Of a DNA stretch of 64,000 bases, positions 1 to 64,000 are shown in pieces. Under the pieces are notes generated by a model. The model had not been told where the DNA came from, ran no database searches, and was given only the letters and a program-made list of their open reading frames with translations. The stretch's first letter is position 1. Each line of letters opens with the position of its first letter. A program made the translations under genes and the position numbers. The stretch comes from Candidatus Nanohalococcus occultus (GTDB lineage: Archaea > Nanohalarchaeota > Nanosalinia > Nanosalinales > Nanosalinaceae), in the NCBI RefSeq assembly GCF_029207735.1, contig NZ_CP104395.1, forward strand, positions 478,692 to 542,691. The letters are read 5' to 3'.

Positions 1-1601
1 TCGACGCCGTCGTAGCTTAACTCGTCTTTCAAGGTAGCGGTCCGTGGCTCTACGGTTATATCAAGCCCTAGCTCGTCTTCCAAGCTGTGGATGCGCTCTC
101 CGTTCTTCCCGATAATCTTTGAGATCTCTCCTTCCTCAACGATTAACTTGATGTGGTTGTCCGAGATGAACTCGACTTCAGGATCACCGGGCAGGTCATC
201 TAGTTTGTACTCTAGCTGTTCTTTGGCCAAGCGTTCGGCACTTGACTGTTTTTCGTGTTCGCCGATCGGGATTACAACCGTTTCCTCTCCGTACGTGTAG
301 ATCTCATAGACTGGTTTGTCATCTTCAAGCCTGGAGATAAGAACGACCGGTCGGGCAAGATCCTCTTCCTGCATTCCATCCGGTACCTTTACGGTTAACT
401 CGAGTTTGTAGACTTCTGCGACCCCCGCGTTTTTGATGTGTACAACAGTATCGACTATCTGAGGTATCATACCTAGCTCGACACGTCCGATCAAACGCTG
501 GACGGCATCGACCGGTGCTGCGGCATGGACCACGCCAAGCATTCCGACTCCAGCCATACGCATGTCGCTGTAGACCTCGAAGTCCGATGTCTTACGCACC
601 TCGTCGTAGACAGTATAATCAGGTCGGACAAGCAACAGGAAGTCTCCGGTGTTTTCCATCGACTCATCTAACTCGGTGTACTGAGTGATATCCGGGCCGA
701 CATCCAGGTCCCGAGGTTTCTCCATTGTTTTCACGATCTTCCCAGCTTCTTCGTAGTGTTCGGCCAGTGCCTGTGCGAAAGTGGATTTTCCATGTCCCGG
801 CGCTCCTGCGATAAGCACTCCCTCGGCTTTCTCGTCCAGTCGTGTTAGAAGCTTTTCCGACAAATCATAGTCTTCCAGTGATACCTTTGCGACAGGACGC
901 ACGGCAGTTATTTCCGGTTTCTCGGAGAAAGGAGGCCGTGAGATCGCGATACGGTACTTTCCGATCTGTACAACGGTCGCACCTTCTTCCTGTATTTCGA
1001 CAAGTCCTTCGTCCGATATCTCAGCCTTCTCGATAGTTTCCTCTATTAGTTTATTGATTTCGTCCCGTGAAAGTGGCTTGTCTCCAATTGTCTCAAGCTG
1101 GAACTGTCCTGGAAGCCCTCTTTTGGCTTTAGGCAGGCTGTCCTGTTTGAGGTGGACGCTCATCGTCTTATCATCGAAGTAGTTTTGTAGTGAGAACTTC
1201 TCTACGTGTTCTTTTTCGAAAAACCGTACTTTGATTCCCTTGGCTTCCGCTACCTTGGCCTGAACCCGGTCTCCGGTGTAAAGCGTTCCATCGATCTCTT
1301 CTGCTACATCCCGGATCAGTGCGTCGATCCGTCCGTTTTTAGCAAGTCTGATCTCCTCGGTTGTAGGCTTACGTCCTGTGAACTCGACTTTGAATCCTTT
1401 CTCTTCACCGAGCTTACGGAGCTTTTCGATCTCCTCGATGGCTTTGTATCCGATTTCCAGGCCTTTGTTGGCCTGTGATTCTATCTCATCGACCACTAGC
1501 TCGGGTATAACTACATCTGATTTTACTTCGCCGTTTTCAGCTAGATCCGATAGTTTTCCGTCGACAAGAACGGAGGTATCGGGTATAATTTTGTCCGTCA
1601 T
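1..1601 (-). CDS. PIN domain - secretion-type ATPase - KH domain protein (3' end cut by window edge)
   Basis: I translated this frame by hand; 533 codons are visible before the left edge. It starts at the ATG at 1601. The N-terminus is a PIN domain (PDTSVLVDG at about residues 7-15, then LYTGDRVQAK), normally a metal-dependent RNase fold. The middle is a PilT/VirB11-type ATPase with Walker A GAPGHGKST near residue 265. The C-terminus carries a KH RNA-binding motif (IIGKNGERI near residue 500). This PIN-ATPase-KH order is a known, conserved archaeal family of unproven function, probably RNA related rather than secretion. It is transcribed away from the gene at 1658-2509 and is probably nearly complete. 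Confidence 0.85.
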   Translation of the reverse strand, partial: MTDKIIPDTSVLVDGKLSDLAENGEVKSDVVIPELVVDEIESQANKGLEIGYKAIEEIEKLRKLGEEKGFKVEFTGRKPTTEEIRLAKNGRIDALIRDVAEEIDGTLYTGDRVQAKVAEAKGIKVRFFEKEHVEKFSLQNYFDDKTMSVHLKQDSLPKAKRGLPGQFQLETIGDKPLSRDEINKLIEETIEKAEISDEGLVEIQEEGATVVQIGKYRIAISRPPFSEKPEITAVRPVAKVSLEDYDLSEKLLTRLDEKAEGVLIAGAPGHGKSTFAQALAEHYEEAGKIVKTMEKPRDLDVGPDITQYTELDESMENTGDFLLLVRPDYTVYDEVRKTSDFEVYSDMRMAGVGMLGVVHAAAPVDAVQRLIGRVELGMIPQIVDTVVHIKNAGVAEVYKLELTVKVPDGMQEEDLARPVVLISRLEDDKPVYEIYTYGEETVVIPIGEHEKQSSAERLAKEQLEYKLDDLPGDPEVEFISDNHIKLIVEEGEISKIIGKNGERIHSLEDELGLDITVEPRTATLKDELSYDGV

Positions 1602-1657
1602 ACAGGGTTTATCGCTGCTAATCTTCAAAAGCCTGTAGTCGCTCAGACATATTGTTT

Positions 1658-2509
1658 TTACTCCATGTAGCTTTCGATAAGCTCTCTGTGACCTGAGATG
1701 TTAACTGAGTCCGGCTCAAGGACAGGGTGATCGCTGTGCTTTGAGATTTCCTGCTTAACTTTCTGGTAGCTGCTGGCCCGATCCTTTGCCACAGACGCCA
1801 TCACTTCGTAGGATTCATCGAGGAAGTGTTTGAGAGTCTGTCCTCTGGAAGTTGTGGTCACTCCTGTCTTCGTAAACTCGAGACAGTTGTACTGGTCCAG
1901 CTCATGAGTCAGCTCTCTCATGTCCGCTCCTGTCAAGTCTTCGATTGCCTCGGGATCCGACTGTTTGAGATCCATGAACCGCAAAGCTTCAATTCTTCTG
2001 CCGTCTTCTACGTCCGAAATCACAGTATCTACTACGTCGTTTACTCTTCGGTCGTTGGCCGTTATCCAGTCGTACTTTCCGCCCTCATGTTCGAGTACTC
2101 CCGGGATTCTTTTCTCCGAGAGAGGAGTGGCTTCGTATCCATCGTCTTTTTCCTGTAGAAGTCCTAGTTCCTCGAGCTGCTCTTTGTTTTCCGCATCCTC
2201 TATGTTTTCAAGTCCTTCTGCCTCGATAATAGCTCCGAAAAACTCATCCAGCAGACGGTCTCTTTTCCGCGGGAACAGAACCTCTGTGCTTGAAGGAGTT
2301 ATGTCATCGTAGCTAATATTCCTACTCTCCGTTTTTCCCAGATTGCTGACAGCATCTGCGATATGACCTTTCGATACTTCCTGACCTTCATATGTCGGGA
2401 CAGGTCCTTCGCTGTCCTGGGAGTTTCTCATCGCCCTGTCCATTCTCTCCGCTGTCTTTGTGTTCATTGTTTGTGCTGCGTCTGAGTTCTCGGGACCCTG
2501 CTTTGTCAT
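1658..2509 (-). CDS. Acidic hypothetical protein with possible winged-helix region
   Basis: 283 aa from an ATG, with no family recognised. It is highly acidic and soluble, without signal peptide or membrane segment. The first 60 residues look disordered (rich in N, Q, S, E). Residues about 180-235 have an alternating helix pattern that could be a winged helix (EALRFMDLKQ, then MRELTHELDQYNCLEF), but this is only an impression. The gene is monocistronic and lies 56 bp upstream of the PIN-ATPase gene on the same strand, so the two may be co-transcribed. The coding call rests on the long frame and archaeal acidic composition. Confidence 0.7.
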   Translation of the reverse strand: MTKQGPENSDAAQTMNTKTAERMDRAMRNSQDSEGPVPTYEGQEVSKGHIADAVSNLGKTESRNISYDDITPSSTEVLFPRKRDRLLDEFFGAIIEAEGLENIEDAENKEQLEELGLLQEKDDGYEATPLSEKRIPGVLEHEGGKYDWITANDRRVNDVVDTVISDVEDGRRIEALRFMDLKQSDPEAIEDLTGADMRELTHELDQYNCLEFTKTGVTTTSRGQTLKHFLDESYEVMASVAKDRASSYQKVKQEISKHSDHPVLEPDSVNISGHRELIESYME

Positions 2510-2614
2510 ATATTTCGGAACGAATACTTACACTTATTTACTTTGCCGCAATCGTTGTCCTTGAGTAGTAAGAAACGCTTGTTCGGGTTATTCGCTCAAA
2601 CCCAACAGGCAAGA

Positions 2615-2622
2615 GTATATAA
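2615..2622 (+). promoter_or_regulatory. TATA box of the nrdR-nrdJ promoter
   Basis: GTATATAA fits an archaeal TATA element. A start about 25 nt downstream would fall near 2645, just before the two NrdR-like boxes, leaving a leader of about 100 nt before the nrdR ATG at 2744. Confidence 0.6.
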
Positions 2623-2631
2623 GCAGTAGGC

Positions 2632-2644
2632 CTCAAAGTTTGAG
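2632..2644. promoter_or_regulatory. Perfect 13-bp palindrome between TATA box and NrdR boxes
   Basis: CTCAAAGTTTGAG has 6-bp arms around a central G. It sits between the TATA element and the expected transcription start, where a bound repressor would block initiation. The sequence differs from the two downstream NrdR-like boxes, so a second factor could bind here. It could also be chance. Confidence 0.35.
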
Positions 2645-2653
2645 ACAAAGGGA

Positions 2654-2699
2654 ACAACATGTTGTGGGGGGAAGGCGAAGGTTCTACACAACATGTTGT
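2654..2699. promoter_or_regulatory. Tandem NrdR-box-like operators
   Basis: The 12-bp perfect palindrome ACAACATGTTGT occurs twice, at 2654-2665 and 2688-2699, with centres 34 bp apart. Known NrdR boxes are paired palindromes of this general form about three helical turns apart, placed at ribonucleotide reductase promoters. Here they lie just downstream of the expected start of transcription and upstream of nrdR itself, which suggests autoregulated repression of nrdR-nrdJ. Confidence 0.7.
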
Positions 2700-2743
2700 A
2701 AAAGCTCAGTGAAACAGAATCAACTAGAGGCAGCTATATCCAA

Positions 2744-3190
2744 ATGAAATGTCCGTACTGTGAAAACGAAACAACGAAGGTAAAAGACTCCAGAGAAACG
2801 GAGGGAAAGGTACGGCGCCGCAGAGAGTGCGCTGAGTGTGAAAGACGGTTTACAACCTATGAAACCGCGGAAAAACTTGACATCCAGGTCACGAAGAGAG
2901 ACGGAGCCAAAGAGCCATTCAAGGAATCGAAGATCCGTGAAGGAATCCAGAGAGCAGTACAGAAAACAGCGATCACAGCCGAAGAAGTCGATGAAGCCGT
3001 AGAAAACGTAAAGAAACAGGTCATGGGCAAACAGGAACTTACTTCCGAAGAGATCGGCAACACGGTCAAAAAAGAGCTTCAGGAAATGGATGAGGTCGCT
3101 TACATCCGGTTCGCATCAGTATACGAATCCTTTGACGATGCCGAATCGTTCGAGGAAGAGATCAAGGAATTAAAAGAAAAGCAGGGCTAG
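2744..3190 (+). CDS. nrdR: NrdR transcriptional regulator of ribonucleotide reductase
   Basis: 148 aa, the normal length for NrdR. The N-terminal zinc ribbon is intact (CPYC at residues 3-6 and CAEC at 29-32), followed by the conserved RRRECAECERRFTTYE stretch and an ATP-cone domain (about residues 48-138) that senses ATP/dATP. NrdR represses ribonucleotide reductase genes when dATP is high. Two NrdR-box-like palindromes lie upstream and the class II reductase gene follows 39 bp downstream, a textbook regulatory pairing. NrdR is mainly bacterial, so its presence in an archaeal genome suggests old transfer or retention. Confidence 0.95.
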   Translation: MKCPYCENETTKVKDSRETEGKVRRRRECAECERRFTTYETAEKLDIQVTKRDGAKEPFKESKIREGIQRAVQKTAITAEEVDEAVENVKKQVMGKQELTSEEIGNTVKKELQEMDEVAYIRFASVYESFDDAESFEEEIKELKEKQG

Positions 3191-3229
3191 AAATCATAAC
3201 TTAACTTGTATTTCAAGGGAAACCTATCA

Positions 3230-6157
3230 ATGGTAGAGACACAAACAACAGAGGAATCTGTCGAAACCGAAAACCAGTTTGAACTACCTGTCAAAAGGAC
3301 AACGGGGGAAACAGTCGAAGAGCGTCTAACAGAGAACGCTTACGAGCGCATACTGCCGGCACGTTACCTTCTCAAGGATGAGGACGGTAACGTAGTCGAG
3401 ACACCGGAGGAAATGTTCGAACGTGTTGCGAAAAACGTAGCACAGCCGGACAAAGAGTACGACGATGTCGACTTCGAGGATGCCTGGAAGGAGTTCTTCG
3501 AGCTAATGACTCACCAGAAGTTCATGCCGAACTCTCCTACGCTGATGAACGCAGGCGCACCGCTACAGCAGCTAAGTGCTTGTTTCGTTGTTCATCCACA
3601 GGACGATATGGACAGTATTTTCAACAAAGTCCATGATGCGGCAAAGATCTTCCAGTCCGGAGGAGGAATGGGATATCCTTTCCACCTAATGCGTCCGAAA
3701 GGAGATACAGTCTCCTCGACAGGAGGAATCGCAAGCGGACCCCTATCTTTCCAGCAAGTATTTGATACAATGTGTGGTACGATCAAGCAGGGAGGCAAAC
3801 GCCGTGGCGCACAGATGGGAATCATGCGCGTCGACCATCCTGACGTACTAAGGTTCATTGTCTCAAAGCGGAAGGAAGGAAACCTATCGAACTTCAACAT
3901 CTCCGTAGGTCTAACCGAGGAGTTCATGGAGGCAGTCAAAAACAACGATACTTACAAGCTGATCAACCCGCGAACCGATGAACCTTTCGAAGTACCTAAG
4001 GAGACAGCCCAGTTCTACAACTCGGATGAAGAATGGTACCCGCAGGCAGCAGGAAGTGATCAAGGCAAAGACGATAACTTCTGGAGAGACCACGCCTCCT
4101 CATTTGGAGAGGAGATCGATGAGTTCGACATTGATCTAACTCCTGGCGAGGAAATGGAGCTTCCAGCCCGTTTCATCTGGGAAACACTTATCGATGGCGC
4201 ATGGAGAAACGGAGAGCCAGGTCTATTCATGTACGATGAGACCAACGACAAACACTCATTCGACGTCGAAAAACATCCAGAACACCGTATCGAGGCCACA
4301 AACCCTTGTGGAGAACAGCCGCTTGAAAACTACGAGGCATGTAACCTGGGCCACGTCAACCTAAGTCTAATGGTAGAGGACAAAGGCGACGGTGCGGCAC
4401 TACAGTTCCACGACTGGAAACAGGACAACGGAGTAACGTATGAAACCGACGAAGAGCTTGACCAGGCAATGCGAAACTACATGCAGAAAGCATTGAAGAT
4501 GGACGAGCTTGAACGCGTCGCGAAGGTCGGAACCCGCTTCCTAGACAACGTTGTTACCATGTCCGATTTCCCACTGGAAGAGATCGAAGAAAAGGTCTCG
4601 TCCCTACGTAAGGTCGGATTAGGACTGATGGGCTTCCACCAGATGCTGATCCAGCTAGGAGTACGTTACGGAAGCGAAGAATCCCAGGCAGCAGCCCGCG
4701 AGATCCAGAGACTTCTAACCAAGTTCTCAATTGAGGAAAGTCATCGACTCGCAGAAGTACGTGGAGAGTTCTCCGAATGGGAAAAATCCAAGTGGGCGAA
4801 CCCGACAGAACACGCTGAATGGTTCAAGGCCTACACCGGCGGATACGACCCAGAAGAGTTCGAAGACGGACTGAAGCTGCGGAACCACAACACCGTCACG
4901 ATCGCACCGACCGGAACCACATCCATGATCGGAAACACCTCCGGAGGATGTGAGCCAATCTACCAGCTAGCGTACTTCAAGAACGTCGCAAAGGACATCC
5001 AGGGAGAGGACATGCTCGTCGAGTTCGACGATTACTTCCTGAAAGCACTTGAAGCAAACGACGTAGACGTAGAAAAGGTCAAGGCAGAAGTCGAAGAACT
5101 GATGGAGAACAACGAATGGGACGGAGTACACTCGTTGCCTGACAGCGTTCTACCGCCAGCGATGAAGGAGGTCTTCATCACCTCCGACCGTGTAAAAGCC
5201 AAGGAACACGTCGACATTCAGGCAGCATTCCAGAAGTTCAACCACTCAGGAATCAGTAAGACCTGTAACTTCCCGCACGAAGCCACCAAGGAAGACGTCC
5301 GAGAAGCCTACATGCGAGCCTACGATAAAGGCATCAAAGGCATGACAGTCTACCGTGACGGAACAAGAGACGTCCAGGTCATGCAGACCAACAAGGAAAA
5401 CACCTTGACAGACATGGACAAAGTCGACGCACTCGCAGAGATCGCCTCAGAGTACGAATCCAAACAGGAGCTACTTCAGAGCGAGGAGCTGAAAGAAGCA
5501 CTGGGAGTAGAAGGCCAGGTCAAAGTCGTATCAGAAGACGAAGACCTTTCCACAGAAGTCACACAGGAAGGAGTGGAAGCCGACTCCGAAGGCAACGGAG
5601 GCCACACATCGATGAGCGACGATAAAGGGGTTCGGAAACGACCTAAATCCATCACCGGAACCACCCAAGAGATCGAGACTGCTTACGGAGACCTCTATGT
5701 CACAATCAACGAAGACGAACACGGACCGTTCGAAGTCTTCTCCCAGATCGGGAAAGCCGGAGGCTACACCCAAAGCTTTACCGAAGGACTCTCCCGAATG
5801 GTCTCACTCGCCCTACGTTCAGGTGCTGGCGCCGACCAAGTCATCAAACAGCTAGATGACATCAGAAGCCCGCAGATCGCATGGGACAGCGGCGAACAGA
5901 TCCACTCCGTACCGGATGCGATCGCAGAAGCATTCAAACGACACCGGAACGGAGGGAACGCACCGCAGCAAACCGTCGACAACTACGACACCAGCTCCGA
6001 AAGCAAGACAGCAGGCAAAACTGAGACAGAGAAAACCGCAGATGCAGCAGACATCGTAGCAGAAGGAGGCAACCCGGAATGCCCTGAATGCGGAGGCATG
6101 CTCGAACTAAGCGAAGGATGCCAGAAATGCCCAAGCTGTGGATGGAGCAAGTGCTAA
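3230..6157 (+). CDS. nrdJ: Ribonucleoside-diphosphate reductase, class II (adenosylcobalamin dependent)
   Basis: 975 aa from ATG 3230; an in-frame TTG at 3206 would add 8 residues, but the ATG has an AAGGGA-like ribosome site and is preferred. The enzyme reduces ribonucleotides to deoxyribonucleotides with a B12-generated thiyl radical. Visible motifs are SACFVV (redox Cys near residue 118), NPCGE (residues 358-362, catalytic Asn-Cys-Glu), [17 protein letters not shown] in the barrel, and a C-terminal Cys-rich tail ([18 protein letters not shown]) that re-reduces the active site or binds zinc. No small subunit gene is adjacent, as expected for class II. A polar insert rich in E and V precedes the last domain. 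Forms an operon with nrdR. Confidence 0.95.
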
Positions 6158-6167
6158 GGTCGCTGAG

Positions 6168-6398
6168 ATGACAACAGACAACGGCGACTACGAGCTACAC
6201 GACCTTCTGGAAATGAAGAAGGTGCCGGAAGTAAAGAGAGCTGAAGGCTCTCTTGAAACCTCTTCTTCCTCATCCAGGTCCTTACAACAGACCTTCGGCC
6301 CATCATACGGAGAGAGCAGTCCAGAAGTCTACAGTGAAGAACGAGAAACTGTCACCTTGGACGATCTACAGGAAACCAAACTTGATCAGTACGACTAA
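6168..6398 (+). CDS. Small acidic hypothetical protein after nrdJ
   Basis: 76 aa from ATG 6168, 10 bp after the nrdJ stop; an earlier in-frame ATG at 6138 would overlap nrdJ. No domain recognised. The middle is a serine run (residues about 32-37) and the protein ends acidic (TLDDLQETKLDQYD). Its position makes co-transcription with nrdR-nrdJ likely. It may be an accessory or an unrelated small protein; I see no evidence for a function. Confidence 0.5.
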   Translation: MTTDNGDYELHDLLEMKKVPEVKRAEGSLETSSSSSRSLQQTFGPSYGESSPEVYSEERETVTLDDLQETKLDQYD

Positions 6399-6399
6399 A

Positions 6400-6413
6400 G
6401 GGCTGTTTAGCCC
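6400..6413 (+). terminator. Weak hairpin after the nrd operon
   Basis: GGGCT and AGCCC pair around a 4-nt loop, right after the stop codon at 6398. There is only a short, broken T stretch behind it, so it is a modest terminator candidate. Confidence 0.3.
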
Positions 6414-6467
6414 CTTAATTCAGCATTTCTTCAATCTAGACGGTTAGAGGTGCTATTGTGAGCTATC

Positions 6468-6659
6468 ATGGCTACTTACTGCGGAAATTCAAAATGCGGC
6501 TATAAAGGCACAGTTGATGCTGTGAAATGCCCTTGTTGTGGGTCTAGGAAGAAAATAGTCTTAGATTCAAGACCGATAAAATGCCCGAGTTGTGGGACTC
6601 AAAATATGCCTAACAGCACTTCATGCTCAAATTCGTCATGCTCCCAAACCTTCAACTGA
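6468..6659 (+). CDS. Double zinc-ribbon protein
   Basis: 63 aa with eight cysteines in four pairs: C5/C10, C22/C25 within CPCC, C39/C42 (CPSC) and C53/C58. This is the layout of a tandem zinc ribbon as seen in small archaeal zinc-ribbon proteins. It has a GAGGTG-like ribosome site upstream. Its end overlaps the start of the membrane protein at 6638, suggesting translational coupling. The local DNA is more AT-rich than nrdJ, hinting at a different history. Confidence 0.7.
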   Translation: MATYCGNSKCGYKGTVDAVKCPCCGSRKKIVLDSRPIKCPSCGTQNMPNSTSCSNSSCSQTFN

Positions 6660-7069
6660 TTTCTGACCTAGTTCAGAATAACATTTGGCTGCTTCCGATA
6701 GCAGGACTGTCTTTAGAGATTGTTTTTCTTGCGTTCAAAGAATCTCTTAGATCTCCGCCTGACCATCCCTCGACTGCAGCAGAAGCAAGCGACAAGCTAG
6801 CAAGTCATGCATTGACAATACTAGGCCTAGTGTTCACAGGCACTACCTTTCTTCTTTCAAACAACAGCGATTATTCCAACGGCACAGCACTCCTTTTCTT
6901 TGTTTCCATGGGACTCATGTTTTTCTCGTTCCAGTTCAGAAATCTGACGAATCAGAAAAACCTTTACTATTTTATACAGGATAAGTCTGTCTCATGGGGC
7001 ATAATATCGTTAATAATGGGTGTAACGCTTCTTGCTGTGGATAAGAATCTTTTGAAGGTTAGTTTTTGA
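6638..7069 (+). CDS. Membrane protein with about four transmembrane segments
   Basis: 143 aa from ATG 6638 (in-frame ATG at 6623 is deeper inside the previous gene). Hydrophobic stretches near residues 13-28 (NIWLLPIAGLSLEIVFLAF), 60-76, 85-100 and 121-137 predict about four membrane helices. No family recognised. It overlaps the zinc-ribbon gene by 22 bp and its stop overlaps the start of the mini-gene at 7069, so all three look like one translational unit. Confidence 0.6.
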   Translation: MLPNLQLISDLVQNNIWLLPIAGLSLEIVFLAFKESLRSPPDHPSTAAEASDKLASHALTILGLVFTGTTFLLSNNSDYSNGTALLFFVSMGLMFFSFQFRNLTNQKNLYYFIQDKSVSWGIISLIMGVTLLAVDKNLLKVSF

Positions 7070-7152
7070 TGTGGGCTATTTTATCAGGAGTAGTACTGAT
7101 CTATGTTGCCGAAGCATATATCCTCCAAGATGCCATAGAAGGAAATGAATAA
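7069..7152 (+). CDS. 27-residue candidate membrane peptide
   Basis: A short frame starts with an ATG sharing bases with the preceding TGA stop (TGATG arrangement). It encodes a single hydrophobic helix (WAILSGVVLIYVAEAYIL) with an acidic tail. The tight coupling supports translation, but the size means it could be chance. Confidence 0.4.
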   Translation: MWAILSGVVLIYVAEAYILQDAIEGNE

Positions 7153-7175
7153 AGAAAGAAAAAGAGTAGAAGGGT

Positions 7176-7835
7176 TTACTGTCCGTCTGTTACGTTCTGT
7201 CTTCCTGTTGTCCTGTTTGCGTCTCTGTTCTCAGTTCGGTTTCCGGATGTCTGGTTGCCTGATTCGGTCTGGTTGTCGTCGGCTTCCTGTTCTTCTGTCA
7301 TGTTCCTTGGTCTTCTATCAGGTCGGTTCGGTCTGTTCTCGGAAATGTTCTCAGGTCTCTGAGAATCAGCTTGGTTGCCTCTCTGTCTGGCCTGTTCCAT
7401 GTTCTGGAGTGCGTCTCTCATGTTTTCCAGTGCAGTCTCCATTCCTTCTCGGGCGTTCTCATTCGGTGCGTTATCGATACGCCCTTCCATTTCCGTGATC
7501 GTGTTCTGGAAGGAGTTCATCGCTGTCCAGATGCTTTCTGATTCGTTTTCTCCTGCTCTTTGCGCAATGTTTTCGAGCTGCTTTCCTGCCTTGGCTGCCG
7601 CAGTGTTGTTGTTATCCGCTGCCTTCTGTGCTTCTGCGGCTCTCTCCTTGGCGATCTCGCCTGCTTTAGCAAGTCCTATAGACACGGCGGCGTTGTCCAT
7701 CGCGACCTCCAGTCCGTAGACCGGCGAACCCGGACCTACCATTCCGGGTCCTCTATCTAGTTGGTTTGACTGTGCTGTGACTGTTTGAACTCCGAGCAGC
7801 ATTAACGCTGTCAGAACAATTGTGTGTTTTTTCAT
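7176..7835 (-). CDS. Secreted DUF5667-like protein with Asn-rich tail
   Basis: 219 aa. A signal peptide covers about residues 1-21 (MKKHTIVLTALMLLGVQTVTA). It is followed by PGMVGPGSPVYGLEVAMDNA, which resembles the start of the DUF5667 family of archaeal and bacterial exported proteins. Residues about 50-140 are alpha-helical and probably coiled coil. The last 60 residues are low complexity with many N-x-S/T sequons (NMTEE, NQTES, NRTEN, NVT), as expected for a glycosylated archaeal surface protein. Divergent from the gene at 7893 with 57 bp between them. Confidence 0.7.
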   Translation of the reverse strand: MKKHTIVLTALMLLGVQTVTAQSNQLDRGPGMVGPGSPVYGLEVAMDNAAVSIGLAKAGEIAKERAAEAQKAADNNNTAAAKAGKQLENIAQRAGENESESIWTAMNSFQNTITEMEGRIDNAPNENAREGMETALENMRDALQNMEQARQRGNQADSQRPENISENRPNRPDRRPRNMTEEQEADDNQTESGNQTSGNRTENRDANRTTGRQNVTDGQ

Positions 7836-7892
7836 GGTACAAATCTTTGTTTTCTATTCAGGTTTTAACCAGTTGTCCGTCAAACCTGAGTT

Positions 7893-8216
7893 ATGGACGA
7901 GCTGATTGAAAACCTGCTTGGGATTGATTCGATTAAAGCGGTCAAACGCCAGAGCGACGATGTTTTGAAAATAGAGCTTTTCAGCCGGGAGATCCCGAAC
8001 TCGGAGCTGGTTGAGATCCGCGGCGATCTACGGACGGTTACGCCTACGGTTCGCTCGAAGCTGGAAAATGCCAGGGAGTCTGGAGAGATAAATGGCTGGA
8101 GCTGGATTGTCCGACCCGAGAAAAAGTATCAAAGCACCTCGCTAGGAAGAGATAAGGTTTCGGATCGGAAGGCTAAAGGCTACCGTCCCGGGCATTACAG
8201 AGTGAATGTCAAGTAA
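7893..8216 (+). CDS. Hypothetical protein
   Basis: 107 aa, soluble, no family recognised. The N-terminal half is acidic, with strand-like stretches (AVKRQSDDVLKIELF), and the C-terminal 25 residues are basic (GRDKVSDRKAKGYRPGHYRVNVK), which could touch nucleic acid. It is divergent from the secreted protein at 7835. Confidence 0.55.
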   Translation: MDELIENLLGIDSIKAVKRQSDDVLKIELFSREIPNSELVEIRGDLRTVTPTVRSKLENARESGEINGWSWIVRPEKKYQSTSLGRDKVSDRKAKGYRPGHYRVNVK

Positions 8217-8258
8217 GGTCCGAAACAAATATTGGCAGGGAATGTAGAATGCTTGTGT

Positions 8259-8954
8259 ATGCCTGATCCCGGAGAAATCGAAGACATGGAGTTTATGATT
8301 GACAGTGACCGTCTTAACCTGATACTTACAGTTCTTAAGGTCAAGAAAGGAACTGACTTGGAGCTTTTCTTCAAGGATAGAGATCAAATTGAAGGTTTTA
8401 AACAGTATTTAGATGAATGGAGTGGCTTAAACTATAAGATAGAGGAAAACATCGGCTCAACTAACTTAGCATCGCTTTACTCTCTTTTCACACAACGTGA
8501 TCATCATATCGAAGATATGCTTAACAGAGACTTTATTTGTAGAGGCTATATCAGTTATGATAAGAAGGCTCTTGATAGATATGTCCGTGTGAAGTTTCTT
8601 AGGCGTTTTACGGGTTCTGGAGGCATCTTGAGTTCTTTGTTCCACCGGAGAGCCGGAGAGTTCTATGGCTTCCCCGAACAAGACATCAATGCTTTCATTT
8701 ACTCGAACGCAGAGGGTTTAAATCGGAAAATAATGGAGCTTAGGGATCAAGATATCAGACGTATTTCCTCTGAAGAGTCTTTCGATAAATACAGCGGTAG
8801 CGGTCTAGATGCTAATGATAAATCGGTTTTTGTACGTCTCACACACCATGTTCTGGCTGATAGGCAGGATTCATTTGAAAAGCAGCTGGATCTCGTTAAA
8901 AAACGAGAGAAAGCAGCTGAGGAAATCGGTGTAAAAACAGAAGACTATCTTTAA
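8259..8954 (+). CDS. Hypothetical protein
   Basis: 231 aa from ATG 8259 (a TTG at 8232 and an ATG at 8286 are alternatives). No family recognised. Mixed helix and strand, no membrane segment, with basic clusters (RVKFLRRFTG, FHRRAGEF) in the middle and a helical charged C-terminus (KKREKAAEEIG). The DNA is more AT-rich and its codons differ from neighbouring housekeeping genes, suggesting acquisition. Converges on the PiT gene. Confidence 0.6.
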   Translation: MPDPGEIEDMEFMIDSDRLNLILTVLKVKKGTDLELFFKDRDQIEGFKQYLDEWSGLNYKIEENIGSTNLASLYSLFTQRDHHIEDMLNRDFICRGYISYDKKALDRYVRVKFLRRFTGSGGILSSLFHRRAGEFYGFPEQDINAFIYSNAEGLNRKIMELRDQDIRRISSEESFDKYSGSGLDANDKSVFVRLTHHVLADRQDSFEKQLDLVKKREKAAEEIGVKTEDYL

Positions 8955-8958
8955 CTCT

Positions 8959-10110
8959 CTAAAAAACCGCTGTAAAGGTGAAGACGCCGTAGCTACATAC
9001 CGCTGCGATTATAGGCGTGAGTATCCACATGGTCACTACCTGGCTGATAGTATCCGGATCGAAAAGTTTCTTATCCGGTATATCGCTTTTGGATTCCTCT
9101 CCTATCTTTTTGCCCTCATCAGCTTTCAGGGCTGCGGTCTTCATCTTCGGTTTCTCTCCTTTAACCGCGTCTTTGACCTTTACCGTTCTCGAGGCACGTC
9201 CCCAGCCAAGACCGGTAATACACATAGTGGCTGATATTGCCAGACTGGCAGGTATACCCATTAAAGACAGCACTGTGATGATCGAGGCGGAAACTGTTGA
9301 GACAATCAAAGCCGCGAGTAAAGGCATGTCAGTGATTCCCTCTCCCACCGTATCAAGGGTTTTCCGGGCAATTGTGAAACCTCCTACGCTCATTGCTCCG
9401 ATAGCTATGATAACTCCTGTTTCAACGTTCATGTTTGCCGCCGGGCTTCCGATTAAAGGCGCTACAGCGTTCGCTACGTTTGATGCGCCGGCGGAAAAAG
9501 CCATGTAACAGGCTATTGAAAGAACAAGTGTGCTGCTGAAAAGCTCCTTGATGCTTGTACCTTCTCCAAGCCGTATAGGTCTCTTTGAAAGGCTTAGCTC
9601 GAGGAGTTTCCCGTCCGACTGATCTATACTGAACTTCCTGTCCAGATGTACGTAAAGGTAACGTCCGATAAGCCCTCCAACCAGAAATGCCACAGCCGGT
9701 GCTACAAGCCACCAGGACAGAATTTTCCCCATAACCTCCCAGCGAAGCGTACCGGTAGCTATACCAAGCCCTGCGATCGATCCAACCGCAGTCATCGATG
9801 TCGAGGCCGGTACGCCGGAAAGATTCGATATCAGAAGACTGAGTCCTATGAAAAACAGTATTAATACGGAAGCAGTCAGGCTGAACTGGGATGCCGGCAC
9901 GATCTGCCCTCCCATTGTTTCAATAACTTTTCTTCCAAGAGTCCATCCGCCGATTAAGGCAAAGACCGTCATCAGAGCGGCAGCTCCATGCTTTGATACG
10001 AGTTTGCTGCCTACGGAAGGTCCGAAAGCGACTCCGGTAGAAGAGCCTCCGATGTTTATGCCGACAAATACTGCGGCCAGTATGCCAAGCCCTATCAGAA
10101 TCTCGGACAT
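8959..10110 (-). CDS. PiT-family inorganic phosphate permease
   Basis: 383 aa, about ten membrane segments. The N-terminal signature GINIGGSSTGVAFGP and the repeat GASNVANAVAPLIGSPA are the paired PiT motifs. A charged loop (about residues 310-355, rich in K, E, D) interrupts the membrane part before the last helix. PiT carriers take up phosphate with H+ or Na+. The stop of the upstream membrane gene (10110-10298) overlaps this start by one base (TAATG), so the two form one transcript. This version with a small partner is typical of haloarchaea. Confidence 0.9.
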   Translation of the reverse strand: MSEILIGLGILAAVFVGINIGGSSTGVAFGPSVGSKLVSKHGAAALMTVFALIGGWTLGRKVIETMGGQIVPASQFSLTASVLILFFIGLSLLISNLSGVPASTSMTAVGSIAGLGIATGTLRWEVMGKILSWWLVAPAVAFLVGGLIGRYLYVHLDRKFSIDQSDGKLLELSLSKRPIRLGEGTSIKELFSSTLVLSIACYMAFSAGASNVANAVAPLIGSPAANMNVETGVIIAIGAMSVGGFTIARKTLDTVGEGITDMPLLAALIVSTVSASIITVLSLMGIPASLAISATMCITGLGWGRASRTVKVKDAVKGEKPKMKTAALKADEGKKIGEESKSDIPDKKLFDPDTISQVVTMWILTPIIAAVCSYGVFTFTAVF

Positions 10111-10298
10111 TACTCGGCGATCGGCCCGTTTTCAAACATTCCGTGGTACATTAAACCCATTGAAACAGCTGCTCCCGCTCCGAACGTGTACTGGAGAGGG
10201 AAGCTGGTCAAAACTCCGGCCGTGGCGCCTGAAGCCAGGCTAAAAGTCATCCCTGCCAGAATTTTGTCGTAGTATCCTAAGTCTATCTCTATATCCAT
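10110..10298 (-). CDS. Small membrane protein coupled to PiT permease
   Basis: 62 aa with two hydrophobic stretches (ILAGMTFSLASGATAGVLTSFPL and TFGAGAAVSMGLMYHGM). Similar small membrane proteins precede PiT genes in haloarchaea; their role is unknown. It is translationally coupled to the permease by the one-base stop/start overlap and is likely a helper subunit or assembly factor (inference). Confidence 0.65.
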   Translation of the reverse strand: MDIEIDLGYYDKILAGMTFSLASGATAGVLTSFPLQYTFGAGAAVSMGLMYHGMFENGPIAE

Positions 10299-10428
10299 AG
10301 CAAAATTAAAACCTCCTAGTAAACCTTAACTCGCGGAATATATGTAAAGTTTTCGGACCCCCAGTTTTTCCGGCTGTTGACTCAGGAAAACTGTGTTAAA
10401 TGCGTCCAGCCAGTCTGAGACGACACTT

Positions 10429-10435
10429 CTATAAG
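10429..10435 (+). promoter_or_regulatory. TATA box for the gene at 10461
   Basis: CTATAAG lies about 29 bases before the ATG at 10461, so the transcript would be nearly leaderless, as is common in halophilic archaea. Confidence 0.45.
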
Positions 10436-10460
10436 ACTAAGTATGTAACAAATTACAAGG

Positions 10461-10985
10461 ATGGATTTGGAATCGGATATAGAACACCTCTCTCAGTACA
10501 GAGCATCAGGAGATGAAAACTACAACGCCAAAGCTGTTTTCAGTGAAGTCGATGTAGGTTTCGAGATCAGAAGCTACGATGAGAAAAACGTGTATGACTG
10601 GAGGACGGAGATGGGTTTCGAGGATATAATTGAGGCGGTTGAACCCAAACATCCTCTCGTAGTTGACCCTGCTGTAGAAAAAGTTGATGAAGACGGCTAT
10701 ATACGGGCAGCAGGTTTCGGTAAAACTCTAGGAAATGATACAGTTTATGATCCAGTCAGAGTCTGGCGAGAAGGCCATGATTGGGACGAACACAGCATGT
10801 TACAGCTGAACGTCGGTGACGGCAACATATTCCTTGAGAGAAAGCCTGGCAAGAAAAACAGGGTGACTGTACACACAGTCAGAGACAATTCCGACTTGTT
10901 TGAAACGTTGTTTCCAAAATCCGTTGACTCTGAGAAAGCCCAAGTGCTTCTGGAAGATGCTGAAAAGTACACTGAAAGTTTGTGA
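10461..10985 (+). CDS. Acidic hypothetical protein
   Basis: 174 aa, soluble, very acidic, beta-rich in the middle (LVVDPAVEKVDEDGYIRAAGF). No family recognised, no membrane segment or signal. It has its own TATA element and ends just before the terminator of the convergent cold-shock gene. Confidence 0.6.
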   Translation: MDLESDIEHLSQYRASGDENYNAKAVFSEVDVGFEIRSYDEKNVYDWRTEMGFEDIIEAVEPKHPLVVDPAVEKVDEDGYIRAAGFGKTLGNDTVYDPVRVWREGHDWDEHSMLQLNVGDGNIFLERKPGKKNRVTVHTVRDNSDLFETLFPKSVDSEKAQVLLEDAEKYTESL

Positions 10986-11023
10986 AAATAGAAAAATAAT
11001 TTAGTTGGAAGCCTTCCGGCTTC
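10985..11023 (-). terminator. Terminator of the first cold-shock gene
   Basis: On the minus strand a perfect 6-bp stem (GAAGCC/GGCTTC, 11008-11023) with a 4-nt loop is followed by a T-rich run (minus strand of 10985-11000). It lies 11 bp after the stop of the cold-shock gene. Confidence 0.6.
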
Positions 11024-11034
11024 GCTTAAGCGGT

Positions 11035-11226
11035 TTAAAGAACCTTGACGTTTGTCGCTTTTGGTCCTTTATCGCCTTCTTCCTGATCGAATTCGACTTC
11101 TGTTCCTTCTTCGATTGAGTCTCCTTCAATCTCTGAAACGTGGAAGAAAATATCGTCGTCTGCTTCGTCAGATTCGATGAATCCGAAGTTCTTCTGGCTC
11201 TTGAAAAGAGCAACTTTACCTTTCAT
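11035..11226 (-). CDS. Cold-shock domain protein (CspA family)
   Basis: 63 aa, a single cold-shock OB-fold. The RNA-binding RNP1-like motif is present (KNFGFIES, about residues 12-19) and an RNP2-like one (DDIFFHVSEI, about 24-33). The C-terminal GDKGPKATNVKVL fits the family. Such proteins melt RNA structure. It starts with ATG behind an AGGAGGTG Shine-Dalgarno and has its own promoter and terminator. A paralogue at 51274-51468 has almost the same leader but a TTG start. Confidence 0.95.
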   Translation of the reverse strand: MKGKVALFKSQKNFGFIESDEADDDIFFHVSEIEGDSIEEGTEVEFDQEEGDKGPKATNVKVL

Positions 11227-11236
11227 AAAAAATCAA

Positions 11237-11277
11237 CACCTCCTCTTAATCAACAATTGCTACCGTACCTTTATATG
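11237..11277 (-). promoter_or_regulatory. Promoter and strong ribosome site of the first cold-shock gene
   Basis: On the minus strand CATATAAAGG (11268-11277) is a TATA element. About 25 nt downstream begins a leader with AAGAGGAGGTG, a near perfect Shine-Dalgarno, 10 nt before the ATG at 11226. The AGGAGGTGTT-GATTTT core recurs in front of the second cold-shock gene. Confidence 0.65.
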
Positions 11278-11361
11278 GTCATTACGTCTGCGCTTCAATG
11301 TTTGAGGTTCGGCGAACAGAAGGTATCTGGCTTAAAAACAAGCAAACGGATATTTAGAGTT

Positions 11362-11907
11362 ATGAAAAGAACTTTAGCACTTCTCACAGCCATATCTATT
11401 CTGATAGGCTCTACTGCCGGATTAGTCGGCAGCGGGAACTCCGGAGACATGAGTATAACGGCCGCATCCAGTTCTTCAACGTCCGTAGCTACAGACGGGA
11501 ATGGAACCTCTTACCGTGTCGATATAACACAGGTCAACCAGTCAGCTACCTTGACGAACGAATCCGTATCGATGACGAACAGGACTGAGAACTCGGTCAG
11601 TTTCGAGGGTTTCATCCAGTCCCCGACGCCTTGTCACACCTTGACACAGGATGTATCTAAGAACCAGAGCTTACTGGAGATCGACATAGATCTTGAAGAT
11701 TCTGGTGAGGTTTGTACTCAGCAAGTCGTTATGAAAGAGTATGAAGGCCGTGCCGAGATGGATGACCTCTCAGAAGTCGTTGTAAAACACAGAGGAGAGA
11801 CGATGGCTGTCTTTGAGACCGAGGAAAGTTCTACGGAAAACAACGAAGAGGATGAAACACAAGGCAGCTTCAGAAAGCTCATGAGCTGGCTTTCCAGCCT
11901 TTTCTAA
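11362..11907 (+). CDS. Secreted protein with Ser/Thr-rich N-terminus
   Basis: 181 aa from ATG 11362; the open frame continues upstream into the cold-shock gene, but this ATG gives a clean signal peptide (MKRTLALLTAISILIGSTAG). The mature part begins with a Ser/Thr/Ala-rich stretch and N-x-S/T sequons (NGTS, NQSA, NESV, NRTE), as in glycosylated surface proteins. Two cysteines (C in SPTPCHT and EVCTQQ) could form a disulfide. No family recognised. Its 3' end is 1 bp from that of the convergent gene at 11909. Confidence 0.65.
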   Translation: MKRTLALLTAISILIGSTAGLVGSGNSGDMSITAASSSSTSVATDGNGTSYRVDITQVNQSATLTNESVSMTNRTENSVSFEGFIQSPTPCHTLTQDVSKNQSLLEIDIDLEDSGEVCTQQVVMKEYEGRAEMDDLSEVVVKHRGETMAVFETEESSTENNEEDETQGSFRKLMSWLSSLF

Positions 11908-11908
11908 T

Positions 11909-13189
11909 TTATTTTACGTTCGCCAATTCGAGGGCGAACGGGTTCTTAGTAGGATCTTTGAGATCGAACAGGTCTTCTTCCGGGCCGTATGTAATCCCCA
12001 TCTGATCTCCGCCCCATACTGATGTTCCTCTGAAACGTTTGTGTTTTTTGTCGACACGGAAATTGTAGCCAGAGATGTCAGGATTTTCCTTGCCTATATA
12101 ATCTTCTGCCCTATTTACCTCCCGAGCGTTTTCCGGGTCAATGTGTTTTTCCATGTATGTGTCTTTGTTTTGAGCCATATGTAGTGCTACAAGGCCTTCT
12201 ATTGAGCCTATATCTATTTTATCGCCGTGTTTATCTCGATGTGCGGGAAGTCTCTGAGTCCTGACGTAAAGAGAGCCATTGGTTAGATCAACAGTGTCTG
12301 CTCTGATCTCTGAAAGATTGTTTTCTATCAGCTCGTTCTTGTGAGCAGGATATTTCTGGGAAATGTTTCCTTTTAGCGCATCCGGGTCGATACCGAACAT
12401 TACAGGCTCTAACTCCTCCTCGGATCGGAGAGAATCCCACCTTTTCAGAAGAGAACGGTACATACGCCCTGTTCGTTGTGCGTAGTTTATGGCTTCTTCC
12501 TCAGAGAACCTTCCTTCTTCATAAAGCTTTCCTACAGACACCCCTTTGTATCTCCATTCTGAAGGCTCTGCGTCCGTCAGTTGCTTCCCTATAATGTCGT
12601 GTAACTGAGTCTTAGATTTCTGTTCAGCTAGTTCCTTTCCTAGTATGTCGTTCTCTACAGATTCGTGGATATCTTCTATAGTAGGCGTACTTGTCTCGGC
12701 GTAGAAAAGACTTATTACCGGTGCCGCACTAACACTGACCTGCGGTAGAGAGCTATACTCGCCTGTATCTCTATTACCTGTCTCCCTCGAGCCTCTAAGA
12801 GCATTATCTTCCAGTATTGTCTCTAACGGGTTATCGGATTCGATCACGTTTGCTGTACCATGGAAGAACGTTGAGGCATATACCTCTGGCCTCTCAAGAA
12901 CATCGGTTGCTACTGTGTCAAAAACTTCGAGGTTCTGCCTTCCTTCATCTGTCTCCGGTTCAAGACGGCGTCCCCAGTCCCTCCAGCTTTCAAGAGTCGT
13001 TAGCGCCCCATCAAATGTCGAAAGACCTCCTAATCCATACTGCCCGACTCCTCGGGATTCATCCCTCCACTCAAGGTCGCCTTCTTTTCTGTTCGACAGA
13101 CCTGTTGAGTCATTGGGTTCTCCAAGACTGTTTGGGTCGTCATCTAATCTTTCTAAAATCTCATCTAACTTGCTCCAGTCCCGAGCCAT
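11909..13189 (-). CDS. Large orphan with possible ADP-ribosyltransferase-like fold
   Basis: 426 aa, soluble and acidic, no certain family. Residues 108-112 (FFHGT) followed by ILEDNALRGS, then SVSAAPVISLFYAE (152-165) and IDIGSIEGLVAL (325-336, candidate Glu331) mimic the H, Y/S and E pattern of the ART superfamily (Tpt1, PARP and toxin ARTs start with HGT or HGS). Similar spacing can occur by chance, so this is a hypothesis from motif order only. The C-terminus has a basic patch (RVDKKHKRFRGTSVWGG). It is monocistronic, with a palindromic TATA region upstream. If the fold is right, it could be an NAD-using enzyme or toxin. Confidence 0.55.
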   Translation of the reverse strand: MARDWSKLDEILERLDDDPNSLGEPNDSTGLSNRKEGDLEWRDESRGVGQYGLGGLSTFDGALTTLESWRDWGRRLEPETDEGRQNLEVFDTVATDVLERPEVYASTFFHGTANVIESDNPLETILEDNALRGSRETGNRDTGEYSSLPQVSVSAAPVISLFYAETSTPTIEDIHESVENDILGKELAEQKSKTQLHDIIGKQLTDAEPSEWRYKGVSVGKLYEEGRFSEEEAINYAQRTGRMYRSLLKRWDSLRSEEELEPVMFGIDPDALKGNISQKYPAHKNELIENNLSEIRADTVDLTNGSLYVRTQRLPAHRDKHGDKIDIGSIEGLVALHMAQNKDTYMEKHIDPENAREVNRAEDYIGKENPDISGYNFRVDKKHKRFRGTSVWGGDQMGITYGPEEDLFDLKDPTKNPFALELANVK

Positions 13190-13205
13190 GTATTACTATA
13201 GAGTC

Positions 13206-13221
13206 ACAAATATATATTTGT
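13206..13221 (-). promoter_or_regulatory. 16-bp palindrome containing the TATA element of the gene at 13189
   Basis: ACAAATATATATTTGT is a perfect palindrome 17 bp upstream of the ATG at 13189. Its centre is a good TATA box. The close spacing to the ATG suggests a leaderless transcript. Confidence 0.4.
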
Positions 13222-13247
13222 TTCCTCCTCGGGAACTTTGGAAGAGA

Positions 13248-14441
13248 TTAGTTCGTCGAAACGATCTCTATGACGTCCCTGTGGCTCAGTTTGTGGTCGG
13301 CGCCGATCTGGCGGTTGTCCCGGCAGTCAATTCCGTTGAGGAATCCTTCTCCCAGATCCGAGTGGATCGTGTATGCAAAGTCTTCTGCGGTCGCATTCTC
13401 CGGTACCAGAAAACAGTCCGGTAAGATGTTTCCGTGTTCGTCGCCGAGTCCGTCGGCTCCGCCGGGGAAAACCGCCATAACGCCGAGCTGGTCGAAGAGT
13501 GCGGATTCCAGTGCTTTCTGAACACCGGTTCCGTCAAACTCCTCGATGAAATCTCTGATCTTCTCCAGTCCTTTTTCCTGATCTTCAGAAATATCTGCTT
13601 TGATCTCGAAGCCGTCTTCTCCGGGTATGTACTCGATCGCGTCGTTTTCATCGGCGTTTTTCAGTGCTTTTTCTGCGTGGGCAGAACAAGGTATGAACTC
13701 GAGGTCCTCGTAGGCAGGGTCGTTGGTGATCTCCTCGAAGTTTTCCTGGGAGACTTCTTTGTCCATCTTGTTGGCTGCGATAATCATCGGCTTGGTTTCT
13801 TTCCGGATCGCACGCGCTAACTCGAGTTTGTCGTCTTCATCCCATGTATCGGGATCTAACTCGAGGTCTTCTCTAAGTATTATCTGTTTCAAACGGTTTT
13901 TGTTTATCTTGAAGGCGCTCATCTGCTCGGCTAGCTCTTCTTCGAGTTTCGCGTCTTTCTTGTTGTGTTTTCCGGCGAAACGTTCGATTCCTTTCTTCAA
14001 GATTCCAAGGTACCACTGGTCGAGTTCATCTGTCAGAAACTCTATGTCCTCCCGTGGGTCGTGGCCTTCGGTTGGCTCTCCTTCGATATCGGTTTCCCCT
14101 GAGAAATCTACTACATGGATCAAGACATCGGCTTCGTTCAAGTCTGTCAGGAACTTGTTTCCCAGTCCTTTTCCTTCATGCGCTCCGGGGATCAGCCCTG
14201 CGACATCGACGAGTTTTACGGGTACGAACCGCATTTCGTTCCGGCAGAAACCTGTGTTCGGATCACATGTCTCTCCGAAGTCGGGTGCGGCGCATTTGAC
14301 ACGTACGTATGCTTCGCCGACGGAAGGATCGATTGTTGTGAAAGGATAGTTTCCTTCCTTTACAGTGTTCATCGTTGCTGCGTTGAAAAACGTGGATTTT
14401 CCTACCGATGGCTTTCCGACAAGACCGATTTTGTAAGGCAT
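13248..14441 (-). CDS. YchF/OLA1-type GTPase (OBG family)
   Basis: 397 aa from ATG 14441; the frame opens 12 codons earlier, but MPYKIGLVGKPSVGKSTF is the normal family start. G1 is GKPSVGKST (residues 8-16), G3 is DVAGLIPGA, and the G4 position reads NKMDK. The long insert carries CDPNTGFC. A C-terminal TGS-like domain (LGDEHGNILPDCFLVPENAT, FAYTIHSDLGEGF) completes the archaeal branch. These ATP/GTPases bind ribosomes and tune translation or stress responses. Divergent from the gene at 14535. Confidence 0.9.
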   Translation of the reverse strand: MPYKIGLVGKPSVGKSTFFNAATMNTVKEGNYPFTTIDPSVGEAYVRVKCAAPDFGETCDPNTGFCRNEMRFVPVKLVDVAGLIPGAHEGKGLGNKFLTDLNEADVLIHVVDFSGETDIEGEPTEGHDPREDIEFLTDELDQWYLGILKKGIERFAGKHNKKDAKLEEELAEQMSAFKINKNRLKQIILREDLELDPDTWDEDDKLELARAIRKETKPMIIAANKMDKEVSQENFEEITNDPAYEDLEFIPCSAHAEKALKNADENDAIEYIPGEDGFEIKADISEDQEKGLEKIRDFIEEFDGTGVQKALESALFDQLGVMAVFPGGADGLGDEHGNILPDCFLVPENATAEDFAYTIHSDLGEGFLNGIDCRDNRQIGADHKLSHRDVIEIVSTN

Positions 14442-14534
14442 AGGACAGTTTAACGAGTCAAGACTTAAAACCTCCAAACTGTTACCACTAACTCATATAT
14501 ACGTTTGTGAGTATGTGGTCATGTAGTCTTGTCT

Positions 14535-14978
14535 ATGGATGAACTTGAACCTGGAGAAAACAGCGGCTATGAGCCGGTCGTAGAATCGCTTGAAAGCCAC
14601 TGGAGTCAGGACAACACTCCCGGAGAGAGACATCTGAAATCCTGTATAACTTCCATCTCACAGTATAGGGATGAACTGTATGATGCCGTAGAAAAACTTG
14701 GGAACTGGAGTGATGAAGGAGAGTTCATGTACGGAGTATCAAATACGAAGGCTAAACGCCTAGTTGATAAAGCCGGTCTTCGGAAAGAAGACACGCAGAA
14801 TATAGGCAGGGCGATGAAAGGCCTGACAATTCTAGACGGAACTGGTGTCTGTATATACGGAGATCGGGACAAGAATACCGGGCGTAACGGCACGCTTTAC
14901 AACATAGAGGATGTTAACATAAACAGTTTTGAGAAGGTACTTTCCCAAATCGAGGAGTTCTGCCAGGATAAAAAATAG
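14535..14978 (+). CDS. Hypothetical protein
   Basis: 147 aa from ATG 14535 (TTG 14529 is also open). No family recognised. The first 35 residues are acidic and probably disordered, the rest helical (YRDELYDAVEKLGNW) with a possible helix-turn-helix around residues 75-110 (NTKAKRLVDKAGLRKEDTQNI). A TATA-like CATATATACG lies about 40 bp upstream in the region shared with YchF. Confidence 0.55.
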   Translation: MDELEPGENSGYEPVVESLESHWSQDNTPGERHLKSCITSISQYRDELYDAVEKLGNWSDEGEFMYGVSNTKAKRLVDKAGLRKEDTQNIGRAMKGLTILDGTGVCIYGDRDKNTGRNGTLYNIEDVNINSFEKVLSQIEEFCQDKK

Positions 14979-15030
14979 TATGTACCCACCACACAAGTTC
15001 ATAAGTCAGTTGGGATTCAATCCTTAGGTT

Positions 15031-15414
15031 ATGAGAAAGTTAAAACTCCCGGGAAGAGACCAGACGTTCCGTAGGCTGTCCGAACAGGACATCAGACTGA
15101 TCGAGAAAGTTGGAATACCTGAAATACAGAATCAGGCCCGGAAGATAATTGAAAAGAAGCTGATGGTTCAGCCGGAAAACGACGGCAGGCAGACACCGAA
15201 AGCCGGACACCCGGTCTACAAGGCAATGCATGCGTGTAACGTCCAGTCCCGGAAAAGCCTCTCGCTTTCCCACAAGATACCGGCCGGTAAAGAACTGGAA
15301 GAAACCTACATCGAATCCACCACCAACCTTGTTATGCGCTGGATTGTAAGAGAGTACAACTTCTACCAGAAAGAACGGGAAGACCGGCAGAGAAACCTCA
15401 GCGAGTTCAACTAA
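15031..15414 (+). CDS. DUF4186-like protein
   Basis: 127 aa. The second half (AGHPVYKAMHACNVQSRKSL, then HKIPAGKELEETYIE and LVMRWI) follows the pattern I recall for DUF4186 (GHPVF-AQHATATCCR, then HxIPKGRxLTxEE and a final MRWI). The family's double Cys of that region is reduced here to one Cys (HACN). The protein is basic and soluble. DUF4186 has no assigned function. Monocistronic. Confidence 0.6.
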   Translation: MRKLKLPGRDQTFRRLSEQDIRLIEKVGIPEIQNQARKIIEKKLMVQPENDGRQTPKAGHPVYKAMHACNVQSRKSLSLSHKIPAGKELEETYIESTTNLVMRWIVREYNFYQKEREDRQRNLSEFN

Positions 15415-15482
15415 CGACAGACTTCTGACTAAAGAGTTGTTACTCGAAAGTATTAAAAAAGTTTGTGCGAAGACAGTTTTCC

Positions 15483-16145
15483 ATGAACTTTAGAGACAAC
15501 CGTCTAGGAGATCTGGCCAAAAAAGCCTATCAGACAGCTACGTCGTCCGGTGAAGACAGAGGCGAGCAAGAAACACTGCCTTTTTCGTTTATTGAAGACG
15601 AGGAGGTACAGAGTGAAGCCGTTGGATATGCTAAAAGAGGAAATTACGAAGGTCTAGCCGAAGTGGCGGAAGACAATGGTTTCGGTATCGGAGAGTTTGC
15701 CTCGGATTACATAAATGCTCTAGAAACTGTTGCGACTTCCCACTTGGATAGAGCGCACCGTAATGAAAAGATGGCTGATAAATTCTTGGAGAAAGCGGAA
15801 GATGCGGCAAGAAGGAAGGCGGATGCCTCCAGCGCCACAGATAGAGATATTTCGAGAGTGAAAGGAACAGCTGCGCTTAAACCTGCCAAAGCTTCTATAG
15901 AGTATCTATGTGAAAGCGATCCTGAGAAACCAGGCCAGGTACAGGACAGAAGAACTGCGTTCAAAACCATCACAATGGCGAAGAACTTCGCTTCTCATTA
16001 TGGACTAGAGGAGAAAGTCGAGAGCTACGATTCTTTGCTTGATACAATGATGGAAAAGGATAGGCAAATGGGTATGAACTTCGGCCGTAAGAAAGCCGGG
16101 CAATTCAACCAGTTTAGTCAGTTTCTAAGCAGCGACGACTACTAG
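15483..16145 (+). CDS. Helical hypothetical protein
   Basis: 220 aa from ATG 15483 (an upstream in-frame start at 15465 is possible). Predicted almost all helical, alternating acidic and basic (EKMADKFLEKAEDAARRKAD). Ends in a flexible Q/N/F-rich tail (GRKKAGQFNQFSQFLSSDDY). No family recognised. Its stop is 33 bp from that of the convergent hisS. Confidence 0.55.
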   Translation: MNFRDNRLGDLAKKAYQTATSSGEDRGEQETLPFSFIEDEEVQSEAVGYAKRGNYEGLAEVAEDNGFGIGEFASDYINALETVATSHLDRAHRNEKMADKFLEKAEDAARRKADASSATDRDISRVKGTAALKPAKASIEYLCESDPEKPGQVQDRRTAFKTITMAKNFASHYGLEEKVESYDSLLDTMMEKDRQMGMNFGRKKAGQFNQFSQFLSSDDY

Positions 16146-16178
16146 AAAATATGGTGGACAGGTTTTCCCGCCCTCTTT

Positions 16179-17468
16179 TTATTCCGTGAGTTTTTCAACC
16201 GCCTCATCCTTACCGATGTTTTCCTCTTCTCCGGAATCCATGTGCTTGATCGTTACCTCATCGTTTTCCAGGTCGCGTTCCCCTACAATCAAGACTCTTT
16301 TCGCGTTGATCGAATCAGCGTACTCCAGCTGGGAGCCGAATCCTCTTGAGGATAGATCGGTCTCAACCGTCAGATTTTTCTCTCTCAAGTCTTTAGCATA
16401 CTCCATTCCTTTGTCCTTGACAGAGTCTGAAACTGTCAGTACGTACACATCTGTCTCAACTTCTTTCAGCGGCCAGCGATCTTCCTTTTTCAGCAGTTCG
16501 ATTGTAGTCGAGTATCCGAAGGCGAATCCTACTGCCGGAACGTCTTGACCTCCGAACATGCCGACGAGATCATCGTAACGTCCTCCGCCGAAAAGTGCGC
16601 GTAGTTCTCCTTCCGAGTCAAATGCCTCGAAGACCAAACCGGTATAATAAGCCAGTCCGCGGACGATCGAGAGGTCAAGTTCAACCATCTCGGCGACTCC
16701 ATAGGCCTCAAGGGTCTCAGAAAGAGCCTCCATTCTATCGACTGCCTCCTGTGCGTCTTCCGGTGCTTGCTCACGTAGCTCGGATATCTGTTCGTTGATC
16801 TGACCCGAGATACTGGTTATCTCATCGACCTGTTCGGCCTGATCGGCTTCAAGACCTACATCAGTCAGTTCGTCAATGAACTCCTCAGAACCCATTTTTT
16901 CCTTATCATCGATGACTTTCATCGCCTGCTCGGTTTTCTCGATTCCATGTGCCTCGAGAATTGATTCAAGCAGATTTCTGTCGTTTACCAAGAAGTTTAC
17001 TCTATCATCCAGATCCAGCTTTTTGTAGATCGTTGCTCCGGCTGCAATTACCTCCGCATCAGCTTCTACGGAGTCGACTCCGAATACATCGAAGTCTGTC
17101 TGGAAGAACTCTCTGTCACGTCCGCGCTGAACGTTTTCATACCTCCATCTCTTCGAGGTATCGAACCATTTGATCGGAGACTTGAGATCTTTCCGTTGCT
17201 GGACGAGTCTGGCGCGGGTTGGTGTCTGTTCAGGTATTAACGAGATTTCCCGGCCGCCTTTGTCCTTGAAGTTGTACATCTGATCCATCAGCTCCTCTCC
17301 GGATTTTACCCGGTAAAGATCGGCTTTTTCGACGCTCGGTGCGTTGATTTCTCGGAATCCGAACTCCTTTGCCGTGTTTTCTACAGTATCAATTAGTTTT
17401 CTCCAGCTAGCCCAGTCTTCCGGGTACCGGTCGTAGAAACCCTTCAGGCCTTTGATCTCCTCTGTCAT
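16179..17468 (-). CDS. hisS: Histidyl-tRNA synthetase
   Basis: 429 aa, full length for an archaeal HisRS. It charges tRNA-His. Class II motif 2 is RYENVQRGRDREFFQTDFD, the histidine-specific signature is RGLAYYTGLVFEAF, and motif 3 is ALFGGGRYDDL. The C-terminal anticodon-binding domain starts near residue 330 (DVYVLTVSDSVKDKG). Starts with ATG at 17468, divergent from the ROK kinase at 17550. Confidence 0.97.
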   Translation of the reverse strand: MTEEIKGLKGFYDRYPEDWASWRKLIDTVENTAKEFGFREINAPSVEKADLYRVKSGEELMDQMYNFKDKGGREISLIPEQTPTRARLVQQRKDLKSPIKWFDTSKRWRYENVQRGRDREFFQTDFDVFGVDSVEADAEVIAAGATIYKKLDLDDRVNFLVNDRNLLESILEAHGIEKTEQAMKVIDDKEKMGSEEFIDELTDVGLEADQAEQVDEITSISGQINEQISELREQAPEDAQEAVDRMEALSETLEAYGVAEMVELDLSIVRGLAYYTGLVFEAFDSEGELRALFGGGRYDDLVGMFGGQDVPAVGFAFGYSTTIELLKKEDRWPLKEVETDVYVLTVSDSVKDKGMEYAKDLREKNLTVETDLSSRGFGSQLEYADSINAKRVLIVGERDLENDEVTIKHMDSGEEENIGKDEAVEKLTE

Positions 17469-17549
17469 AAGTTCAAAATGTTTGAGCTATTTTTTTACAG
17501 GGTTCGATAAAGGGAACGTTCATTAACAAGCAGAGTAATACTAGGTATT

Positions 17550-18434
17550 ATGGCATTCCTATGTGTCGATATCGGAGGCACCAACACGCTGATAGGAGTT
17601 GGAAACGGCGAGTTCCAGATCACTCGTAACGTAAAAACCGAGAACTTCCTGGAGAGAGTCGATGAAAATATTGAGGACGCGCTCTCGGAGGCTGGCTACA
17701 GACCGGAAGATGTTGGGAAAGTCGCAGCTGCGGTCGCAGGCCCTCTGGATAGAAAGGAAGGCGTTTTCAGGCCGCCTAATATAGATGATTTAGATGAGGT
17801 CCAGATCGTTGAACCTCTGGAAAACTTTGGAGAAGTAGTCTTCGTAAATGACTGTACATCAGCTGTTGCCGGAGAATACTACTACGGCGACGACGAGCTG
17901 GAAAACATCGCTTACATCACGATCTCCAGCGGAATCGGCATGGGCGCAGTAATCGACGGCGAGATAGTCGAAGGCTGGAACGGAAACCTAGGAGAGGTGG
18001 GTCACATGGTTGTGGGCAGCGAAGGCATCAAATGCGGATGCGGAGGAACAGACCACTGGGAAGCATACTGTAGCGGGAACGGAATGCCGAAGCTCGCGGA
18101 AAAGCTGTTCGGTGCGGAGTTCCAGGACTCACTGGAGATCTTCCAGAGCTGCGATCTAGGAGAGGAAAATGCCTGTAAAACAATAGAAAAAGTCCAGGAA
18201 TACAACAAGAGAGGTTTCATGAACATAATCGATCTTTTCAACCCTGGCAAAGTCTATGTTGGCGGCGCAGTCGCGTTAAACCATTTCAATACTGTTGTCG
18301 AAGAGCCTGTAGACGAGATCGGCTCGGAGACTATCAATGAAGTACCGGAGTTCGAAAAATCCACCTTGGGAGACGAGGTCGTGCTTCACGGGCTGAGAGC
18401 TGTCTGTAACGGAGAGTTTGAACTCAGCTCCTGA
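17550..18434 (+). CDS. ROK-family sugar kinase (probable glucokinase)
   Basis: 294 aa. The N-terminal phosphate loop is CVDIGGTNTLIGVG (residues 5-18). The catalytic and sugar region includes FVNDCTSAVAGEYYYG and GNLGEVGHMVV. The ROK zinc motif is present in altered form (KCGCGGTDHWEAYCSG). These enzymes phosphorylate glucose or related hexoses at C6, which would feed the phosphohexomutase and nucleotidyltransferases encoded at 22-28 kb (inference). Short archaeal form, one domain pair. Confidence 0.88.
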   Translation: MAFLCVDIGGTNTLIGVGNGEFQITRNVKTENFLERVDENIEDALSEAGYRPEDVGKVAAAVAGPLDRKEGVFRPPNIDDLDEVQIVEPLENFGEVVFVNDCTSAVAGEYYYGDDELENIAYITISSGIGMGAVIDGEIVEGWNGNLGEVGHMVVGSEGIKCGCGGTDHWEAYCSGNGMPKLAEKLFGAEFQDSLEIFQSCDLGEENACKTIEKVQEYNKRGFMNIIDLFNPGKVYVGGAVALNHFNTVVEEPVDEIGSETINEVPEFEKSTLGDEVVLHGLRAVCNGEFELSS

Positions 18435-18514
18435 GATAAGTGGTCTGTGAACGTCAGAACCAATGCGGAGAACTCCGCGGTGAGGAATTTAAACCGTCTT
18501 AAAGCATCTAAAGT

Positions 18515-18985
18515 ATGGGCGATTTCCATGAACACGTAGTATTCGGTTTTCTCGCAGCCGCGGTAACCGCCTACTTCATGGCCGAGCAAATGGCGCTCAC
18601 ACAGCTAGAGCTTTTCTGTTCAGGTCTCGCAGTTGTAACCGGTTCTGTACTGCCCGACATAGATCATAAAAAAGCGTACGCACATCGTGCGGCAAAATCT
18701 TTCTGCGCAGTCGGGTCTGGCATAACAATAATAGTCTACCTTTCCTATCCTATCCACGTCAGGTTTATTCTGGCAGCTCTAGCATTTCTGCTGGTTTACA
18801 TAGGGTTTTCCAGTATAAAGTTCAAACACCGAGGCTTTACACACTCTCTAAGCTTTATGTTCCTCTCAACCTTGGCAGGTATAGGACTGAGTGCTTACTT
18901 TTTCGCAAGTTTTCTGCCTGGCCTGGCGCTTGGAGTCGGCATACTTTCCCATTTGACGCTTGACCGGCATTTTAAGATAAGCTAG
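18515..18985 (+). CDS. YdjM-family membrane protein (predicted metal-dependent hydrolase)
   Basis: 156 aa with about five membrane helices. The invariant metal-ligand residues of the LexA-binding/YdjM family (DUF457) are present: H5 and H7 at the N-terminus, LPDIDHKKAYAHR, FKHRGFTHSLSF and a late HLTLDRH. The family is predicted to cleave phosphoesters or lipids at the membrane; its substrate is unproven. It overlaps the convergent MBF1 gene by 4 bp. Confidence 0.8.
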   Translation: MGDFHEHVVFGFLAAAVTAYFMAEQMALTQLELFCSGLAVVTGSVLPDIDHKKAYAHRAAKSFCAVGSGITIIVYLSYPIHVRFILAALAFLLVYIGFSSIKFKHRGFTHSLSFMFLSTLAGIGLSAYFFASFLPGLALGVGILSHLTLDRHFKIS

Positions 18986-19446
18986 TCTTTGATGTCGGCG
19001 ACGTCCTCTAAAGTTGCGTCCCTATCATCAGCGTTTGATACGTTGTAGTTAGAGACCTCTGAGTTGACGTATAGTGTTATGTCGAGAACTTTCTGGAGTT
19101 TCCGTCCTAGGTTCTCATCTGGTTTGAGGTTCTGTGTCTCTATCTTGCTGATACGTGACTGCTTTTCATTCAGCTTGTCAGCCAGTTCTTTGTGGGTCAT
19201 TTCCTTTGCTTCACGGGCTTTCTTGACACGTGCGCCGTAATCAGTTGCCAAGGTCTTGTCTGCCGGCGTAGCAGTTCTTTTGATACGGGATTTTTTCTTT
19301 TTCCTGCTCTTCGAGCTTTTCTTGGTTCTCGTGGTGACTTTCTCTCCCATATCGGTACAACTGTCACATACCTTGAGAATTGTTCCTTCCATCTTGACTT
19401 TTGTAAGGTCTGAAACCTTTTCGCCGCAAAGTTCGCATGAAGCCAT
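18982..19446 (-). CDS. mbf1: MBF1 transcription co-activator
   Basis: 154 aa. The N-terminal zinc ribbon has CELC (residues 4-7) and CDSC (27-30). A very basic linker (KKSSKSRKKKKSRIKR) leads to a Cro/C1-type helix-turn-helix (about residues 75-125: MTHKELADKLNEKQSRISKIE). Archaeal MBF1 bridges TBP and regulators and associates with ribosomes. The last 25 residues are acidic. Confidence 0.93.
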   Translation of the reverse strand: MASCELCGEKVSDLTKVKMEGTILKVCDSCTDMGEKVTTRTKKSSKSRKKKKSRIKRTATPADKTLATDYGARVKKAREAKEMTHKELADKLNEKQSRISKIETQNLKPDENLGRKLQKVLDITLYVNSEVSNYNVSNADDRDATLEDVADIKD

Positions 19447-19544
19447 TTTTTGATCAAACTCCTGAGTGAGCTGTATAATACGTAGCTAGCTGAAACGTTT
19501 AATATCCACCGGAGAGAACTACCAGCACCTCTCAACACCCATGC

Positions 19545-20090
19545 TTATTCGGCTTTCAGCCGCATCATAACATAGCCGTACAGAAAGCTGATTATCGAAA
19601 CCGAGAAAAACACGGCTCCAGCAGCAAGGAAAACCAGCTCAAGCTCCGGAACTCCTCCTGTATTCGATGTCTCCGCGGTGCCTCTGGCAGCTGTATCCAT
19701 TGCCATCGCAGTCATCTCCCGGGACTGTACAGTGGCTTCAGCCGAGTTCGTACTCATCGGCTCGAAGTAGTTCCAGAAAGCAGCTCCTCCTGCGATAATA
19801 GCTGCGAATCCGGTGAGAAGTGAAAACTGCATCTTCTTCCTACGTCCCTTGATGATCGAGCGAGCCTTACGCGTAGGAGTGTAGTTTACCCGGCGACGTC
19901 CTTCCTCGGCGTCTTTCTCAAGTAACTGTGCTTCGGTAAGTTTTTCGATATGTGAGGAGACCGTTGACTTGGTTTTCTGTATCTCTTCGCTGATATCCGT
20001 GGTGGTTGATTCGCCTTCCAGCGCAGCCTTCAGGATTTCTATACGGGTCGGGGAGGCAAGAGCCTCAACGGTTTTCCTATCGATCTCCAT
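19545..20090 (-). CDS. ArsR-type HTH regulator with C-terminal membrane anchor
   Basis: 181 aa from ATG 20090 (the open frame extends to 20111). An ArsR/winged helix occupies about residues 1-80 (KTVEALASPTRIEILKAAL, then TKSTVSSHIEKLTEAQLLEK). Two hydrophobic helices (about residues 90-108 and 155-174) anchor it in the membrane, with an exposed Ser/Thr/Ala-rich loop between them. Membrane-tied archaeal HTH proteins of this kind are common. It faces the DUF4349 gene across a 104-bp region holding a perfect palindrome, so it may regulate both. Confidence 0.8.
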   Translation of the reverse strand: MEIDRKTVEALASPTRIEILKAALEGESTTTDISEEIQKTKSTVSSHIEKLTEAQLLEKDAEEGRRRVNYTPTRKARSIIKGRRKKMQFSLLTGFAAIIAGGAAFWNYFEPMSTNSAEATVQSREMTAMAMDTAARGTAETSNTGGVPELELVFLAAGAVFFSVSIISFLYGYVMMRLKAE

Positions 20091-20129
20091 ACAACTAAAC
20101 TGTTTGAACACAGTTTTTTAGACTCTATC

Positions 20130-20139
20130 CGAACGTTCG
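20130..20139. promoter_or_regulatory. 10-bp palindrome between ArsR-type regulator and DUF4349 gene
   Basis: CGAACGTTCG lies about midway between the divergent starts (20090 and 20195). A half-site-like CCGAAC recurs at 20147-20152. Candidate operator for the adjacent ArsR-type regulator. Confidence 0.35.
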
Positions 20140-20194
20140 TGATAAACCGAACAAGTCTTATACACATTTTAACCTCGAGAACTCAAACCCTGAT

Positions 20195-21043
20195 ATGTTA
20201 GACAAAGCAAAGAGTTTCGGAAAAGAAAACAGCACAGTACTTTTAGCCGCCGCTGCGGTTTTAATCGTAGCAGTAGGCGGATTATCAACACATTTCATGG
20301 GAACGAACGGAAACATGGCCTATCAAGGCCAGCAACTCGCAGCAGGCACGCCGAATGCTTTAACCATGGACGCGCGGGAAAGTGTAACCGCAGCCAGCAC
20401 CGCTGAGAGGAAAAGAATCGAGACCTACAGCCTTGACTTCGAGGCAGTCAACATCAGATCGGCGGTAGATGATTCTATAGGGATCGCCGAACAGTTCGGA
20501 GGATACTCGACCGGAGAGAACTTCTACAACAACGAAAACGGAGCGAACTCAGCATCCGTCACACTCCGTGTTCCAAGCGAAAACGTCTCCGAGTTCATGG
20601 ATGAGCTTGATGCGAAAAACTGGAAGCTTGAATCCAAAAACAGGAACGTCAACGATGTAACAGAACGCTACACCGAACTAGAACTGGAACTAGAAAACAA
20701 ACGCCAGGAACTTGAAAAACTCGAGGAGTTAATGGAGGATGCGAACCGCACTGAGGACCTGATCAAGATCCAGGAACGTATGGGTGAGCTTAGAAGCAGA
20801 ATCCAGTACTTGGAGACCCAGCTTGAAGATATTGATCGCCGTGTCGATTATACACGGATTTCGCTTCAGTTCGAGGAGCCTGAACCTATTACCTCTGAGT
20901 TCGAGCTTAGAAACTCATTCACAGATGCGTACCGAGCGATCTTCACAACAATCAGCTGGACGATCGTAGGAATCGGCTACCTGCTACCGTTCGCAGTGCT
21001 TTACGGCGTTTACAGAGCTTTCAAACGAGTTCGGAGAGAGTAG
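20195..21043 (+). CDS. DUF4349 membrane protein with coiled coil
   Basis: 282 aa. An N-terminal membrane helix (VLLAAAAVLIVAVGGL, about 14-30), an external domain with the DUF4349 pattern (YGLDFEA-like SLDFEAVNIRSAVDDSIG, FGGYSTGENFYN, ASVTLRVPSENVSEFMDEL, then NVNDVTERYTELELEL), a long coiled coil (about residues 150-220) and a C-terminal membrane helix (WTIVGIGYLLPFAVLYGVY). DUF4349 proteins are widespread surface proteins of unknown role, often near regulators. Confidence 0.88.
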   Translation: MLDKAKSFGKENSTVLLAAAAVLIVAVGGLSTHFMGTNGNMAYQGQQLAAGTPNALTMDARESVTAASTAERKRIETYSLDFEAVNIRSAVDDSIGIAEQFGGYSTGENFYNNENGANSASVTLRVPSENVSEFMDELDAKNWKLESKNRNVNDVTERYTELELELENKRQELEKLEELMEDANRTEDLIKIQERMGELRSRIQYLETQLEDIDRRVDYTRISLQFEEPEPITSEFELRNSFTDAYRAIFTTISWTIVGIGYLLPFAVLYGVYRAFKRVRRE

Positions 21044-21147
21044 TTTTTCTCTCCAGCTCCTTATTTTTCTCTTTCACCACGGTCTTATAACAACTTTTTC
21101 GATCTGAAGGGGTTGATGATGTACTTTTCGGGTAGTATTCCCCGTAC

Positions 21148-21156
21148 CTATAAAAG
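21148..21156 (+). promoter_or_regulatory. TATA box of the DUF1931 gene
   Basis: CTATAAAAG lies about 40 bases before the ATG at 21191, so a start near 21178 would leave a leader of about a dozen bases. Confidence 0.6.
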
Positions 21157-21190
21157 AGAGGCTTGACAAGCTTTCGTTGGTGAATCAACT

Positions 21191-21358
21191 ATGGTAGACG
21201 TACTTAAGAAGTCTGGCGTACGTGATGCAGCAGACGGAGTCAACGTAGGATCTGACTTCTATGATGCTCTAGACGAACAGGTCAAGGATATGATCGAAAG
21301 AGCTGTCGAAAGAGCAGAAGCAAACGGACGCAGAACAGTCAAAGCTCGCGACGTTTAA
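21191..21358 (+). CDS. DUF1931 histone-fold-like DNA-binding protein
   Basis: 55 aa, found by translating the sequence between 21191 and 21358. It is MVDVLKKSGVRDAADGVN followed by GSDFYDALDEQVKDMIERA and ending in AEANGRRTVKARDV. It matches the short haloarchaeal DUF1931 type, which resembles one half of a histone fold (central long helix then N-G-R-T-V-x-x-x-D). Such proteins may bind DNA as histone-like proteins. It has its own TATA box and a strong terminator, so it is probably a well expressed single gene. Confidence 0.85.
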   Translation: MVDVLKKSGVRDAADGVNVGSDFYDALDEQVKDMIERAVERAEANGRRTVKARDV

Positions 21359-21371
21359 ATCACGAGCTTTC

Positions 21372-21416
21372 TTCCCTCACGTGAGGGAAACCCTAACTTT
21401 TTCTCTTTTTATTTTC
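21372..21416 (+). terminator. Strong terminator of the DUF1931 gene
   Basis: A perfect 18-bp palindrome, TTCCCTCACGTGAGGGAA (21372-21389), is followed by TTTTTCTCTTTTTATTTT. It starts 14 bp after the stop codon. Confidence 0.75.
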
Positions 21417-21425
21417 TCGAGAATA

Positions 21426-21794
21426 TTACCTTAATTCGAATATTTTGGGAGATTCAGTGTCTTCTCTGTTAGACCATCTGTTGTAGTACGTTTTCCATCG
21501 ACCTTCCAGATATTTTGCGGCGTCCCAAGCATTCATGGCTTCAAATAATCGAACCTTCTCTTTATTATTGCCGTAAAGCTTGTCAAGGTGAAGATAGCCG
21601 TGAGATCTGTCAATTCTGGCAAGCTGTACTCTTTCATGCTCCTTTCGCGGATGTGGAAATTCGACCTGGACAGCGAAATCTTTGAAAGGATATCCGTTAT
21701 GCATTATGTGGGCAGTCACATCAATTATATTTTCCTTGGTACTGTCCTTGATCTTACCTATTGACGTCTCTAGTTTTTCATTCCATGACGACAT
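21426..21794 (-). CDS. TumE-like toxin candidate
   Basis: 122 aa, soluble. The block FAVQVEFPHPRKEHERVQLARIDRSH is followed by GYLHLDKLY, echoing TumE/DUF6516-type proteins (R-x-D-x-x-H-G then H-x-H/D). It is divergent from a small HTH protein of the type paired with TumE in archaea. The pair DNA is distinctly AT-rich compared with its neighbours. The match is by motif and context, so it is a candidate only. Confidence 0.55.
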   Translation of the reverse strand: MSSWNEKLETSIGKIKDSTKENIIDVTAHIMHNGYPFKDFAVQVEFPHPRKEHERVQLARIDRSHGYLHLDKLYGNNKEKVRLFEAMNAWDAAKYLEGRWKTYYNRWSNREDTESPKIFELR

Positions 21795-21801
21795 TGAATA
21801 T

Positions 21802-21820
21802 ATTGGTCTTCAACACCAAT
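21802..21820. promoter_or_regulatory. Inverted repeat between the divergent toxin/antitoxin-like genes
   Basis: ATTGGT and ACCAAT are separated by 7 bp and sit in the 62-bp shared promoter region. Candidate operator for the antitoxin-type HTH protein. Confidence 0.35.
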
Positions 21821-21856
21821 TGTTTAAAACTTGAGGGTTCAAAGTATAATTACACA

Positions 21857-22219
21857 ATGAGCTTGGACACCCCGCATAGTCTCAGCGACACCGAGACGCA
21901 ATCAGGAGAGGAATCTCGAATCGACAAGTTGAGAAAGATCCATGATACTAAAGACAATAGATCAGAGGATATCTTGGTCTTAGACTCTGAATCCTATAGC
22001 AAGATAACAACTAAAGAAAGGTTAAAGATGATTAAGGCTCTTAGAGAAAAAGAATTTGATTCAAAAAAAGAACTAGCAGAGGAACTTGGGAGAGACGTCA
22101 AAAATATCCATGATGATCTAGATTTGCTAAGACGGAAGAACGTAGTTGAATTTGAGAGTAATGGCCGATCCCTAAGCCCAAGGTTACGACATCAGCATAT
22201 TGCTGGAGAAATAATATAA
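21857..22219 (+). CDS. HVO_A0114-family HTH protein (antitoxin candidate)
   Basis: 120 aa from ATG 21857 (the frame opens at 21761 inside the opposite gene). A disordered N-terminus of about 35 residues precedes a winged helix: TTKERLKMIKALREKEFDS, KELAEELGRDVKNIHDDLDLL and a wing VVEFESNGRSLSPRL. The R-D-x-x-x-x-H-D-D-L pattern is typical of this halophile family, which often acts as the antitoxin or regulator for TumE. It probably represses its own promoter. Confidence 0.75.
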   Translation: MSLDTPHSLSDTETQSGEESRIDKLRKIHDTKDNRSEDILVLDSESYSKITTKERLKMIKALREKEFDSKKELAEELGRDVKNIHDDLDLLRRKNVVEFESNGRSLSPRLRHQHIAGEII

Positions 22220-22228
22220 GAGAACTTG

Positions 22229-22447
22229 TTAGAGTTCCTCTCCTCTCCGTTCTTTTTCCATTAGTTCCATTTCTACTTTTTCCAGGGCTTCTCTTAGCTG
22301 TTCGATGGTTTCCAGGTTCTCGATTGTTATTCGGCCGAGGTCGCCGCCGTTGACTTCGATCACTGCTTTCCCGTCTTCTTCCATTTTTGTTGTGTATTCC
22401 ATTACTTCGTAAGGTCCGACTTCGAAGCTGTGAAGTTGTTCGCTCAT
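22229..22447 (-). CDS. Small acidic protein ending the sugar-nucleotide operon
   Basis: 72 aa from ATG 22447, 25 bp after the stop of the fusion enzyme. Beta-rich start (SFEVGPYEVMEYTTKMEED), then an amphipathic charged helix (TIEQLREALEKVEMELMEKE). No family recognised. Its place at the end of the operon may only mean shared transcription. Confidence 0.6.
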   Translation of the reverse strand: MSEQLHSFEVGPYEVMEYTTKMEEDGKAVIEVNGGDLGRITIENLETIEQLREALEKVEMELMEKERRGEEL

Positions 22448-22472
22448 ACTGGTTAGTTCCGGCGGGAGAGTT

Positions 22473-24239
22473 TTATGCGTTCTCAATCATTTCTATGGCT
22501 TCATCAAGTGCTTTCTGTGCGGCTTGCTGTGAGTTCGCATCGGCGATCGCACGGATTTTCGGAGATGAGCCGGATGGGCGGATAAGAACGCGTGCGTCCT
22601 CTGTGCGGTAGCATACGCCGTCGGCCTCGGAGATTACTTCGAAAAGCTCGCTGGCTTCCTGTACGATTCCCTCCATCTTGCTGTTTTTCTCCTCGACCTG
22701 TATTGCTTTACGTAAGTTGTAGAACTCTGGTATGTCCGCTAGGCGTTTTTCCAGGTCGGTTCCGGCAAGTAGTAAGGCCGCCAGTGTCCCAGAGTTGTAA
22801 GGCACGAATTGTGTAAAACAGTAGTGTCCGTTCGGTTCTCCTGATAGAGCGGCCTCGAAGTTGATTGTCTCGTCGATGACGAACGGGTCGCCGACACGCG
22901 TGTAACGTATCTGGCCGTCGAAGCTGTCTTCAACTACCTGAGATGTATCGATTGAAGCCACCATCCTTTCCGGCCGGATTAGCTGTGTGAATAATGCGAA
23001 CAACGTGTTTCCGTCAATCCATTCGCCGTCATAGTACAAGGCGACCCTGTCAGCGTCCATGTCGTTTGCGAGACCCATATCCGCGTCTGTCACCTCTACC
23101 TCTGTTTCTACATGGCGCAGTAGCTCTGGTTTCGGATTAGGTGGATCGATGTGCGGCCGAGAGTGTTCTTCGCTGAGTTCGTTTACCTCGAAACCAGCTT
23201 GACGTAGAAGATCCGGTACGAACACTGATCCGGCGCCGCCCATTGACTCGTAGACAATTTTGCCTTCTGATCGGTCTTTAATTTGTTCGAATAGCTCTAA
23301 TGCCTCTGTAACGTACTCTTCTCTGTATGAGGTTTCGATAAGCTCGCCGTTACCTTCCTCGAAGTTTTTCTTTCTGAATATCTGTTTGATTCTGTTGAGG
23401 TCTTCGTTGATGAATCCGTTGCCTTCAGGGTACATCATCTTGAAGCCGTTGGTATCGAGCGGTAGGTGGGACGAAGTGACTTCGACGGCGTGAGACTGTT
23501 CTTTCACACCGGAGAAGGCCGCATAGTCCGCCGGTCCTACTCCGACATCTACAACGTCGATACCAGTCGATCTTACGGCTTCTATGAAAGCTGGTTTAAG
23601 CTCTTCCGAGCTTTCCTTGTTGTCCCGTGAGACCACGAGTTTCGTGGAGTCATTTTCCAGCAGGAAGCTGCCGATCGCCTTCCCGAAGTCAGCGGCAAAG
23701 CTCTCGTTTATCTGCTCCGGATAGTATCCTCTTACATCGTAACGGTTGAAAACTTCTTCAGCACGGATGAAATCGATGATATCTTCAGCATCATGGTTTT
23801 GACGGTCGAAGACAAATCCAGGGACTTCAGCTCTTTCAATCTCAGCTTCTCTATCATCTATGAGTACGTCTATCCCGGCCTCGTCTTTCGATCCGGATTC
23901 AATGTATTCTACGGAGTCAACTAGTTTTTTTGCGCCCGATGCTTCTACTTTCTTCTCCTGGAACCGTTCTCTGCCACGGGTTACTAAGACGAGCTGGTGG
24001 CCTTCAAGCTCGGAGAGGTTCCTTATATCTTCGTATAGGAAGTTGCTTAGATCTGAAAGCGCGTTGTAAACGGTTTCGACGTTGATACCGCATTTTTCCG
24101 CGTGTTTTTCCGGAGAGTAGTTTCCATTGCTGTCGTAAACACTTTCCTCGACGTGGTAAAGCCCTGTATTGTTTTTGAAGTATTCATCGAAGTTTTCCGT
24201 ATCGAATATGACTCTGTCGAAATCTATGCCTATTCTCAT
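22473..24239 (-). CDS. HAD domain - phosphohexomutase fusion
   Basis: 588 aa. Residues about 1-160 form a complete HAD domain: DFDRVIFDT (nucleophile D6, D8), LVTRG and VLIDD. Residues about 165-588 are an alpha-D-phosphohexomutase starting RYDVRGYYPEQI. All four functional loops are altered from the usual sequences: serine loop TSSHLPLDTNG (not TASHNP), metal loop DMDADR (not DGDADR), sugar loop GEPNGHY (not GEMSGH or GEYSGH), phosphate loop RPSGSSPKIR (not RPSGTEPK). The serine and aspartates remain, so activity is possible. Overlaps the upstream gene by 4 bp (ATGA). Likely interconverts hexose 1- and 6-phosphates for the adjacent nucleotidyltransferases, with a phosphatase-like partner domain. 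Confidence 0.88.
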   Translation of the reverse strand: MRIGIDFDRVIFDTENFDEYFKNNTGLYHVEESVYDSNGNYSPEKHAEKCGINVETVYNALSDLSNFLYEDIRNLSELEGHQLVLVTRGRERFQEKKVEASGAKKLVDSVEYIESGSKDEAGIDVLIDDREAEIERAEVPGFVFDRQNHDAEDIIDFIRAEEVFNRYDVRGYYPEQINESFAADFGKAIGSFLLENDSTKLVVSRDNKESSEELKPAFIEAVRSTGIDVVDVGVGPADYAAFSGVKEQSHAVEVTSSHLPLDTNGFKMMYPEGNGFINEDLNRIKQIFRKKNFEEGNGELIETSYREEYVTEALELFEQIKDRSEGKIVYESMGGAGSVFVPDLLRQAGFEVNELSEEHSRPHIDPPNPKPELLRHVETEVEVTDADMGLANDMDADRVALYYDGEWIDGNTLFALFTQLIRPERMVASIDTSQVVEDSFDGQIRYTRVGDPFVIDETINFEAALSGEPNGHYCFTQFVPYNSGTLAALLLAGTDLEKRLADIPEFYNLRKAIQVEEKNSKMEGIVQEASELFEVISEADGVCYRTEDARVLIRPSGSSPKIRAIADANSQQAAQKALDEAIEMIENA

Positions 24240-25489
24240 TTTGTTTTAACCTCTTGGTCTACGTAGACGGTTTTCCCGTTCTCGACGTTTTCAGTGACTA
24301 CTGTTCCCGGTCCTATCCTGGCATTGCTTCCGATCTGAACTCCAGGCATCAGCGAGACGTTGACTCCGATATCTACGTCCTCGCCTATGAAAGCTCCGAG
24401 AGACCGTCTACAGGTATCTTCGCTGTATTCTTTGGCTATCAGCTCCGAAGCTATCTGCGGTCGTTCTCCGTTCTCCCTGAACTTTCTGTTGGCAGTGATG
24501 GTTCCTGCTCCTATCTTCGAATCTCTGCCTATCACCGAGTCTCCTAGGAAACCAGAATGGAAGCTTGAACCTGGCTGGAGTAACGTGTTTTTAACCTCAG
24601 AGTTCGTACCGACCGCGACATTTTTCTCCAGACAACTGTTTTCTCTGATAAGTGCGTTGTTACCTACAACAGCGTTTTTCCCGATGTACGCCGGGCCTTT
24701 CACGACAGCGTTTTCGAATATCTTGGCGTTTTCCTCAACTATAACTTTGCCTTTAATCTCGGCCGAGTCTGCGATCTCTGCTGTGTCGGCAACCTGTTTT
24801 TCCCTTGTTTCCAGGAGTTCCTCTGTGACTGAGAACAGATCCCACGGGTATTTGATCGAGTTAGTTTCCTCCTGGATTTTCAGGACGGAAGCCGGAGTCT
24901 CACGCATCTGTTCACTCAGTGCGTCCTCGTACTGGTACTCCCATTTTTCGACTTCATCGAGATAGTCGAAAAAGCTCTCATGGAGAAGGTACATTCCCAC
25001 TATTTTCTGATCGCTAGGTGCCTGGCTCGGTTCCGGTTTCTCCACCATGTCTGTAGCTTTACCGTCTTCAAGCTCCAGGATTCCGTACTTTTCCGGGTCC
25101 TGTGTAGGCGTTGAGACGAAAACGATCTCAGAGTTTTCATCCTCTGCTTTCTGTATCATAGGCTTGAAGAACTTCGCGGCGTTAGCCCGGTAAGGTGTTA
25201 AAACCATGAAGCGTCCTTTGAGAAGATGCTGTGCCTGTCTTAACGCGTTTCCCATTCCCTCCGGTTCTTCCTGGACTACGAAGTGATCGGCGATATGCTT
25301 TGCCTGTTTTTCAATTTCCCTGTCCGGGCCTTGTACAACTATTATTTCATCGACTCCGGCGTCTCTCAGCTCGTCGGCGGTGTGTTCGATTATGGGTTTG
25401 CCGAGAACTTCTGTAAGTCCTTTATGCTGGTTGTCGCTCAACGGTTTGAACCGGCTTGACCGGCCTGCTGCCAGGATCACTGCCTTCAT
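24236..25489 (-). CDS. Sugar-1-phosphate nucleotidylyltransferase with beta-helix domain (GlmU-like)
   Basis: 417 aa. The N-terminal Rossmann part starts MKAVILAAGRSSRFKPLSDN and includes GKPIIEHTADEL, VQGPDR and EEPEGMGNALRQA. From about residue 245 it is a left-handed beta-helix of hexapeptide repeats (IKGKVIVEENAKIFENAVV, AYIGKNAVVGNNAL), as in GlmU and archaeal bifunctional enzymes. It makes an NDP-sugar from sugar-1-phosphate; the helix domain may acetylate an amino sugar or only oligomerise. Its stop overlaps the start of the downstream fusion gene (ATGA). Confidence 0.92.
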   Translation of the reverse strand: MKAVILAAGRSSRFKPLSDNQHKGLTEVLGKPIIEHTADELRDAGVDEIIVVQGPDREIEKQAKHIADHFVVQEEPEGMGNALRQAQHLLKGRFMVLTPYRANAAKFFKPMIQKAEDENSEIVFVSTPTQDPEKYGILELEDGKATDMVEKPEPSQAPSDQKIVGMYLLHESFFDYLDEVEKWEYQYEDALSEQMRETPASVLKIQEETNSIKYPWDLFSVTEELLETREKQVADTAEIADSAEIKGKVIVEENAKIFENAVVKGPAYIGKNAVVGNNALIRENSCLEKNVAVGTNSEVKNTLLQPGSSFHSGFLGDSVIGRDSKIGAGTITANRKFRENGERPQIASELIAKEYSEDTCRRSLGAFIGEDVDIGVNVSLMPGVQIGSNARIGPGTVVTENVENGKTVYVDQEVKTK

Positions 25490-25524
25490 AACTTAGTTAC
25501 ACGTATCCTGTTTTTATTACTCTG

Positions 25525-26667
25525 TCAGTTCCTGCGTTTAATGACTTCAGCTAGGCCTAAAGAGTAATCTGCTGCGGTGTCAGCTTTCGCATAACTCATA
25601 TCACGTTCTTCGAGTTCTTCTTCAACAGGCATATCTCGCTGGCCTACGAAAACTGTTTGCTCGCCTTCAAGGATGTCGCCGGGTTTATCGCCCATGTTGA
25701 CAAGTATGTAATCAGTTTCGTCTTCGGTGATCATATCGGCACGGTACTCTGCGCCATGCTCCTTCGAGACTGCCACATCCGTTCTCTGGAAGTCCGTGGA
25801 ACAATCAGGGTTGTGATCTGTCTCAAAGTTAGTTCCGGCAGCAACACCGTCCATAAAGCTCTGGAACTCTTCGAGAAACTCTTCATCAGATAGCTCTGAC
25901 TGTTCGAAGGAGTTTTCAGTTATCTTCACGGCTTGGTCTCCGACAGACTCCCATTTAAGCCCGACAAGTGGATATTCTTCTGTCAACGCATCTGATAGAG
26001 CAGCTACCGTGTTCATCGAGGAGAGATCGACCACCATTGAATCTCCTTGTTGGCTGTAGCTCCGATTATCGACTGTCTCCCGTCTTTCAAGGCACTCTGA
26101 AAGCAAGTCCATAGAGAATTTCTGCCGCGATGATTCGGCTATAGGGTTGTTGTAAAGATCTGAGCGGGCGCCTTCGCCGTACATACAGCCAGTTACAGCG
26201 CTAACGTTGCCCTGTTCCTGTAGAGTCATTTCTCTACTGGCAGCTTCCAGCCATGCGTTTTTTCTGAAATTAAGTATCTGTTCTCGGCCTACATCAACGG
26301 TGCTGTGTATCTCTCCGTCTATTTCAGTTACAGCCCCTAGCTCGCCGACATGATCCATGTTAACTCCAAGCTTCTCAGACGCGACATACTTCAGTGTGGA
26401 AATATCCCAGCCTGAAAGCAGTGAAGCGCCGGTTTCAGAGACGTTATGTAGGTATTTTACAGTCTCCGCAACTCCCTGATGTGTCTCATAGTTAGTAGAT
26501 GCCTTATCGACCATAGGACCGTTCATGTCAACATAAGGGACAATTACTGCCGTTCCCAGTCCTTTATCGTTCATAACAGCGTCTATATCATCAGCCACCT
26601 GCTCTACTTTATACTCTGGTATACCTGCTTGACTGGCAACTTTTCTCGTAGAGCCATGTAAACTCAT
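25525..26667 (-). CDS. HAD-like (type IIB) protein with Asn in place of second motif-I Asp
   Basis: 380 aa. Residues 42-54 (VIVPYVDMNGPMV) resemble HAD motif I but read D47-x-N49 instead of DxD. LLSGWD (83-88) stands for motif II and the C-terminal VNMGDKPGDILEG with ADTAADYSLGLAEVI resembles motif III/IV of SPP/TPP and archaeal phosphoglycolate-type phosphatases. This is my reading of the pattern, not a search result. The long cap (about residues 120-290) is diverged. It sits in the sugar-nucleotide operon, so removal of a sugar phosphate is a plausible role, or loss of catalysis if the Asn is real. Confidence 0.65.
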   Translation of the reverse strand: MSLHGSTRKVASQAGIPEYKVEQVADDIDAVMNDKGLGTAVIVPYVDMNGPMVDKASTNYETHQGVAETVKYLHNVSETGASLLSGWDISTLKYVASEKLGVNMDHVGELGAVTEIDGEIHSTVDVGREQILNFRKNAWLEAASREMTLQEQGNVSAVTGCMYGEGARSDLYNNPIAESSRQKFSMDLLSECLERRETVDNRSYSQQGDSMVVDLSSMNTVAALSDALTEEYPLVGLKWESVGDQAVKITENSFEQSELSDEEFLEEFQSFMDGVAAGTNFETDHNPDCSTDFQRTDVAVSKEHGAEYRADMITEDETDYILVNMGDKPGDILEGEQTVFVGQRDMPVEEELEERDMSYAKADTAADYSLGLAEVIKRRN

Positions 26668-26716
26668 TTGTTATCCTAGGATGACAATAAGACGTTAGTG
26701 TTAATAATCTGGGTGT

Positions 26717-27814
26717 TTACTTGGTGATCTCGCCTAGATCGGTCCGGGCATCCGGGTAGAATGTCGCGCCTTTAACCGAGTTGTTCATCTCGATAAAGCT
26801 CTCATCACCTATGAAAGACTCATAGATAACAGTACCGGCCTTTATATCTGTTCCTCTGCCTAGAACTGACTGTTCTACGTGTGTATGCGGATCGATAACC
26901 TGGTTGTCGAATAAAAACGAGTTTTCAACCGAGGCTCCTCGTATCTGGCAGTCAGCTCCTACGGTCGAGTTAAATACAGAGCTGTTCGGACCCAGAACAC
27001 TGTTTTCACCTACTATGACAGGGCCTTCAACAGTGGTGTTCTCCCGGATAACCACATTCTCCCCTATTCTAACATTTCCTTTGATTTCCACAAGCTCGTG
27101 GACCTGTGCTGAATCAGCTATTTCCTGTCCGGAGACTGCTTTATCACGTTTGAATCTATCGGCTTTCCAGACTTTTCTCAATGAATCAATCTCCATCCAG
27201 TAATCGTCGATTACACTCATCTTGACCTTTCGTCTCTGTGCTAGCTCGCCGACAGCCTCTGCGAGACTTGGGCTTGAAGAATCCTCGATTGCCTGGAAGA
27301 TTGAGGTTCTGAATGCGTAAACGCCGGTGTTAACCAGTGAGTTTTCCGCTTGCTCCGGTTTCTCCTCTACGGTTTTTACCTCATCGTTTACTATAGATAA
27401 AACTCCGAATTTTTCCGGTCTATCCTCGTTGTCGCCCAGTACTGTTGCCTCCGGGCGTTCGTTCAGGTGTTTCTTTTTAAGATCTCTCAGATCATCTCTT
27501 GAGACTATTACATCGCCGTTTACCACGAAAAAATCGTCTTCAATAAAATCACAGTGTTTTACAGCATCTGCTGTGCCTGTGACCTCTTCTTGGTGTACTA
27601 TTGATATGTCTTCCTCGTTTTTGAACTCGTCTTCGAACCGTTCTTCCAGGTGGTTGGTTACGAGGAATACTTCGTCTGTGCCGACTGCGCGAAGATCCTC
27701 TATGATGTGTCTTACCGCCGGTTTCCCTGCGATCGGGAGTAGTCCGGTTGGAGTGGTTTCGGTGAAGGGAAACAGGTTTTCTTTTTTCTTCGCACAGAGT
27801 ATTAACGCTTTCAT
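26717..27814 (-). CDS. Sugar-1-phosphate nucleotidylyltransferase with beta-helix domain
   Basis: 365 aa, related to glucose-1-phosphate thymidylyl/uridylyltransferases. N-terminus MKALILCAKKKENLFPFTE: the usual GxGTRLxPLT loop is degenerate here (KKKENLFPFTE), though the FVVNGDVIV metal site and EEKPEQ loop are present. From about residue 225 comes a beta-helix (VEIKGNVRIGENVVIRENT). Two bases after the stop of the Gfo/Idh gene, so translationally linked. With the enzyme at 24236 it forms a pair acting on different sugars or successive steps (inference). Confidence 0.88.
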   Translation of the reverse strand: MKALILCAKKKENLFPFTETTPTGLLPIAGKPAVRHIIEDLRAVGTDEVFLVTNHLEERFEDEFKNEEDISIVHQEEVTGTADAVKHCDFIEDDFFVVNGDVIVSRDDLRDLKKKHLNERPEATVLGDNEDRPEKFGVLSIVNDEVKTVEEKPEQAENSLVNTGVYAFRTSIFQAIEDSSSPSLAEAVGELAQRRKVKMSVIDDYWMEIDSLRKVWKADRFKRDKAVSGQEIADSAQVHELVEIKGNVRIGENVVIRENTTVEGPVIVGENSVLGPNSSVFNSTVGADCQIRGASVENSFLFDNQVIDPHTHVEQSVLGRGTDIKAGTVIYESFIGDESFIEMNNSVKGATFYPDARTDLGEITK

Positions 27815-27816
27815 CT

Positions 27817-29079
27817 TTAGCCTGTTACAGATTCAGCTTCCGAATCTTCAATAGCGTTTGGTTCATACACCAGCCGGGAAACCCGCCGGTTAGCACCCTC
27901 CAGTTCCTCATAGAAACCGGAGCTATTCTCCCGTACAAGATCCAACGTGTCGAATACGGCATTCATGAAAACATCAATATCCTTGTCTGAGACAATTCCT
28001 ACATCCCTTCCGGCAGCTCTGAGAACTGATTTGCGTAAAACCCTGTAAAGCTGGTCGTGCATCAGCTCCGGTACCTCGATCTCCTCTTCCGTTTGCAGGT
28101 CGAAGAGTCGGCCGTGAAGCATATCTCCGAACAGTTTTCTATCTCCCTCAGTTACGAAAAACCGGGCTTCCTCATTGAGAAATGCGGTATCGTTGGCAAG
28201 CTTGCTTTCAGTTACGATCGGAGAATGATCGACGAAATCCAGTCGAGAAGCCTGTTTGCGGGCTTTTTTCCCTGCGCCCAGCCAGCTTGAGTTAAGCTCT
28301 ACGTTGACGTTTCCTGCCTTGAACGCCGCCCAGGTCTTTCCCGGCGCACTTTGTTCGATACTATCTGTTTTACCGCCTTCCGGCCGCATTAACTGATCGG
28401 AAACATTCCCGGCCGGCATAAAGTACTCCGATTCCGCATCCACCAGCTCAAGTTCCTTTTCATACCCAGCGGCCTGTAAAAAGTCCAGTACAAATATCTC
28501 ATGAGTCATTTTATCGAGTATATCGCCGCCGAGTACACCCGAGCGTTCGATCGGATCCAGGATTTTCTGTACACCCATTGAACTCTGACGGAATACCTTG
28601 ATTGATTCAATATCGACATCCTGTAGTTCCTTTAAAGCCTGTTTTACCACAGGGCTTTCTCTCTCGATGAAATCTGCCTTCCAGACCACATCGTCGCCTG
28701 CCGCCAGTTTACGTTCCTTAATATGCTCGTCGCGGGTCATGCTCGGTGGTTTCTCCGCTACATGGTAGAATCCATGGTTCATCGACCGGTAGATATGGTT
28801 TGCGTGAGTGGCCGTAGGCCCGGCATCGTAGATTAGGACCTCGCCCTCTACATTCGAGGCCGCTCTGTAGAGTTCATCGACAGACTTGAAAGTATCTATC
28901 TCGACGTTGTTTCTGGCTGCGAACTTCTCGGCCGCCTGTCTCTTCTCAAAGTCCCGTTCGGCCAGTCCGTGGAACTCCATGTCCGCACGGTTCAGGTGGT
29001 TGTGCATCTCTATGAACTTCTCGAAGCCGTGACGGCCGAAGTTCCCGAGACCGATCTGGAAGACATTTACCTGTTTCAC
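27817..29079 (-). CDS. Gfo/Idh/MocA-family NAD(P)-dependent oxidoreductase
   Basis: 420 aa. The Rossmann motif is FQIGLGNFGRHGFEKF (residues 7-22) and the signature lysine motif is EKPPSMT. The substrate domain includes GVLGGDILDKMTHEIFVLDF, where GGG-x-x-x-D-x-x-x-H-like residues position the sugar. Family members oxidise or reduce the ring of sugars or NDP-sugars. First gene of the minus-strand sugar-nucleotide operon. Confidence 0.88.
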   Translation of the reverse strand: MKQVNVFQIGLGNFGRHGFEKFIEMHNHLNRADMEFHGLAERDFEKRQAAEKFAARNNVEIDTFKSVDELYRAASNVEGEVLIYDAGPTATHANHIYRSMNHGFYHVAEKPPSMTRDEHIKERKLAAGDDVVWKADFIERESPVVKQALKELQDVDIESIKVFRQSSMGVQKILDPIERSGVLGGDILDKMTHEIFVLDFLQAAGYEKELELVDAESEYFMPAGNVSDQLMRPEGGKTDSIEQSAPGKTWAAFKAGNVNVELNSSWLGAGKKARKQASRLDFVDHSPIVTESKLANDTAFLNEEARFFVTEGDRKLFGDMLHGRLFDLQTEEEIEVPELMHDQLYRVLRKSVLRAAGRDVGIVSDKDIDVFMNAVFDTLDLVRENSSGFYEELEGANRRVSRLVYEPNAIEDSEAESVTG

Positions 29080-29183
29080 AGTTTAAATCATGTTTCAGCT
29101 ACATTATAATCTTTCGCAGCAACTACGTAACTCTCCGGAACCCAGGCAAACAGATTTAAGTTTTTGCTACGCCCAGGTAATAT

Positions 29184-29642
29184 ATGTCGGACAGCGCAGG
29201 ACCTTCTGGCGATGAGGCGGTAGATGAAATCGTCTCAGTCCGTATGTCGGACGACCAGGATATCAAGGCTCTCGAAATAATAGAAGGTGTCGCAGAGACT
29301 TCTGAAGACAACTCCACGTATACGAAGAGCCATATTTTCCGGTATGCCATAGATCGGATGCTGGCAGGTCGAGAGAACTACGAACCTGATCTAACCAGAG
29401 ACCGCAAGTTAGAATCTTTACTACAGGAGAAGGCTAAAGAGACCGGTTATGCCCTAGAGTTCGCGGAAGAGAGATCGGAGGCTGAGAAACAGATGGATCT
29501 TTACGATGCCGCAGTTTCCGCACATAGAAGATCGGAGAAACAAGGAAAGTCCCGTATAGCTGCCAACGCCAGAGACCACATACTGGAAAACTTTGAGAAC
29601 ACTATGTATGCCGGCGTTCTCAGGGAAGAGATGGAACAATAG
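29184..29642 (+). CDS. Possible ribbon-helix-helix regulator
   Basis: 152 aa. EIVSVRMSDDQDIKALEIIEG (residues about 16-35) then SHIFRYAIDRMLAG (about 50-63) look like a CopG-type strand-helix-helix DNA-binding motif. The rest is a charged helical domain (EERSEAEKQMDLYDAAVSAH). It starts 104 bp from the Gfo/Idh gene on the opposite strand and could regulate that operon. No firm family. Confidence 0.55.
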   Translation: MSDSAGPSGDEAVDEIVSVRMSDDQDIKALEIIEGVAETSEDNSTYTKSHIFRYAIDRMLAGRENYEPDLTRDRKLESLLQEKAKETGYALEFAEERSEAEKQMDLYDAAVSAHRRSEKQGKSRIAANARDHILENFENTMYAGVLREEMEQ

Positions 29643-29693
29643 ACAACCTCTTTATAAATTTTAACTCGGAGAGTACGCATATAGGCGATTAAA

Positions 29694-30221
29694 ATGGGAG
29701 ATAGACCTGCAAGCATCTACAGAGAACATCCTGGCCAGCCATACACACGGCAGAGCCAGAAGAAAAACGATAACTACATCAAAGGAGCGCCAGCTCCACG
29801 AGTAACTCAGTACGTACAGGGAGCCAAGAAAGGCGACCACGAGTTCGATTCAGCGGTAATTCTAACACTGGACGAAGACTGTACGGTAAGAAGCGAGGCA
29901 CTTGAATCCGGGAGAATCGCAGCGAACTCCCACCTCTCAAAGGTACTTGACCCTGAAGAGGATTACATTCTAAGGATCAAGCCATACCCACACCACGTAC
30001 TAAGATACCACCCGCTAGCAGGTATCGCACAGGCAGACCGTTACTATGAAGGTATGCGTAAGCCTTTCGGACGTCCTATCGGACGAGCAGCAATCGTCGA
30101 TGAAGGACAGATTGTTTTCAAGGTAGAAGTCGATGAAGGCGATCTACCGGAAGCGAAGAAAGCTCTTGAACGAGCATCCCACAAGATGCCGGTTCCAACA
30201 AGAGTCAAACTCGAGAAGTAA
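29694..30221 (+). CDS. rpl10e: Large subunit ribosomal protein L10e (uL16)
   Basis: 175 aa, normal length. Typical segments are YTRQSQKKNDNYIKGAP at the N-terminus, HHVLRYHPLAGIAQADRYYEG (the loop that reaches the peptidyl transferase centre) and GMRKPFGRPIGRAA. TTTATAAA at 29651-29658 is a good TATA box. Its codon use is that of a highly expressed gene. Confidence 0.96.
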   Translation: MGDRPASIYREHPGQPYTRQSQKKNDNYIKGAPAPRVTQYVQGAKKGDHEFDSAVILTLDEDCTVRSEALESGRIAANSHLSKVLDPEEDYILRIKPYPHHVLRYHPLAGIAQADRYYEGMRKPFGRPIGRAAIVDEGQIVFKVEVDEGDLPEAKKALERASHKMPVPTRVKLEK

Positions 30222-30326
30222 ACCTTCTCGAACCTCCTCATTTCACTTATTCATTTACTCAACAAGTCTTTCTCTCCAATTTGCTCCAGCGCAAGATTTT
30301 AACCCGGCCGGCTCCAACTAGTCTGT

Positions 30327-31829
30327 ATGGTAGTCTGGAAAGGAGAAACTAGTAGAGAAAAATGCGGGGAGAAGGCGGTAAGACTTGATTCGGCTGACGA
30401 CCTGAATATACCTAACTTTTTCGTAATAACTAAACAGGAAATCCAGCAACTGGTAGGGGACAGCGCTAACTCACGTGAAGTTCTTAACAAACAGTTTTCC
30501 AGTGATTTTTCGAATCAGTTAAGAGAAGCATACAAGGAGGTTGATATGAGTTCGGCGGTGAGAAACGCTTCCGGACCGGCCAGAAATCTTGTTGGCGGGC
30601 AGAGAAGCGGAAGCCGTGTCTCGGTGAGAATCTCCGATGACTCGGTCAGCGAGTACAAACTAAACGTCGGAGAATCCGATCTCGGGGACGCGGTAAAAGA
30701 GGTTCTGGCCTCTTACTTCGAGGAAAACAGCGAGATGCCCGCGGTTATTGTACAGAGAATGATCGAACCGGAGGCAAGCGGAGCTGTAATACTAAACTAT
30801 ACTGAAGACCACGCCCTGGTCGAGGCCGTAAAGGGGCTGGGAACCTCGATCGAAGAAGGGGTTACCGTACCCGAGTTTTACCTCGTCAATGATTCAGTTG
30901 AGGATCGTAGAATCCCGGACTCCCAGCTCGAAGACTCACTGAACCTGATGACTGGCGAGATCAAAAGAAGGAAGACTGACCGGAACCATTTCATCTTCTC
31001 AGAATCCGAGCTTGTCAGCTTTGTAAACCGGCTGCGGGCGGAAGGATACAGCGGGAAGTTCGTCTACAAACGCGGAACGTTTTACGTCACCGATTTGTTC
31101 GAAAAATCCGATGGCTCAGCTCCAGCCGACCTGGACGGAATAACTGTTACCAAACAGAAAGTTCAGAACCGCGGTTTCCGAAAAACAGAAGATACCGTGC
31201 CGCCGGAAGAGTACGAGCGCTCGCTGATATCGGAGAAAGGAGGATACACCTCGACCGATGCGGAAAAAGCCCGTCGAGCAGGTAAACGCGCAGTATTCAG
31301 CTTCAAAGGGGAGATCGAAGAGGAGAACAAAGAGTACCAGAGTATGGAAAGACAGAAAAAGCAAAGCTCTACGTCCCAAGATCATTCTCGAAGAGAAACC
31401 GCCGGACAGGAGAAATCAGTTTTACAGGTCACTGGCACAGAGTCAGTTCCGCTGAACGCTGAAGGCGGTCTCTCGCTTTCACCGCCTTTCGATGGCAAGT
31501 ACGCAGTTACATCCCGAAATGTCAGGGGCCGGGCTATTGACCCGGAATCCTATGTTTCAAGCTGCGAGCAGCTGCTTACATACGAGGGCGATCAGCTAGT
31601 GTTGGATGCGAGAAACATTAGCTCCCAGGCGGCGGAAAAAGCACTAGGGCTTGTTGAAGCCGATTTCAAGATACTGATTGTAAACCCTTCGGAGACTGGT
31701 TTGATCGGCCAGGCGGTACGTAAAGGCTTCGATGCCATAGCCTCGAACAGCCCTGAGACAGTTAGAAGCCAGGTTTTGCGGGAGGAAAAGAAGCTGCTGT
31801 TGGATCATGCCAGGAAAGAGCTGGAATAA
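30327..31829 (+). CDS. Shortened PEP synthase/PPDK-like protein
   Basis: 500 aa. The N-terminus (VVWKGETSREKCGEKAVRLDSA, IPNFFVIT) and VIVQRMIEPEASGAVILNYTED are the ATP-grasp domain of PEP synthase. The canonical VRSSATAED loop reads VRISDDSVSEY. The phosphohistidine domain (GGxxSHAA) is not visible, and only the last part of the PEP-binding barrel seems kept (KGFDAIASNSPETVRSQVLREE). A low-complexity linker rich in E, K, S, Q sits at about residues 330-370. Full-length enzymes are about 750-800 aa, so this is a reduced relative, possibly an ATP-dependent kinase with another role. Confidence 0.75.
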   Translation: MVVWKGETSREKCGEKAVRLDSADDLNIPNFFVITKQEIQQLVGDSANSREVLNKQFSSDFSNQLREAYKEVDMSSAVRNASGPARNLVGGQRSGSRVSVRISDDSVSEYKLNVGESDLGDAVKEVLASYFEENSEMPAVIVQRMIEPEASGAVILNYTEDHALVEAVKGLGTSIEEGVTVPEFYLVNDSVEDRRIPDSQLEDSLNLMTGEIKRRKTDRNHFIFSESELVSFVNRLRAEGYSGKFVYKRGTFYVTDLFEKSDGSAPADLDGITVTKQKVQNRGFRKTEDTVPPEEYERSLISEKGGYTSTDAEKARRAGKRAVFSFKGEIEEENKEYQSMERQKKQSSTSQDHSRRETAGQEKSVLQVTGTESVPLNAEGGLSLSPPFDGKYAVTSRNVRGRAIDPESYVSSCEQLLTYEGDQLVLDARNISSQAAEKALGLVEADFKILIVNPSETGLIGQAVRKGFDAIASNSPETVRSQVLREEKKLLLDHARKELE

Positions 31830-31854
31830 AAAACTTCTCTAGCCATTTCCTTTC

Positions 31855-32847
31855 ATGACTGAACGAGAAAAATTTAACTACGAGGAGTTCGATGAAGTCC
31901 TTGAAGAACTAAAACAGCAGGAATACGAAAAGGTTGCTCTCCAGGGCCCTGACGGCATCAAGCCCCAGATAATTGATTTCGCCGACGAGATGAGAGAACA
32001 CGGAATCGAGCCTGTTATCATCGGAGCATCCACTTTCGGAGCCTGCGGTATCGCAGACGATAAAGCCGAGACCATGGGCGCTGAAGCACTTGTCCACGTA
32101 GGCCACACCCGTTTCCTTCACCCGGAAAGAGCCGACATGGACGATATGAACGTATACTACCTTCCTTACCGGGAAGACCGTGACCTGATGGGTGTTCTGA
32201 GAGAACATTACGAGGAGATCGAAGCCGATACAGTCGGTCTTATCGGCGTCACACAGTACATGGATCGAGCTGAACCTGCCAGAGAGTTCCTCGAGTCGAA
32301 AGGATACGAGGTCGTCGAGGGAAAGACAGGTCTACGTACAACAGAGCCAGGCCAGGTGCTTGGATGTGATGCCGGAGCAGCACACAACATCTCCCACAAG
32401 GTAGATGCGTTCGTATTCCTAGGTTCCGGACATTTCCATCCTTCACAGGTATCGGAGGCCGGAAAAGACGTCTACGTTGTCGATCCTTACGAGAAACATA
32501 TCTGGGTTGAGCCAGCTAACTCACTTGACGATGAGATGCGAGCCGAGTACGCACGCGTTCTGAAACACAAGGACAAGCAAAAATGGGGTATCGTTACCTC
32601 GAGTAAGAAAGGTCAGAACTACATGCGTGCCGTGGAGATCGCGAAGGAGAAGCTGGAAAAACACGGCAAGGACGTCTACGTGTTCGTAGAGGATAGAATC
32701 TTCGAGCCGGACTATAAAGGCTTTGGAATCGATATCTTCGTTAACTGCGCCTGTCCGCGTATGACAAAGGACTGGCAGGATATGGCTTATGTTTCACCGA
32801 AGGCACTGGAGATGCTGGATAAGGCAGAGGAAGAAAGCACACAGTAA
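31855..32847 (+). CDS. dph2: Diphthamide biosynthesis radical enzyme Dph2
   Basis: 330 aa. Dph2 is the archaeal 4Fe-4S enzyme that transfers 3-amino-3-carboxypropyl from SAM to a His of elongation factor 2. The three cluster cysteines are present: C64 (FGACGIAD), C171 (LGCDAGAA) and C298 (VNCACPRM). VALQGPDGIKPQI is the usual N-terminal motif. It follows the PEP-synthase-like gene by 25 bp and may be in its transcript. Confidence 0.95.
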   Translation: MTEREKFNYEEFDEVLEELKQQEYEKVALQGPDGIKPQIIDFADEMREHGIEPVIIGASTFGACGIADDKAETMGAEALVHVGHTRFLHPERADMDDMNVYYLPYREDRDLMGVLREHYEEIEADTVGLIGVTQYMDRAEPAREFLESKGYEVVEGKTGLRTTEPGQVLGCDAGAAHNISHKVDAFVFLGSGHFHPSQVSEAGKDVYVVDPYEKHIWVEPANSLDDEMRAEYARVLKHKDKQKWGIVTSSKKGQNYMRAVEIAKEKLEKHGKDVYVFVEDRIFEPDYKGFGIDIFVNCACPRMTKDWQDMAYVSPKALEMLDKAEEESTQ

Positions 32848-32888
32848 ACACCAGTAAATTTATTATCTTTCGGTAACAAACAAGCTGT

Positions 32889-33980
32889 GTGAGTCTCGGA
32901 GTAAGAAGATTCCACGGCGCCCAGGCAAGCGGAAAGGTAATAGATGCCGACTTGAATGAGAGATTTGCCTATAGAGAAAACTGTGATGCTATAGAGGCCT
33001 ACAAGATAATTTATGAACCTCTAGAAAAGATCATAGAAACTCCTATGGAGGAAAGAACAGTAACTACAGGAAATGGCGCCTACGATTCCGGTAAAAAGCA
33101 AACTGTGGAAGAAATAAAGGATCTCTCAGTAGCTTACAAGGAAAACGTCAGGAATATGGAAATATTCTTCAATTTAACTCTGGAAGACGGTCACCGCTAC
33201 CAGTTTGAAGCCGTACCAAGGACTGATTTCGACCCTGCGACACGTGTAAAACCTCCGGCATTCATGGAGCTACAGCACCAGCCTCACAAACATGAAAGCA
33301 CCAACGGCAACTCTGAACATATTCGTTTCTCGCTGCGTTATGCTATGTCCTTCGAAGACGATTACCTTGACAGCATAGAAGGGCTGCCGGAAGATACGAT
33401 AGATGAGATCGATCTCCTGACAGCATTCTACAGAGAAGACGGAATCCACGACCAGTTAGAAGAATCCTCTCTGGATTTCAGCCCGCTCATAAGAGAAGAC
33501 ATGAAGATTCTACAGGCAGATGGTAAAACAGTCTCCAAACATGTGGCCGATGAGACAGTCCCTTACCTGACAGAGTATCTGACCGATGACTTCAAGGATG
33601 GAGGATACTCACAGGAAGAGCAAGAACTCGCAGGAAAACATATAGGAACTGCCAACGCATTAGGGTTGAACTTCCGGCATGAACGGGAAGCAGAAGAACT
33701 TTTCGGCGCCTACAGCAAAAGATTCGGCAGAAACATGGTACACATCGACCCAGAAGGCGGTATACACACAACAGATGAAACTGCTTTGAGAAACGACAGA
33801 GCGCTTTTCGTCCAGCAGGTAGTTCCTCCTGGAGACCGCGAATCACACCATGAAATAGAAAAACAGGCAGATGAACTGACAAAACAGGTAGAAAACGCCG
33901 ATAAAAACTGGAAACAAGTCCTACCCGAAGAACTACCGCGAAACTGGAGAGACGAACTCCCGGAAAAATTTATCCTTTGA
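32889..33980 (+). CDS. Hypothetical protein with GTG start
   Basis: 363 aa, starting GTG with a TATA-like sequence about 25 nt upstream, so probably leaderless. No family recognised. Soluble, acidic, helical in the N-terminal half. The region around residues 100-130 includes FEAVPRTDFDPATRVKPPA and HQPHKHESTNGN, with several histidines that could bind metal. Codons are A-rich compared with dph2 upstream. Confidence 0.6.
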   Translation: MSLGVRRFHGAQASGKVIDADLNERFAYRENCDAIEAYKIIYEPLEKIIETPMEERTVTTGNGAYDSGKKQTVEEIKDLSVAYKENVRNMEIFFNLTLEDGHRYQFEAVPRTDFDPATRVKPPAFMELQHQPHKHESTNGNSEHIRFSLRYAMSFEDDYLDSIEGLPEDTIDEIDLLTAFYREDGIHDQLEESSLDFSPLIREDMKILQADGKTVSKHVADETVPYLTEYLTDDFKDGGYSQEEQELAGKHIGTANALGLNFRHEREAEELFGAYSKRFGRNMVHIDPEGGIHTTDETALRNDRALFVQQVVPPGDRESHHEIEKQADELTKQVENADKNWKQVLPEELPRNWRDELPEKFIL

Positions 33981-34109
33981 AAAACAGGTTTTAGTTGAAA
34001 AAACAACTTCAAATCCTAACGAAGTTTCTGCTGAAACTATCAGAAAACTTCGATGCAATAATATTCCTACCAGAAGTCACAGCCTCAGAACTACTAAGTG
34101 GCTGAAAAC

Positions 34110-34754
34110 TCAAGTCTCACTGTAAATTTCGTTCCCTGCTTCGACTACATCTTCTTTTTCGAGTTCTGGGAAGTCTTCAAGGCTGTGGTCTTGGAGTAGC
34201 TGTTCCCCTATCTGGTATGATAATGTGTAGCCGAGCCAGTTAGGGTATTCGCCGTCTCCTTTGTTGATGAAGATAGGATCGTATTGATCTGTTGAGAATT
34301 CTTGGTCAAGTTCTTCATCTCTGATTTTTGACCAGTGTTCGGCTATGTCTTCACGACCGATTTTGGTTCTCCACGGAGATTCATACTCGGCATTCTGTTC
34401 AGCGAAGTGCTGTGTAAGTGCTTCTCCAAGTATGTATTCCCATCTTGTATCCCACTGCTGACCTCGTTTCTCATAGTCCCAAGTATGGGCGTATTCGTGG
34501 AAAGCTTGAGCTCTCAATGATTCCTTCCACTTATCTGCTGAATTATTGAAGCTCAAGTCAATAACATTCGGGTATTTAGCAAACCCACTTGAACCATCCA
34601 TTTCTTCGATTGTGAAGTCGCTTTCTGTCCAGCCGAGTTCTACGATTACTTCTTGTTCCATCGGCAGTTTTTCTTCTGCTTCAGATAGAGCTACATCTAC
34701 TATCTCTTTCGCTTCTTCTAATTCTTCTGTTGAGGGTTTGATTTGGTGCGACAT
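34110..34754 (-). CDS. DUF2268-like zinc protease
   Basis: 214 aa. The zincin motif HEYAH (about residues 86-90) is followed by TWDYE and then GEALTQHFAEQNA, in the order HExxH ... GE(A/G)LA..FA seen in DUF2268 proteases. Earlier LGWTESDFTIEEMDGSSGFAKYP fits the family. It is cytoplasmic (no signal). A regulatory proteolysis role is possible; substrate unknown. Divergent from the gene at 34894. Confidence 0.8.
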   Translation of the reverse strand: MSHQIKPSTEELEEAKEIVDVALSEAEEKLPMEQEVIVELGWTESDFTIEEMDGSSGFAKYPNVIDLSFNNSADKWKESLRAQAFHEYAHTWDYEKRGQQWDTRWEYILGEALTQHFAEQNAEYESPWRTKIGREDIAEHWSKIRDEELDQEFSTDQYDPIFINKGDGEYPNWLGYTLSYQIGEQLLQDHSLEDFPELEKEDVVEAGNEIYSET

Positions 34755-34874
34755 TCTGGCGACCTCTAACTATACTTGAACTACTGCTACCTTAAAATAA
34801 TAAACACTTTGACAGGAGAAATGTTTTTGTTTTAAATTCTGAACTACTGGCCTCATCCAAAAAACTTATATTGT

Positions 34875-34902
34875 AGCTACCATAAAGTAACATATGGTAG
34901 CT
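34875..34902 (+). promoter_or_regulatory. Inverted repeat overlapping the start codon of the gene at 34894
   Basis: AGCTACCAT (34875-34883) and ATGGTAGCT (34894-34902) are perfect 9-bp arms with a 10-bp spacer. The right arm contains the start codon. A TATA-like CTTATATTG at 34865-34873 would place transcription start almost on the ATG, so the repeat is better read as a DNA operator than an mRNA hairpin. Confidence 0.5.
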
Positions 34903-35829
34903 GGGAATGTAACTCCAAAGAAACGGAAGACTATTTTCGGAGACCGGAAAAACGCAGATTTTTACAGTTCGGAGTTAGAGGATGAAGAAAAAGGAGAGAT
35001 TTTCAATCTGCTGCTGGAGGAAAGCAAGGAGGACGCACAAGCATTTGCTAGAGCGTTAAACACAGAGGACGATGAGATGCTCGGAGAAATGTGGGAGTCA
35101 GTCAGGTCTGTGGGAAAAAAGAAGATTACAAACAGGAATCAGCCGGATTGGGGATGGACGCTTTTCGGAGCGGAGACGGAACACAGTACCACAAAACTGC
35201 TTGATATTCCAAGCGAGGGAGAAAGCAAAGGTTTAATTCTAGATAGAGACAGAGACAAGGCATATCTATACCCAAAGAAAGCTAACGGCAAAAGCGATAT
35301 TGAACACGTCGAAAGATGGCATCTTAACATACAGAACGCACAGGCAATCGGATATGATTTCGCCTCTGAAACAGCAGAAAGAGCGGCTTTAGAACTAGAC
35401 GGCCAAGTTGTCCCCGTTCTTGAAGTAGACTATAACTCGGAGATGGTTTTGACGAGCGATGCCAAAGAAGCTTTAACTCAGAAACACGGCGAAAAACGCG
35501 GGAAGGAAATTTACAGCGGACTAAGAGAGGACCTACAGGAAAAATGGGTGAAAGACGCAGATTACGATCGTAAGCTCCCAGAAGACAGTAGAGAAGACTG
35601 GCTGACAGGCATAGAGTTCCTGATAGAAAACGGTTATTTCAAATCAGAAGGTGTCGAAGAGTACAGATGGACTGACACCGACAACCAGGCCATAGAGCTT
35701 GAAGAGGACGGCTATGAACTCCTCATGGTTGATGCCGGGGAATACCCACAGAGAGAACTTGGAGAGGAAAACGAAAACTCGGACTATGAGTTCAAGAGAT
35801 GGAACCGGTCAGGACACGATATATGCTGA
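34894..35829 (+). CDS. Hypothetical protein, possibly autoregulated
   Basis: 311 aa. No family recognised. Acidic, soluble; starts with a basic patch (TPKKRKTIFGDRKNADFY), has a helical middle and a predicted strand-rich second half (VVPVLEVDYNSEMVLTSDAK). An inverted repeat covers its start, as for a repressor or toxin unit, and its neighbour on the other strand is a metalloprotease gene. Stop is 1 bp from that of the convergent flavoprotein. Confidence 0.6.
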   Translation: MVAGNVTPKKRKTIFGDRKNADFYSSELEDEEKGEIFNLLLEESKEDAQAFARALNTEDDEMLGEMWESVRSVGKKKITNRNQPDWGWTLFGAETEHSTTKLLDIPSEGESKGLILDRDRDKAYLYPKKANGKSDIEHVERWHLNIQNAQAIGYDFASETAERAALELDGQVVPVLEVDYNSEMVLTSDAKEALTQKHGEKRGKEIYSGLREDLQEKWVKDADYDRKLPEDSREDWLTGIEFLIENGYFKSEGVEEYRWTDTDNQAIELEEDGYELLMVDAGEYPQRELGEENENSDYEFKRWNRSGHDIC

Positions 35830-35830
35830 C

Positions 35831-37003
35831 CTATTCAAACAACTCTTCTTTATTTTCAACAGGCGAGCCTTCCTTAATCAACTTCCTTAACTCTTCTTGG
35901 CCGTCAGTCTTGCCGATCATCACCGCGCCGACCAGTCGGTCGTCTTCGAAGAAAAGTCTTCGGTACTCATCTTCCGAATACTTCTTTGAGACGGACTGTC
36001 CGAAAGTTGCGCCGATGGAAAGGAACTGAACGTTGAAATGACCTACGCCGTAAGTGTTTACAAACTCGAATTCTCCTTTTTCCCCTGTCATTTTCCTACC
36101 TGCGAACTCTCCCATCGCCTCCGAGTGATCCCATGCTCCGTTCACAATTTTGCGCTGGAAAACCGGTGAAACGTACTCTACCATGTTCCCGGCCGCATAA
36201 ACGTCTTTTTCCGACGTTCTCAGCTCTTCATCGGTCTCGATCATACCGGATTCGTTTTTCTCGACGTCGATAATCCCGGAGTTCGGTTTCTGACCGATAG
36301 CGGCTGCTACAGCATCGACCTCGTATCTTTCGCCGTTCTCATCGACGACAGCTGTTATCTCATCGCCCTCGGTCTCAAAACTTTCTAGAGCCGAGTTAGT
36401 GACTACGTTTACGCCCAGTTCTTCTAGTTTCCGGTGGATGATCTCCGCGCCTTCCTCATCCAGTCCGCGGGACCACCAGTTTTCACCTCTAATCAGATAA
36501 TGGGTTTCACAGTCGTTTTCCGCATACGCTACCGCTAGATCGATTCCTAGCAAGCCGCCGCCGATCACAGCTGCTTTCTCCGCATCCTCAGCCGACTCTT
36601 TAACTGTCTCGGCGTTTTCCATTGTCCACATGTACTTCAGGTTATCGTAGCCTTCGTCCTGCGGAAGCTTCCGCGGAGAGCCGCCGGTTGCTACCAGACA
36701 TTTATCGTAGCCGTAGGTTCCATCGGCCTCGATCTGTTTGTTTTCAGTGTCAATGTTTTCGACTCTGGTATCGAGATGTAACTCGATGTCGCGTTTTTCA
36801 TACCAGTTTTCATCGTGGAGCCTGGTGTACTGTTTGGGCAGAGAGCCTTTCATGTAAGTCTTCAACATGATACGGTTGTACAGTGGCTCGGTCTCATCGG
36901 TGAAGACATGTATCTCCGCCTCATCGTCTCTGTCCCGTATGTTTTCCGCCGCCGTCGCTCCGGCTGCTCCATCCCCGATTATAATGTATTTGGATTCGCT
37001 CAT
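35831..37003 (-). CDS. FAD-dependent NAD(P)H oxidoreductase (rubredoxin/nitrite reductase-like)
   Basis: 390 aa. The FAD site is IIGDGAAGATAAENIR (residues 7-22), the NAD(P) site is VIGGGLLGIDLAVAYAEN (about 143-160), and DVYAAGNMVEY is the second FAD contact. YNRIMLKTYMKGSLPKQ fits the NirB/rubredoxin-reductase-like group. It would pass electrons from NAD(P)H to a small iron-sulfur or other partner that is not encoded next to it. Confidence 0.9.
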   Translation of the reverse strand: MSESKYIIIGDGAAGATAAENIRDRDDEAEIHVFTDETEPLYNRIMLKTYMKGSLPKQYTRLHDENWYEKRDIELHLDTRVENIDTENKQIEADGTYGYDKCLVATGGSPRKLPQDEGYDNLKYMWTMENAETVKESAEDAEKAAVIGGGLLGIDLAVAYAENDCETHYLIRGENWWSRGLDEEGAEIIHRKLEELGVNVVTNSALESFETEGDEITAVVDENGERYEVDAVAAAIGQKPNSGIIDVEKNESGMIETDEELRTSEKDVYAAGNMVEYVSPVFQRKIVNGAWDHSEAMGEFAGRKMTGEKGEFEFVNTYGVGHFNVQFLSIGATFGQSVSKKYSEDEYRRLFFEDDRLVGAVMIGKTDGQEELRKLIKEGSPVENKEELFE

Positions 37004-37113
37004 AGGAAAGCTGTTGGCACAGAGTGTTTTTAATCAAAGCCCTCTGAGAATCAGACACAACCCCTCTACTAGTAAGTGTTTAAAAGAATTTAGGCCATGT
37101 GTAGTATTACAGA

Positions 37114-37188
37114 GCGGAGCTGGTGTAGTCCGGCCCATCATATCACCCTGTCACGGTGATGACCCGGGTTCAAATCCCGGGCTCCGCG
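37114..37188 (+). tRNA. tRNA-Asp (anticodon GTC)
   Basis: The acceptor stem GCGGAGC/GCTCCGC pairs perfectly with a G discriminator. The anticodon stem TCACC/GGTGA carries loop CTGTCAC, giving GTC. The TTCAAAT loop and the D-loop sequence match archaeal tRNA-Asp. No intron and no encoded CCA. It abuts the end of the ABC permease gene. Confidence 0.96.
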
Positions 37189-37190
37189 CT

Positions 37191-38354
37191 CTACGTTTCA
37201 ACTACTTTCCAACCAGTTTTCTGATTTCTGAACACGAGACTTACCGACGAAGCCAACGCAACAGCTCCGCATAGACCCGTGTAGATCCACAACATTTCTG
37301 GCCGGTAGATAATCGTAAAGATAAGTAAGGGAACTACCACCAAGGAGTTTACCAGGGTGAACTTCAGGAAGATCCAGGAGTTAAACAGTTTCTCGTTAGG
37401 CTCCAGTCCTGTCAAACCAGCTGCGACGGCCAGAGTAAAGACCGTTGTTGTAACCGCCGAGATGATCGAAACCGCCAAGTTCTGCGGATACAGAACGTAA
37501 GATGCCAGCACAACGAATAATGTCAGCGGCACCGCTATAAACAGGTAAGCCTCTTTTTTAGCGTCTAATAGACTGTTTTCCTCTACCGGCAGGTAACTGT
37601 ATTCGTCTATTGTATCGTACCTGTTGATCCAGTTGTAGATACTCAGGTTGATTGTGCCGATTACAACGCTGAAGGAAAGCAACGGGTTCGACAGCAGACC
37701 TCTGGTAGCCGGGAAGTTCAAAACGGCAAACCAGTAAAAACCTGTAAGCAGACCCGCTGAAAACAGTATCTTGATGAGACCTCCCGAGCTGCGGGAAAGA
37801 TCCAGAACCGATTTTTTCGAAAGTGGACTAAGAAAAGAAAGCCTTCTGTAACTGAGAAGACTTGTAGACGGCAGCGTCACCGTGGTTCTGGAAACAACCA
37901 GACTCAAAAGCAAACCTGCGGAAAACAGTCCGAACATCGTAGCTACATCGGCAAGCAAAGCTGTCCCCGCAAATACTAACGGCCCTACAGCTATCGGAAC
38001 AAGGAACAAGCCTGTATAGTATATTACATCCTTCACCAAGAAGTCAAAGACCAGTCTTCGCTCGGAGATCGGAAGCGTACGAGAAGAGTATATCAGAAGG
38101 TTCATAGGCCCTAACACGTTTTCCATAGCGTCCTTACTGGAGAAACCGATCGAGCCAACCATTAAACCCAGAAAGCCTCCGAGAGCTGTGATAGCTGTGC
38201 CAAGAGCATCGGGTCCTAGACTTGAGTAGGTTAAGGTCAGCCAGCTGAACGCCAGGCTGAAAGCCGCCACTACAAGAGGAAACGTAGCAAATGAAGCCCC
38301 TCTGTAAAGAGTGGAATGGGTTCTCCACTCTTCTTTTACCATTCTACGTATCAT
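37191..38354 (-). CDS. ABC transporter permease
   Basis: 387 aa with about ten to twelve membrane helices and a short basic N-terminus (IRRMVKEEWRTH). It begins 4 bp inside the end of the ABC ATPase gene, an ATGA-like overlap, so the two are co-translated. Topology and pairing suggest an exporter of the ABC-2 type. No signature sequence of its own was recognised and the substrate is unknown. It ends directly at the tRNA-Asp gene. Confidence 0.75.
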   Translation of the reverse strand: MIRRMVKEEWRTHSTLYRGASFATFPLVVAAFSLAFSWLTLTYSSLGPDALGTAITALGGFLGLMVGSIGFSSKDAMENVLGPMNLLIYSSRTLPISERRLVFDFLVKDVIYYTGLFLVPIAVGPLVFAGTALLADVATMFGLFSAGLLLSLVVSRTTVTLPSTSLLSYRRLSFLSPLSKKSVLDLSRSSGGLIKILFSAGLLTGFYWFAVLNFPATRGLLSNPLLSFSVVIGTINLSIYNWINRYDTIDEYSYLPVEENSLLDAKKEAYLFIAVPLTLFVVLASYVLYPQNLAVSIISAVTTTVFTLAVAAGLTGLEPNEKLFNSWIFLKFTLVNSLVVVPLLIFTIIYRPEMLWIYTGLCGAVALASSVSLVFRNQKTGWKVVET

Positions 38355-39028
38355 TCTTCTTCAAGAAACCTCTCTTTGAGATTTTCCATCTCCTCAACCA
38401 CATCGATTACCTCTCCATCCTTCAAAAATATTATGCGATCACAGAGTTCTTCGGCAAGAGAAATAACGTGAGTGGAAAGAACAATGGTGCCGCCGTCTTC
38501 CCTGTAGTCCTTGAAAAGCTCTTTTACCCGTTCCTGGACGAGCGGATCCAGATTAATCAGCGGTTCATCGACGAAAACCAGTTCTGGTTCATGGAAAAAC
38601 GCCTGTACAACCATCAGCTTCTGTCTTTCACCTTTAGAAAGATCACGGGTCAGAGAACCCATCTTACCTTCAAGATTCAGGCGTTCGACCCATTCATCTT
38701 GATCGATACCAGTGTCTCTTACCTCCGAGATCATCTCCATGTACTCAGTTCCCGTCAGAAAGCTCGGAGGATCCTCTCGCTCCGGTAAGACACCTATCCG
38801 TTTTTTCAGCTCCAAAGGTTTTTCACCAGGATCGATTCCCAGCGCTTGAACCTCCCCTGAATCTCTTTCAATCCGGCCTGTTAGTATCTTCATTAAAGTT
38901 GATTTTCCGGCGCCGTTCGGCCCCAAGATACCTATTATCTCGGATTCTTCAGCTTTAATTCCCGCCTGTTTTAACGCCTCTATTTTCCCGAAGCTTTTCG
39001 AGACGTTTTTTGCTTCCAGCTTAGACAT
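38351..39028 (-). CDS. ABC transporter ATP-binding protein
   Basis: 225 aa. Walker A is GPNGAGKS (residues about 34-41), the signature is DLSKGERQK in place of LSGGQ, Walker B is LVFVDEPL and the H-loop is STHVISL. This type usually pairs with ABC-2 permeases in antibiotic, lipid or protein export. The stop overlaps the start of the permease gene at 38354. Confidence 0.95.
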   Translation of the reverse strand: MSKLEAKNVSKSFGKIEALKQAGIKAEESEIIGILGPNGAGKSTLMKILTGRIERDSGEVQALGIDPGEKPLELKKRIGVLPEREDPPSFLTGTEYMEMISEVRDTGIDQDEWVERLNLEGKMGSLTRDLSKGERQKLMVVQAFFHEPELVFVDEPLINLDPLVQERVKELFKDYREDGGTIVLSTHVISLAEELCDRIIFLKDGEVIDVVEEMENLKERFLEEE

Positions 39029-39038
39029 CAGCCATTAA

Positions 39039-39620
39039 TTACCGGCGATCCAAGTTAAATCTTTCAGTCACTGTCTGAAGCCATTCAATCGAAAGAGTTA
39101 GATAATCCTCCAGAAGATGCACTGCCGCGAACGCTGTAAGCGAGACAAGTACGCCTCCCAGTATGTCTATTGGGAAGTGAAGTCCAGTATAAACCCTTCC
39201 GATACCGGTCAGAACAGCTCCTGCCGTAAGTACGCTGGCAACTCTCTGTTTACCCAGGTAAAGGGCTGGCCAGATCGCTGCGAAAGTTCCAGCAGCATGC
39301 TGACTTGGGAACGCATTCTCCAAGTCCTTGGTTAAAATCGTCTCAAAGCCCTGGTACTGAGGTGGCTGATGGTAGTAAAGCAGCCCGAAAACGTATGTTA
39401 AGCCGATGCTCAAACAGACGGTAGCGCCCATAAACGAGGCTTTCTCGAAACCGTTTTCCTCATTAAACCAGAGGTAGAGTCCGGCTAAAGGCACTAAAAC
39501 CAGAAGATACTCGGCGGAAAAAACCATTATCTGGTCCAAGAACTCGTTGCCCGCAAACGACTGGACGAACCTGTAACCAGTCTGTCCTAGCTCCATAACA
39601 CCGCTATAGTTGAAACCCAT
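39039..39620 (-). CDS. PAP2-family membrane phosphatase
   Basis: 193 aa, about six membrane helices. The PAP2 motifs are PSQHAAGTFAA (second motif, catalytic His) and RVYTGLHFPIDILGG (third motif). The first motif (KxxxxxxRP) is replaced by YYHQPPQYQG, so phosphate binding may differ. Such enzymes dephosphorylate lipid phosphates or polyprenyl diphosphates. It lies 10 bp upstream of the ABC genes on the same strand, which may form one operon for envelope lipid or glycan handling. Confidence 0.85.
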   Translation of the reverse strand: MGFNYSGVMELGQTGYRFVQSFAGNEFLDQIMVFSAEYLLVLVPLAGLYLWFNEENGFEKASFMGATVCLSIGLTYVFGLLYYHQPPQYQGFETILTKDLENAFPSQHAAGTFAAIWPALYLGKQRVASVLTAGAVLTGIGRVYTGLHFPIDILGGVLVSLTAFAAVHLLEDYLTLSIEWLQTVTERFNLDRR

Positions 39621-39661
39621 TTAAAACTACAGCCCGTCTCCGTTTACAGGTGAGATAAAAA

Positions 39662-39823
39662 ATGGCACAGAGATTTGAAGAAGCCGAAGCAAGGCTTTTC
39701 GGAGACATCTACATCTGTAGAAAATGTAACGCAAGAAACCGGACGAAGAACCCGGAAAAGACTTCATGTAGAAAATGTGGATACGACGACCTCCGAAAGA
39801 AGAACGACCAGTTCGCAGGATAG
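39662..39823 (+). CDS. rpl40e: Ribosomal protein L40e
   Basis: 53 aa, translated by hand. It is a single zinc-ribbon protein: CRKC at residues 19-22 and [12 protein letters not shown] at 36-47, with a basic middle ([11 protein letters not shown]). Matches archaeal L40e in length and cysteine spacing. A GGTGA ribosome site lies upstream. Confidence 0.93.
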
Positions 39824-39890
39824 ATGAAACACTCTATCCACCACAACTAACTTGGAAACACGCACAGTCCAAGCTTTATCCACTTATTAA

Positions 39891-39962
39891 GCCCCATTGG
39901 CTCAGCGGTAGAGCGCGTCCTTGGTAAGGACGAGATCCCGGGTTCAAATCTCGGATGGGGCT
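39891..39962 (+). tRNA. tRNA-Thr (anticodon GGT)
   Basis: The acceptor stem GCCCCAT/ATGGGGC pairs fully with a T discriminator. The anticodon stem CGTCC/GGACG carries TTGGTAA, giving GGT. T-loop TTCAAAT with one G-T pair in its stem. No intron and no encoded CCA. Confidence 0.95.
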
Positions 39963-40039
39963 TCACACCCAATACGTTTTTATGGGCGTAGCTACCACTC
40001 TCTGTCTGGAAACTTATTTTTGACTAGTTTCTGCCTTAC

Positions 40040-40837
40040 CTAGTACTGATCTAGATCCAGCCATTTGCCGTAATGTGCTGCGACGGCGCTTAGTTCGCTC
40101 TCAGAAATATCTTCTCTCGCCATTCTCAGCTTCATCACGGTATCTACATCCGCATCACTGTACTGGCTCCAGTCTTCTTCCAGGTACTCTCTGACCCAGA
40201 AATCGAATACTTCGTCTTCTCTTTCACCTGCCATCCGTCCACGTCCTTGTATAGTCACGGGTTCGGCGTGTACTCCTGTACGCGCTCTTAGTTCCGGAAG
40301 CCGGCTTCTTTCCCGGAAACTTATTTTGTTGTAAAGCTCGTCGTTTGAAGGCGGCCTGCTTTCAAGTTCTAGGAAATCATGTTCCAGACCTCTGATCCTG
40401 TCCTCGAGGTTTTCCCCGTCGTCTCCGTAGAATTTTCCTCCGACGTAGTGTTCGAATCCTTGGTTAGGTTCTAAACCGAGTTTTTCTCTTGCCTGGTTGT
40501 GCGTAAGGTCTTTGTTTCTGTGCTTGGATAGGCTTCCAATCGGCGCGTTCTGCTCGAAAGCCTTTTTCGTGATTTTACCGCCAGCCTCATCCAGCTCGCT
40601 GTAGACTGCCATGTAATCACCTGCGTTAAGGTTTTTGTTGGGGATCAGACCCGCTGTCCTGACGGCATGATTGTAGCTTCCACCCGACCATTTAGAGACC
40701 GTTGTATCTGATACTCCTAGCTCCTCTGCGATTTCATCTAAGGTAGGTGCCTGTAAATAACCTTCCTCCACCATCCCTTCAATTGTCTCAACTACCTTAC
40801 GTAAATTCTCAAATTCTTCGATTTCAAAGCCTTCCAT
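40040..40837 (-). CDS. DNA-binding protein with repeated HTH modules
   Basis: 265 aa. Residues about 30-68 (PTLDEIAEELGVSDTTVSKW then NHAVRTAGLIPN) look like the HTH repeat of the kind found beside HNH endonucleases (TxxEIAxELGVSxxTVxxxxGSWNxAxxxAGL). A second related unit follows (KAFEQNAPIGSLSKHRNK, NQAREKLGLEPNQ) and perhaps a third at about 155-195. No nuclease motif is visible. Likely a sequence-specific DNA-binding protein of mobile origin or a regulator. Confidence 0.65.
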   Translation of the reverse strand: MEGFEIEEFENLRKVVETIEGMVEEGYLQAPTLDEIAEELGVSDTTVSKWSGGSYNHAVRTAGLIPNKNLNAGDYMAVYSELDEAGGKITKKAFEQNAPIGSLSKHRNKDLTHNQAREKLGLEPNQGFEHYVGGKFYGDDGENLEDRIRGLEHDFLELESRPPSNDELYNKISFRERSRLPELRARTGVHAEPVTIQGRGRMAGEREDEVFDFWVREYLEEDWSQYSDADVDTVMKLRMAREDISESELSAVAAHYGKWLDLDQY

Positions 40838-40980
40838 GAACTCATCTCCTTGCCGACAACAGTTTTAAACATGCCTTAAACACGCATAAACGTATACAAA
40901 GAAAGCTGCGATCATCGAGATCTGTTTAGTAAAACCCAGTAGTCGATTTTAAGACGGTTGTCGGACAGTTGTATCATATA

Positions 40981-42027
40981 ATGAAATCAGCAGTTCACTA
41001 CGGCGAAGGCGATATAAGAGTCGAAGAAGTCGAAGACCCTGAAATTGAAAACCCTGAGGACGTAATCATCCGGATCACACATACCTGTATCTGCGGTTCC
41101 GATCTCTGGCATTACCGAGGATACGAGAACCCGGAGGAAGGGTTACCAACCGGACACGAGCCTATGGGTATCGTAGAGGAAGTAGGCGATGATGTGGTTT
41201 CTCTGGAGGAAGGAGACCGGGTTATCTCACCGTTTTCCACCAGTTGCGGAGAATGCGAGTTCTGCCGGAAAGGAATTCACACGGCATGTAAGGAAATGCA
41301 GTTTTACAGTCCGAACGGCGAGCTAGGAGGAGCGCAGGCAGAAAAACTCAGAGTTCCTCACGCAGACGGAACCCTAGTCAAAGTCCCTGAACGGTACAAG
41401 GACAACGAAGAAGTTCTGAAAAAGCTCTTGCCTTTGACCGATGTAATGGGAACCGGTCACCACGCAGCAGTATGTGCTGATGTAAGCGCAGGTGATACTG
41501 CGGTAGTTATCGGTGACGGAGCAGTAGGTCTCTGTGCGGTAGCAGCATCCAAGCGGCTTGGCGCAGAACAGATCATCGCAGTCGGACACCACGAAGACCG
41601 ACTGGAAGTCGCGAAAGAAATGGGAGCGACCGATGTAGTCTCCAGCCGAGGCGAAAAAGCAATCAAGGAAGTTATGGAGCTTACAAACGGCGGAGCAAAC
41701 CACGTGCTTGAATGCGTTGGAAACGAATCCGCACTTGAGACAGCAGCTCAGATCGTCCGGCCCGGCGGAAACATCGGATACGTAGGAGTCCCTCACGTCG
41801 AGGACCCAAGCTTCGTCAACCAGATGTTTTTCAAAAACGTCAGCTTCGAAGGCGGACCGGCACCGGTCAGAGAGTACCTTGAAGAGCTGATGGAAGACGT
41901 TCTACAGGGAACACTTGATCCTTCACCAATCCTGAACAAGACCGTTGATCTTGAGGGCGTACCGGAAGGTTACGAGGCAATGGACAACCGTGAAGCAATC
42001 AAGGTAATGGTAAAGGTAGGAGAGTAA
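40981..42027 (+). CDS. Zinc-dependent alcohol dehydrogenase family protein
   Basis: 348 aa from ATG 40981. The catalytic zinc region is CICGSDLWHYRG and GHEPMGIV; structural zinc cysteines are CGECEFCRKGIHTAC. The nucleotide-binding part is VVIGDGAVGLCAVAASKRLGA. This medium-chain dehydrogenase group acts on alcohols, aldehydes or threonine-type substrates; the exact one is unknown. The cupin gene starts 2 bp after its stop, so the two form a unit. Confidence 0.92.
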   Translation: MKSAVHYGEGDIRVEEVEDPEIENPEDVIIRITHTCICGSDLWHYRGYENPEEGLPTGHEPMGIVEEVGDDVVSLEEGDRVISPFSTSCGECEFCRKGIHTACKEMQFYSPNGELGGAQAEKLRVPHADGTLVKVPERYKDNEEVLKKLLPLTDVMGTGHHAAVCADVSAGDTAVVIGDGAVGLCAVAASKRLGAEQIIAVGHHEDRLEVAKEMGATDVVSSRGEKAIKEVMELTNGGANHVLECVGNESALETAAQIVRPGGNIGYVGVPHVEDPSFVNQMFFKNVSFEGGPAPVREYLEELMEDVLQGTLDPSPILNKTVDLEGVPEGYEAMDNREAIKVMVKVGE

Positions 42028-42029
42028 AG

Positions 42030-42404
42030 ATGAAGGTAGCAAGCACATCCGAGAAACAGGAACTGGAACATCCTGTTCAGGTAGGAACACCGCTGATCTC
42101 CGAACCGGTCTCCGATGAGTTCGAGAACACCGGAGTTGATGCCGCAGAAGTAACTTTCCGGCCAGGGGAGCGCACAAAGTTCCACACTCATGCCGGAGTC
42201 CAAATTCTGTATATCACGGAAGGCGTAGGGATTGTAGCGACACGTGATGAAGAGCAGGAGGTTTCTGAGGGCGACCTCGTGATTTTCCCGGAAGGAGAGG
42301 AACACTGGCACGGAAACACGGATGAGGCCGAGGAAAATTTCAGCCATATCCATTTCCTCGCGGAATCCAAGGATGGGGAGCTGGAGATCCAGGAAGCTCC
42401 TTAA
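42030..42404 (+). CDS. Cupin-domain protein
   Basis: 124 aa, a single cupin barrel. The metal-binding motif 1 is FRPGERTKFHTHAGVQILYI followed by TEGVG, and motif 2 is EGDLVIFPEGEEHWHGN. His61, His63 and a late His from HWHG would bind metal. Such small cupins act on small carbonyl or phenolic molecules or serve as sensors. Translationally linked with the dehydrogenase. Confidence 0.85.
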   Translation: MKVASTSEKQELEHPVQVGTPLISEPVSDEFENTGVDAAEVTFRPGERTKFHTHAGVQILYITEGVGIVATRDEEQEVSEGDLVIFPEGEEHWHGNTDEAEENFSHIHFLAESKDGELEIQEAP

Positions 42405-42432
42405 ACCCCTCCTTTTCTTCTTACTTCTTTTT

Positions 42433-43599
42433 TCAGGTCATCGAGTCTTTGCTTGCCGCACAGTTGTTAGGCCCCAGCTCAAGTTCGAATGCTTGTTCAT
42501 CGCTCTGTTGTTTTACACCCAGATTGGTCTCGATTATCTCCTCGTAGTTCGCAGGTCTAGGCGGCATATCCGAGACGACAAACCGGACGAACTCTTGTTT
42601 TTCCATCTCAAGGGCCTCCATTGAATGCTTGAGATCTCCGAGTTCTCGGATGTACGCGTTGTTCTCTCCGACCTCAGCTGCGGCACTGAAATGCGCTGGC
42701 GCTACAACCGTCTGATCTTCTAATCCGAGGATTTTATCGTGGAGGCTGCTGTAGAGAAGTTTCGCTGCTTTCTCGGCTCCGGCCTCGCCTTCTTCAAGAT
42801 CAGGTCGGGCAACTGATTCCGTAAACAGTCCGTCCCCGGTAAAGACCACTTTATCTACTTTGTAGGAAACCATGCCGGTTGTGTGGCCGGGTGTCTCGAT
42901 TACCTCGATCTCTGTTTCTCCAATGGCCAATCTGTCTCCGTCCTGGACGGTTTCTAGTTTGTTGCTGTAAGTTACTCCTCGTTCTACGGCTTTTTCCGAC
43001 ATTACTGGTTCTGCGTCCGTGTTTTCAGCGAGTTCTCTGAGACCTGAGATGTGATCTGCGTGTACATGGGTGTCCAGAACGTATTTGATCTGTGCGCCAT
43101 GTTTTTCTGCGTCCTGGCTATAACGTTCCGTGAATGCTCTAAGCGGATCGATAACCGCTGCTTGACCCTCACTTATTACCATGTAGCCTAGGCATCCGCT
43201 TGAAGGACGCTGATACTGGAATATCAAAGGTTCTTCGTTTATCCGGTGTTTTTCGTATATACCTGCCCAGCCATACATCCCGTCTTCGAGGTGTTTTGCG
43301 TCGATCCCGTTTTGCTTTAGTAGGGCTGCGATGTACTCACTTGACTCTCCTTTCGCACACAGAACCACGGGGTTTTCAGGTACTTTTTCCACCAGTTCCT
43401 CGATCTCGCCGTCAAGGAACTCAAAGTACGGTATGTTGACCGCTTCCAAATTTTCTCCCTCTAACCTCCACTGTTCGAAATCGTTTTGGTTTCTGACATC
43501 GAGGATCGCAGTTTTGTCCCCACTGTCAATTCTCCGCTTAAGCTGCGTTGGTTTTACAGATTCAACGTCTTGGTCTGTATCCGGAAGTTCGGATTTCAT
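42433..43599 (-). CDS. Rhodanese - metallo-beta-lactamase protein (persulfide dioxygenase-like)
   Basis: 388 aa. An N-terminal rhodanese domain has its active-site loop VLCAKGESSEY (about residues 80-90). From about residue 125 the metallo-beta-lactamase domain carries THVHADHISG, the ETPGHTTGMV loop, TGDGLF and PAHFSAAAE. The dual-domain order resembles the ETHE1/persulfide dioxygenase-like and haloarchaeal rhodanese-MBL proteins that handle reactive sulfur. Divergent from TusA across a region with matching inverted operator sites. Confidence 0.85.
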   Translation of the reverse strand: MKSELPDTDQDVESVKPTQLKRRIDSGDKTAILDVRNQNDFEQWRLEGENLEAVNIPYFEFLDGEIEELVEKVPENPVVLCAKGESSEYIAALLKQNGIDAKHLEDGMYGWAGIYEKHRINEEPLIFQYQRPSSGCLGYMVISEGQAAVIDPLRAFTERYSQDAEKHGAQIKYVLDTHVHADHISGLRELAENTDAEPVMSEKAVERGVTYSNKLETVQDGDRLAIGETEIEVIETPGHTTGMVSYKVDKVVFTGDGLFTESVARPDLEEGEAGAEKAAKLLYSSLHDKILGLEDQTVVAPAHFSAAAEVGENNAYIRELGDLKHSMEALEMEKQEFVRFVVSDMPPRPANYEEIIETNLGVKQQSDEQAFELELGPNNCAASKDSMT

Positions 43600-43639
43600 A
43601 TCGGAGGCTTTATCCCTAAATACTTTTATACCAGACGAT

Positions 43640-43738
43640 TATCTTGTATTGTTTGAACAATTCTATCCGGTTAAAGTTCTTCAAAATCCGTTTTGAGTTC
43701 GTGAAGGTTTTAAAGTATTGTAGTTTAGATACAAGATA
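43640..43738. promoter_or_regulatory. Inverted operator pair in the sulfur-gene promoter region
   Basis: TATCTTGTAT (43640-43649) and its exact reverse complement ATACAAGATA (43729-43738) flank the shared 153-bp gap. A 14-bp palindrome-like element (ATTGTT, TG, AACAAT at 43648-43661) overlaps the left site. The left site lies just behind the TATA box of the rhodanese gene (minus-strand TATAAAAGTA, 43621-43630) and the right site lies on the expected TusA transcription start. Confidence 0.55.
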
Positions 43739-43752
43739 AAGGTTTCAGAAAA

Positions 43753-43989
43753 ATGAGTTACGATATTACAAAAACAGTGGATGTCAAAGGCAAGAGCTGT
43801 CCAATGCCTATAGTTAAAACCCGGCAGGCAATCAACGATCTTGAGTCCGGTCAGGTGCTTGAGACCCTTTCAACAGATTCAGGAAGTGAAAACGATTTCC
43901 AGGGATGGGTCGGTGGCTCAAGCGATGTCAAACTACTTGAGATGAAAACCGAAGACGGAGTCTACAAGTTCTACATTGAGAAAAAATGA
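43753..43989 (+). CDS. TusA-family sulfur carrier
   Basis: 78 aa. KSCPMPIVKTRQAINDL is the TusA signature with the acceptor Cys at residue 16. These proteins carry sulfane sulfur as persulfide between enzymes. Its stop overlaps the DsrE gene (ATGA). The group TusA-DsrE-rhodanese fits a small cytoplasmic sulfur relay. Confidence 0.93.
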   Translation: MSYDITKTVDVKGKSCPMPIVKTRQAINDLESGQVLETLSTDSGSENDFQGWVGGSSDVKLLEMKTEDGVYKFYIEKK

Positions 43990-44531
43990 GTGAACCGCAG
44001 ATGGACAAAATAGAGAAACTAGAGCAGAGAATCGAGGAGCTTGAAGCCAAACAGTCCGAGGACGATGAAGAGAGGAAAAAGCTATCCATCATAGCCACGA
44101 AAGGAACTCTTGATATGGCATACCCTCCGCTGATCCTTGCGACCACCGCAGCCTCGTTCGGATGGGACGTACAGGTATTTTACACATTCTGGGGGCTGGA
44201 TGTTCTTCACGAGGAAAAATCAGATAATCTAGAGATGAGTGCGGTCGGGAACCCGAGTATGCCAATGCCTAACTCTATCGCAGCGCTTCCATTCGGAGAT
44301 AAAGCAGTAACGAAGATGATGGAACACAGAATGAGTGAAAACGGCACGCCTTCTGTCAGAGAGCTTATCGATACCGCACTGGACATGGATGTCGAACTGC
44401 TCGCCTGCCAGATGACAATGGAGCTAATGGATTATACCGACGACGAACTAATTGATGGGGTGAAATCCGGCGTAGGTGCGGCAACCGCGCTGAACTTTAT
44501 GGGCGAGGCCGACGTCCAGCTAATGCTCTAA
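43986..44531 (+). CDS. DsrE/F-like sulfur-relay protein
   Basis: 181 aa. A leading coiled coil (KIEKLEQRIEELEAKQ) precedes a DsrE fold: LSIIATKGTLDMAYPPLILATTAA, FGWDVQVFYTFWGL and LLACQMTMELMDYT with the conserved Cys. It belongs to the DsrE2-like group often linked with TusA and rhodanese. Expected to trap or transfer persulfide sulfur. ATGA-coupled to TusA. Confidence 0.88.
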   Translation: MSEPQMDKIEKLEQRIEELEAKQSEDDEERKKLSIIATKGTLDMAYPPLILATTAASFGWDVQVFYTFWGLDVLHEEKSDNLEMSAVGNPSMPMPNSIAALPFGDKAVTKMMEHRMSENGTPSVRELIDTALDMDVELLACQMTMELMDYTDDELIDGVKSGVGAATALNFMGEADVQLML

Positions 44532-44540
44532 AACTCTTCG

Positions 44541-44945
44541 GTGACAAGTACTTATTCAGAGAAGATGCCGGAATCAATAGCACAGTATCTGAAGGAAGAT
44601 ATGAGCTGTGAGAGTCTCTTGGACTGTATCCACGGCTCAAAAGAGCTGGACAAGAAGATCTACTTCAGACTGGTTGATGTGGAAAAAGCGCTGTCGGTCG
44701 ATGAAATCGCCGAACAAGTGGACCGTGAAAGATCAACTGCTTACCGCTCGGTACAGAGACTTCTGGAAAATAAGTTCCTCGAGCAAAAACAGGTCAATCA
44801 GGAAAACGGCGGCTACCACCACGTTTACAAGGCCAAAGACCCTGAAGAAGTAGCAGACCGGACGCAGAGAAAGCTAAATGACTGGTACGCACAGATGGGC
44901 GGCCTAATCCATGAATTCCGCCAAAAATACTCCAGAGACGAGTAA
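44541..44945 (+). CDS. Winged-helix regulator, end of the sulfur operon
   Basis: 134 aa, starting GTG 44541 or ATG 44565. Residues about 40-95 form an HTH (YFRLVDVEKALSVDEIAEQ, RERSTAYRSVQRLLENKFLE), TrmB/MarR-like. Two cysteines in the N-terminus (MSCESLLDCIHGSKELD) could sense sulfur or redox state. As the last gene of tusA-dsrE, it is the natural candidate to bind the operator pair between 43640 and 43738. Confidence 0.8.
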   Translation: MTSTYSEKMPESIAQYLKEDMSCESLLDCIHGSKELDKKIYFRLVDVEKALSVDEIAEQVDRERSTAYRSVQRLLENKFLEQKQVNQENGGYHHVYKAKDPEEVADRTQRKLNDWYAQMGGLIHEFRQKYSRDE

Positions 44946-44960
44946 CTGAACCCCTCTTAT

Positions 44961-46982
44961 CTAGAGCTGGGTTCTCTTCATCAACTGTGCGTTCACCGCC
45001 ACTATAACCGTTGAAAGCGACATTATAACCGCTCCTGCTGCCGGTGAAAGCATCACTCCGATCGGAGCGAGTACTCCGGCTGCCAAAGGCAGAGCCAATG
45101 CGTTATAGCCCGTTGCCCAAAACAGGTTCTGTACCATCTTCCTGTAGCTGGCATCACTCAGCTTCAACAGCTTTACAATATCCAAAGGATTGTTCTGAAC
45201 GAGTATAATGTCCGCTGATTCGACAGCCACGTCAGTCCCAGATCCTATCGCGATCCCGATGTCCGCTCTTGTAAGCGCTGGAGCATCGTTGACTCCGTCT
45301 CCAACCATCGCAACCAGTTTGCCTTCATCCTGTAGCTCCTGGATCTTCTTGTCTTTGTCCTCTGGTAGGACTTCGGCAAAGTAAGTATCGATTTCAAGCT
45401 CCCTGGCTACGGCCCGGGCTACCTCCTTTGAGTCTCCTGTCAGCATCGCGACCTCGATGCCTTTCTCGTGTAGTTGCTCGATTGCTTCCTGGCTTTCATC
45501 CCGGATTATGTCTGCGAGACCGACAGCTGCGATGGCTTTTCCATCGCGGAACAGGTATATGGCTGTCTCGGCGTTTTCTGCGGCCTTTTCCGCGAACTCT
45601 TCGAGTTGCTGAGGTATCTCAAAACCTTCTGATTTGGCTAGGTTCGGACCTCCAACGAAGACTTCATCACCTTCGATCTCTGCTCTCACGCCCTTGCCTT
45701 TGATTGCCTCGAAACCTTTTGCCTCAGGTATATCCAAGTCTTTTTCCTCGGCCGAGTTTCTGATTGCCTCCGCGATGCTGTGTTCCGAGTCCTTTTCTAC
45801 ACCAGCCATCAATGAAAGGGCTTTATCCTCCGAGATACTGGTGGCTTCGATGTCCGCAACTCCCATCTCTCCTTTAGTCAACGTACCTGTCTTGTCAAAC
45901 ACTATGGTATCGAGTTTTCTGGCTTGCTCCATAGCTATACGGTCCCTGACCAGTATGCCGTTTTGTGCGGCCATGGAAGTGTTGATAGCTACTACGAGCG
46001 GAACAGCTAAACCTAGCGCGTGCGGACAAGCGATTACTAAAACAGTTACTACTCGTTCGATCACCGTTACGTTAAAGCCAACGGCTAGCGTCCAAGCTAT
46101 CGCGGTTGCGGCTCCTGAGCCGAGCGCTATGTAGAAAAGCCAGCCCGCTGCTTTATCGGCTAGCATCTGTGTCTTTGATTCGCTTCCCTGTGCCTGTTCG
46201 ACCAGACCCATTATGCCGGAAAGTGCGGTCTCGTCTCCTGTCGCGGTGATCTCAACCCTTAGACTGCCGTCGTTGTTTACGGTTCCGCCGATCACCTCAT
46301 CGCCGGGTTGTTTGTCCACCGGCTGGGATTCTCCGGTTATCATCGATTCATCGACACTGGATTCGCCCTCGAATACTTTCCCATCGGCAGGCACCGAGGC
46401 ACCAGGCCGGATCAAGACCTTATCGCCTTCTTCTAGCTCCGAGACCTTGATTTCTTCTATCGTTCCGTCTTCAAGTATTTTTTCCGCGGTATCAGGCATT
46501 AACTGGGCGAGTTCGTCCAGCGCTCCCGATGCCTGGCGCACAGACCTCATCTCTATCCAGTGGCCGAGAAGCATGATATCGATAAGTGTTACAAGCTCCC
46601 AGAAGAAGCTGGACTGTGTGTTCAAAGTCAAGGAAGCCATACTGTAGACGAAAGCGACTGTTATGGCAAGGGAGATCAGCATCATCATACCTGGCTGTCT
46701 GTCCTCGAACTCTGATTTAGCCATCTTCAGGAAAGGCAAGCCACCGTAGGCGAAAATTATAACTGAGAATACCGGTACTATTAGCTGGCTTCCGGGAAAG
46801 CTCGGCGGTGTGTATCCCAGCATTCCGGAGACAAACTGGCTGAAGTAAAGAACAGGTAAGGAAAGCAAAGTGGAGATGAAAAACTTTCGTTTGAACATCT
46901 CTTCGTGGTGTTTGTGTCCGTGTCCCGAGCCGCTGTCTTCGGAGTGTTCTTCGCCGTGGTCGTGGTCATGTTCGTGTTCCAT
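44961..46982 (-). CDS. CopB-type copper-translocating P-type ATPase
   Basis: 673 aa. The metal-site helix has CPH (residues 319-321), typical of the P1B-3/CopB class. The His-rich N-terminus (residues 2-26, HEHDHDHGEEH) replaces CxxC domains. Other motifs are TGES (216-219), DKTGTLTKG (phospho-Asp 363) and GDGVNDAP. The usual SEHP reads SEHS. It pumps Cu, probably Cu(II) or Cu(I), out of the cell. Its start overlaps the stop of the small Met/His membrane gene by one base (TAATG). Confidence 0.95.
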   Translation of the reverse strand: MEHEHDHDHGEEHSEDSGSGHGHKHHEEMFKRKFFISTLLSLPVLYFSQFVSGMLGYTPPSFPGSQLIVPVFSVIIFAYGGLPFLKMAKSEFEDRQPGMMMLISLAITVAFVYSMASLTLNTQSSFFWELVTLIDIMLLGHWIEMRSVRQASGALDELAQLMPDTAEKILEDGTIEEIKVSELEEGDKVLIRPGASVPADGKVFEGESSVDESMITGESQPVDKQPGDEVIGGTVNNDGSLRVEITATGDETALSGIMGLVEQAQGSESKTQMLADKAAGWLFYIALGSGAATAIAWTLAVGFNVTVIERVVTVLVIACPHALGLAVPLVVAINTSMAAQNGILVRDRIAMEQARKLDTIVFDKTGTLTKGEMGVADIEATSISEDKALSLMAGVEKDSEHSIAEAIRNSAEEKDLDIPEAKGFEAIKGKGVRAEIEGDEVFVGGPNLAKSEGFEIPQQLEEFAEKAAENAETAIYLFRDGKAIAAVGLADIIRDESQEAIEQLHEKGIEVAMLTGDSKEVARAVARELEIDTYFAEVLPEDKDKKIQELQDEGKLVAMVGDGVNDAPALTRADIGIAIGSGTDVAVESADIILVQNNPLDIVKLLKLSDASYRKMVQNLFWATGYNALALPLAAGVLAPIGVMLSPAAGAVIMSLSTVIVAVNAQLMKRTQL

Positions 46983-47272
46983 TAGTTATCTTCTTTCTCT
47001 GCGCTCTGTTCTGTTATTTTCTGAACGAGGTAGATAATTCCTAGGATTACAAGTATCCAGAAGGCAAGTCCGAACAAGAGTCCGTACCAGCCCATTCCCC
47101 ACATGTTGTACCCGGCCATATGACCCATGTTGTGGGTCCAGGCCCCGCTATCCATCATGCCTGGCCCGTAGTGTCCTGATTCGTTGTGGGCTAGCACAGT
47201 GCCTACAGTTGTTAGAGTGGTTGCTAGTAAGACCGGTATTTTTCGTAACACTTTTGGCTCACCTATCAGCAT
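46982..47272 (-). CDS. Met/His-rich small membrane protein, copper locus
   Basis: 96 aa. An N-terminal hydrophobic segment (IPVLLATTLTTVGTVLA) is followed by an exported Met/His-rich stretch (HNESGHYGPGMMDSGAWTH, NMGHMAG) and a C-terminal membrane helix (LLFGLAFWILVILGIIYLV). Met/His clusters bind copper, and it is coupled to the ATPase gene, so it probably helps in copper capture or transport. Starts with ATG 47272 directly after a shared promoter motif. Confidence 0.75.
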   Translation of the reverse strand: MLIGEPKVLRKIPVLLATTLTTVGTVLAHNESGHYGPGMMDSGAWTHNMGHMAGYNMWGMGWYGLLFGLAFWILVILGIIYLVQKITEQSAEKEDN

Positions 47273-47286
47273 ATGATACGTCAGTG
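47270..47286 (-). promoter_or_regulatory. Shared copper-block motif in front of the Met/His membrane gene
   Basis: Read on the minus strand it is CACTGACGTATCATATG, ending in the start codon. The same layout (CACTATCGTAGCATATG) is in front of the PadR gene, with 3 differences in 17 bases. TATA-like sequence lies just upstream (minus strand, about 47287-47299). Confidence 0.55.
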
Positions 47287-47309
47287 TTTATATCTTATAA
47301 TGTCCTCGA

Positions 47310-47906
47310 CTAGCTACTACCTGTCCATTCGTCTCTCCAGGACTCCATTCTCCGGATTTCCTCTGTCTGGGCCTCTACCATTTCTTGGGCCAGATCCACT
47401 AGCTTCTCCGATCTGCCGTTTTGAACCTCGGCTCTCGCCATCTGTATCCCTCCGCGGTGATGTTCGATCATCAACTTGGAAAACAATAGATCGTACTCCC
47501 TGCCGCTGCTCTGTCTCAGCTGCTCCATTTCCTGAGCTGTTGCCATTCCTGCCATCCGGTGGCCGCGCGTAGGCCGGTTGAAACCAGCATCTCTCAGCCA
47601 TTCAGCCATCAAACGGTTTTCCTCTTGCTGGGCTTCGGATATATTCTGAGATATTTCAAGTATGTTAGAGTTGTTCGTCCTGTTTTCCGATAGCTCTGCC
47701 ATCTCTACGGCCTGATCGTGGTGTATTATCATCATGTTCATGAACATGATGTCGTTCCTGTTGAACTCTGTGGGTTGATCCGAGCCGCTGGAAAGCTGGA
47801 ACACTCCGGCCGCAGCTAACGCAACCATTAAAACCGTTAGTAATGCTACCGAGGTTTTTCTATCGGTCCTCAACTTATCTGTAAACTTCTTCATCCGACC
47901 TGACAT
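47310..47906 (-). CDS. DUF305 membrane-anchored protein
   Basis: 198 aa from ATG 47906 (frame also open to 47948). An N-terminal membrane anchor (VALLTVLMVALAAAGVF) is followed by two DUF305 repeats with the Met/His motifs MNMMIIHHDQAVEMAEL (about 66-82) and KLMIEHHRGGIQMA (about 145-158). DUF305 is a ferritin-like family linked to copper handling and often found with copper ATPases. Head-to-head with the PadR gene. Confidence 0.93.
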   Translation of the reverse strand: MSGRMKKFTDKLRTDRKTSVALLTVLMVALAAAGVFQLSSGSDQPTEFNRNDIMFMNMMIIHHDQAVEMAELSENRTNNSNILEISQNISEAQQEENRLMAEWLRDAGFNRPTRGHRMAGMATAQEMEQLRQSSGREYDLLFSKLMIEHHRGGIQMARAEVQNGRSEKLVDLAQEMVEAQTEEIRRMESWRDEWTGSS

Positions 47907-47914
47907 ATCATATA

Positions 47915-47924
47915 ATGAAACGTC
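47915..47924 (-). promoter_or_regulatory. Third copy of the copper-block motif core at the DUF305 promoter
   Basis: Minus strand GACGTTTCAT just before the DUF305 start matches GACGTATCAT in front of the Met/His membrane gene at 9 of 10 bases. Confidence 0.45.
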
Positions 47925-47947
47925 GGTTAGGTTTAAACATTCATCCA

Positions 47948-47964
47948 CACTATCGTAGCATATG
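47948..47964 (+). promoter_or_regulatory. Shared copper-block motif in front of PadR
   Basis: CACTATCGTAGCATATG, ending in the PadR start codon, shares 14 of 17 bases with the motif at 47270-47286. Presence at its own gene suggests autoregulation. Confidence 0.5.
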
Positions 47965-48354
47965 TCCGATCCAAACTTGAATCATATCTACCGTATGTAC
48001 ACGCTCTTGCTGTTGAAGACCGGTTCGCGGCATGGTTACGAGATAATTGATAAGATCGAAGAGATGACTGGCGACGAACCTAGTACGTCTCATATCTACC
48101 CTTTTCTATCAGAACTCGAGGAAAACGGATACGTAAGCGTGGAGAAAGGCACCCGGGGAAAAAAGACATACTCATTGACGGATGAAGGCAAGACTCTGGT
48201 ATCTGAACAGCTTGACTCGTTCGGAGAGATGCTTTACGCCGCAATACAGGATAAGGTAAGGGAATGCGCTCACTGTGACTGTCGGATATACGACAACGGG
48301 TACGAGAAAGACGGAGAGATCTACTGCTGTAAGCACTGTGCCTCCGCCGAATAA
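47962..48354 (+). CDS. PadR-TRASH metal-sensing regulator
   Basis: 130 aa. Residues 8-90 are a PadR winged helix (YTLLLLKTGSRHGYEIIDKI, TSHIYPFLSELEENGYVSVE). The last 30 residues hold six cysteines (C102, C105, C107, C122, C123, C126) in a TRASH-like pattern, C-x-x-C-x-C then C-C-x-x-C. TRASH domains bind copper or other metals in archaeal regulators. Next to a copper ATPase, DUF305 and a Met/His membrane protein, it is the probable sensor of this block. Confidence 0.85.
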   Translation: MSDPNLNHIYRMYTLLLLKTGSRHGYEIIDKIEEMTGDEPSTSHIYPFLSELEENGYVSVEKGTRGKKTYSLTDEGKTLVSEQLDSFGEMLYAAIQDKVRECAHCDCRIYDNGYEKDGEIYCCKHCASAE

Positions 48355-48404
48355 CCTGTTAAAACACAGAAACCTATAAGGCTCTAAGCCGCCATAAAGT
48401 AAGT

Positions 48405-48656
48405 ATGTCAAAGAAACTTCTGAAGACTGAAACAGTTATGAGCCGGCAGAATGCGGCGGAAAAACTCCATGGTATTGCCGATAAGATCGCCGACGGCCGG
48501 CTAGAGTTAACTACAGGGAACGACTCAGTCACTTTAGAGCCTGCCGACAGGGTCGAATTCGAGATCCAAGTTGAAGAAGAGATGGACGGAGATATGTCAC
48601 TTGAGGTCGAGATAGAGTGGTCTCCGAACGATTCTGAGGATATAGAGATAGGATAG
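48405..48656 (+). CDS. Amphi-Trp domain protein
   Basis: 83 aa. The amphi-Trp family pattern is clear: MSRQNAAEKLHGIADKIADG, then LELTTGNDSVTLEPADRVEFE and a final EIEWSP. These small acidic proteins are common in haloarchaea and of unknown function. It stands alone after the PadR gene. Confidence 0.8.
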   Translation: MSKKLLKTETVMSRQNAAEKLHGIADKIADGRLELTTGNDSVTLEPADRVEFEIQVEEEMDGDMSLEVEIEWSPNDSEDIEIG

Positions 48657-48752
48657 AAGCTCTTGGAGAAGGCTGTTGCCGGAGTACGTACAGCAAAAAC
48701 ATTTTTCTCCATTCTCTTTTTCCATGGCGCCTAAGAATGTAGCGAGCCATTA

Positions 48753-48931
48753 ATGAGCATAGAAGGCGTTGGCGGAGACATACAAGGATTTTACATCGAA
48801 AGAGTTTCTGTAGAGAGGCTGGAAGAACCTTCGAGAAATCAAAGCAGAAATTAGAAGACATATTTGAGTTAAAAGACAGGACAGCATCTGAAATGCTGGA
48901 AGAAGATCCAAGATGCTTTAAGACCGATTAA
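48753..48931 (+). pseudogene. Possible decayed gene in a 380-bp gap
   Basis: The gap 48657-49036 has no intact gene. From 48753 one frame reads MSIEGVGGDIQGFYIERVSV then RLEEP and stops at 48854; the adjacent frame then reads TFEKSKQKLEDIFELKDRT, then ASEMLEEDPRCFKTD to a stop at 48931. The two frames together look like one coding sequence broken by a frameshift. The family is unknown, and chance is possible. Confidence 0.3.
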
Positions 48932-49036
48932 ACTTAGGTCTTCCCTGTCAGAGTCTGTTCTAAGATCATCTTTGCGAACGTATCAAAAAGCATTTATATG
49001 TTATTTCTCAGTGACAAATTATAAGGTGTAATTTTG

Positions 49037-49618
49037 ATGACAGGAGAAAGAACGTCGAAGAAGGAAGGCATGCTAGACCACTTAAGTACTCAAAAGCCAG
49101 ATGATTTCTCTGAAGTAGACTACAGAGATTTCCTAGATAGAAATGTGCTGGATGATCTCGGTATAAACGTAGAGACCGATGAATCCTACGACATGAGGAT
49201 GAGAGCTGACAAAGAGGAGCTAGCCAAGGATCTCCACCGTATGGAAGATGAGTTCTACAAGATCGCTTGGGAAAGCAAACAGGTTAAAGCTCAGAGACAA
49301 ATTAGCAGAAGATCGGGAGGAGACTGTATGCTCCCGCAGTGGATGGCAGAGGACATGACCGAGGAGATAGAATCAAGTGTCTACAACAGATTACTGGAGA
49401 TCAGCGGCTCTGTAAGACATGTTGGCCAATCCGAGCTGGAGACTGCTTTCTCAGAAGTAGCTGAAGAATACACTTCAGGCCCTGACAACTTAGCAGTTGA
49501 GATTGAAGACAATATTATCGATATGGAAAGATACTCAGATAGTCTCGAAAGTTATCTCGAGTCTGGGTCCGGAGGCTTGAGCGAACCGGACGATTCTCCA
49601 AGTTACAGAGATCTGTAA
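49037..49618 (+). CDS. Acidic hypothetical protein
   Basis: 193 aa from ATG 49037, with AAGGTG ribosome site (49023-49028) and TATA-like TTTATATG at 48993-49000. No family recognised. Helical, acidic; a Cys (GGDCMLPQW) at residue 98 or so. The last 15 residues are Gly/Ser-rich and flexible (SGSGGLSEPDDSPS). Codons are A-rich relative to neighbours. Confidence 0.6.
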   Translation: MTGERTSKKEGMLDHLSTQKPDDFSEVDYRDFLDRNVLDDLGINVETDESYDMRMRADKEELAKDLHRMEDEFYKIAWESKQVKAQRQISRRSGGDCMLPQWMAEDMTEEIESSVYNRLLEISGSVRHVGQSELETAFSEVAEEYTSGPDNLAVEIEDNIIDMERYSDSLESYLESGSGGLSEPDDSPSYRDL

Positions 49619-49643
49619 AATGAGAGAATAGGCGAGAGGATTT

Positions 49644-49919
49644 TTACTCCTCTTGTTCTCTTGCTTCTTTTTCCTTCTCGAACATTTCAGGTAGCTTCTC
49701 TATGATGTGATCGACTGCTTTCTCGTCGGTTGGTACGGTAAACCGTTTTTTGTAGGCAGCTGTTTCCTCGTCCTTGTAGTATCCTGTTGCGATCTGGATG
49801 AACGAGTTTTCCGTTCCATCGTCCTGGATAGCCTTGTTCCTGCTTACCTCAACGAATTTTTCCCCTGGGAAGTTTCCATAGTCTCTACGTTCTTTCTCAA
49901 TTGTCTCGAATTGTACCAT
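49644..49919 (-). CDS. Small conserved-looking hypothetical protein
   Basis: 91 aa. Strand-rich centre (KFVEVSRNKAIQDDG, SFIQIATGYYKDEETAAY) and an amphipathic C-terminal helix (HIIEKLPEMFEKEKEAREQ). The pattern suggests a compact alpha/beta fold, but I do not recognise it. Monocistronic. Confidence 0.6.
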   Translation of the reverse strand: MVQFETIEKERRDYGNFPGEKFVEVSRNKAIQDDGTENSFIQIATGYYKDEETAAYKKRFTVPTDEKAVDHIIEKLPEMFEKEKEAREQEE

Positions 49920-50060
49920 AAAACCAGTTTTTTCATACAGACTTTACTATACTTGCGGAACCTACAGGGTTTTTTGTATACTGTTTTCAAGAGACATCGA
50001 TATATCTAAAGACGGCTAAAACTGTTTTTGAAGGCGAAAACACCTTCTAAAGAGTTTTTT

Positions 50061-50921
50061 ATGAAAGAATACGAGATCGATAAGCTGCTGACCGACGGAG
50101 AAAACATAGAGTTCGACCTTCTCAAGGACGAGAATGGCTACCGGATAGACACTTCTATGAGTTATGAAGGCGAGCGACTGGAACTCGCTATCCGCAGCAT
50201 CCAGACAGACCAGGAACTGGAAAGTTTCTACAGGAAATACGTTGAAGGCAGGTCTGGAGATAGATCCGTCGGCATCTACGGCAATTCAGATAGACTTGAA
50301 AAGGAGAATGCGAGAACCGATTCATGGGCTTTAACTAGCAACGGAGAGTGGAGCGTAGACATCTACCGCGCACTGAAAAAGTACATGAAAGATTCAGATA
50401 ACCCTTACAGAGCCGCTGATCATATAGCAGCCACGACCTCCGCAGCCATCAGCTTCTCAGAGAGCAGTAGCGAAAGAAGAAACGAAGACTACAGTTTCTA
50501 CATGAGCCTTGTCGCCGATCCGATTGAAAGACAGAAACCTGCGGGTTTCACGGACCGTATGAAGGCACGGGCAGCTGAAAGAGCGAAAAAAGAGGCGGTT
50601 TCAGCGGCATTAAGTGCGAAAGAAGATCTTGAAGCCGAATGGAGGCGTATGAAACGTGAAGGAGAAATAGAGGAGTTAAAGCGAAAAGCACGGGAGACTG
50701 CTAAGGATAAAGCAAAGGAACTGGCCGTACAGACCAAGAACTCGGCGAAAAACAGGACCAGGAGTGCTTTAGACAGCAAGATAGATCAGTTGAGACAAAG
50801 CCTTAGAAGCTCTCAAACCCGCGAGGATGAAGGCCCCGAACCCCGACTGACAGTCAGGAAAGACAACGGCATCACTATCTATGATTACAGGGACGCGGAT
50901 AACCGGTACGAGGAAAAGTAG
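50061..50921 (+). CDS. Coiled-coil hypothetical protein
   Basis: 286 aa from ATG 50061 (a TTG at 50028 is also open). The first 170 residues are mixed and acidic. From about 170 to 250 a highly charged helix (RMKARAAERAKKEAVSAALS, EAEWRRMKREGEIEELKRK) makes a long coiled coil, ending in a basic/flexible tail. No family recognised. It might interact with nucleic acid or another protein. Confidence 0.6.
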   Translation: MKEYEIDKLLTDGENIEFDLLKDENGYRIDTSMSYEGERLELAIRSIQTDQELESFYRKYVEGRSGDRSVGIYGNSDRLEKENARTDSWALTSNGEWSVDIYRALKKYMKDSDNPYRAADHIAATTSAAISFSESSSERRNEDYSFYMSLVADPIERQKPAGFTDRMKARAAERAKKEAVSAALSAKEDLEAEWRRMKREGEIEELKRKARETAKDKAKELAVQTKNSAKNRTRSALDSKIDQLRQSLRSSQTREDEGPEPRLTVRKDNGITIYDYRDADNRYEEK

Positions 50922-50927
50922 TTCCGG

Positions 50928-51131
50928 TTAGTTTTCTCTCAGGTTAATGGCTTGCCCGCGGTTTTTGTCTACGAACTCTAGTTTGCCTTCCTTTGCCAGC
51001 CAACCGATCGCCATATCCACCTTGGCTTTAGGGGCTTCAAAGCTGTTTGATACCTGTGTCAGCGATGTTTCGCCCTCCTCTTCGAGATGGTTCCATACTT
51101 TTCCTGCTAGTTCTCCGATACGTTTATTCAA
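50928..51131 (-). CDS. Small winged-helix protein (DUF2582-like)
   Basis: 67 aa. A compact winged helix: KVWNHLEEEGETSLTQVSNS, then KAKVDMAIGWLAKEGKLEFV. The pattern resembles the DUF2582/winged-helix proteins of bacteria and archaea. It has no other domain. Probably binds DNA; target unknown. Faces away from the second cold-shock gene. Confidence 0.75.
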   Translation of the reverse strand: MNKRIGELAGKVWNHLEEEGETSLTQVSNSFEAPKAKVDMAIGWLAKEGKLEFVDKNRGQAINLREN

Positions 51132-51223
51132 AGTTTCTCACCTTGTCTAAGAACTTCTCAACCGTGTAAATAAAGATTTCCGGGCGCCAGGACAAGGTGT
51201 TATACCGCGGTGAAACATGCTCC

Positions 51224-51266
51224 GATTATAAGGCTTGGTATTGAAACCCTTGTTATAGAGGAGGTG
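51224..51266 (+). promoter_or_regulatory. Promoter and leader of the second cold-shock gene
   Basis: GATTATAAGG (51224-51233) is a TATA element. About 25 nt on starts a leader with TAGAGGAGGTG, a strong Shine-Dalgarno (AGGAGGTG, 51259-51266), 7 nt before the TTG start. The leader parallels that of the first cold-shock gene. Confidence 0.65.
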
Positions 51267-51273
51267 TTAGATT

Positions 51274-51468
51274 TTGAAAGGTACAGTAGATTTTTTCCAC
51301 GATCAGAACCATTACGGTTTCATCGCAACTGACGAGATGGACGACGACGTCTATTTCAACTTGGACGAGCAGGACGACGGACTTGAAGTCGAAGAAGGCG
51401 ACGAAGTTGAATTCGACCAAGAGGACGCGGACAGAGGTCCAAAGGCTACAAACATGACTCTAGTTTAA
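51274..51468 (+). CDS. Cold-shock domain protein with TTG start
   Basis: 64 aa. Close relative of the protein at 11035-11226, keeping HYGFIATDE and DDVYFNLDE and the GPKATNMTLV end. The first FF at the RNP1 site becomes HYGF and H of RNP2 becomes N (YFNL), so RNA binding may differ. It starts with TTG behind a strong Shine-Dalgarno, which may lower its translation. No in-frame ATG or GTG fits better. Confidence 0.9.
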   Translation: MKGTVDFFHDQNHYGFIATDEMDDDVYFNLDEQDDGLEVEEGDEVEFDQEDADRGPKATNMTLV

Positions 51469-51530
51469 TCGGGTTCAACCGATTAAATGGAGCAAGCCAC
51501 CTACACATTATTTTTTCTTATTATTTTTAT
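51464..51530 (+). terminator. Terminator of the second cold-shock gene
   Basis: TTTAATCGG and CCGATTAAA form a perfect 9-bp stem (51464-51487) overlapping the stop codon, followed by T-rich runs around 51508-51530. Confidence 0.55.
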
Positions 51531-51577
51531 CGAGCTTATAATCTTGATCTAATACTTGAACCTGAGACAGCTCTTTC

Positions 51578-51814
51578 CTAACTCAGCGAATCCATAAACT
51601 CCTGGAACTCCTGTTCAGTCATAAGTGTAAGACGGTAACCGCCTTCCATCGGCCTTATGTCCTCTGTTTTACGCGGCACAACTCCGAGGGACAGTGCTTT
51701 CTTGATAGCTTGTTTCTGGGTTTTTGCCGCACCGATCTTCAGTTTATCGGTTTCCCGGTCGTAAAGCATCCAGTCCGTGTAAGGTTGTTTCTGTAGAATC
51801 CTCGGCTTCGTCAC
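51578..51814 (-). CDS. Small hypothetical protein
   Basis: 78 aa. Mixed strand/helix, no membrane segment, with a basic centre (KLKIGAAKTQKQAIKKALS). No family recognised. It overlaps the end of the exported protein gene (51811) by 4 bp, so the two are co-translated. Confidence 0.55.
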   Translation of the reverse strand: MTKPRILQKQPYTDWMLYDRETDKLKIGAAKTQKQAIKKALSLGVVPRKTEDIRPMEGGYRLTLMTEQEFQEFMDSLS

Positions 51815-52218
51815 GGACGCGTTACCTTGTAAAGAGTGAGTTGGCCGTCATCCGTTCTACCGGCGTCATCGCTGTAGCTAAAGTAAAGCCCGTAGCTTTC
51901 CTCGCCTAACGTAACCGTCCTCGAGATATTGTGGCGTTCTCCGTCGCTTTCAACATCTATCTGGTGATCGAAGGAGCCATCTCTATCGTAGTCAAGGTAC
52001 ATCTTTGCGGCCGCGCGATCCTCATACATTAGATCGATTGACTGGTTGTAAAAAGAGGCTGTCGCAACGTTGTTCTCACTGTCGGCAGTGACTGACTCAA
52101 AGCCGTTTGCCTGCTCAGGACTTCGATTCTGATCAGACTGGATTATACCTGCCTGTAAACCGGTTAGTCCTACAAGTACTGTCAAAGTTGTCGCTAGTAT
52201 CACTGTCTGCCGATCCAT
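51811..52218 (-). CDS. Exported or membrane-anchored acidic protein
   Basis: 135 aa. An N-terminal hydrophobic segment (VILATTLTVLVGLTGLQAG) acts as a signal or anchor. The mature part is acidic and beta-rich, with KMYLDYDRDGSFDHQIDVES and SYSDDAGRTDDGQL, which resemble calcium-binding loops (D-x-D-x-D/G). No family recognised. Confidence 0.65.
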   Translation of the reverse strand: MDRQTVILATTLTVLVGLTGLQAGIIQSDQNRSPEQANGFESVTADSENNVATASFYNQSIDLMYEDRAAAKMYLDYDRDGSFDHQIDVESDGERHNISRTVTLGEESYGLYFSYSDDAGRTDDGQLTLYKVTRP

Positions 52219-52243
52219 AAATCTGGGATACTCCAGAAATGTT

Positions 52244-54550
52244 TTAAGAATCTTCTATATCGAAAGTCACTCTATCCTCTTCAGAGATTTCAACCGCTTG
52301 AAGCTCTGGTTCAACAGTTTTCTCATCAAGATCCAGGTTCTCGTAGAACGGAGACTCCTTGCCTTCCTCAGCCGAGAAAAACAAGTGATTTTCCGCACGG
52401 GTCATCGCAACGTACATCAAACGCCGCTCTTCATCATAATCCCCGGCCATACATTTGGAGAGTATCTCGTACCGCCAGTTATCGAAGCTGAAACCGTATT
52501 CAGAGTCAAACTTCTTTCTCTGACGCAGACCCACAGGATCCTGGTACTTTAGAACCGAGAAACCGGAGTTCTGACTTGGAAACACTCCTTTGTTTACGTC
52601 GGCGATGAAAACCGCCGGGTACTCCAATCCTTTTGCTGCGTGAACGGTTTGGACTGTAACACTGTTTTCCGATCCCCGGGTTTCCACCTGGTAGATCTCT
52701 CCTTCCTCAATATTGTCTTCTATAAAGCTGATCAGGCTGCCGGTGTTCATGAACGTCGAGCGGAACGCATCCTGTATAACCTCGATTATCCGATCGGAAA
52801 CCTCGTTTTCGTACCCGTAATGTTCGAAAACAGTGTTCGCAACCGCTTTGACGGTATCGAAGGACTCAAGCTTTTCGCGGAATGCCTTCATGTCCGGAGG
52901 ATAGCTTTTGTTCTCCTCGTCCAGAATGGCTTTGGCTTCATCAAGACTGTAACCGGCGTGTTCAAGCACGACAGCCCAGCCTCTCAGGGAATCGGAGTTA
53001 AGTATACGCAGCCATGCCAGCAGTAATAGTGCCTGAGGTGTTTTGAACAGTTCAACCCCGCCCTCGTACTCGACAGGTATGCCGTAGGTACTCGCCAGCT
53101 CCTGTAACTCCAGTCCGAACCGCCGGGTGCGGGTGAGAACCGCGATATCCCCGTACTCAAGTATCTCACCTTCTTCCTTGAGGTATTTTTCGTTATCGAT
53201 TATTTCCTGGATACGGGATAGAACTGCTTTAGGTTCGTTTTCGCTTGTAAACCGCTCGATCTTCGAGCTTTCGAAACCGGTCTTTGATTCAAGGCTGACC
53301 AGTTCTGGTTCAGGAACGTTTTCCCGTCTATGGGCGGGCAGCTCAAGTGCATGTTCTGAAAAATCAAGTATTTTCTGTCCGGACCTGTAGTTTTGCTTTA
53401 ACTCGATTCTCTCGACCTCACCTATGTCCAGGGTTTTTTCCGCCTCCTGAAGCTCTTCTAGGTATTTTTCAAGTCGTTTCTGGAACCGCTGTATGTTCTC
53501 AACTGATGCGTGCTGGAAGCTGTAAATACTTTGTTTCCAGTCCCCGACTGCCGCAATATTCGGTTCCTCGGAGAGTAAAAGTGCGAGTTTCAACTGGATC
53601 TCGTTGGTGTCCTGGAACTCATCGATCATGACATACTCGAAGCTTTCTTTCTCTCGTATCTCCGGGCGCTCATGTAACAGTACGTAGGAAAGTGCCATGA
53701 TGAACGGGAAGTTCAGGTAGTTCCGGGAAAGACAGTGTTCAAGGTACTCGTAGTACAGATCGTGTACGAAGGATTTGAGCTGGTCTCTGTTTTCCTCGAA
53801 GGACCGTCGCATGAAATCCTGGCGTACGCTTTTGGTTCCACGACCACCTCTTATCTCGGCTACATCCGGAGCGTCTTCCGGGAAGTCCTTCCAGCGGTAG
53901 CTGTAAAGCCTGTCTCTTAACTCGCTTTGTCTTTGACCGTTCGAGGTCTCCCGTGGCTTGTTCATCTCCTTGAAGACATCCTTGAAACGCTCGTAGTCCC
54001 CATCCAGGTATTTTTCAGCCTCTCCGAACCAGGAACTTTCTGTCGGGAAGATTCCCTTCGAGGCCAAGGTCTTTAACAGTCCGAGAACTCCGGAAGCCTC
54101 GGTTATACGGTAGAAATCGTTGTACTCGGTGTTTTCTGCTTTGAACCCGCTGTAAAACTCTTTGAACTCCTGGCGTTCCCTGACTTGGCTTTCCATCACA
54201 TCGACTTCCTCGGTTATCTTTTCCTCTATCCCAAGAAGCTCCGGTGCGTTAAACCCGTGGCGCTCCAGTATTTTCTGACAGTGGCTGTGGAAAGTTGAGA
54301 TCGGCGCCTCGAAGATACGGCCAGGCTCGAACTCCGTCAGCTCGACAATTCGCTCGCTCATCTCCTCGGCCGCGTTCCGCGTGAAGGTCGCGAGGAAAAC
54401 ATCTTCCGGCTCGACCCCTTTCTTACCGACGATCCGGGCGTACCTGCGGGTTATAGTGAACGTCTTTCCTGTGCCTGCTCCGGCATCGACTAGGTAGGTT
54501 CCTTCCGTGTTCTCGATTAACTGTTTTTGCTGTTTGTTCGGATCAGTCAT
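52244..54550 (-). CDS. UvrD/AddA-like DNA helicase
   Basis: 768 aa. Superfamily 1 helicase: Walker A AGAGTGKT (residues 23-30), motif Ia LATFTRNAAEEM, motif II DEFQD (310-314), motif III VGDWKQSIYSFQ, motif IV QNYRSG, motif V TVHAAKGLEYP, motif VI YVAMTRAENH. It has no visible C-terminal nuclease domain and is shorter than bacterial AddA. The next gene, overlapping by 4 bp, encodes a PD-(D/E)xK protein, so together they form an AddAB/RecB-like helicase-nuclease pair for DNA end processing. Confidence 0.92.
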   Translation of the reverse strand: MTDPNKQQKQLIENTEGTYLVDAGAGTGKTFTITRRYARIVGKKGVEPEDVFLATFTRNAAEEMSERIVELTEFEPGRIFEAPISTFHSHCQKILERHGFNAPELLGIEEKITEEVDVMESQVRERQEFKEFYSGFKAENTEYNDFYRITEASGVLGLLKTLASKGIFPTESSWFGEAEKYLDGDYERFKDVFKEMNKPRETSNGQRQSELRDRLYSYRWKDFPEDAPDVAEIRGGRGTKSVRQDFMRRSFEENRDQLKSFVHDLYYEYLEHCLSRNYLNFPFIMALSYVLLHERPEIREKESFEYVMIDEFQDTNEIQLKLALLLSEEPNIAAVGDWKQSIYSFQHASVENIQRFQKRLEKYLEELQEAEKTLDIGEVERIELKQNYRSGQKILDFSEHALELPAHRRENVPEPELVSLESKTGFESSKIERFTSENEPKAVLSRIQEIIDNEKYLKEEGEILEYGDIAVLTRTRRFGLELQELASTYGIPVEYEGGVELFKTPQALLLLAWLRILNSDSLRGWAVVLEHAGYSLDEAKAILDEENKSYPPDMKAFREKLESFDTVKAVANTVFEHYGYENEVSDRIIEVIQDAFRSTFMNTGSLISFIEDNIEEGEIYQVETRGSENSVTVQTVHAAKGLEYPAVFIADVNKGVFPSQNSGFSVLKYQDPVGLRQRKKFDSEYGFSFDNWRYEILSKCMAGDYDEERRLMYVAMTRAENHLFFSAEEGKESPFYENLDLDEKTVEPELQAVEISEEDRVTFDIEDS

Positions 54551-57057
54551 TTTCTAGCCTCTATCAGAAGATCTCTTTCCGGCAGGTCATCCGGGTTGCC
54601 ATCGATCGGGAAACCGTTTTCCTTACAACGGTTTAACTCCTCAATCTGCTCGCCTAGGAACTCCTCGAACCTGTCAAGGTCTTTTTTGAAGTAGTTTGCG
54701 TTCCGGATCTTAACCAGTTTTTTAACCGCGCTTTTTACCCCTTTCTCGACGTACTTGTAGTCTCCGACCCTTTCTTTACCTAGCTTGATGAAATCCTCGA
54801 AGAAACGTGATTCAAGGAACTCACTGGTCTCATGGGTATCAGGTACCTCGGTATTTTCTATGAAGTCTTTATACCGTTCTTTACCTATTTTCTCCAGTGT
54901 TTTCCGTCTATCATTTGACTTGGCTACGCCGTCCGTTAGGTACTCGAAGACTTCATCCGTCCCAATGTGTTCTTGGAAGCTCTTCGGTATGTACTCGACG
55001 GTTACAAGGGTTTCGTCTAGATCGCCATCGCCTTTGATGTGATCGCCTATCTCGTGGAGGAAATGGAAAAACGTAAACTTCAGGCGCTCGTCGGGGTTTA
55101 TTTTCCGGTGTTCCGCTAAATACATTATCGGCTGGAAGTTCGGGAAACGGGCGTCCTCGTACATATCGACCTTTGAGGCCTCTATTATCTTGTTTTCGGT
55201 CTTTTTCCTCCCGGACTTGTAATCTATCAGGTGCGCCCGGTTTTTCACGAAATCGATCTTCCCGGTTGCTCCCATCTCCTCGTCGGTAAACTCAAGTTCG
55301 GTTACCTCGAAACGCAGCTCCTTGCCGTACTTTTTGGCAAACTTGTTGCCGGATTCAGCCTCATACTCTTCTATCTCCTTGGAGCTTATCTCCTCTCTGC
55401 GTACGTATTTTTTGATGTTCCTTGTACCTATCTCGAATTCGGTCCGGATCTCATCCAGTTCGATCTCATCCAAGTAAGGCTTTATCTCCTCGACCATGAA
55501 CTCGATGTAGTCCTGTTCTTCGGTAAAATCCGGGTAGTTAACGTAGAACTCGGCGAAATCGTGGAACAACCTTCCTTTCTTCATAACCTTCTTATCGGCG
55601 CTCGGGATCAGCCTATCGAAGTAGTATACTCTTGGAGACAGTGCGAACGAGTTCAACCGGGACTGGCTCAGCATCTCAACCCTCTCTGTTTCTATGTTGG
55701 TCTGTTTTTTAGCGAACCCTCCCTGTCCTTCACGCTGGGAAGGTGCGGTTCTAACAGCTTCCAGCTCCTCGAAGTCGGTCGGAGATACCCCAAGTATCTG
55801 CGTTAGATTAAAGCAGAGTCTTTGTTCGGACTCATCGACCAAGTACCTCTGGTTAGTCCCGGACTGTAACATCAACTCGAACTCATCACGGATCACGTCC
55901 CTCTGTTTTCTCTCATCCGTCCAAGGTTTTTCATCCGGCTCACGGTTCCACTCGGTTGTAAAACCAGCGAAGACAACGTAGTCTCTGTCGATAAACGTCC
56001 CGTTTTCCGGAGTTACAAGCAACACCCCGTTTTCCTCGTTTTCCGATGGATCAAACCTCTGTATGTAGTATTCAAGTTTCGATAGGTTGGCTCTGTTTAC
56101 CTCCCGGTTTTCGAGTCCAAGCCGGTCAAGTACCGCCTTTATCTTATGTGTTTCAGCTCCCAGCTCATCGAGTTTCTCTAAGGCCTCACCGAAGTTCATG
56201 TGCTGTAAAACATTCAACAGTTCTTTGAGGTCTCTGGCATCGGCATGTTCCAGTCTGGAAAGCAGTTTCGGATCGTGGCGCCTTGAAACACTGATTTTCA
56301 GCTGGCTTATCACCGGACGGATATCCTCTACCCGTAAAGGATTGTTCGAGACAGCCGCTCTCATCAAACCAATGTAGGTCCGGAGATTCTCCGATTCCGA
56401 TAAAGCCAGGCTTCTAGTGAACTCGATGCCCTCCGATTCAAGACGTGATTCGATAAGCGAACGATGACGTGAGTTAGAAGGTGATACAACCGCTATATCA
56501 TCCGCTCCTATCTTTTCCGCACTTTCAACGACCGCCTGTGCTAGCTCTCCCGCTGATCTAAACGAGTAAAACTTCCCGAGTTCCCTGCTCTCGTCTTTGA
56601 AGCTGCTGATCGAATCATATTCTTCAGGCAGTATCCTCTTTTCGATTTCGTTGAACCGGTCTTCATCCAAGACAAGCACTGGTCGTTCGATATCCACCGA
56701 TTCCGAGTTGTAAGGGTTCTCAACCTTTTCCATAAGCTCTCTGATGTTTTCTATCTCGGAGTTGTCCAATCCTTTCTCTTTCAGACCTTCCAGCTTGCCG
56801 GTTGACTGTAGGCAGCTTTCCGCGTTTTTCAAAAAGTAAGAGGCCTGTTTCCAGCTCATCTCTTCAGCGAATTTGAGGAAAAGCTTCTGTCGGTACTCGC
56901 CGTCGAACCCGAGTTTCATAGGTGTCGATACCTTTCCTTCTATTCTTTCGTTTAACGGTTCTACAAGCGAGCTATCCGGTACTATAACCGTGGCGTATTC
57001 TTCGGCTTTTTCCGCCAGTTGTTCTATACTATGAGTTTTTCTAACCGAGAAAGGCAT
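54547..57057 (-). CDS. AddB/RecB-like nuclease subunit
   Basis: 836 aa. The C-terminal third (about residues 590-640) has the PD-(D/E)xK nuclease core: GATGKIDFV then HLIDYKSGRKK, followed by FPNFQPIMYLAE. The first 500 residues resemble the inactive helicase part of AddB (LAEKAEEYATVIVPDSSLVE, DDIAVVSPSNSRH); no Walker A is visible there. Its stop overlaps the start of the AddA-like gene, so both proteins are made together. Divergent from rmuC. Confidence 0.85.
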   Translation of the reverse strand: MPFSVRKTHSIEQLAEKAEEYATVIVPDSSLVEPLNERIEGKVSTPMKLGFDGEYRQKLFLKFAEEMSWKQASYFLKNAESCLQSTGKLEGLKEKGLDNSEIENIRELMEKVENPYNSESVDIERPVLVLDEDRFNEIEKRILPEEYDSISSFKDESRELGKFYSFRSAGELAQAVVESAEKIGADDIAVVSPSNSRHRSLIESRLESEGIEFTRSLALSESENLRTYIGLMRAAVSNNPLRVEDIRPVISQLKISVSRRHDPKLLSRLEHADARDLKELLNVLQHMNFGEALEKLDELGAETHKIKAVLDRLGLENREVNRANLSKLEYYIQRFDPSENEENGVLLVTPENGTFIDRDYVVFAGFTTEWNREPDEKPWTDERKQRDVIRDEFELMLQSGTNQRYLVDESEQRLCFNLTQILGVSPTDFEELEAVRTAPSQREGQGGFAKKQTNIETERVEMLSQSRLNSFALSPRVYYFDRLIPSADKKVMKKGRLFHDFAEFYVNYPDFTEEQDYIEFMVEEIKPYLDEIELDEIRTEFEIGTRNIKKYVRREEISSKEIEEYEAESGNKFAKKYGKELRFEVTELEFTDEEMGATGKIDFVKNRAHLIDYKSGRKKTENKIIEASKVDMYEDARFPNFQPIMYLAEHRKINPDERLKFTFFHFLHEIGDHIKGDGDLDETLVTVEYIPKSFQEHIGTDEVFEYLTDGVAKSNDRRKTLEKIGKERYKDFIENTEVPDTHETSEFLESRFFEDFIKLGKERVGDYKYVEKGVKSAVKKLVKIRNANYFKKDLDRFEEFLGEQIEELNRCKENGFPIDGNPDDLPERDLLIEARK

Positions 57058-57112
57058 TCAATTCAGTTAATGTTTCGATAAGATTTTAACCGCTCCGATT
57101 ACAGCCTTTACT

Positions 57113-58024
57113 ATGATCGAAATAGTTCTCGGCGGAGCAGTCATAATTCTCTCAGGCGCGGTATTCTACCTTGTAACCCAACAGGAAGAACCGGATATCG
57201 ACGTGGAAGTCGACCCGGATAAGGTCCGTGGGGCAGTATCTGAATCCTGGCAGAACCTTAAACTCGATGAGAAGATAGGGTCGGTCGAAAAGCAGATGGA
57301 GAACGTACAGAGCGAAGCCGAGAAAATCCAGGATCTACACCGAGATATTGAAACAATGCTGGCGAACCCTCAGGAACGCGGAGAGTTCGGGGAACGAAAA
57401 CTGGAGGACTTGCTGGCCCGCCATCTGCCGAGCGATATGTATGGCACACAGGAGACGGTTGTAGGCCGGAAAAAACCGGATGCCTACATTCAGTCAAGTG
57501 CCGGTAAGATCTGTATAGACTCGAAGTTCCCACTGGAGAGCTTCCGACGGATGCAGGAGGCTGAAGACGAGAAGGAAAAACAGAAGCATTCGAACAAGTT
57601 CCGGCGTGCTGTCAAAAAACAGCTACAAGAGGTAAAGAAAAAGTACGTTAAACCGGAGAAAGGAACCACGGACTATGCCTTCGAGTTCGTTCCATCCGAG
57701 ACCGTCTACTACTATCTTGTGAGAGAGGAATATGAGCTTCTAAACGAGTACACACGTGAAGGCGTACAGGTAGTCTCTCCTTTAACACTAGGTCACAAGC
57801 TTGAACTGGTTAAAAGCGATGTGAAGACAGCACAGCTCTCGAAGGAAGCTGAGAAGGTTAAAAGTCAGTTACAGTCGTTTGAAAACAGCTTCAGAGACGT
57901 CTTCGATGAGTGGTCGACGTTTTACAAGCACGTCAGGAACTCGAAGAAGAAAGCCGATGACGTTGAATCAAGCCTTGAGCGACTGGAAGACGAGTTCGAG
58001 TCAGTGAACCGTCTGGAAAACTAA
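57113..58024 (+). CDS. rmuC: DNA recombination protein RmuC
   Basis: 303 aa. One N-terminal membrane helix (VLGGAVIILSGAVFYLV), a coiled coil (about residues 45-85), then the RmuC core: NPQERGEFGERKLEDLLARH, PDAYIQSSAGKICIDSKFPLE and VKSDVKTAQLSK. RmuC is a predicted restriction-endonuclease-fold protein linked to control of DNA inversion and genome stability. It faces the AddAB-like operon with a 55-bp shared promoter region, so both may answer to DNA damage. Confidence 0.93.
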   Translation: MIEIVLGGAVIILSGAVFYLVTQQEEPDIDVEVDPDKVRGAVSESWQNLKLDEKIGSVEKQMENVQSEAEKIQDLHRDIETMLANPQERGEFGERKLEDLLARHLPSDMYGTQETVVGRKKPDAYIQSSAGKICIDSKFPLESFRRMQEAEDEKEKQKHSNKFRRAVKKQLQEVKKKYVKPEKGTTDYAFEFVPSETVYYYLVREEYELLNEYTREGVQVVSPLTLGHKLELVKSDVKTAQLSKEAEKVKSQLQSFENSFRDVFDEWSTFYKHVRNSKKKADDVESSLERLEDEFESVNRLEN

Positions 58025-58117
58025 CGTTTTTCAGGTACAGACCTACTTTAACTATATTATATTCTACAATAGTTGTTATTATCTACAGAAATTGTGTTGA
58101 TTGTTCTAAAACCAAGT

Positions 58118-58366
58118 ATGGTTATGGAAGAACAGACGGGACCACGTTATGTGCTTTTCAGGAACGGAAGTTCGATGAAAGAGTTCGAGGATGTAAAACA
58201 GATTCTAGACGGCGTGAGCTACGAGGAAGTCGAATCAGATGAGATATTCGACAACGCGTTTACGAAAGGAGACCCTATACTGGGCGTGAAAACCGCTATC
58301 GGCTATGTGACCCATAGAGGCTATGATAGCATCGATGAAGCTATGAGCGTTCTCGAAGGAGAGTGA
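58118..58366 (+). CDS. Small acidic hypothetical protein
   Basis: 82 aa from ATG 58118 (the TTG at 58073 is unlikely). Strand-helix alternation (RYVLFRNGSSMKEFEDVKQI) without membrane segment. No family recognised. It could be co-transcribed with rmuC, 93 bp upstream. Confidence 0.5.
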   Translation: MVMEEQTGPRYVLFRNGSSMKEFEDVKQILDGVSYEEVESDEIFDNAFTKGDPILGVKTAIGYVTHRGYDSIDEAMSVLEGE

Positions 58367-58390
58367 AAAGCGATCAGGCGCTAGAAAGAT

Positions 58391-58612
58391 TTACTGGGAG
58401 TCTTTAGGCTCTACGTCCTGAACATCTCCCATGTTATCCGGCATGTCGAAGTCGCCTTCTCCTATTTTCTCCGCTGAATCCATCAGCAGATCCATCTGCT
58501 CTTCCATCATACCGAGCTGTGTTTTCATCTTGTGTTTAATCAGGAAAACTCCTAGAAGCGCTGTTGTGACAGAGCCAACGATGAAACCTGCTCCAAAGTA
58601 GATCAAGCTCAT
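58391..58612 (-). CDS. Small single-pass membrane protein
   Basis: 73 aa. An N-terminal helix (LIYFGAGFIVGSVTTALLGVFLI) anchors a charged helical tail (KMKTQLGMMEEQMDLLMDSAEKIGEGDFDM), possibly coiled coil. No family recognised. Confidence 0.55.
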   Translation of the reverse strand: MSLIYFGAGFIVGSVTTALLGVFLIKHKMKTQLGMMEEQMDLLMDSAEKIGEGDFDMPDNMGDVQDVEPKDSQ

Positions 58613-58679
58613 AACCGAAATTAGTCTTCAACGAGTTAAAAACCGACCGCATGGAAGAAAAGAAAGTAGGAAAGATATG

Positions 58680-59039
58680 TAGAGTTTTTTGAGCGGTTTC
58701 CTAAGCCGCTTTTGAGACATCACCTCGTCGAACAAATCAAGGTTTTTGGCGTTTCAATCTGTTTTAGTGTTTTTTCGTTTTGTTTGTTGGCGATTGTGTG
58801 TTAGACCTTCTTGGCGTTCCGTGTTTAGTGTCGGAAATGTTTGCTCCGAATTTTTTCGGCCGAGGTCTGCCCACCGGAGCCTCCTGAGTTGAAAGCTCCG
58901 TCAGATCGTCTCAGCCTACTTATCCTGTACTACATATACAGGATGTTCGGAATATTAGATTGAATAGTGTTTTTGCTCCTATAGCTGGAACTTACGGCGT
59001 TGTTGCGATACCTGAACCGGTGTGCTTCCAGGAGCATAT
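58680..59039 (-). ncRNA. Candidate structured RNA of unknown family
   Basis: The 530-bp gap 58613-59141 has no convincing gene. Read on the minus strand it folds well: a 5' hairpin (59032-59036 with 58974-58978, and 59026-59031 with 58985-58990, six-base bulge); a perfect 8-bp stem with 7-nt loop (58937-58944 / 58922-58929); a closing helix (58908-58913 / 58713-58718); inside it a hairpin (58895-58900 / 58875-58880) and a three-way unit (58863-58868 / 58803-58808 holding hairpins 58855-58859/58846-58850 and 58832-58836/58817-58821); and a 3' hairpin (58692-58710). Loops are A-rich on this strand, as in functional RNAs. RNase P or SRP RNA have this size, but I do not see their conserved cores. 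Confidence 0.45.
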
Positions 59040-59059
59040 ACTAACTCTGTTGACGAGGG

Positions 59060-59069
59060 TTTATAAAAG
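59060..59069 (-). promoter_or_regulatory. TATA box for the candidate structured RNA
   Basis: Minus-strand CTTTTATAAA would start transcription about 25 nt downstream, near 59039, exactly at the first hairpin of the candidate RNA. Confidence 0.45.
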
Positions 59070-59141
59070 TTTTTGCCTAAGGAGAATTGAGCTAGAATTT
59101 GTATCTAGAGCGGTTTCTGAGGCCAGTCCTGCTGACTTGAG

Positions 59142-59762
59142 CTATAGCTCTGTCTCGATTAGTTTCTGTTTGATCTGCTCGACTGTATCCGTGAGATAGA
59201 CCTCCCCGAATAGTGCGACCACCAGCCCTCCGGATATATCGAATATGAGATCCTTCATCGTATCCTCCAGACCGTACTGAGTTAAGACAGTCTCTCCTCC
59301 AAGTATCTCGGCAGCGCCGGATATCCCGAACTCCAGAAGCTCCCAGACAACTCCGAAAGCAACCACGAACAGAAGTATGAAGATGAAAAACAGCTTTGAA
59401 GGTAGATGTATCTGTTCGTAGTGTTCATCGATCGCTCTAATAGTTGCGTAGCCAGCTCCAGCCACCACTGATGAAGAAAGAGTATGTGTTAGATGATCCC
59501 ACCACCAAACAGTTCCGTAAGGACCTAAAGTACCGGCAGCATGTAGGAATACCGCAGAGGTAAGCCAGAGGACGAGCAACGGATTCATCTCTATGCCGTA
59601 ATCTCTTTCAATCAACGCAGGAACGAATGTGACGGAAAAGGAAACCAGCGAGTTCACAATTATCCCTGTATCGCCCGTATAGAATCCTATTCCAAGCCCT
59701 AGGAGCATGAAGACGCGCATAAACCGAGCTAACCGATTCTGATTCCGTTCAGAAAGCCTCAT
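59142..59762 (-). CDS. DUF2238-like membrane protein
   Basis: 206 aa with about six membrane helices. WWWDHLTHTLSSSVVAGAGYA, VVWELLEFGISGAAEIL and GLEDTMKDLIFDISGGLVVAL follow the DUF2238/YjdF pattern (D-x-x-x-H, W-E-x-x-E, D-T-x-x-D-L). The conserved acidic and His residues suggest a membrane metal site. Function unknown. It overlaps the next gene at 59749 by 14 bp. Confidence 0.8.
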   Translation of the reverse strand: MRLSERNQNRLARFMRVFMLLGLGIGFYTGDTGIIVNSLVSFSVTFVPALIERDYGIEMNPLLVLWLTSAVFLHAAGTLGPYGTVWWWDHLTHTLSSSVVAGAGYATIRAIDEHYEQIHLPSKLFFIFILLFVVAFGVVWELLEFGISGAAEILGGETVLTQYGLEDTMKDLIFDISGGLVVALFGEVYLTDTVEQIKQKLIETEL

Positions 59763-60339
59763 TTTTCAGCCTCCGATCTCTGCGTTTGAAATAGATGTTG
59801 AAAGCAAATCCTGCTATAATACCGGCTAGAAGCGCCGAGGCAAACTCCCACATTAAAGCATGCTCCGAGACAATGAGAGACGTCTGTAAGTAAATATCGG
59901 AAAGCCAGCGCGCCACTGCCCATATACCGGAGACTGCTACCGTTGTAACTGATACAAGCGGCACAGCAAACGCCGGCGTGGTTTTAAACGAAGTGAATGT
60001 ATCGAGTTCTGTGACAACAAGGAGTGCGATACCTGCTGCCGTAATATAGTTAAGAGTATTCGATGCCACAAAGCCTAGCTCCATACCTTTGATTGTGAAA
60101 GGTACAGCCAGTAAAGCCAGTATTTCAAACGGTACAAGAGCCTTAGGTTCAAGGAAAACCACGGGCGGCACGAATACGAGTACGAGTACTGTAAAACCGT
60201 ACAGAGACCAGGTTAAAGCTCCATCGAAAAGAATGTTAAACGAGTTAGCTAGAAGATAAAGTGCGAAAACAGCTGATAGAGCCGTGTTAGCCTTCTTGCC
60301 GAACACATTCGAGGTCTGTAGGTAGTCTTTCACCGGCAA
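59749..60339 (-). CDS. Membrane protein, partner of the DUF2238-like gene
   Basis: 196 aa, about six predicted membrane helices and no recognised family. The C-terminus is basic (YFKRRDRRLKNEAF), likely cytoplasmic. The overlap with the downstream gene implies coupled translation. Confidence 0.65.
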   Translation of the reverse strand: MPVKDYLQTSNVFGKKANTALSAVFALYLLANSFNILFDGALTWSLYGFTVLVLVFVPPVVFLEPKALVPFEILALLAVPFTIKGMELGFVASNTLNYITAAGIALLVVTELDTFTSFKTTPAFAVPLVSVTTVAVSGIWAVARWLSDIYLQTSLIVSEHALMWEFASALLAGIIAGFAFNIYFKRRDRRLKNEAF

Positions 60340-60379
60340 AGCTCCGTGTTAAACGTGCCACGACCAGAGTTAAATTTGT

Positions 60380-61300
60380 TCACAAAAGAAGGTATGCGGC
60401 CAGATAGCTGATTGATGCTAGGGCGGCCGCAGAGACCAGGTTGACGGCGAAAAAGTAGTTTCTCTCCACGCCGGTTCTTCCTGAAAGAGAAGTCGCAGTT
60501 CCCGACCCTAGAAGACTGAAACCTACCAGGCTGTAGACAAACTGGTAAGAGGATTCATGAGTAGGAGCCTGGATTAGAAACGCGGTGAGGCCGAAAAAAC
60601 AGGAAAATAGAATTTTCCCGTCTAGTTGATCACGGAACGAAAAGCCTTTGAGATATCCGAAGCAGAAGACTGCGGCGATCACAGTCGAGAGTTCGATGAA
60701 AAACACCGCTAGAAGATTCAAGACAGGTTGACCGATCAGCACAATTCTTTCCGTCAAGAAATTCAGGCTCAAAGGATAGAAAAACCGGGGAGGCGTCCCC
60801 GTAAATAGATCTCCGAACGGGTGGCTGATTAAGCCGATGAAAGCCGCGATAAAGAACCATTTTACAGTCAGACGGTCAGAAGTAAAACGAGCCAGAAAAA
60901 GAGCTGAAAAAACGTATAAAACAAGTACAAAACCCGTAACAAAACCTCCTAAAGTTATACCGACAGCAAAACTAGTGAATACGGTAAAAATCTCCAGATC
61001 TAAGTTCTTTGTCTTGAAGCAGAGTGTTGAGGTCGCAGCTCCTATAATACCTGTTATGAGGCTATGGGTTATCCCTCTGTGTATTTGACTTGAAGACTTC
61101 CAGAAAGTTTCGACAAACACCGAGGTACCCTCCATGAACATAGAAACCGCGGTTAAGGCATAGACGATATCTATATCGGGAACTATGCTGAAAGCTGCTG
61201 CGGTGAAAGCGATTGCCAGCGCCTTCCCTACATCCAAGCCTGCTTTTAACGCAACTAAAGCCGCTAAGGTAAACGCTAGAAAGAAGTGACCGACAATCAT
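60380..61300 (-). CDS. DUF457/YdjM-type membrane protein
   Basis: 306 aa, about eight membrane helices. Conserved ligands are VGHFFLAF (His4), SIVPDIDIVYAL, HRGITHSL and ISHPFGDLFTGTPPRFFYPL. It is a larger relative of the protein at 18515-18985, predicted to be a membrane metal-dependent hydrolase; substrate unknown. Confidence 0.85.
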   Translation of the reverse strand: MIVGHFFLAFTLAALVALKAGLDVGKALAIAFTAAAFSIVPDIDIVYALTAVSMFMEGTSVFVETFWKSSSQIHRGITHSLITGIIGAATSTLCFKTKNLDLEIFTVFTSFAVGITLGGFVTGFVLVLYVFSALFLARFTSDRLTVKWFFIAAFIGLISHPFGDLFTGTPPRFFYPLSLNFLTERIVLIGQPVLNLLAVFFIELSTVIAAVFCFGYLKGFSFRDQLDGKILFSCFFGLTAFLIQAPTHESSYQFVYSLVGFSLLGSGTATSLSGRTGVERNYFFAVNLVSAAALASISYLAAYLLL

Positions 61301-61333
61301 CAGTTCATAGGTTATATATTAATGTTATATCTT

Positions 61334-61615
61334 TTACCGGTAGCTCGTGTTTTCCAGTCCTATCTCCGCGAGAAACAGGTGTGCGGCGATCTGGTGAGAG
61401 CAGGTATCTCCCTGGAAGGCGCACGGACAGAAAGTCTCCCCTGTATCGATATCGACCCCCAAGGTGTAATCCGAGGTGTTTCCCTCAACCTTGAACTGGT
61501 AACGGTCATCGGAGCCGAAAAGCAGCTTTATCCGCTCCTCATCCACTATTTTCCGTGCCTTACCCCATTTGTGTAGATTCTCCCGTTGAGGTCTCGAGAT
61601 GTTTTCAAAGTCCAT
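61334..61615 (-). CDS. SWIM zinc-finger protein
   Basis: 93 aa. FCPCAFQGDTCSHQIAAHLF is a complete SWIM motif, C63-x-C65-x6-C72-x-H74. The N-terminal half is basic (NLHKWGKARKIVDEERIKLL) and could bind nucleic acid. Stand-alone SWIM proteins are common in halophilic archaea, and some work with DNA-recombination proteins. Confidence 0.85.
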   Translation of the reverse strand: MDFENISRPQRENLHKWGKARKIVDEERIKLLFGSDDRYQFKVEGNTSDYTLGVDIDTGETFCPCAFQGDTCSHQIAAHLFLAEIGLENTSYR

Positions 61616-61670
61616 AGACAGTGTTTTGTCACCGAAGCTTCAAAACCTGTTGCCGACAGTTCAACCAAAA

Positions 61671-62300
61671 CTATTCCTGTTCTCTATCGATCAGAACAGC
61701 TCTCATCGGAGCGCCATCAGCAGCTATCTTCAACGGCATACCGGAGAAAACATACCTGCCTGGCTCTGCTTTCGATAGATCCAGTCCTTCGATCACAGTC
61801 ATTCTTTCATTAGCCCTGAGATGAGCTTCCTCCGCTTTCCGCCCTCCATCGAACTTTACAAGACTCAGATGATCTATTCCAACAGTACGGACGTTTTGAT
61901 CCACTAAATACTCAGCTGCGTCTAAAGTAAGGTATGTAAAATCTTTACGGAATTTTTCGAGACCTTCCAGAGAGTTTTCGGTTTTCAAAAGCACTATACC
62001 GGTTTTAATTTCTTTTTCCTCTAAGTCTGCTCTCTCAACGTTTTCATCACACCCGGTGAGATCCAGTACCTGGCAGTCGCCGTAGAAGTTTTCCAGGTCG
62101 ATCTGTTTTACAGTCTCACCGTCTTCCTTGACGTGTTGGAGGGCATCGACGTGTGTGCCGGTATGGCTTCCAATACAGATCCTCGATTCGGTGGTAGAAT
62201 CCTCCGGGATCTGCCTGTACCTTTCTATCTCCGGTGAAGGATTTCCAGGGTAAACCGGCATGTCCTCGGAGACCTCCATCGAGATATCTATTATTCGCAT
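61671..62300 (-). CDS. Cyclase-family hydrolase (kynurenine formamidase-like)
   Basis: 209 aa. The metal motif is HTGTHVDALQH (about residues 46-56), with an N-terminal DISMEVSEDMPVYPGNP. A later VGIDHLSLVKFDG segment completes the family pattern. These zinc enzymes hydrolyse N-formylkynurenine or other amides or lactones; the substrate is unclear without other tryptophan-degradation genes nearby. Confidence 0.9.
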   Translation of the reverse strand: MRIIDISMEVSEDMPVYPGNPSPEIERYRQIPEDSTTESRICIGSHTGTHVDALQHVKEDGETVKQIDLENFYGDCQVLDLTGCDENVERADLEEKEIKTGIVLLKTENSLEGLEKFRKDFTYLTLDAAEYLVDQNVRTVGIDHLSLVKFDGGRKAEEAHLRANERMTVIEGLDLSKAEPGRYVFSGMPLKIAADGAPMRAVLIDREQE

Positions 62301-62344
62301 AGGAAAAATTAGTCTCAGGAGACTTTAACATTTGACGAAGAGAG

Positions 62345-62749
62345 CTAGACTTCGATATATCCGTCCTTAATGTCTTGGAGAACCGTTCCTGTGTGAAGAG
62401 CCACTGCCAGCATCAGGAAAATCACCAGCAACGAGAGATCAACTCCGAACTCAAGGAAACCTACGGCCTCAAAATTCCTTGTGGAACCATAAAAGGCAGA
62501 TAAACCTCCTACCAGACCTCCGAAAGCGCCTCCCCAGTAGTTCAGCCCATCCCTTCTAACAAATGCCAAAGGCAGGTCGAACTCATCGCTCAGCTTTTTC
62601 ATCGAGTAAACTACCGCAGATATCCCCAGAACCGAAACCAGGAACCTGATCGGCGTATGAGCAAAGTAGCTAAGAACGCCGACAACCAGTACTGCGGCAA
62701 AACCTGCGACTCCAAGCTTCTGATCCGATGTAACGTTTTCTAAAACCAT
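62345..62749 (-). CDS. Small membrane protein
   Basis: 134 aa with about four membrane helices (GVAGFAAVLVVGVLSYFA, FLVSVLGISAVVYSM, GGAFGGLVGGLSAFYG, LSLLVIFLMLAVALHTG). No family recognised. Monocistronic, 45 bp after msrA on the same strand. Confidence 0.6.
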   Translation of the reverse strand: MVLENVTSDQKLGVAGFAAVLVVGVLSYFAHTPIRFLVSVLGISAVVYSMKKLSDEFDLPLAFVRRDGLNYWGGAFGGLVGGLSAFYGSTRNFEAVGFLEFGVDLSLLVIFLMLAVALHTGTVLQDIKDGYIEV

Positions 62750-62794
62750 AACAGAAGTTTTCCAGCCGGGTTTTTAACGTTTTTTGGCATAAGC

Positions 62795-63310
62795 CTAGCT
62801 TTGAGACTCTTTAAGAAAACTTTCTCTGCCGCTGGCTTTCTTGTACCGTTTGTAACGACCTGGGTTTTTCTTCGAGTAGTCTTGGTGTTTCTCCTCGGCC
62901 GGGAAAAACGTTGTAAACTCTTCGATAACTGTTGCTATCGGTTTTTCGAACCTCCCTGAGTTTTCAAGCCGTTGTCGGGATTCTTCCGCCTGTTTTCTCT
63001 GTTTTTCGTTGTGGAAATAGATGGCTGTGGTGTACTGGAAGCCTTTATCGGCGAACTGGCCGTCCGGGTCAGTCGGATCGATGTTTTTCCAGAAGATATC
63101 CAGTAGTTCGGAGTAAGATACAGTCTCAGGGTTAAACTTGAGCTGTACGGCCTCTCTGTGATCTGTTTTACCCGTGGAGACTTCAGAGTATTTTGCGTTT
63201 TTCTCTTCGCCGCCGGCATAGCCGCTTGTCGCTTCCAATACGCCCTCTGTCTCTTTGAGTACTGCTTCGATACACCAGAAACATCCTCCTGCGAAAGTCG
63301 CAGTCTTCAG
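62795..63310 (-). CDS. msrA: Peptide methionine sulfoxide reductase MsrA with non-standard start
   Basis: 171 aa if it begins at the CTG at 63310. The catalytic motif GGCFWC (Cys10) needs this upstream start; TTG 63238 would remove the active site. The protein then continues SGYAGGEEKNAKYSEVSTGK, with TDHREAVQLKF and DPDGQFADKGFQYTTAIYF, all normal MsrA. No ATG, GTG or TTG lies in frame before the catalytic Cys. An AGGAGGT ribosome site lies 10 nt before CTG. An in-frame TAG (63328) separates it from an ATG at 63346. The start choice is therefore inferred. MsrA reduces Met-S-sulfoxide in proteins. Confidence 0.85.
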   Translation of the reverse strand: MKTATFAGGCFWCIEAVLKETEGVLEATSGYAGGEEKNAKYSEVSTGKTDHREAVQLKFNPETVSYSELLDIFWKNIDPTDPDGQFADKGFQYTTAIYFHNEKQRKQAEESRQRLENSGRFEKPIATVIEEFTTFFPAEEKHQDYSKKNPGRYKRYKKASGRESFLKESQS

Positions 63311-63433
63311 ATCCTTACCGACCTCCTAATCTGACTCGGATGGCATACAGTATTAACGGGTTTTCAGAGTCTAAAAATGTGTGAACTGTGTGAAATCGTT
63401 ACGTTCAATAAGATTCAACAACCAGGCTACGGT

Positions 63434-64000
63434 ATGTCGAAGAAAATACTGATCACAGGCGCGAGCGGAACTGTCGGTACCGCAGCAGCAAAGCATCTAG
63501 CAAGCGAAGGACATTACGTTATAGGAGTGAGCAGATCGGTCGATGAAAACTGTTACTCCGAGTGCCATCAGCTGGATTTACTGGACGGAAAAGACCTTGA
63601 GAGACTGGAGGACGTTCTTGAAGACGTTGACGTGGTCTTCCACTTGGCTTGGAACGTCGGAGTTGAAAACTTCGATACCGGTGAAAAATGGCCTGGAAAC
63701 ATGGAGATGTATGAAAACGTGTTGAATGCGGCCGCAAAAGCAGAGGTATCAACCTTCATCAACGGATCTTCGATACACGCAGGCACAGGCTCGATACCGG
63801 CTTATACGGTCGAGGCGAGTCTGGAAGATACCCCGGAACCGTATCGTAGTAGCATTGATCCGGAAACCGACTTTGATCTCCGAAAAGAGGAACCTGAAAA
63901 ACTGCTTTCAGCGCTTGAAGACGATCCCGACAGTCCCTACGGAGAGTCAAAGGTTGAGACCGAACACGTACTCAGAGAGAAAGTTGAAGACGGCGTCTTC
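63434..64000 (+). CDS. NAD-dependent epimerase/dehydratase (3' end cut by window edge)
   Basis: 189 codons visible from ATG 63434 (ATG 63377 is in frame and would add 19 residues). The short-chain Rossmann motif is KILITGASGTVGTAAAKHLA (TGASGxxG, residues 8-15), then VFHLAWNVG (the usual HLAA) and FINGSSIHAG. The YGESK near residue 175 is the catalytic Tyr-x-x-x-Lys. Acts on nucleotide sugars or steroid-like substrates. It may contribute to the sugar-nucleotide pathway seen at 22-29 kb. Confidence 0.92.
   Translation, partial: MSKKILITGASGTVGTAAAKHLASEGHYVIGVSRSVDENCYSECHQLDLLDGKDLERLEDVLEDVDVVFHLAWNVGVENFDTGEKWPGNMEMYENVLNAAAKAEVSTFINGSSIHAGTGSIPAYTVEASLEDTPEPYRSSIDPETDFDLRKEEPEKLLSALEDDPDSPYGESKVETEHVLREKVEDGVF

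Follow-up and report, generated by a model that had tools for sequence, protein, structure and literature searches.

The question posed by this locus is what a seemingly gene-free stretch of DNA encodes in the genome of Candidatus Nanohalococcus occultus SVXNc, a nanohaloarchaeal ectosymbiont of Haloferax whose genome (G000 in what follows) consists of one contig of 948,351 bases. The stretch lies in a window of 64,000 nt, to which coordinates refer unless another contig is named. A preliminary description of the window had interpreted it as a structured RNA read from the minus strand, either a divergent RNase P RNA or a member of a new RNA class. By comparison with related genomes, we find a free-standing RNA gene of approximately 360-380 nt that matches no described RNA family and has been found so far only in one nanohaloarchaeal family. 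The structure of the RNA is near certain, and we regard it as practically assured that it represents a real and conserved RNA family. Sequence comparison shows that the gene is served by a dedicated TATA promoter and that its predicted transcript begins at an AUG, from which runs an always-open mini-ORF with its stop codon in the loop or 3′ arm of a conserved hairpin. It further has a covarying core containing an invariant AGUA/GAA, an AGGUGA element in its tail and no conserved neighbor. With confidence that is evenly balanced, we propose that it functions as an autonomous, structured, regulatory RNA that would engage ribosomes and for which translation would carry more weight than the resulting peptide.

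Layout of the RNA gene

The RNA gene occupies positions 58652-59069 of the window on the minus strand, with a TATA promoter of its own. Its elements are arranged as follows in 5′ to 3′ order.

59060-59067, minus strand: TATA box TTTATAAA, assigned from sequence; start-to-start distance to the ATG of 30-31 nt in all 12 genomes
58930-59037, minus strand: leaderless mini-ORF of 35 codons plus stop TAG (58932-58930), MLLEAHRFRYRNNAVSSSYRSKNTIQSNIPNILYM; frame open in 12/12 genomes
58975-59035, minus strand: 5′ hairpin H1, beginning directly behind the AUG; a hairpin folds there in all 12 sequences
58946-58952, minus strand: closing helix B, 5′ strand UUCCGAA; covarying helix
58922-58944, minus strand: hairpin A (AUCCUGUA...UACAGGAU), whose loop contains the ORF stop codon; supported by pairing and two-sided changes
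58917-58920, minus strand: AGUA half of the predicted AGUA/GAA bulged-G (sarcin-ricin type) motif; invariant in 13/13 sequences, assigned from the established consensus
58858-58916, minus strand: stems C, D and E (helices 3-5 of the covariation test), with the near-invariant hexaloop AACUCA at 58890-58885
58855-58857, minus strand: GAA half of the AGUA/GAA motif; CGAAA invariant in 13/13 sequences
58845-58850, minus strand: closing helix B, 3′ strand UUCGGA; covarying helix
58675-58844, minus strand: A/C-rich tail by composition, mostly single-stranded in the consensus, with no covarying long-range helix
58719-58726, minus strand (within the tail): GAGGUGAU, complement of AUCACCUC at the 16S rRNA 3′ end; no start codon at the usual distance
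58652-58674, minus strand: T-rich stretch, probable transcription terminator by sequence; all 12 genomes have T-rich DNA behind the tail

Several elements of this layout had been anticipated. The TATA box is where it had been proposed, at 59067-59060, and the pyrimidine-rich DNA noted past the last hairpin corresponds to the T-rich run at ~58674-58652. Two of the helices put forward earlier, an outer closing helix (58964-58957 with 58760-58753) and a 3′ hairpin (58710-58692), are missing from the consensus of five relatives; a conserved closing helix does exist, but it is formed by 58952-58946 with 58850-58845. What had been described as A-rich loops is for the most part the unstructured A/C-rich tail. 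The leaderless ORF, the stop in the hairpin and the anti-Shine-Dalgarno complement had been missed, and these alter the likely mode of action.

Distribution among genomes

A DNA search of 60 relatives yielded four true homologues, centered on a 109-nt core. A first covariance model, built from five sequences, located the core in 12 of the 60 genomes, all belonging to one nanohaloarchaeal family, and a second, built from 13 sequences, returned the identical 12 genomes (125-nt core) whether the set searched comprised 28 genomes of the phylum or 394 archaeal genomes. The core is thus present in 12/19 genomes of the family and in 0/9 other genomes of the phylum, and its homologues span 9 genera. 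Carriers include two further cultivated organisms, Candidatus Nanohalovita haloferacivicina BNXNv (G008; 1,046,959 bases) and G009 (973,463 bases), which we take to be Candidatus Nanohalobium constans. An exact-motif scan of 84,980 species retrieved Nanohaloarchaea records that score as true with the covariance model and seven bacterial records that score nothing with it. Spread by phages or plasmids was considered and rejected: a phage and plasmid search for the RNA gave no match, viral pattern matches score as chance, and the best of them (L150) lacks the TATA/ATG arrangement and by eye resembles ordinary coding sequence.

Most near-complete genomes of the family carry the RNA, unlike G007, a genome of the same family in one contig and 95% complete in which the core is absent at E 10. 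The RNA has probably been lost or has strongly diverged in G007, which indicates that it is not essential everywhere. Nanohaloarchaea archaeon SG9 (G002, CP012986) harbors a second, divergent core at L031:4435-4547. Situated 1.4 kb downstream of the first copy, it comes with a separate TATA-like box and ATG and a 61-codon frame that crosses the core with no stop in hairpin A.

A covarying fold on the minus strand

Folding of the minus strand of 58680-59045 gives -90.7 kcal/mol (z -2.4, 0/100 shuffles as good), and the plus strand of the same interval is weaker against its own shuffles (z -1.5). Since folding of one sequence alone is weak proof, it is the comparative evidence that carries the structure claim. 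In 13 aligned cores, 93.5% of cells are paired versus 83.2% in shuffles, 22 of 36 core pairs have changed on both sides versus 9.9 in shuffles (0/500; 13 sequences) and pairing is below 50% when partners are slid by one base, these being values from an alignment fitted to the covariance model and hence biased in its favor. When five sequences were aligned without structure, core and H1 together displayed two-sided changes in 20 of 53 pairs versus 9.4, with H1 itself contributing 11 of 17 pairs. Hairpin A is paired in 94% of cells and has two-sided changes in 6 of its 10 pairs. Moreover, core pairs contain 62 G-U cells versus 6 A-C cells, an excess expected of a minus-strand RNA but not of DNA or of the opposite strand, which identifies the minus-strand RNA as the molecule that folds. 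Fold energy, recovery by covariance model in 12 genomes, covariation and the G-U to A-C ratio therefore confirm the structured minus-strand RNA of the preliminary description, which had named covariation in related genomes as a check.

The AGUA/GAA letters are invariant in 13/13 sequences, and their two opposed halves flank a helix. The bulged-G, or sarcin-ricin (loop E), motif has as its textbook consensus an AGUA opposite a GAA, flanking a helix, and the core is accordingly predicted to contain one such motif. The hexaloop capping the stems reads CAACUCAG in 11/13 sequences and CAACUAAG in 2/13. The possibility that H1 and the AACUCA loop form a switch (CUCA with UGAG) was weighed by eye and discarded, as G000 and G001 have no partner sequence.

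A leaderless open frame ending in a hairpin

The reading of the stretch as gene-free does not hold for its first 108 nt (59037-58930, minus strand), which constitute a frame kept open in 12/12 genomes. The frame runs from the AUG for 33, 35 or 38 codons, varying in length by whole codons only, and over the 12 stretches it contains 0 internal stops, compared with 32 and 28 in the other two frames. The chance of such openness is ~3e-6, a rough figure obtained as a shuffle-based product with one sequence per genus that ignores deeper kinship. In 11 genomes the stop falls within the hairpin A loop, and G005 has it where the 3′ arm of that hairpin ends; its type is TGA (8 genomes), TAA (3) or TAG (1), differing even between the sister species G003 and G012. 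An open frame and a stop preserved through switches of type point to translation, since RNA structure alone would not impose them. Read-through into a longer protein was rejected: beyond the stop codon, frame 0 and the other frames are closed with about equal frequency, and frame 0 breaks early in G003, G012 and G010.

Little of this conservation extends to the peptide. Its sequence is not conserved across genomes, and codon changes between close pairs are mostly non-synonymous (6:2, 6:1 and 13:1). The common C-terminal NILY is dictated by the hairpin sequence, and it is altered in G006 and G009, in which the hairpin has covaried. Each of the 12 peptides is net basic, compared with an average excess of 6.2 acidic over basic residues per 100 in the 48 larger ORFs of the window. 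Non-synonymous change and basic charge together suggest that translation, rather than its product, is what seems to be kept.

These data bear on two alternatives. According to the first, the RNA would be a structured regulatory or scaffold RNA acting through its core, with AGUA/GAA and AACUCA as a protein platform, or through RNA pairing, and the mini-ORF would be incidental or stabilizing. We judge this unlikely, though less so than the other alternatives: the most invariant letters lie in the core and not in the ORF, and the divergent second copy of G002 retains the core while lacking the hairpin A stop, but an incidental frame sits poorly with a reading frame that is stop-free in 12/12 genomes, when the other frames average >2 stops each, and with a stop that changes type and is never lost in the main copies. 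According to the second, which we deem improbable, the locus would be a dual-function RNA or small mRNA, with an active peptide of 33-38 residues (e.g. ribosome-bound or membrane-associated) and a structured 3′ UTR. The leaderless promoter dedicated to the frame in 12/12 genomes and the consistently basic peptides would fit this proposal; the unconserved, mostly non-synonymously changing sequence and a C-terminus that follows the hairpin through its covariation argue against it.

An anti-Shine-Dalgarno complement in the tail

AGGTGA is outstanding among the words of the tail, occurring in 9/12 tails, with ~0.01-0.03 expected per tail, and in 7/9 genera versus 0.14 expected. It is complementary to the 3′ end of 16S rRNA, GGATCACCTCC, which is present once in the genome, at the apparent end of the 16S gene. 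Most copies, inspected by eye, have no start codon at the usual distance after AGGUGA. The element lies ~25 nt behind the core in G010 and G016 versus 110-130 nt otherwise, so that the sequence has been kept while the element moved; it is absent from the tails of G009 and G005. In the tails of G016 (L058) and G010 (L063), AGGUGA precedes a conserved UUACGCUGCCGAAA, in swapped order, and in those of G015 and G008 UUACGCUGCC or a similar sequence comes first. Pairing of AGGUGA with the CU-rich stretch 5′ of hairpin A, assessed by eye, was dismissed as good only in G003 and G012. In Haloferax volcanii, initiation at 5′-UTRs is not driven by a Shine-Dalgarno mechanism (PMC3986360), from which it follows that AGGUGA, if used here, would serve something else, and also that the pairing may be unused.

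Proposed mode of action

The features to be explained jointly are the leaderless start, the obligatory reading frame, its stop codon within a hairpin, a core that a terminating ribosome would disturb and a tail capable of pairing with free small subunits; their simplest common reading is a ribosome-engaging RNA that changes shape upon translation. In the scheme we put forward, a ribosome would load directly on the leaderless 5′ AUG and melt H1; it would then stop in hairpin A, where its footprint would open hairpin A and helix B and remodel the core; and AGGUGA would pair with the free anti-Shine-Dalgarno sequence of the small subunit, holding or recapturing it. The RNA might thereby act as a reporter of free ribosomes or as a restraint on them. 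The peptide would be a by-product, as suggested by its being unconserved and basic within an acidic proteome. On the other hand, H1 beside the AUG would hinder leaderless initiation, and this counts against the ribosome-engaging reading, as do the tails of G009 and G005 that lack AGGUGA, the Haloferax volcanii result on Shine-Dalgarno initiation and the missing RNA of G007. The two alternatives, protein binding with an incidental frame and a peptide-encoding mRNA, account less well for the frame or for the loss of the peptide.

A further-reaching version of the same scheme, possible but doubtful in our estimation, is that of a new DPANN class of ribosome-catching RNAs, in which the mini-ORF would load the ribosome, termination in the hairpin would switch the fold and the tail would tether the small subunit, so as to sense, store or rescue ribosomes in a symbiont whose nutrient supply is irregular. 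If true, the proposed mode of action would add a structured RNA class to DPANN archaea, as well as an RNA switch coupled to the translation of a peptide without conserved sequence. The RNA is also a target with a covariance model of its own in two organisms grown in laboratory co-culture, SVXNc and BNXNv, RNA reads being in existence for SVXNc, and it shows that the 'organism-specific' ncRNAs of such genomes can belong to families traceable by structure search instead of BLAST.

Neighboring genes

No conserved neighbor gene of the RNA was found among the compared genomes. Neighbor genes are common mainly to sister species; different genera have different downstream genes, and in G006 and G009 the gene that follows is encoded on the opposite strand. 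Unshared neighbors and opposite orientation indicate that the RNA is a gene in its own right and not the leader of one target, and control of the next gene was ruled out by the differing neighbors. A leader-peptide attenuator or riboswitch for the downstream gene is for the same reasons highly improbable, all the more with a T-rich end located before the next gene, even if a leader ORF that terminates within a hairpin is attenuator-like and the readable downstream genes are mostly on the same strand as the RNA.

Comparison with known RNA classes

An Rfam search, which the preliminary description had recommended, found no family on the right strand at the gathering cut-off or at E 10, and this result, combined with a fold that covaries, supports the new RNA class envisaged there. 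The archaeal RNase P RNA model (RF00373) has no match in the region at E 10. A separate RNase P RNA accompanies the present RNA in G016, G010 and G006 (above the Rfam cut-off) and, with strong matches, in G008 and G015, which leaves the earlier suggestion of a divergent RNase P RNA unsupported and argues against the RNA filling a missing RNase P place in G000. Searching G000 with the RF00373 model and with G008 DNA as query returned nothing credible for RNase P RNA, the best RF00373 match (13.4 bits) being away from the RNA locus and lying, it appears, within a protein-coding gene; the protein Rpp30 (PF01876) likewise went undetected in G000, and the RNase P of this organism is perhaps protein-only or very divergent. 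The SRP RNA (RF01857) of G000 is found at another locus, C1:253030-253297 (120 bits). Archaeal RNase P and SRP RNAs are likewise autonomous, structured and of similar length, but they reside at separate loci and their covariance models do not match the present RNA.

Guide RNAs and tmRNA were also considered. For H/ACA RNA there is no Rfam match and ACA is not outstanding among enriched tail words, the guide pocket being judged by eye. The C/D test returned only a plus-strand snoZ119 match of 18.8 bits, far below the cut-off of 70; with regard to the boxes (RUGAUGA, CUGA), the GUGAU of some tails is partly like box C, and no conserved box D stands out. ARAGORN finds only two tRNAs in the window and no tmRNA, for which Rfam has no match either. 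Bacterial tmRNA is, like the present RNA, a free-standing structured RNA whose short frame is terminated by a stop codon within a hairpin or close to one; the present RNA differs in having no tRNA-like domain and a frame that begins at its own AUG. RNAIII, SgrS, SR1 and the trp leader also couple a short ORF to RNA structure, but here the peptide is unconserved, there is no conserved downstream gene, the start is leaderless and the host is archaeal.

Among archaeal RNAs, rancRNA_s194 of Haloferax volcanii is likewise intergenic and is proposed to act by ribosome binding (PMC6104027). An ORF, a stop in a hairpin and AGGUGA do not feature in the passages describing it (PMC6104027); the present RNA, for its part, is complementary to the 16S 3′ end and would bind the ribosome there. 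Very highly expressed ncRNAs, SVXNc_nc0001 to nc0005, were reported in SVXNc in 2023, nc0002 being SRP RNA and the others belonging to no family (PMC10266531). From single-sequence folds, the main text of that report assigns them a hairpin-hinge-hairpin-tail, H/ACA-like architecture, likens them to H/ACA-type ribosome-associated RNAs, finds no significant BLAST matches and mentions a homologue of nc0001 in BNXNv (PMC10266531). The present RNA, which shares with nc0001 both the strain and a homologue in BNXNv (G008), may be one of these unassigned ncRNAs, and transcription of the locus may thus be documented already in PMC10266531. It differs from SVXNc_nc0001 to nc0005, as described in that main text, in its homologues in 9 genera, its covarying fold and its mini-ORF; none of the passages of it considered here mentions the family, its covariation, the mini-ORF or the anti-Shine-Dalgarno element. 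A divergent form of a known RNA, be it RNase P, SRP, H/ACA or C/D guide RNA, is already largely refuted and scarcely credible, for the lack of an RNase P RNA in G000 and the H/ACA-like label given in the main text of PMC10266531 are outweighed by coexistence with RNase P RNA in relatives and SRP RNA in G000, by an Rfam search without a match on this strand to E 10 and by tail words among which no guide-RNA box is outstanding.

Other features near the locus

The RNA is adjoined by a DUF2238-like membrane protein and its 196-aa neighbor (59142-60339, minus strand), and G008 and G015 have the same pair within ~6 kb of the RNA, which amounts to a trace of regional synteny. A small Cys/His ORF resembling a SWIM zinc finger is encoded at 61334-61615 (minus strand), 2.3 kb from the RNA, and in SG9 a SWIM-like ORF (L031:3316-3603, plus strand) is located directly downstream of the RNA. 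At 54547-58024, proteins of the PD-(D/E)XK nuclease superfamily and of the RmuC family are encoded side by side on opposite strands.
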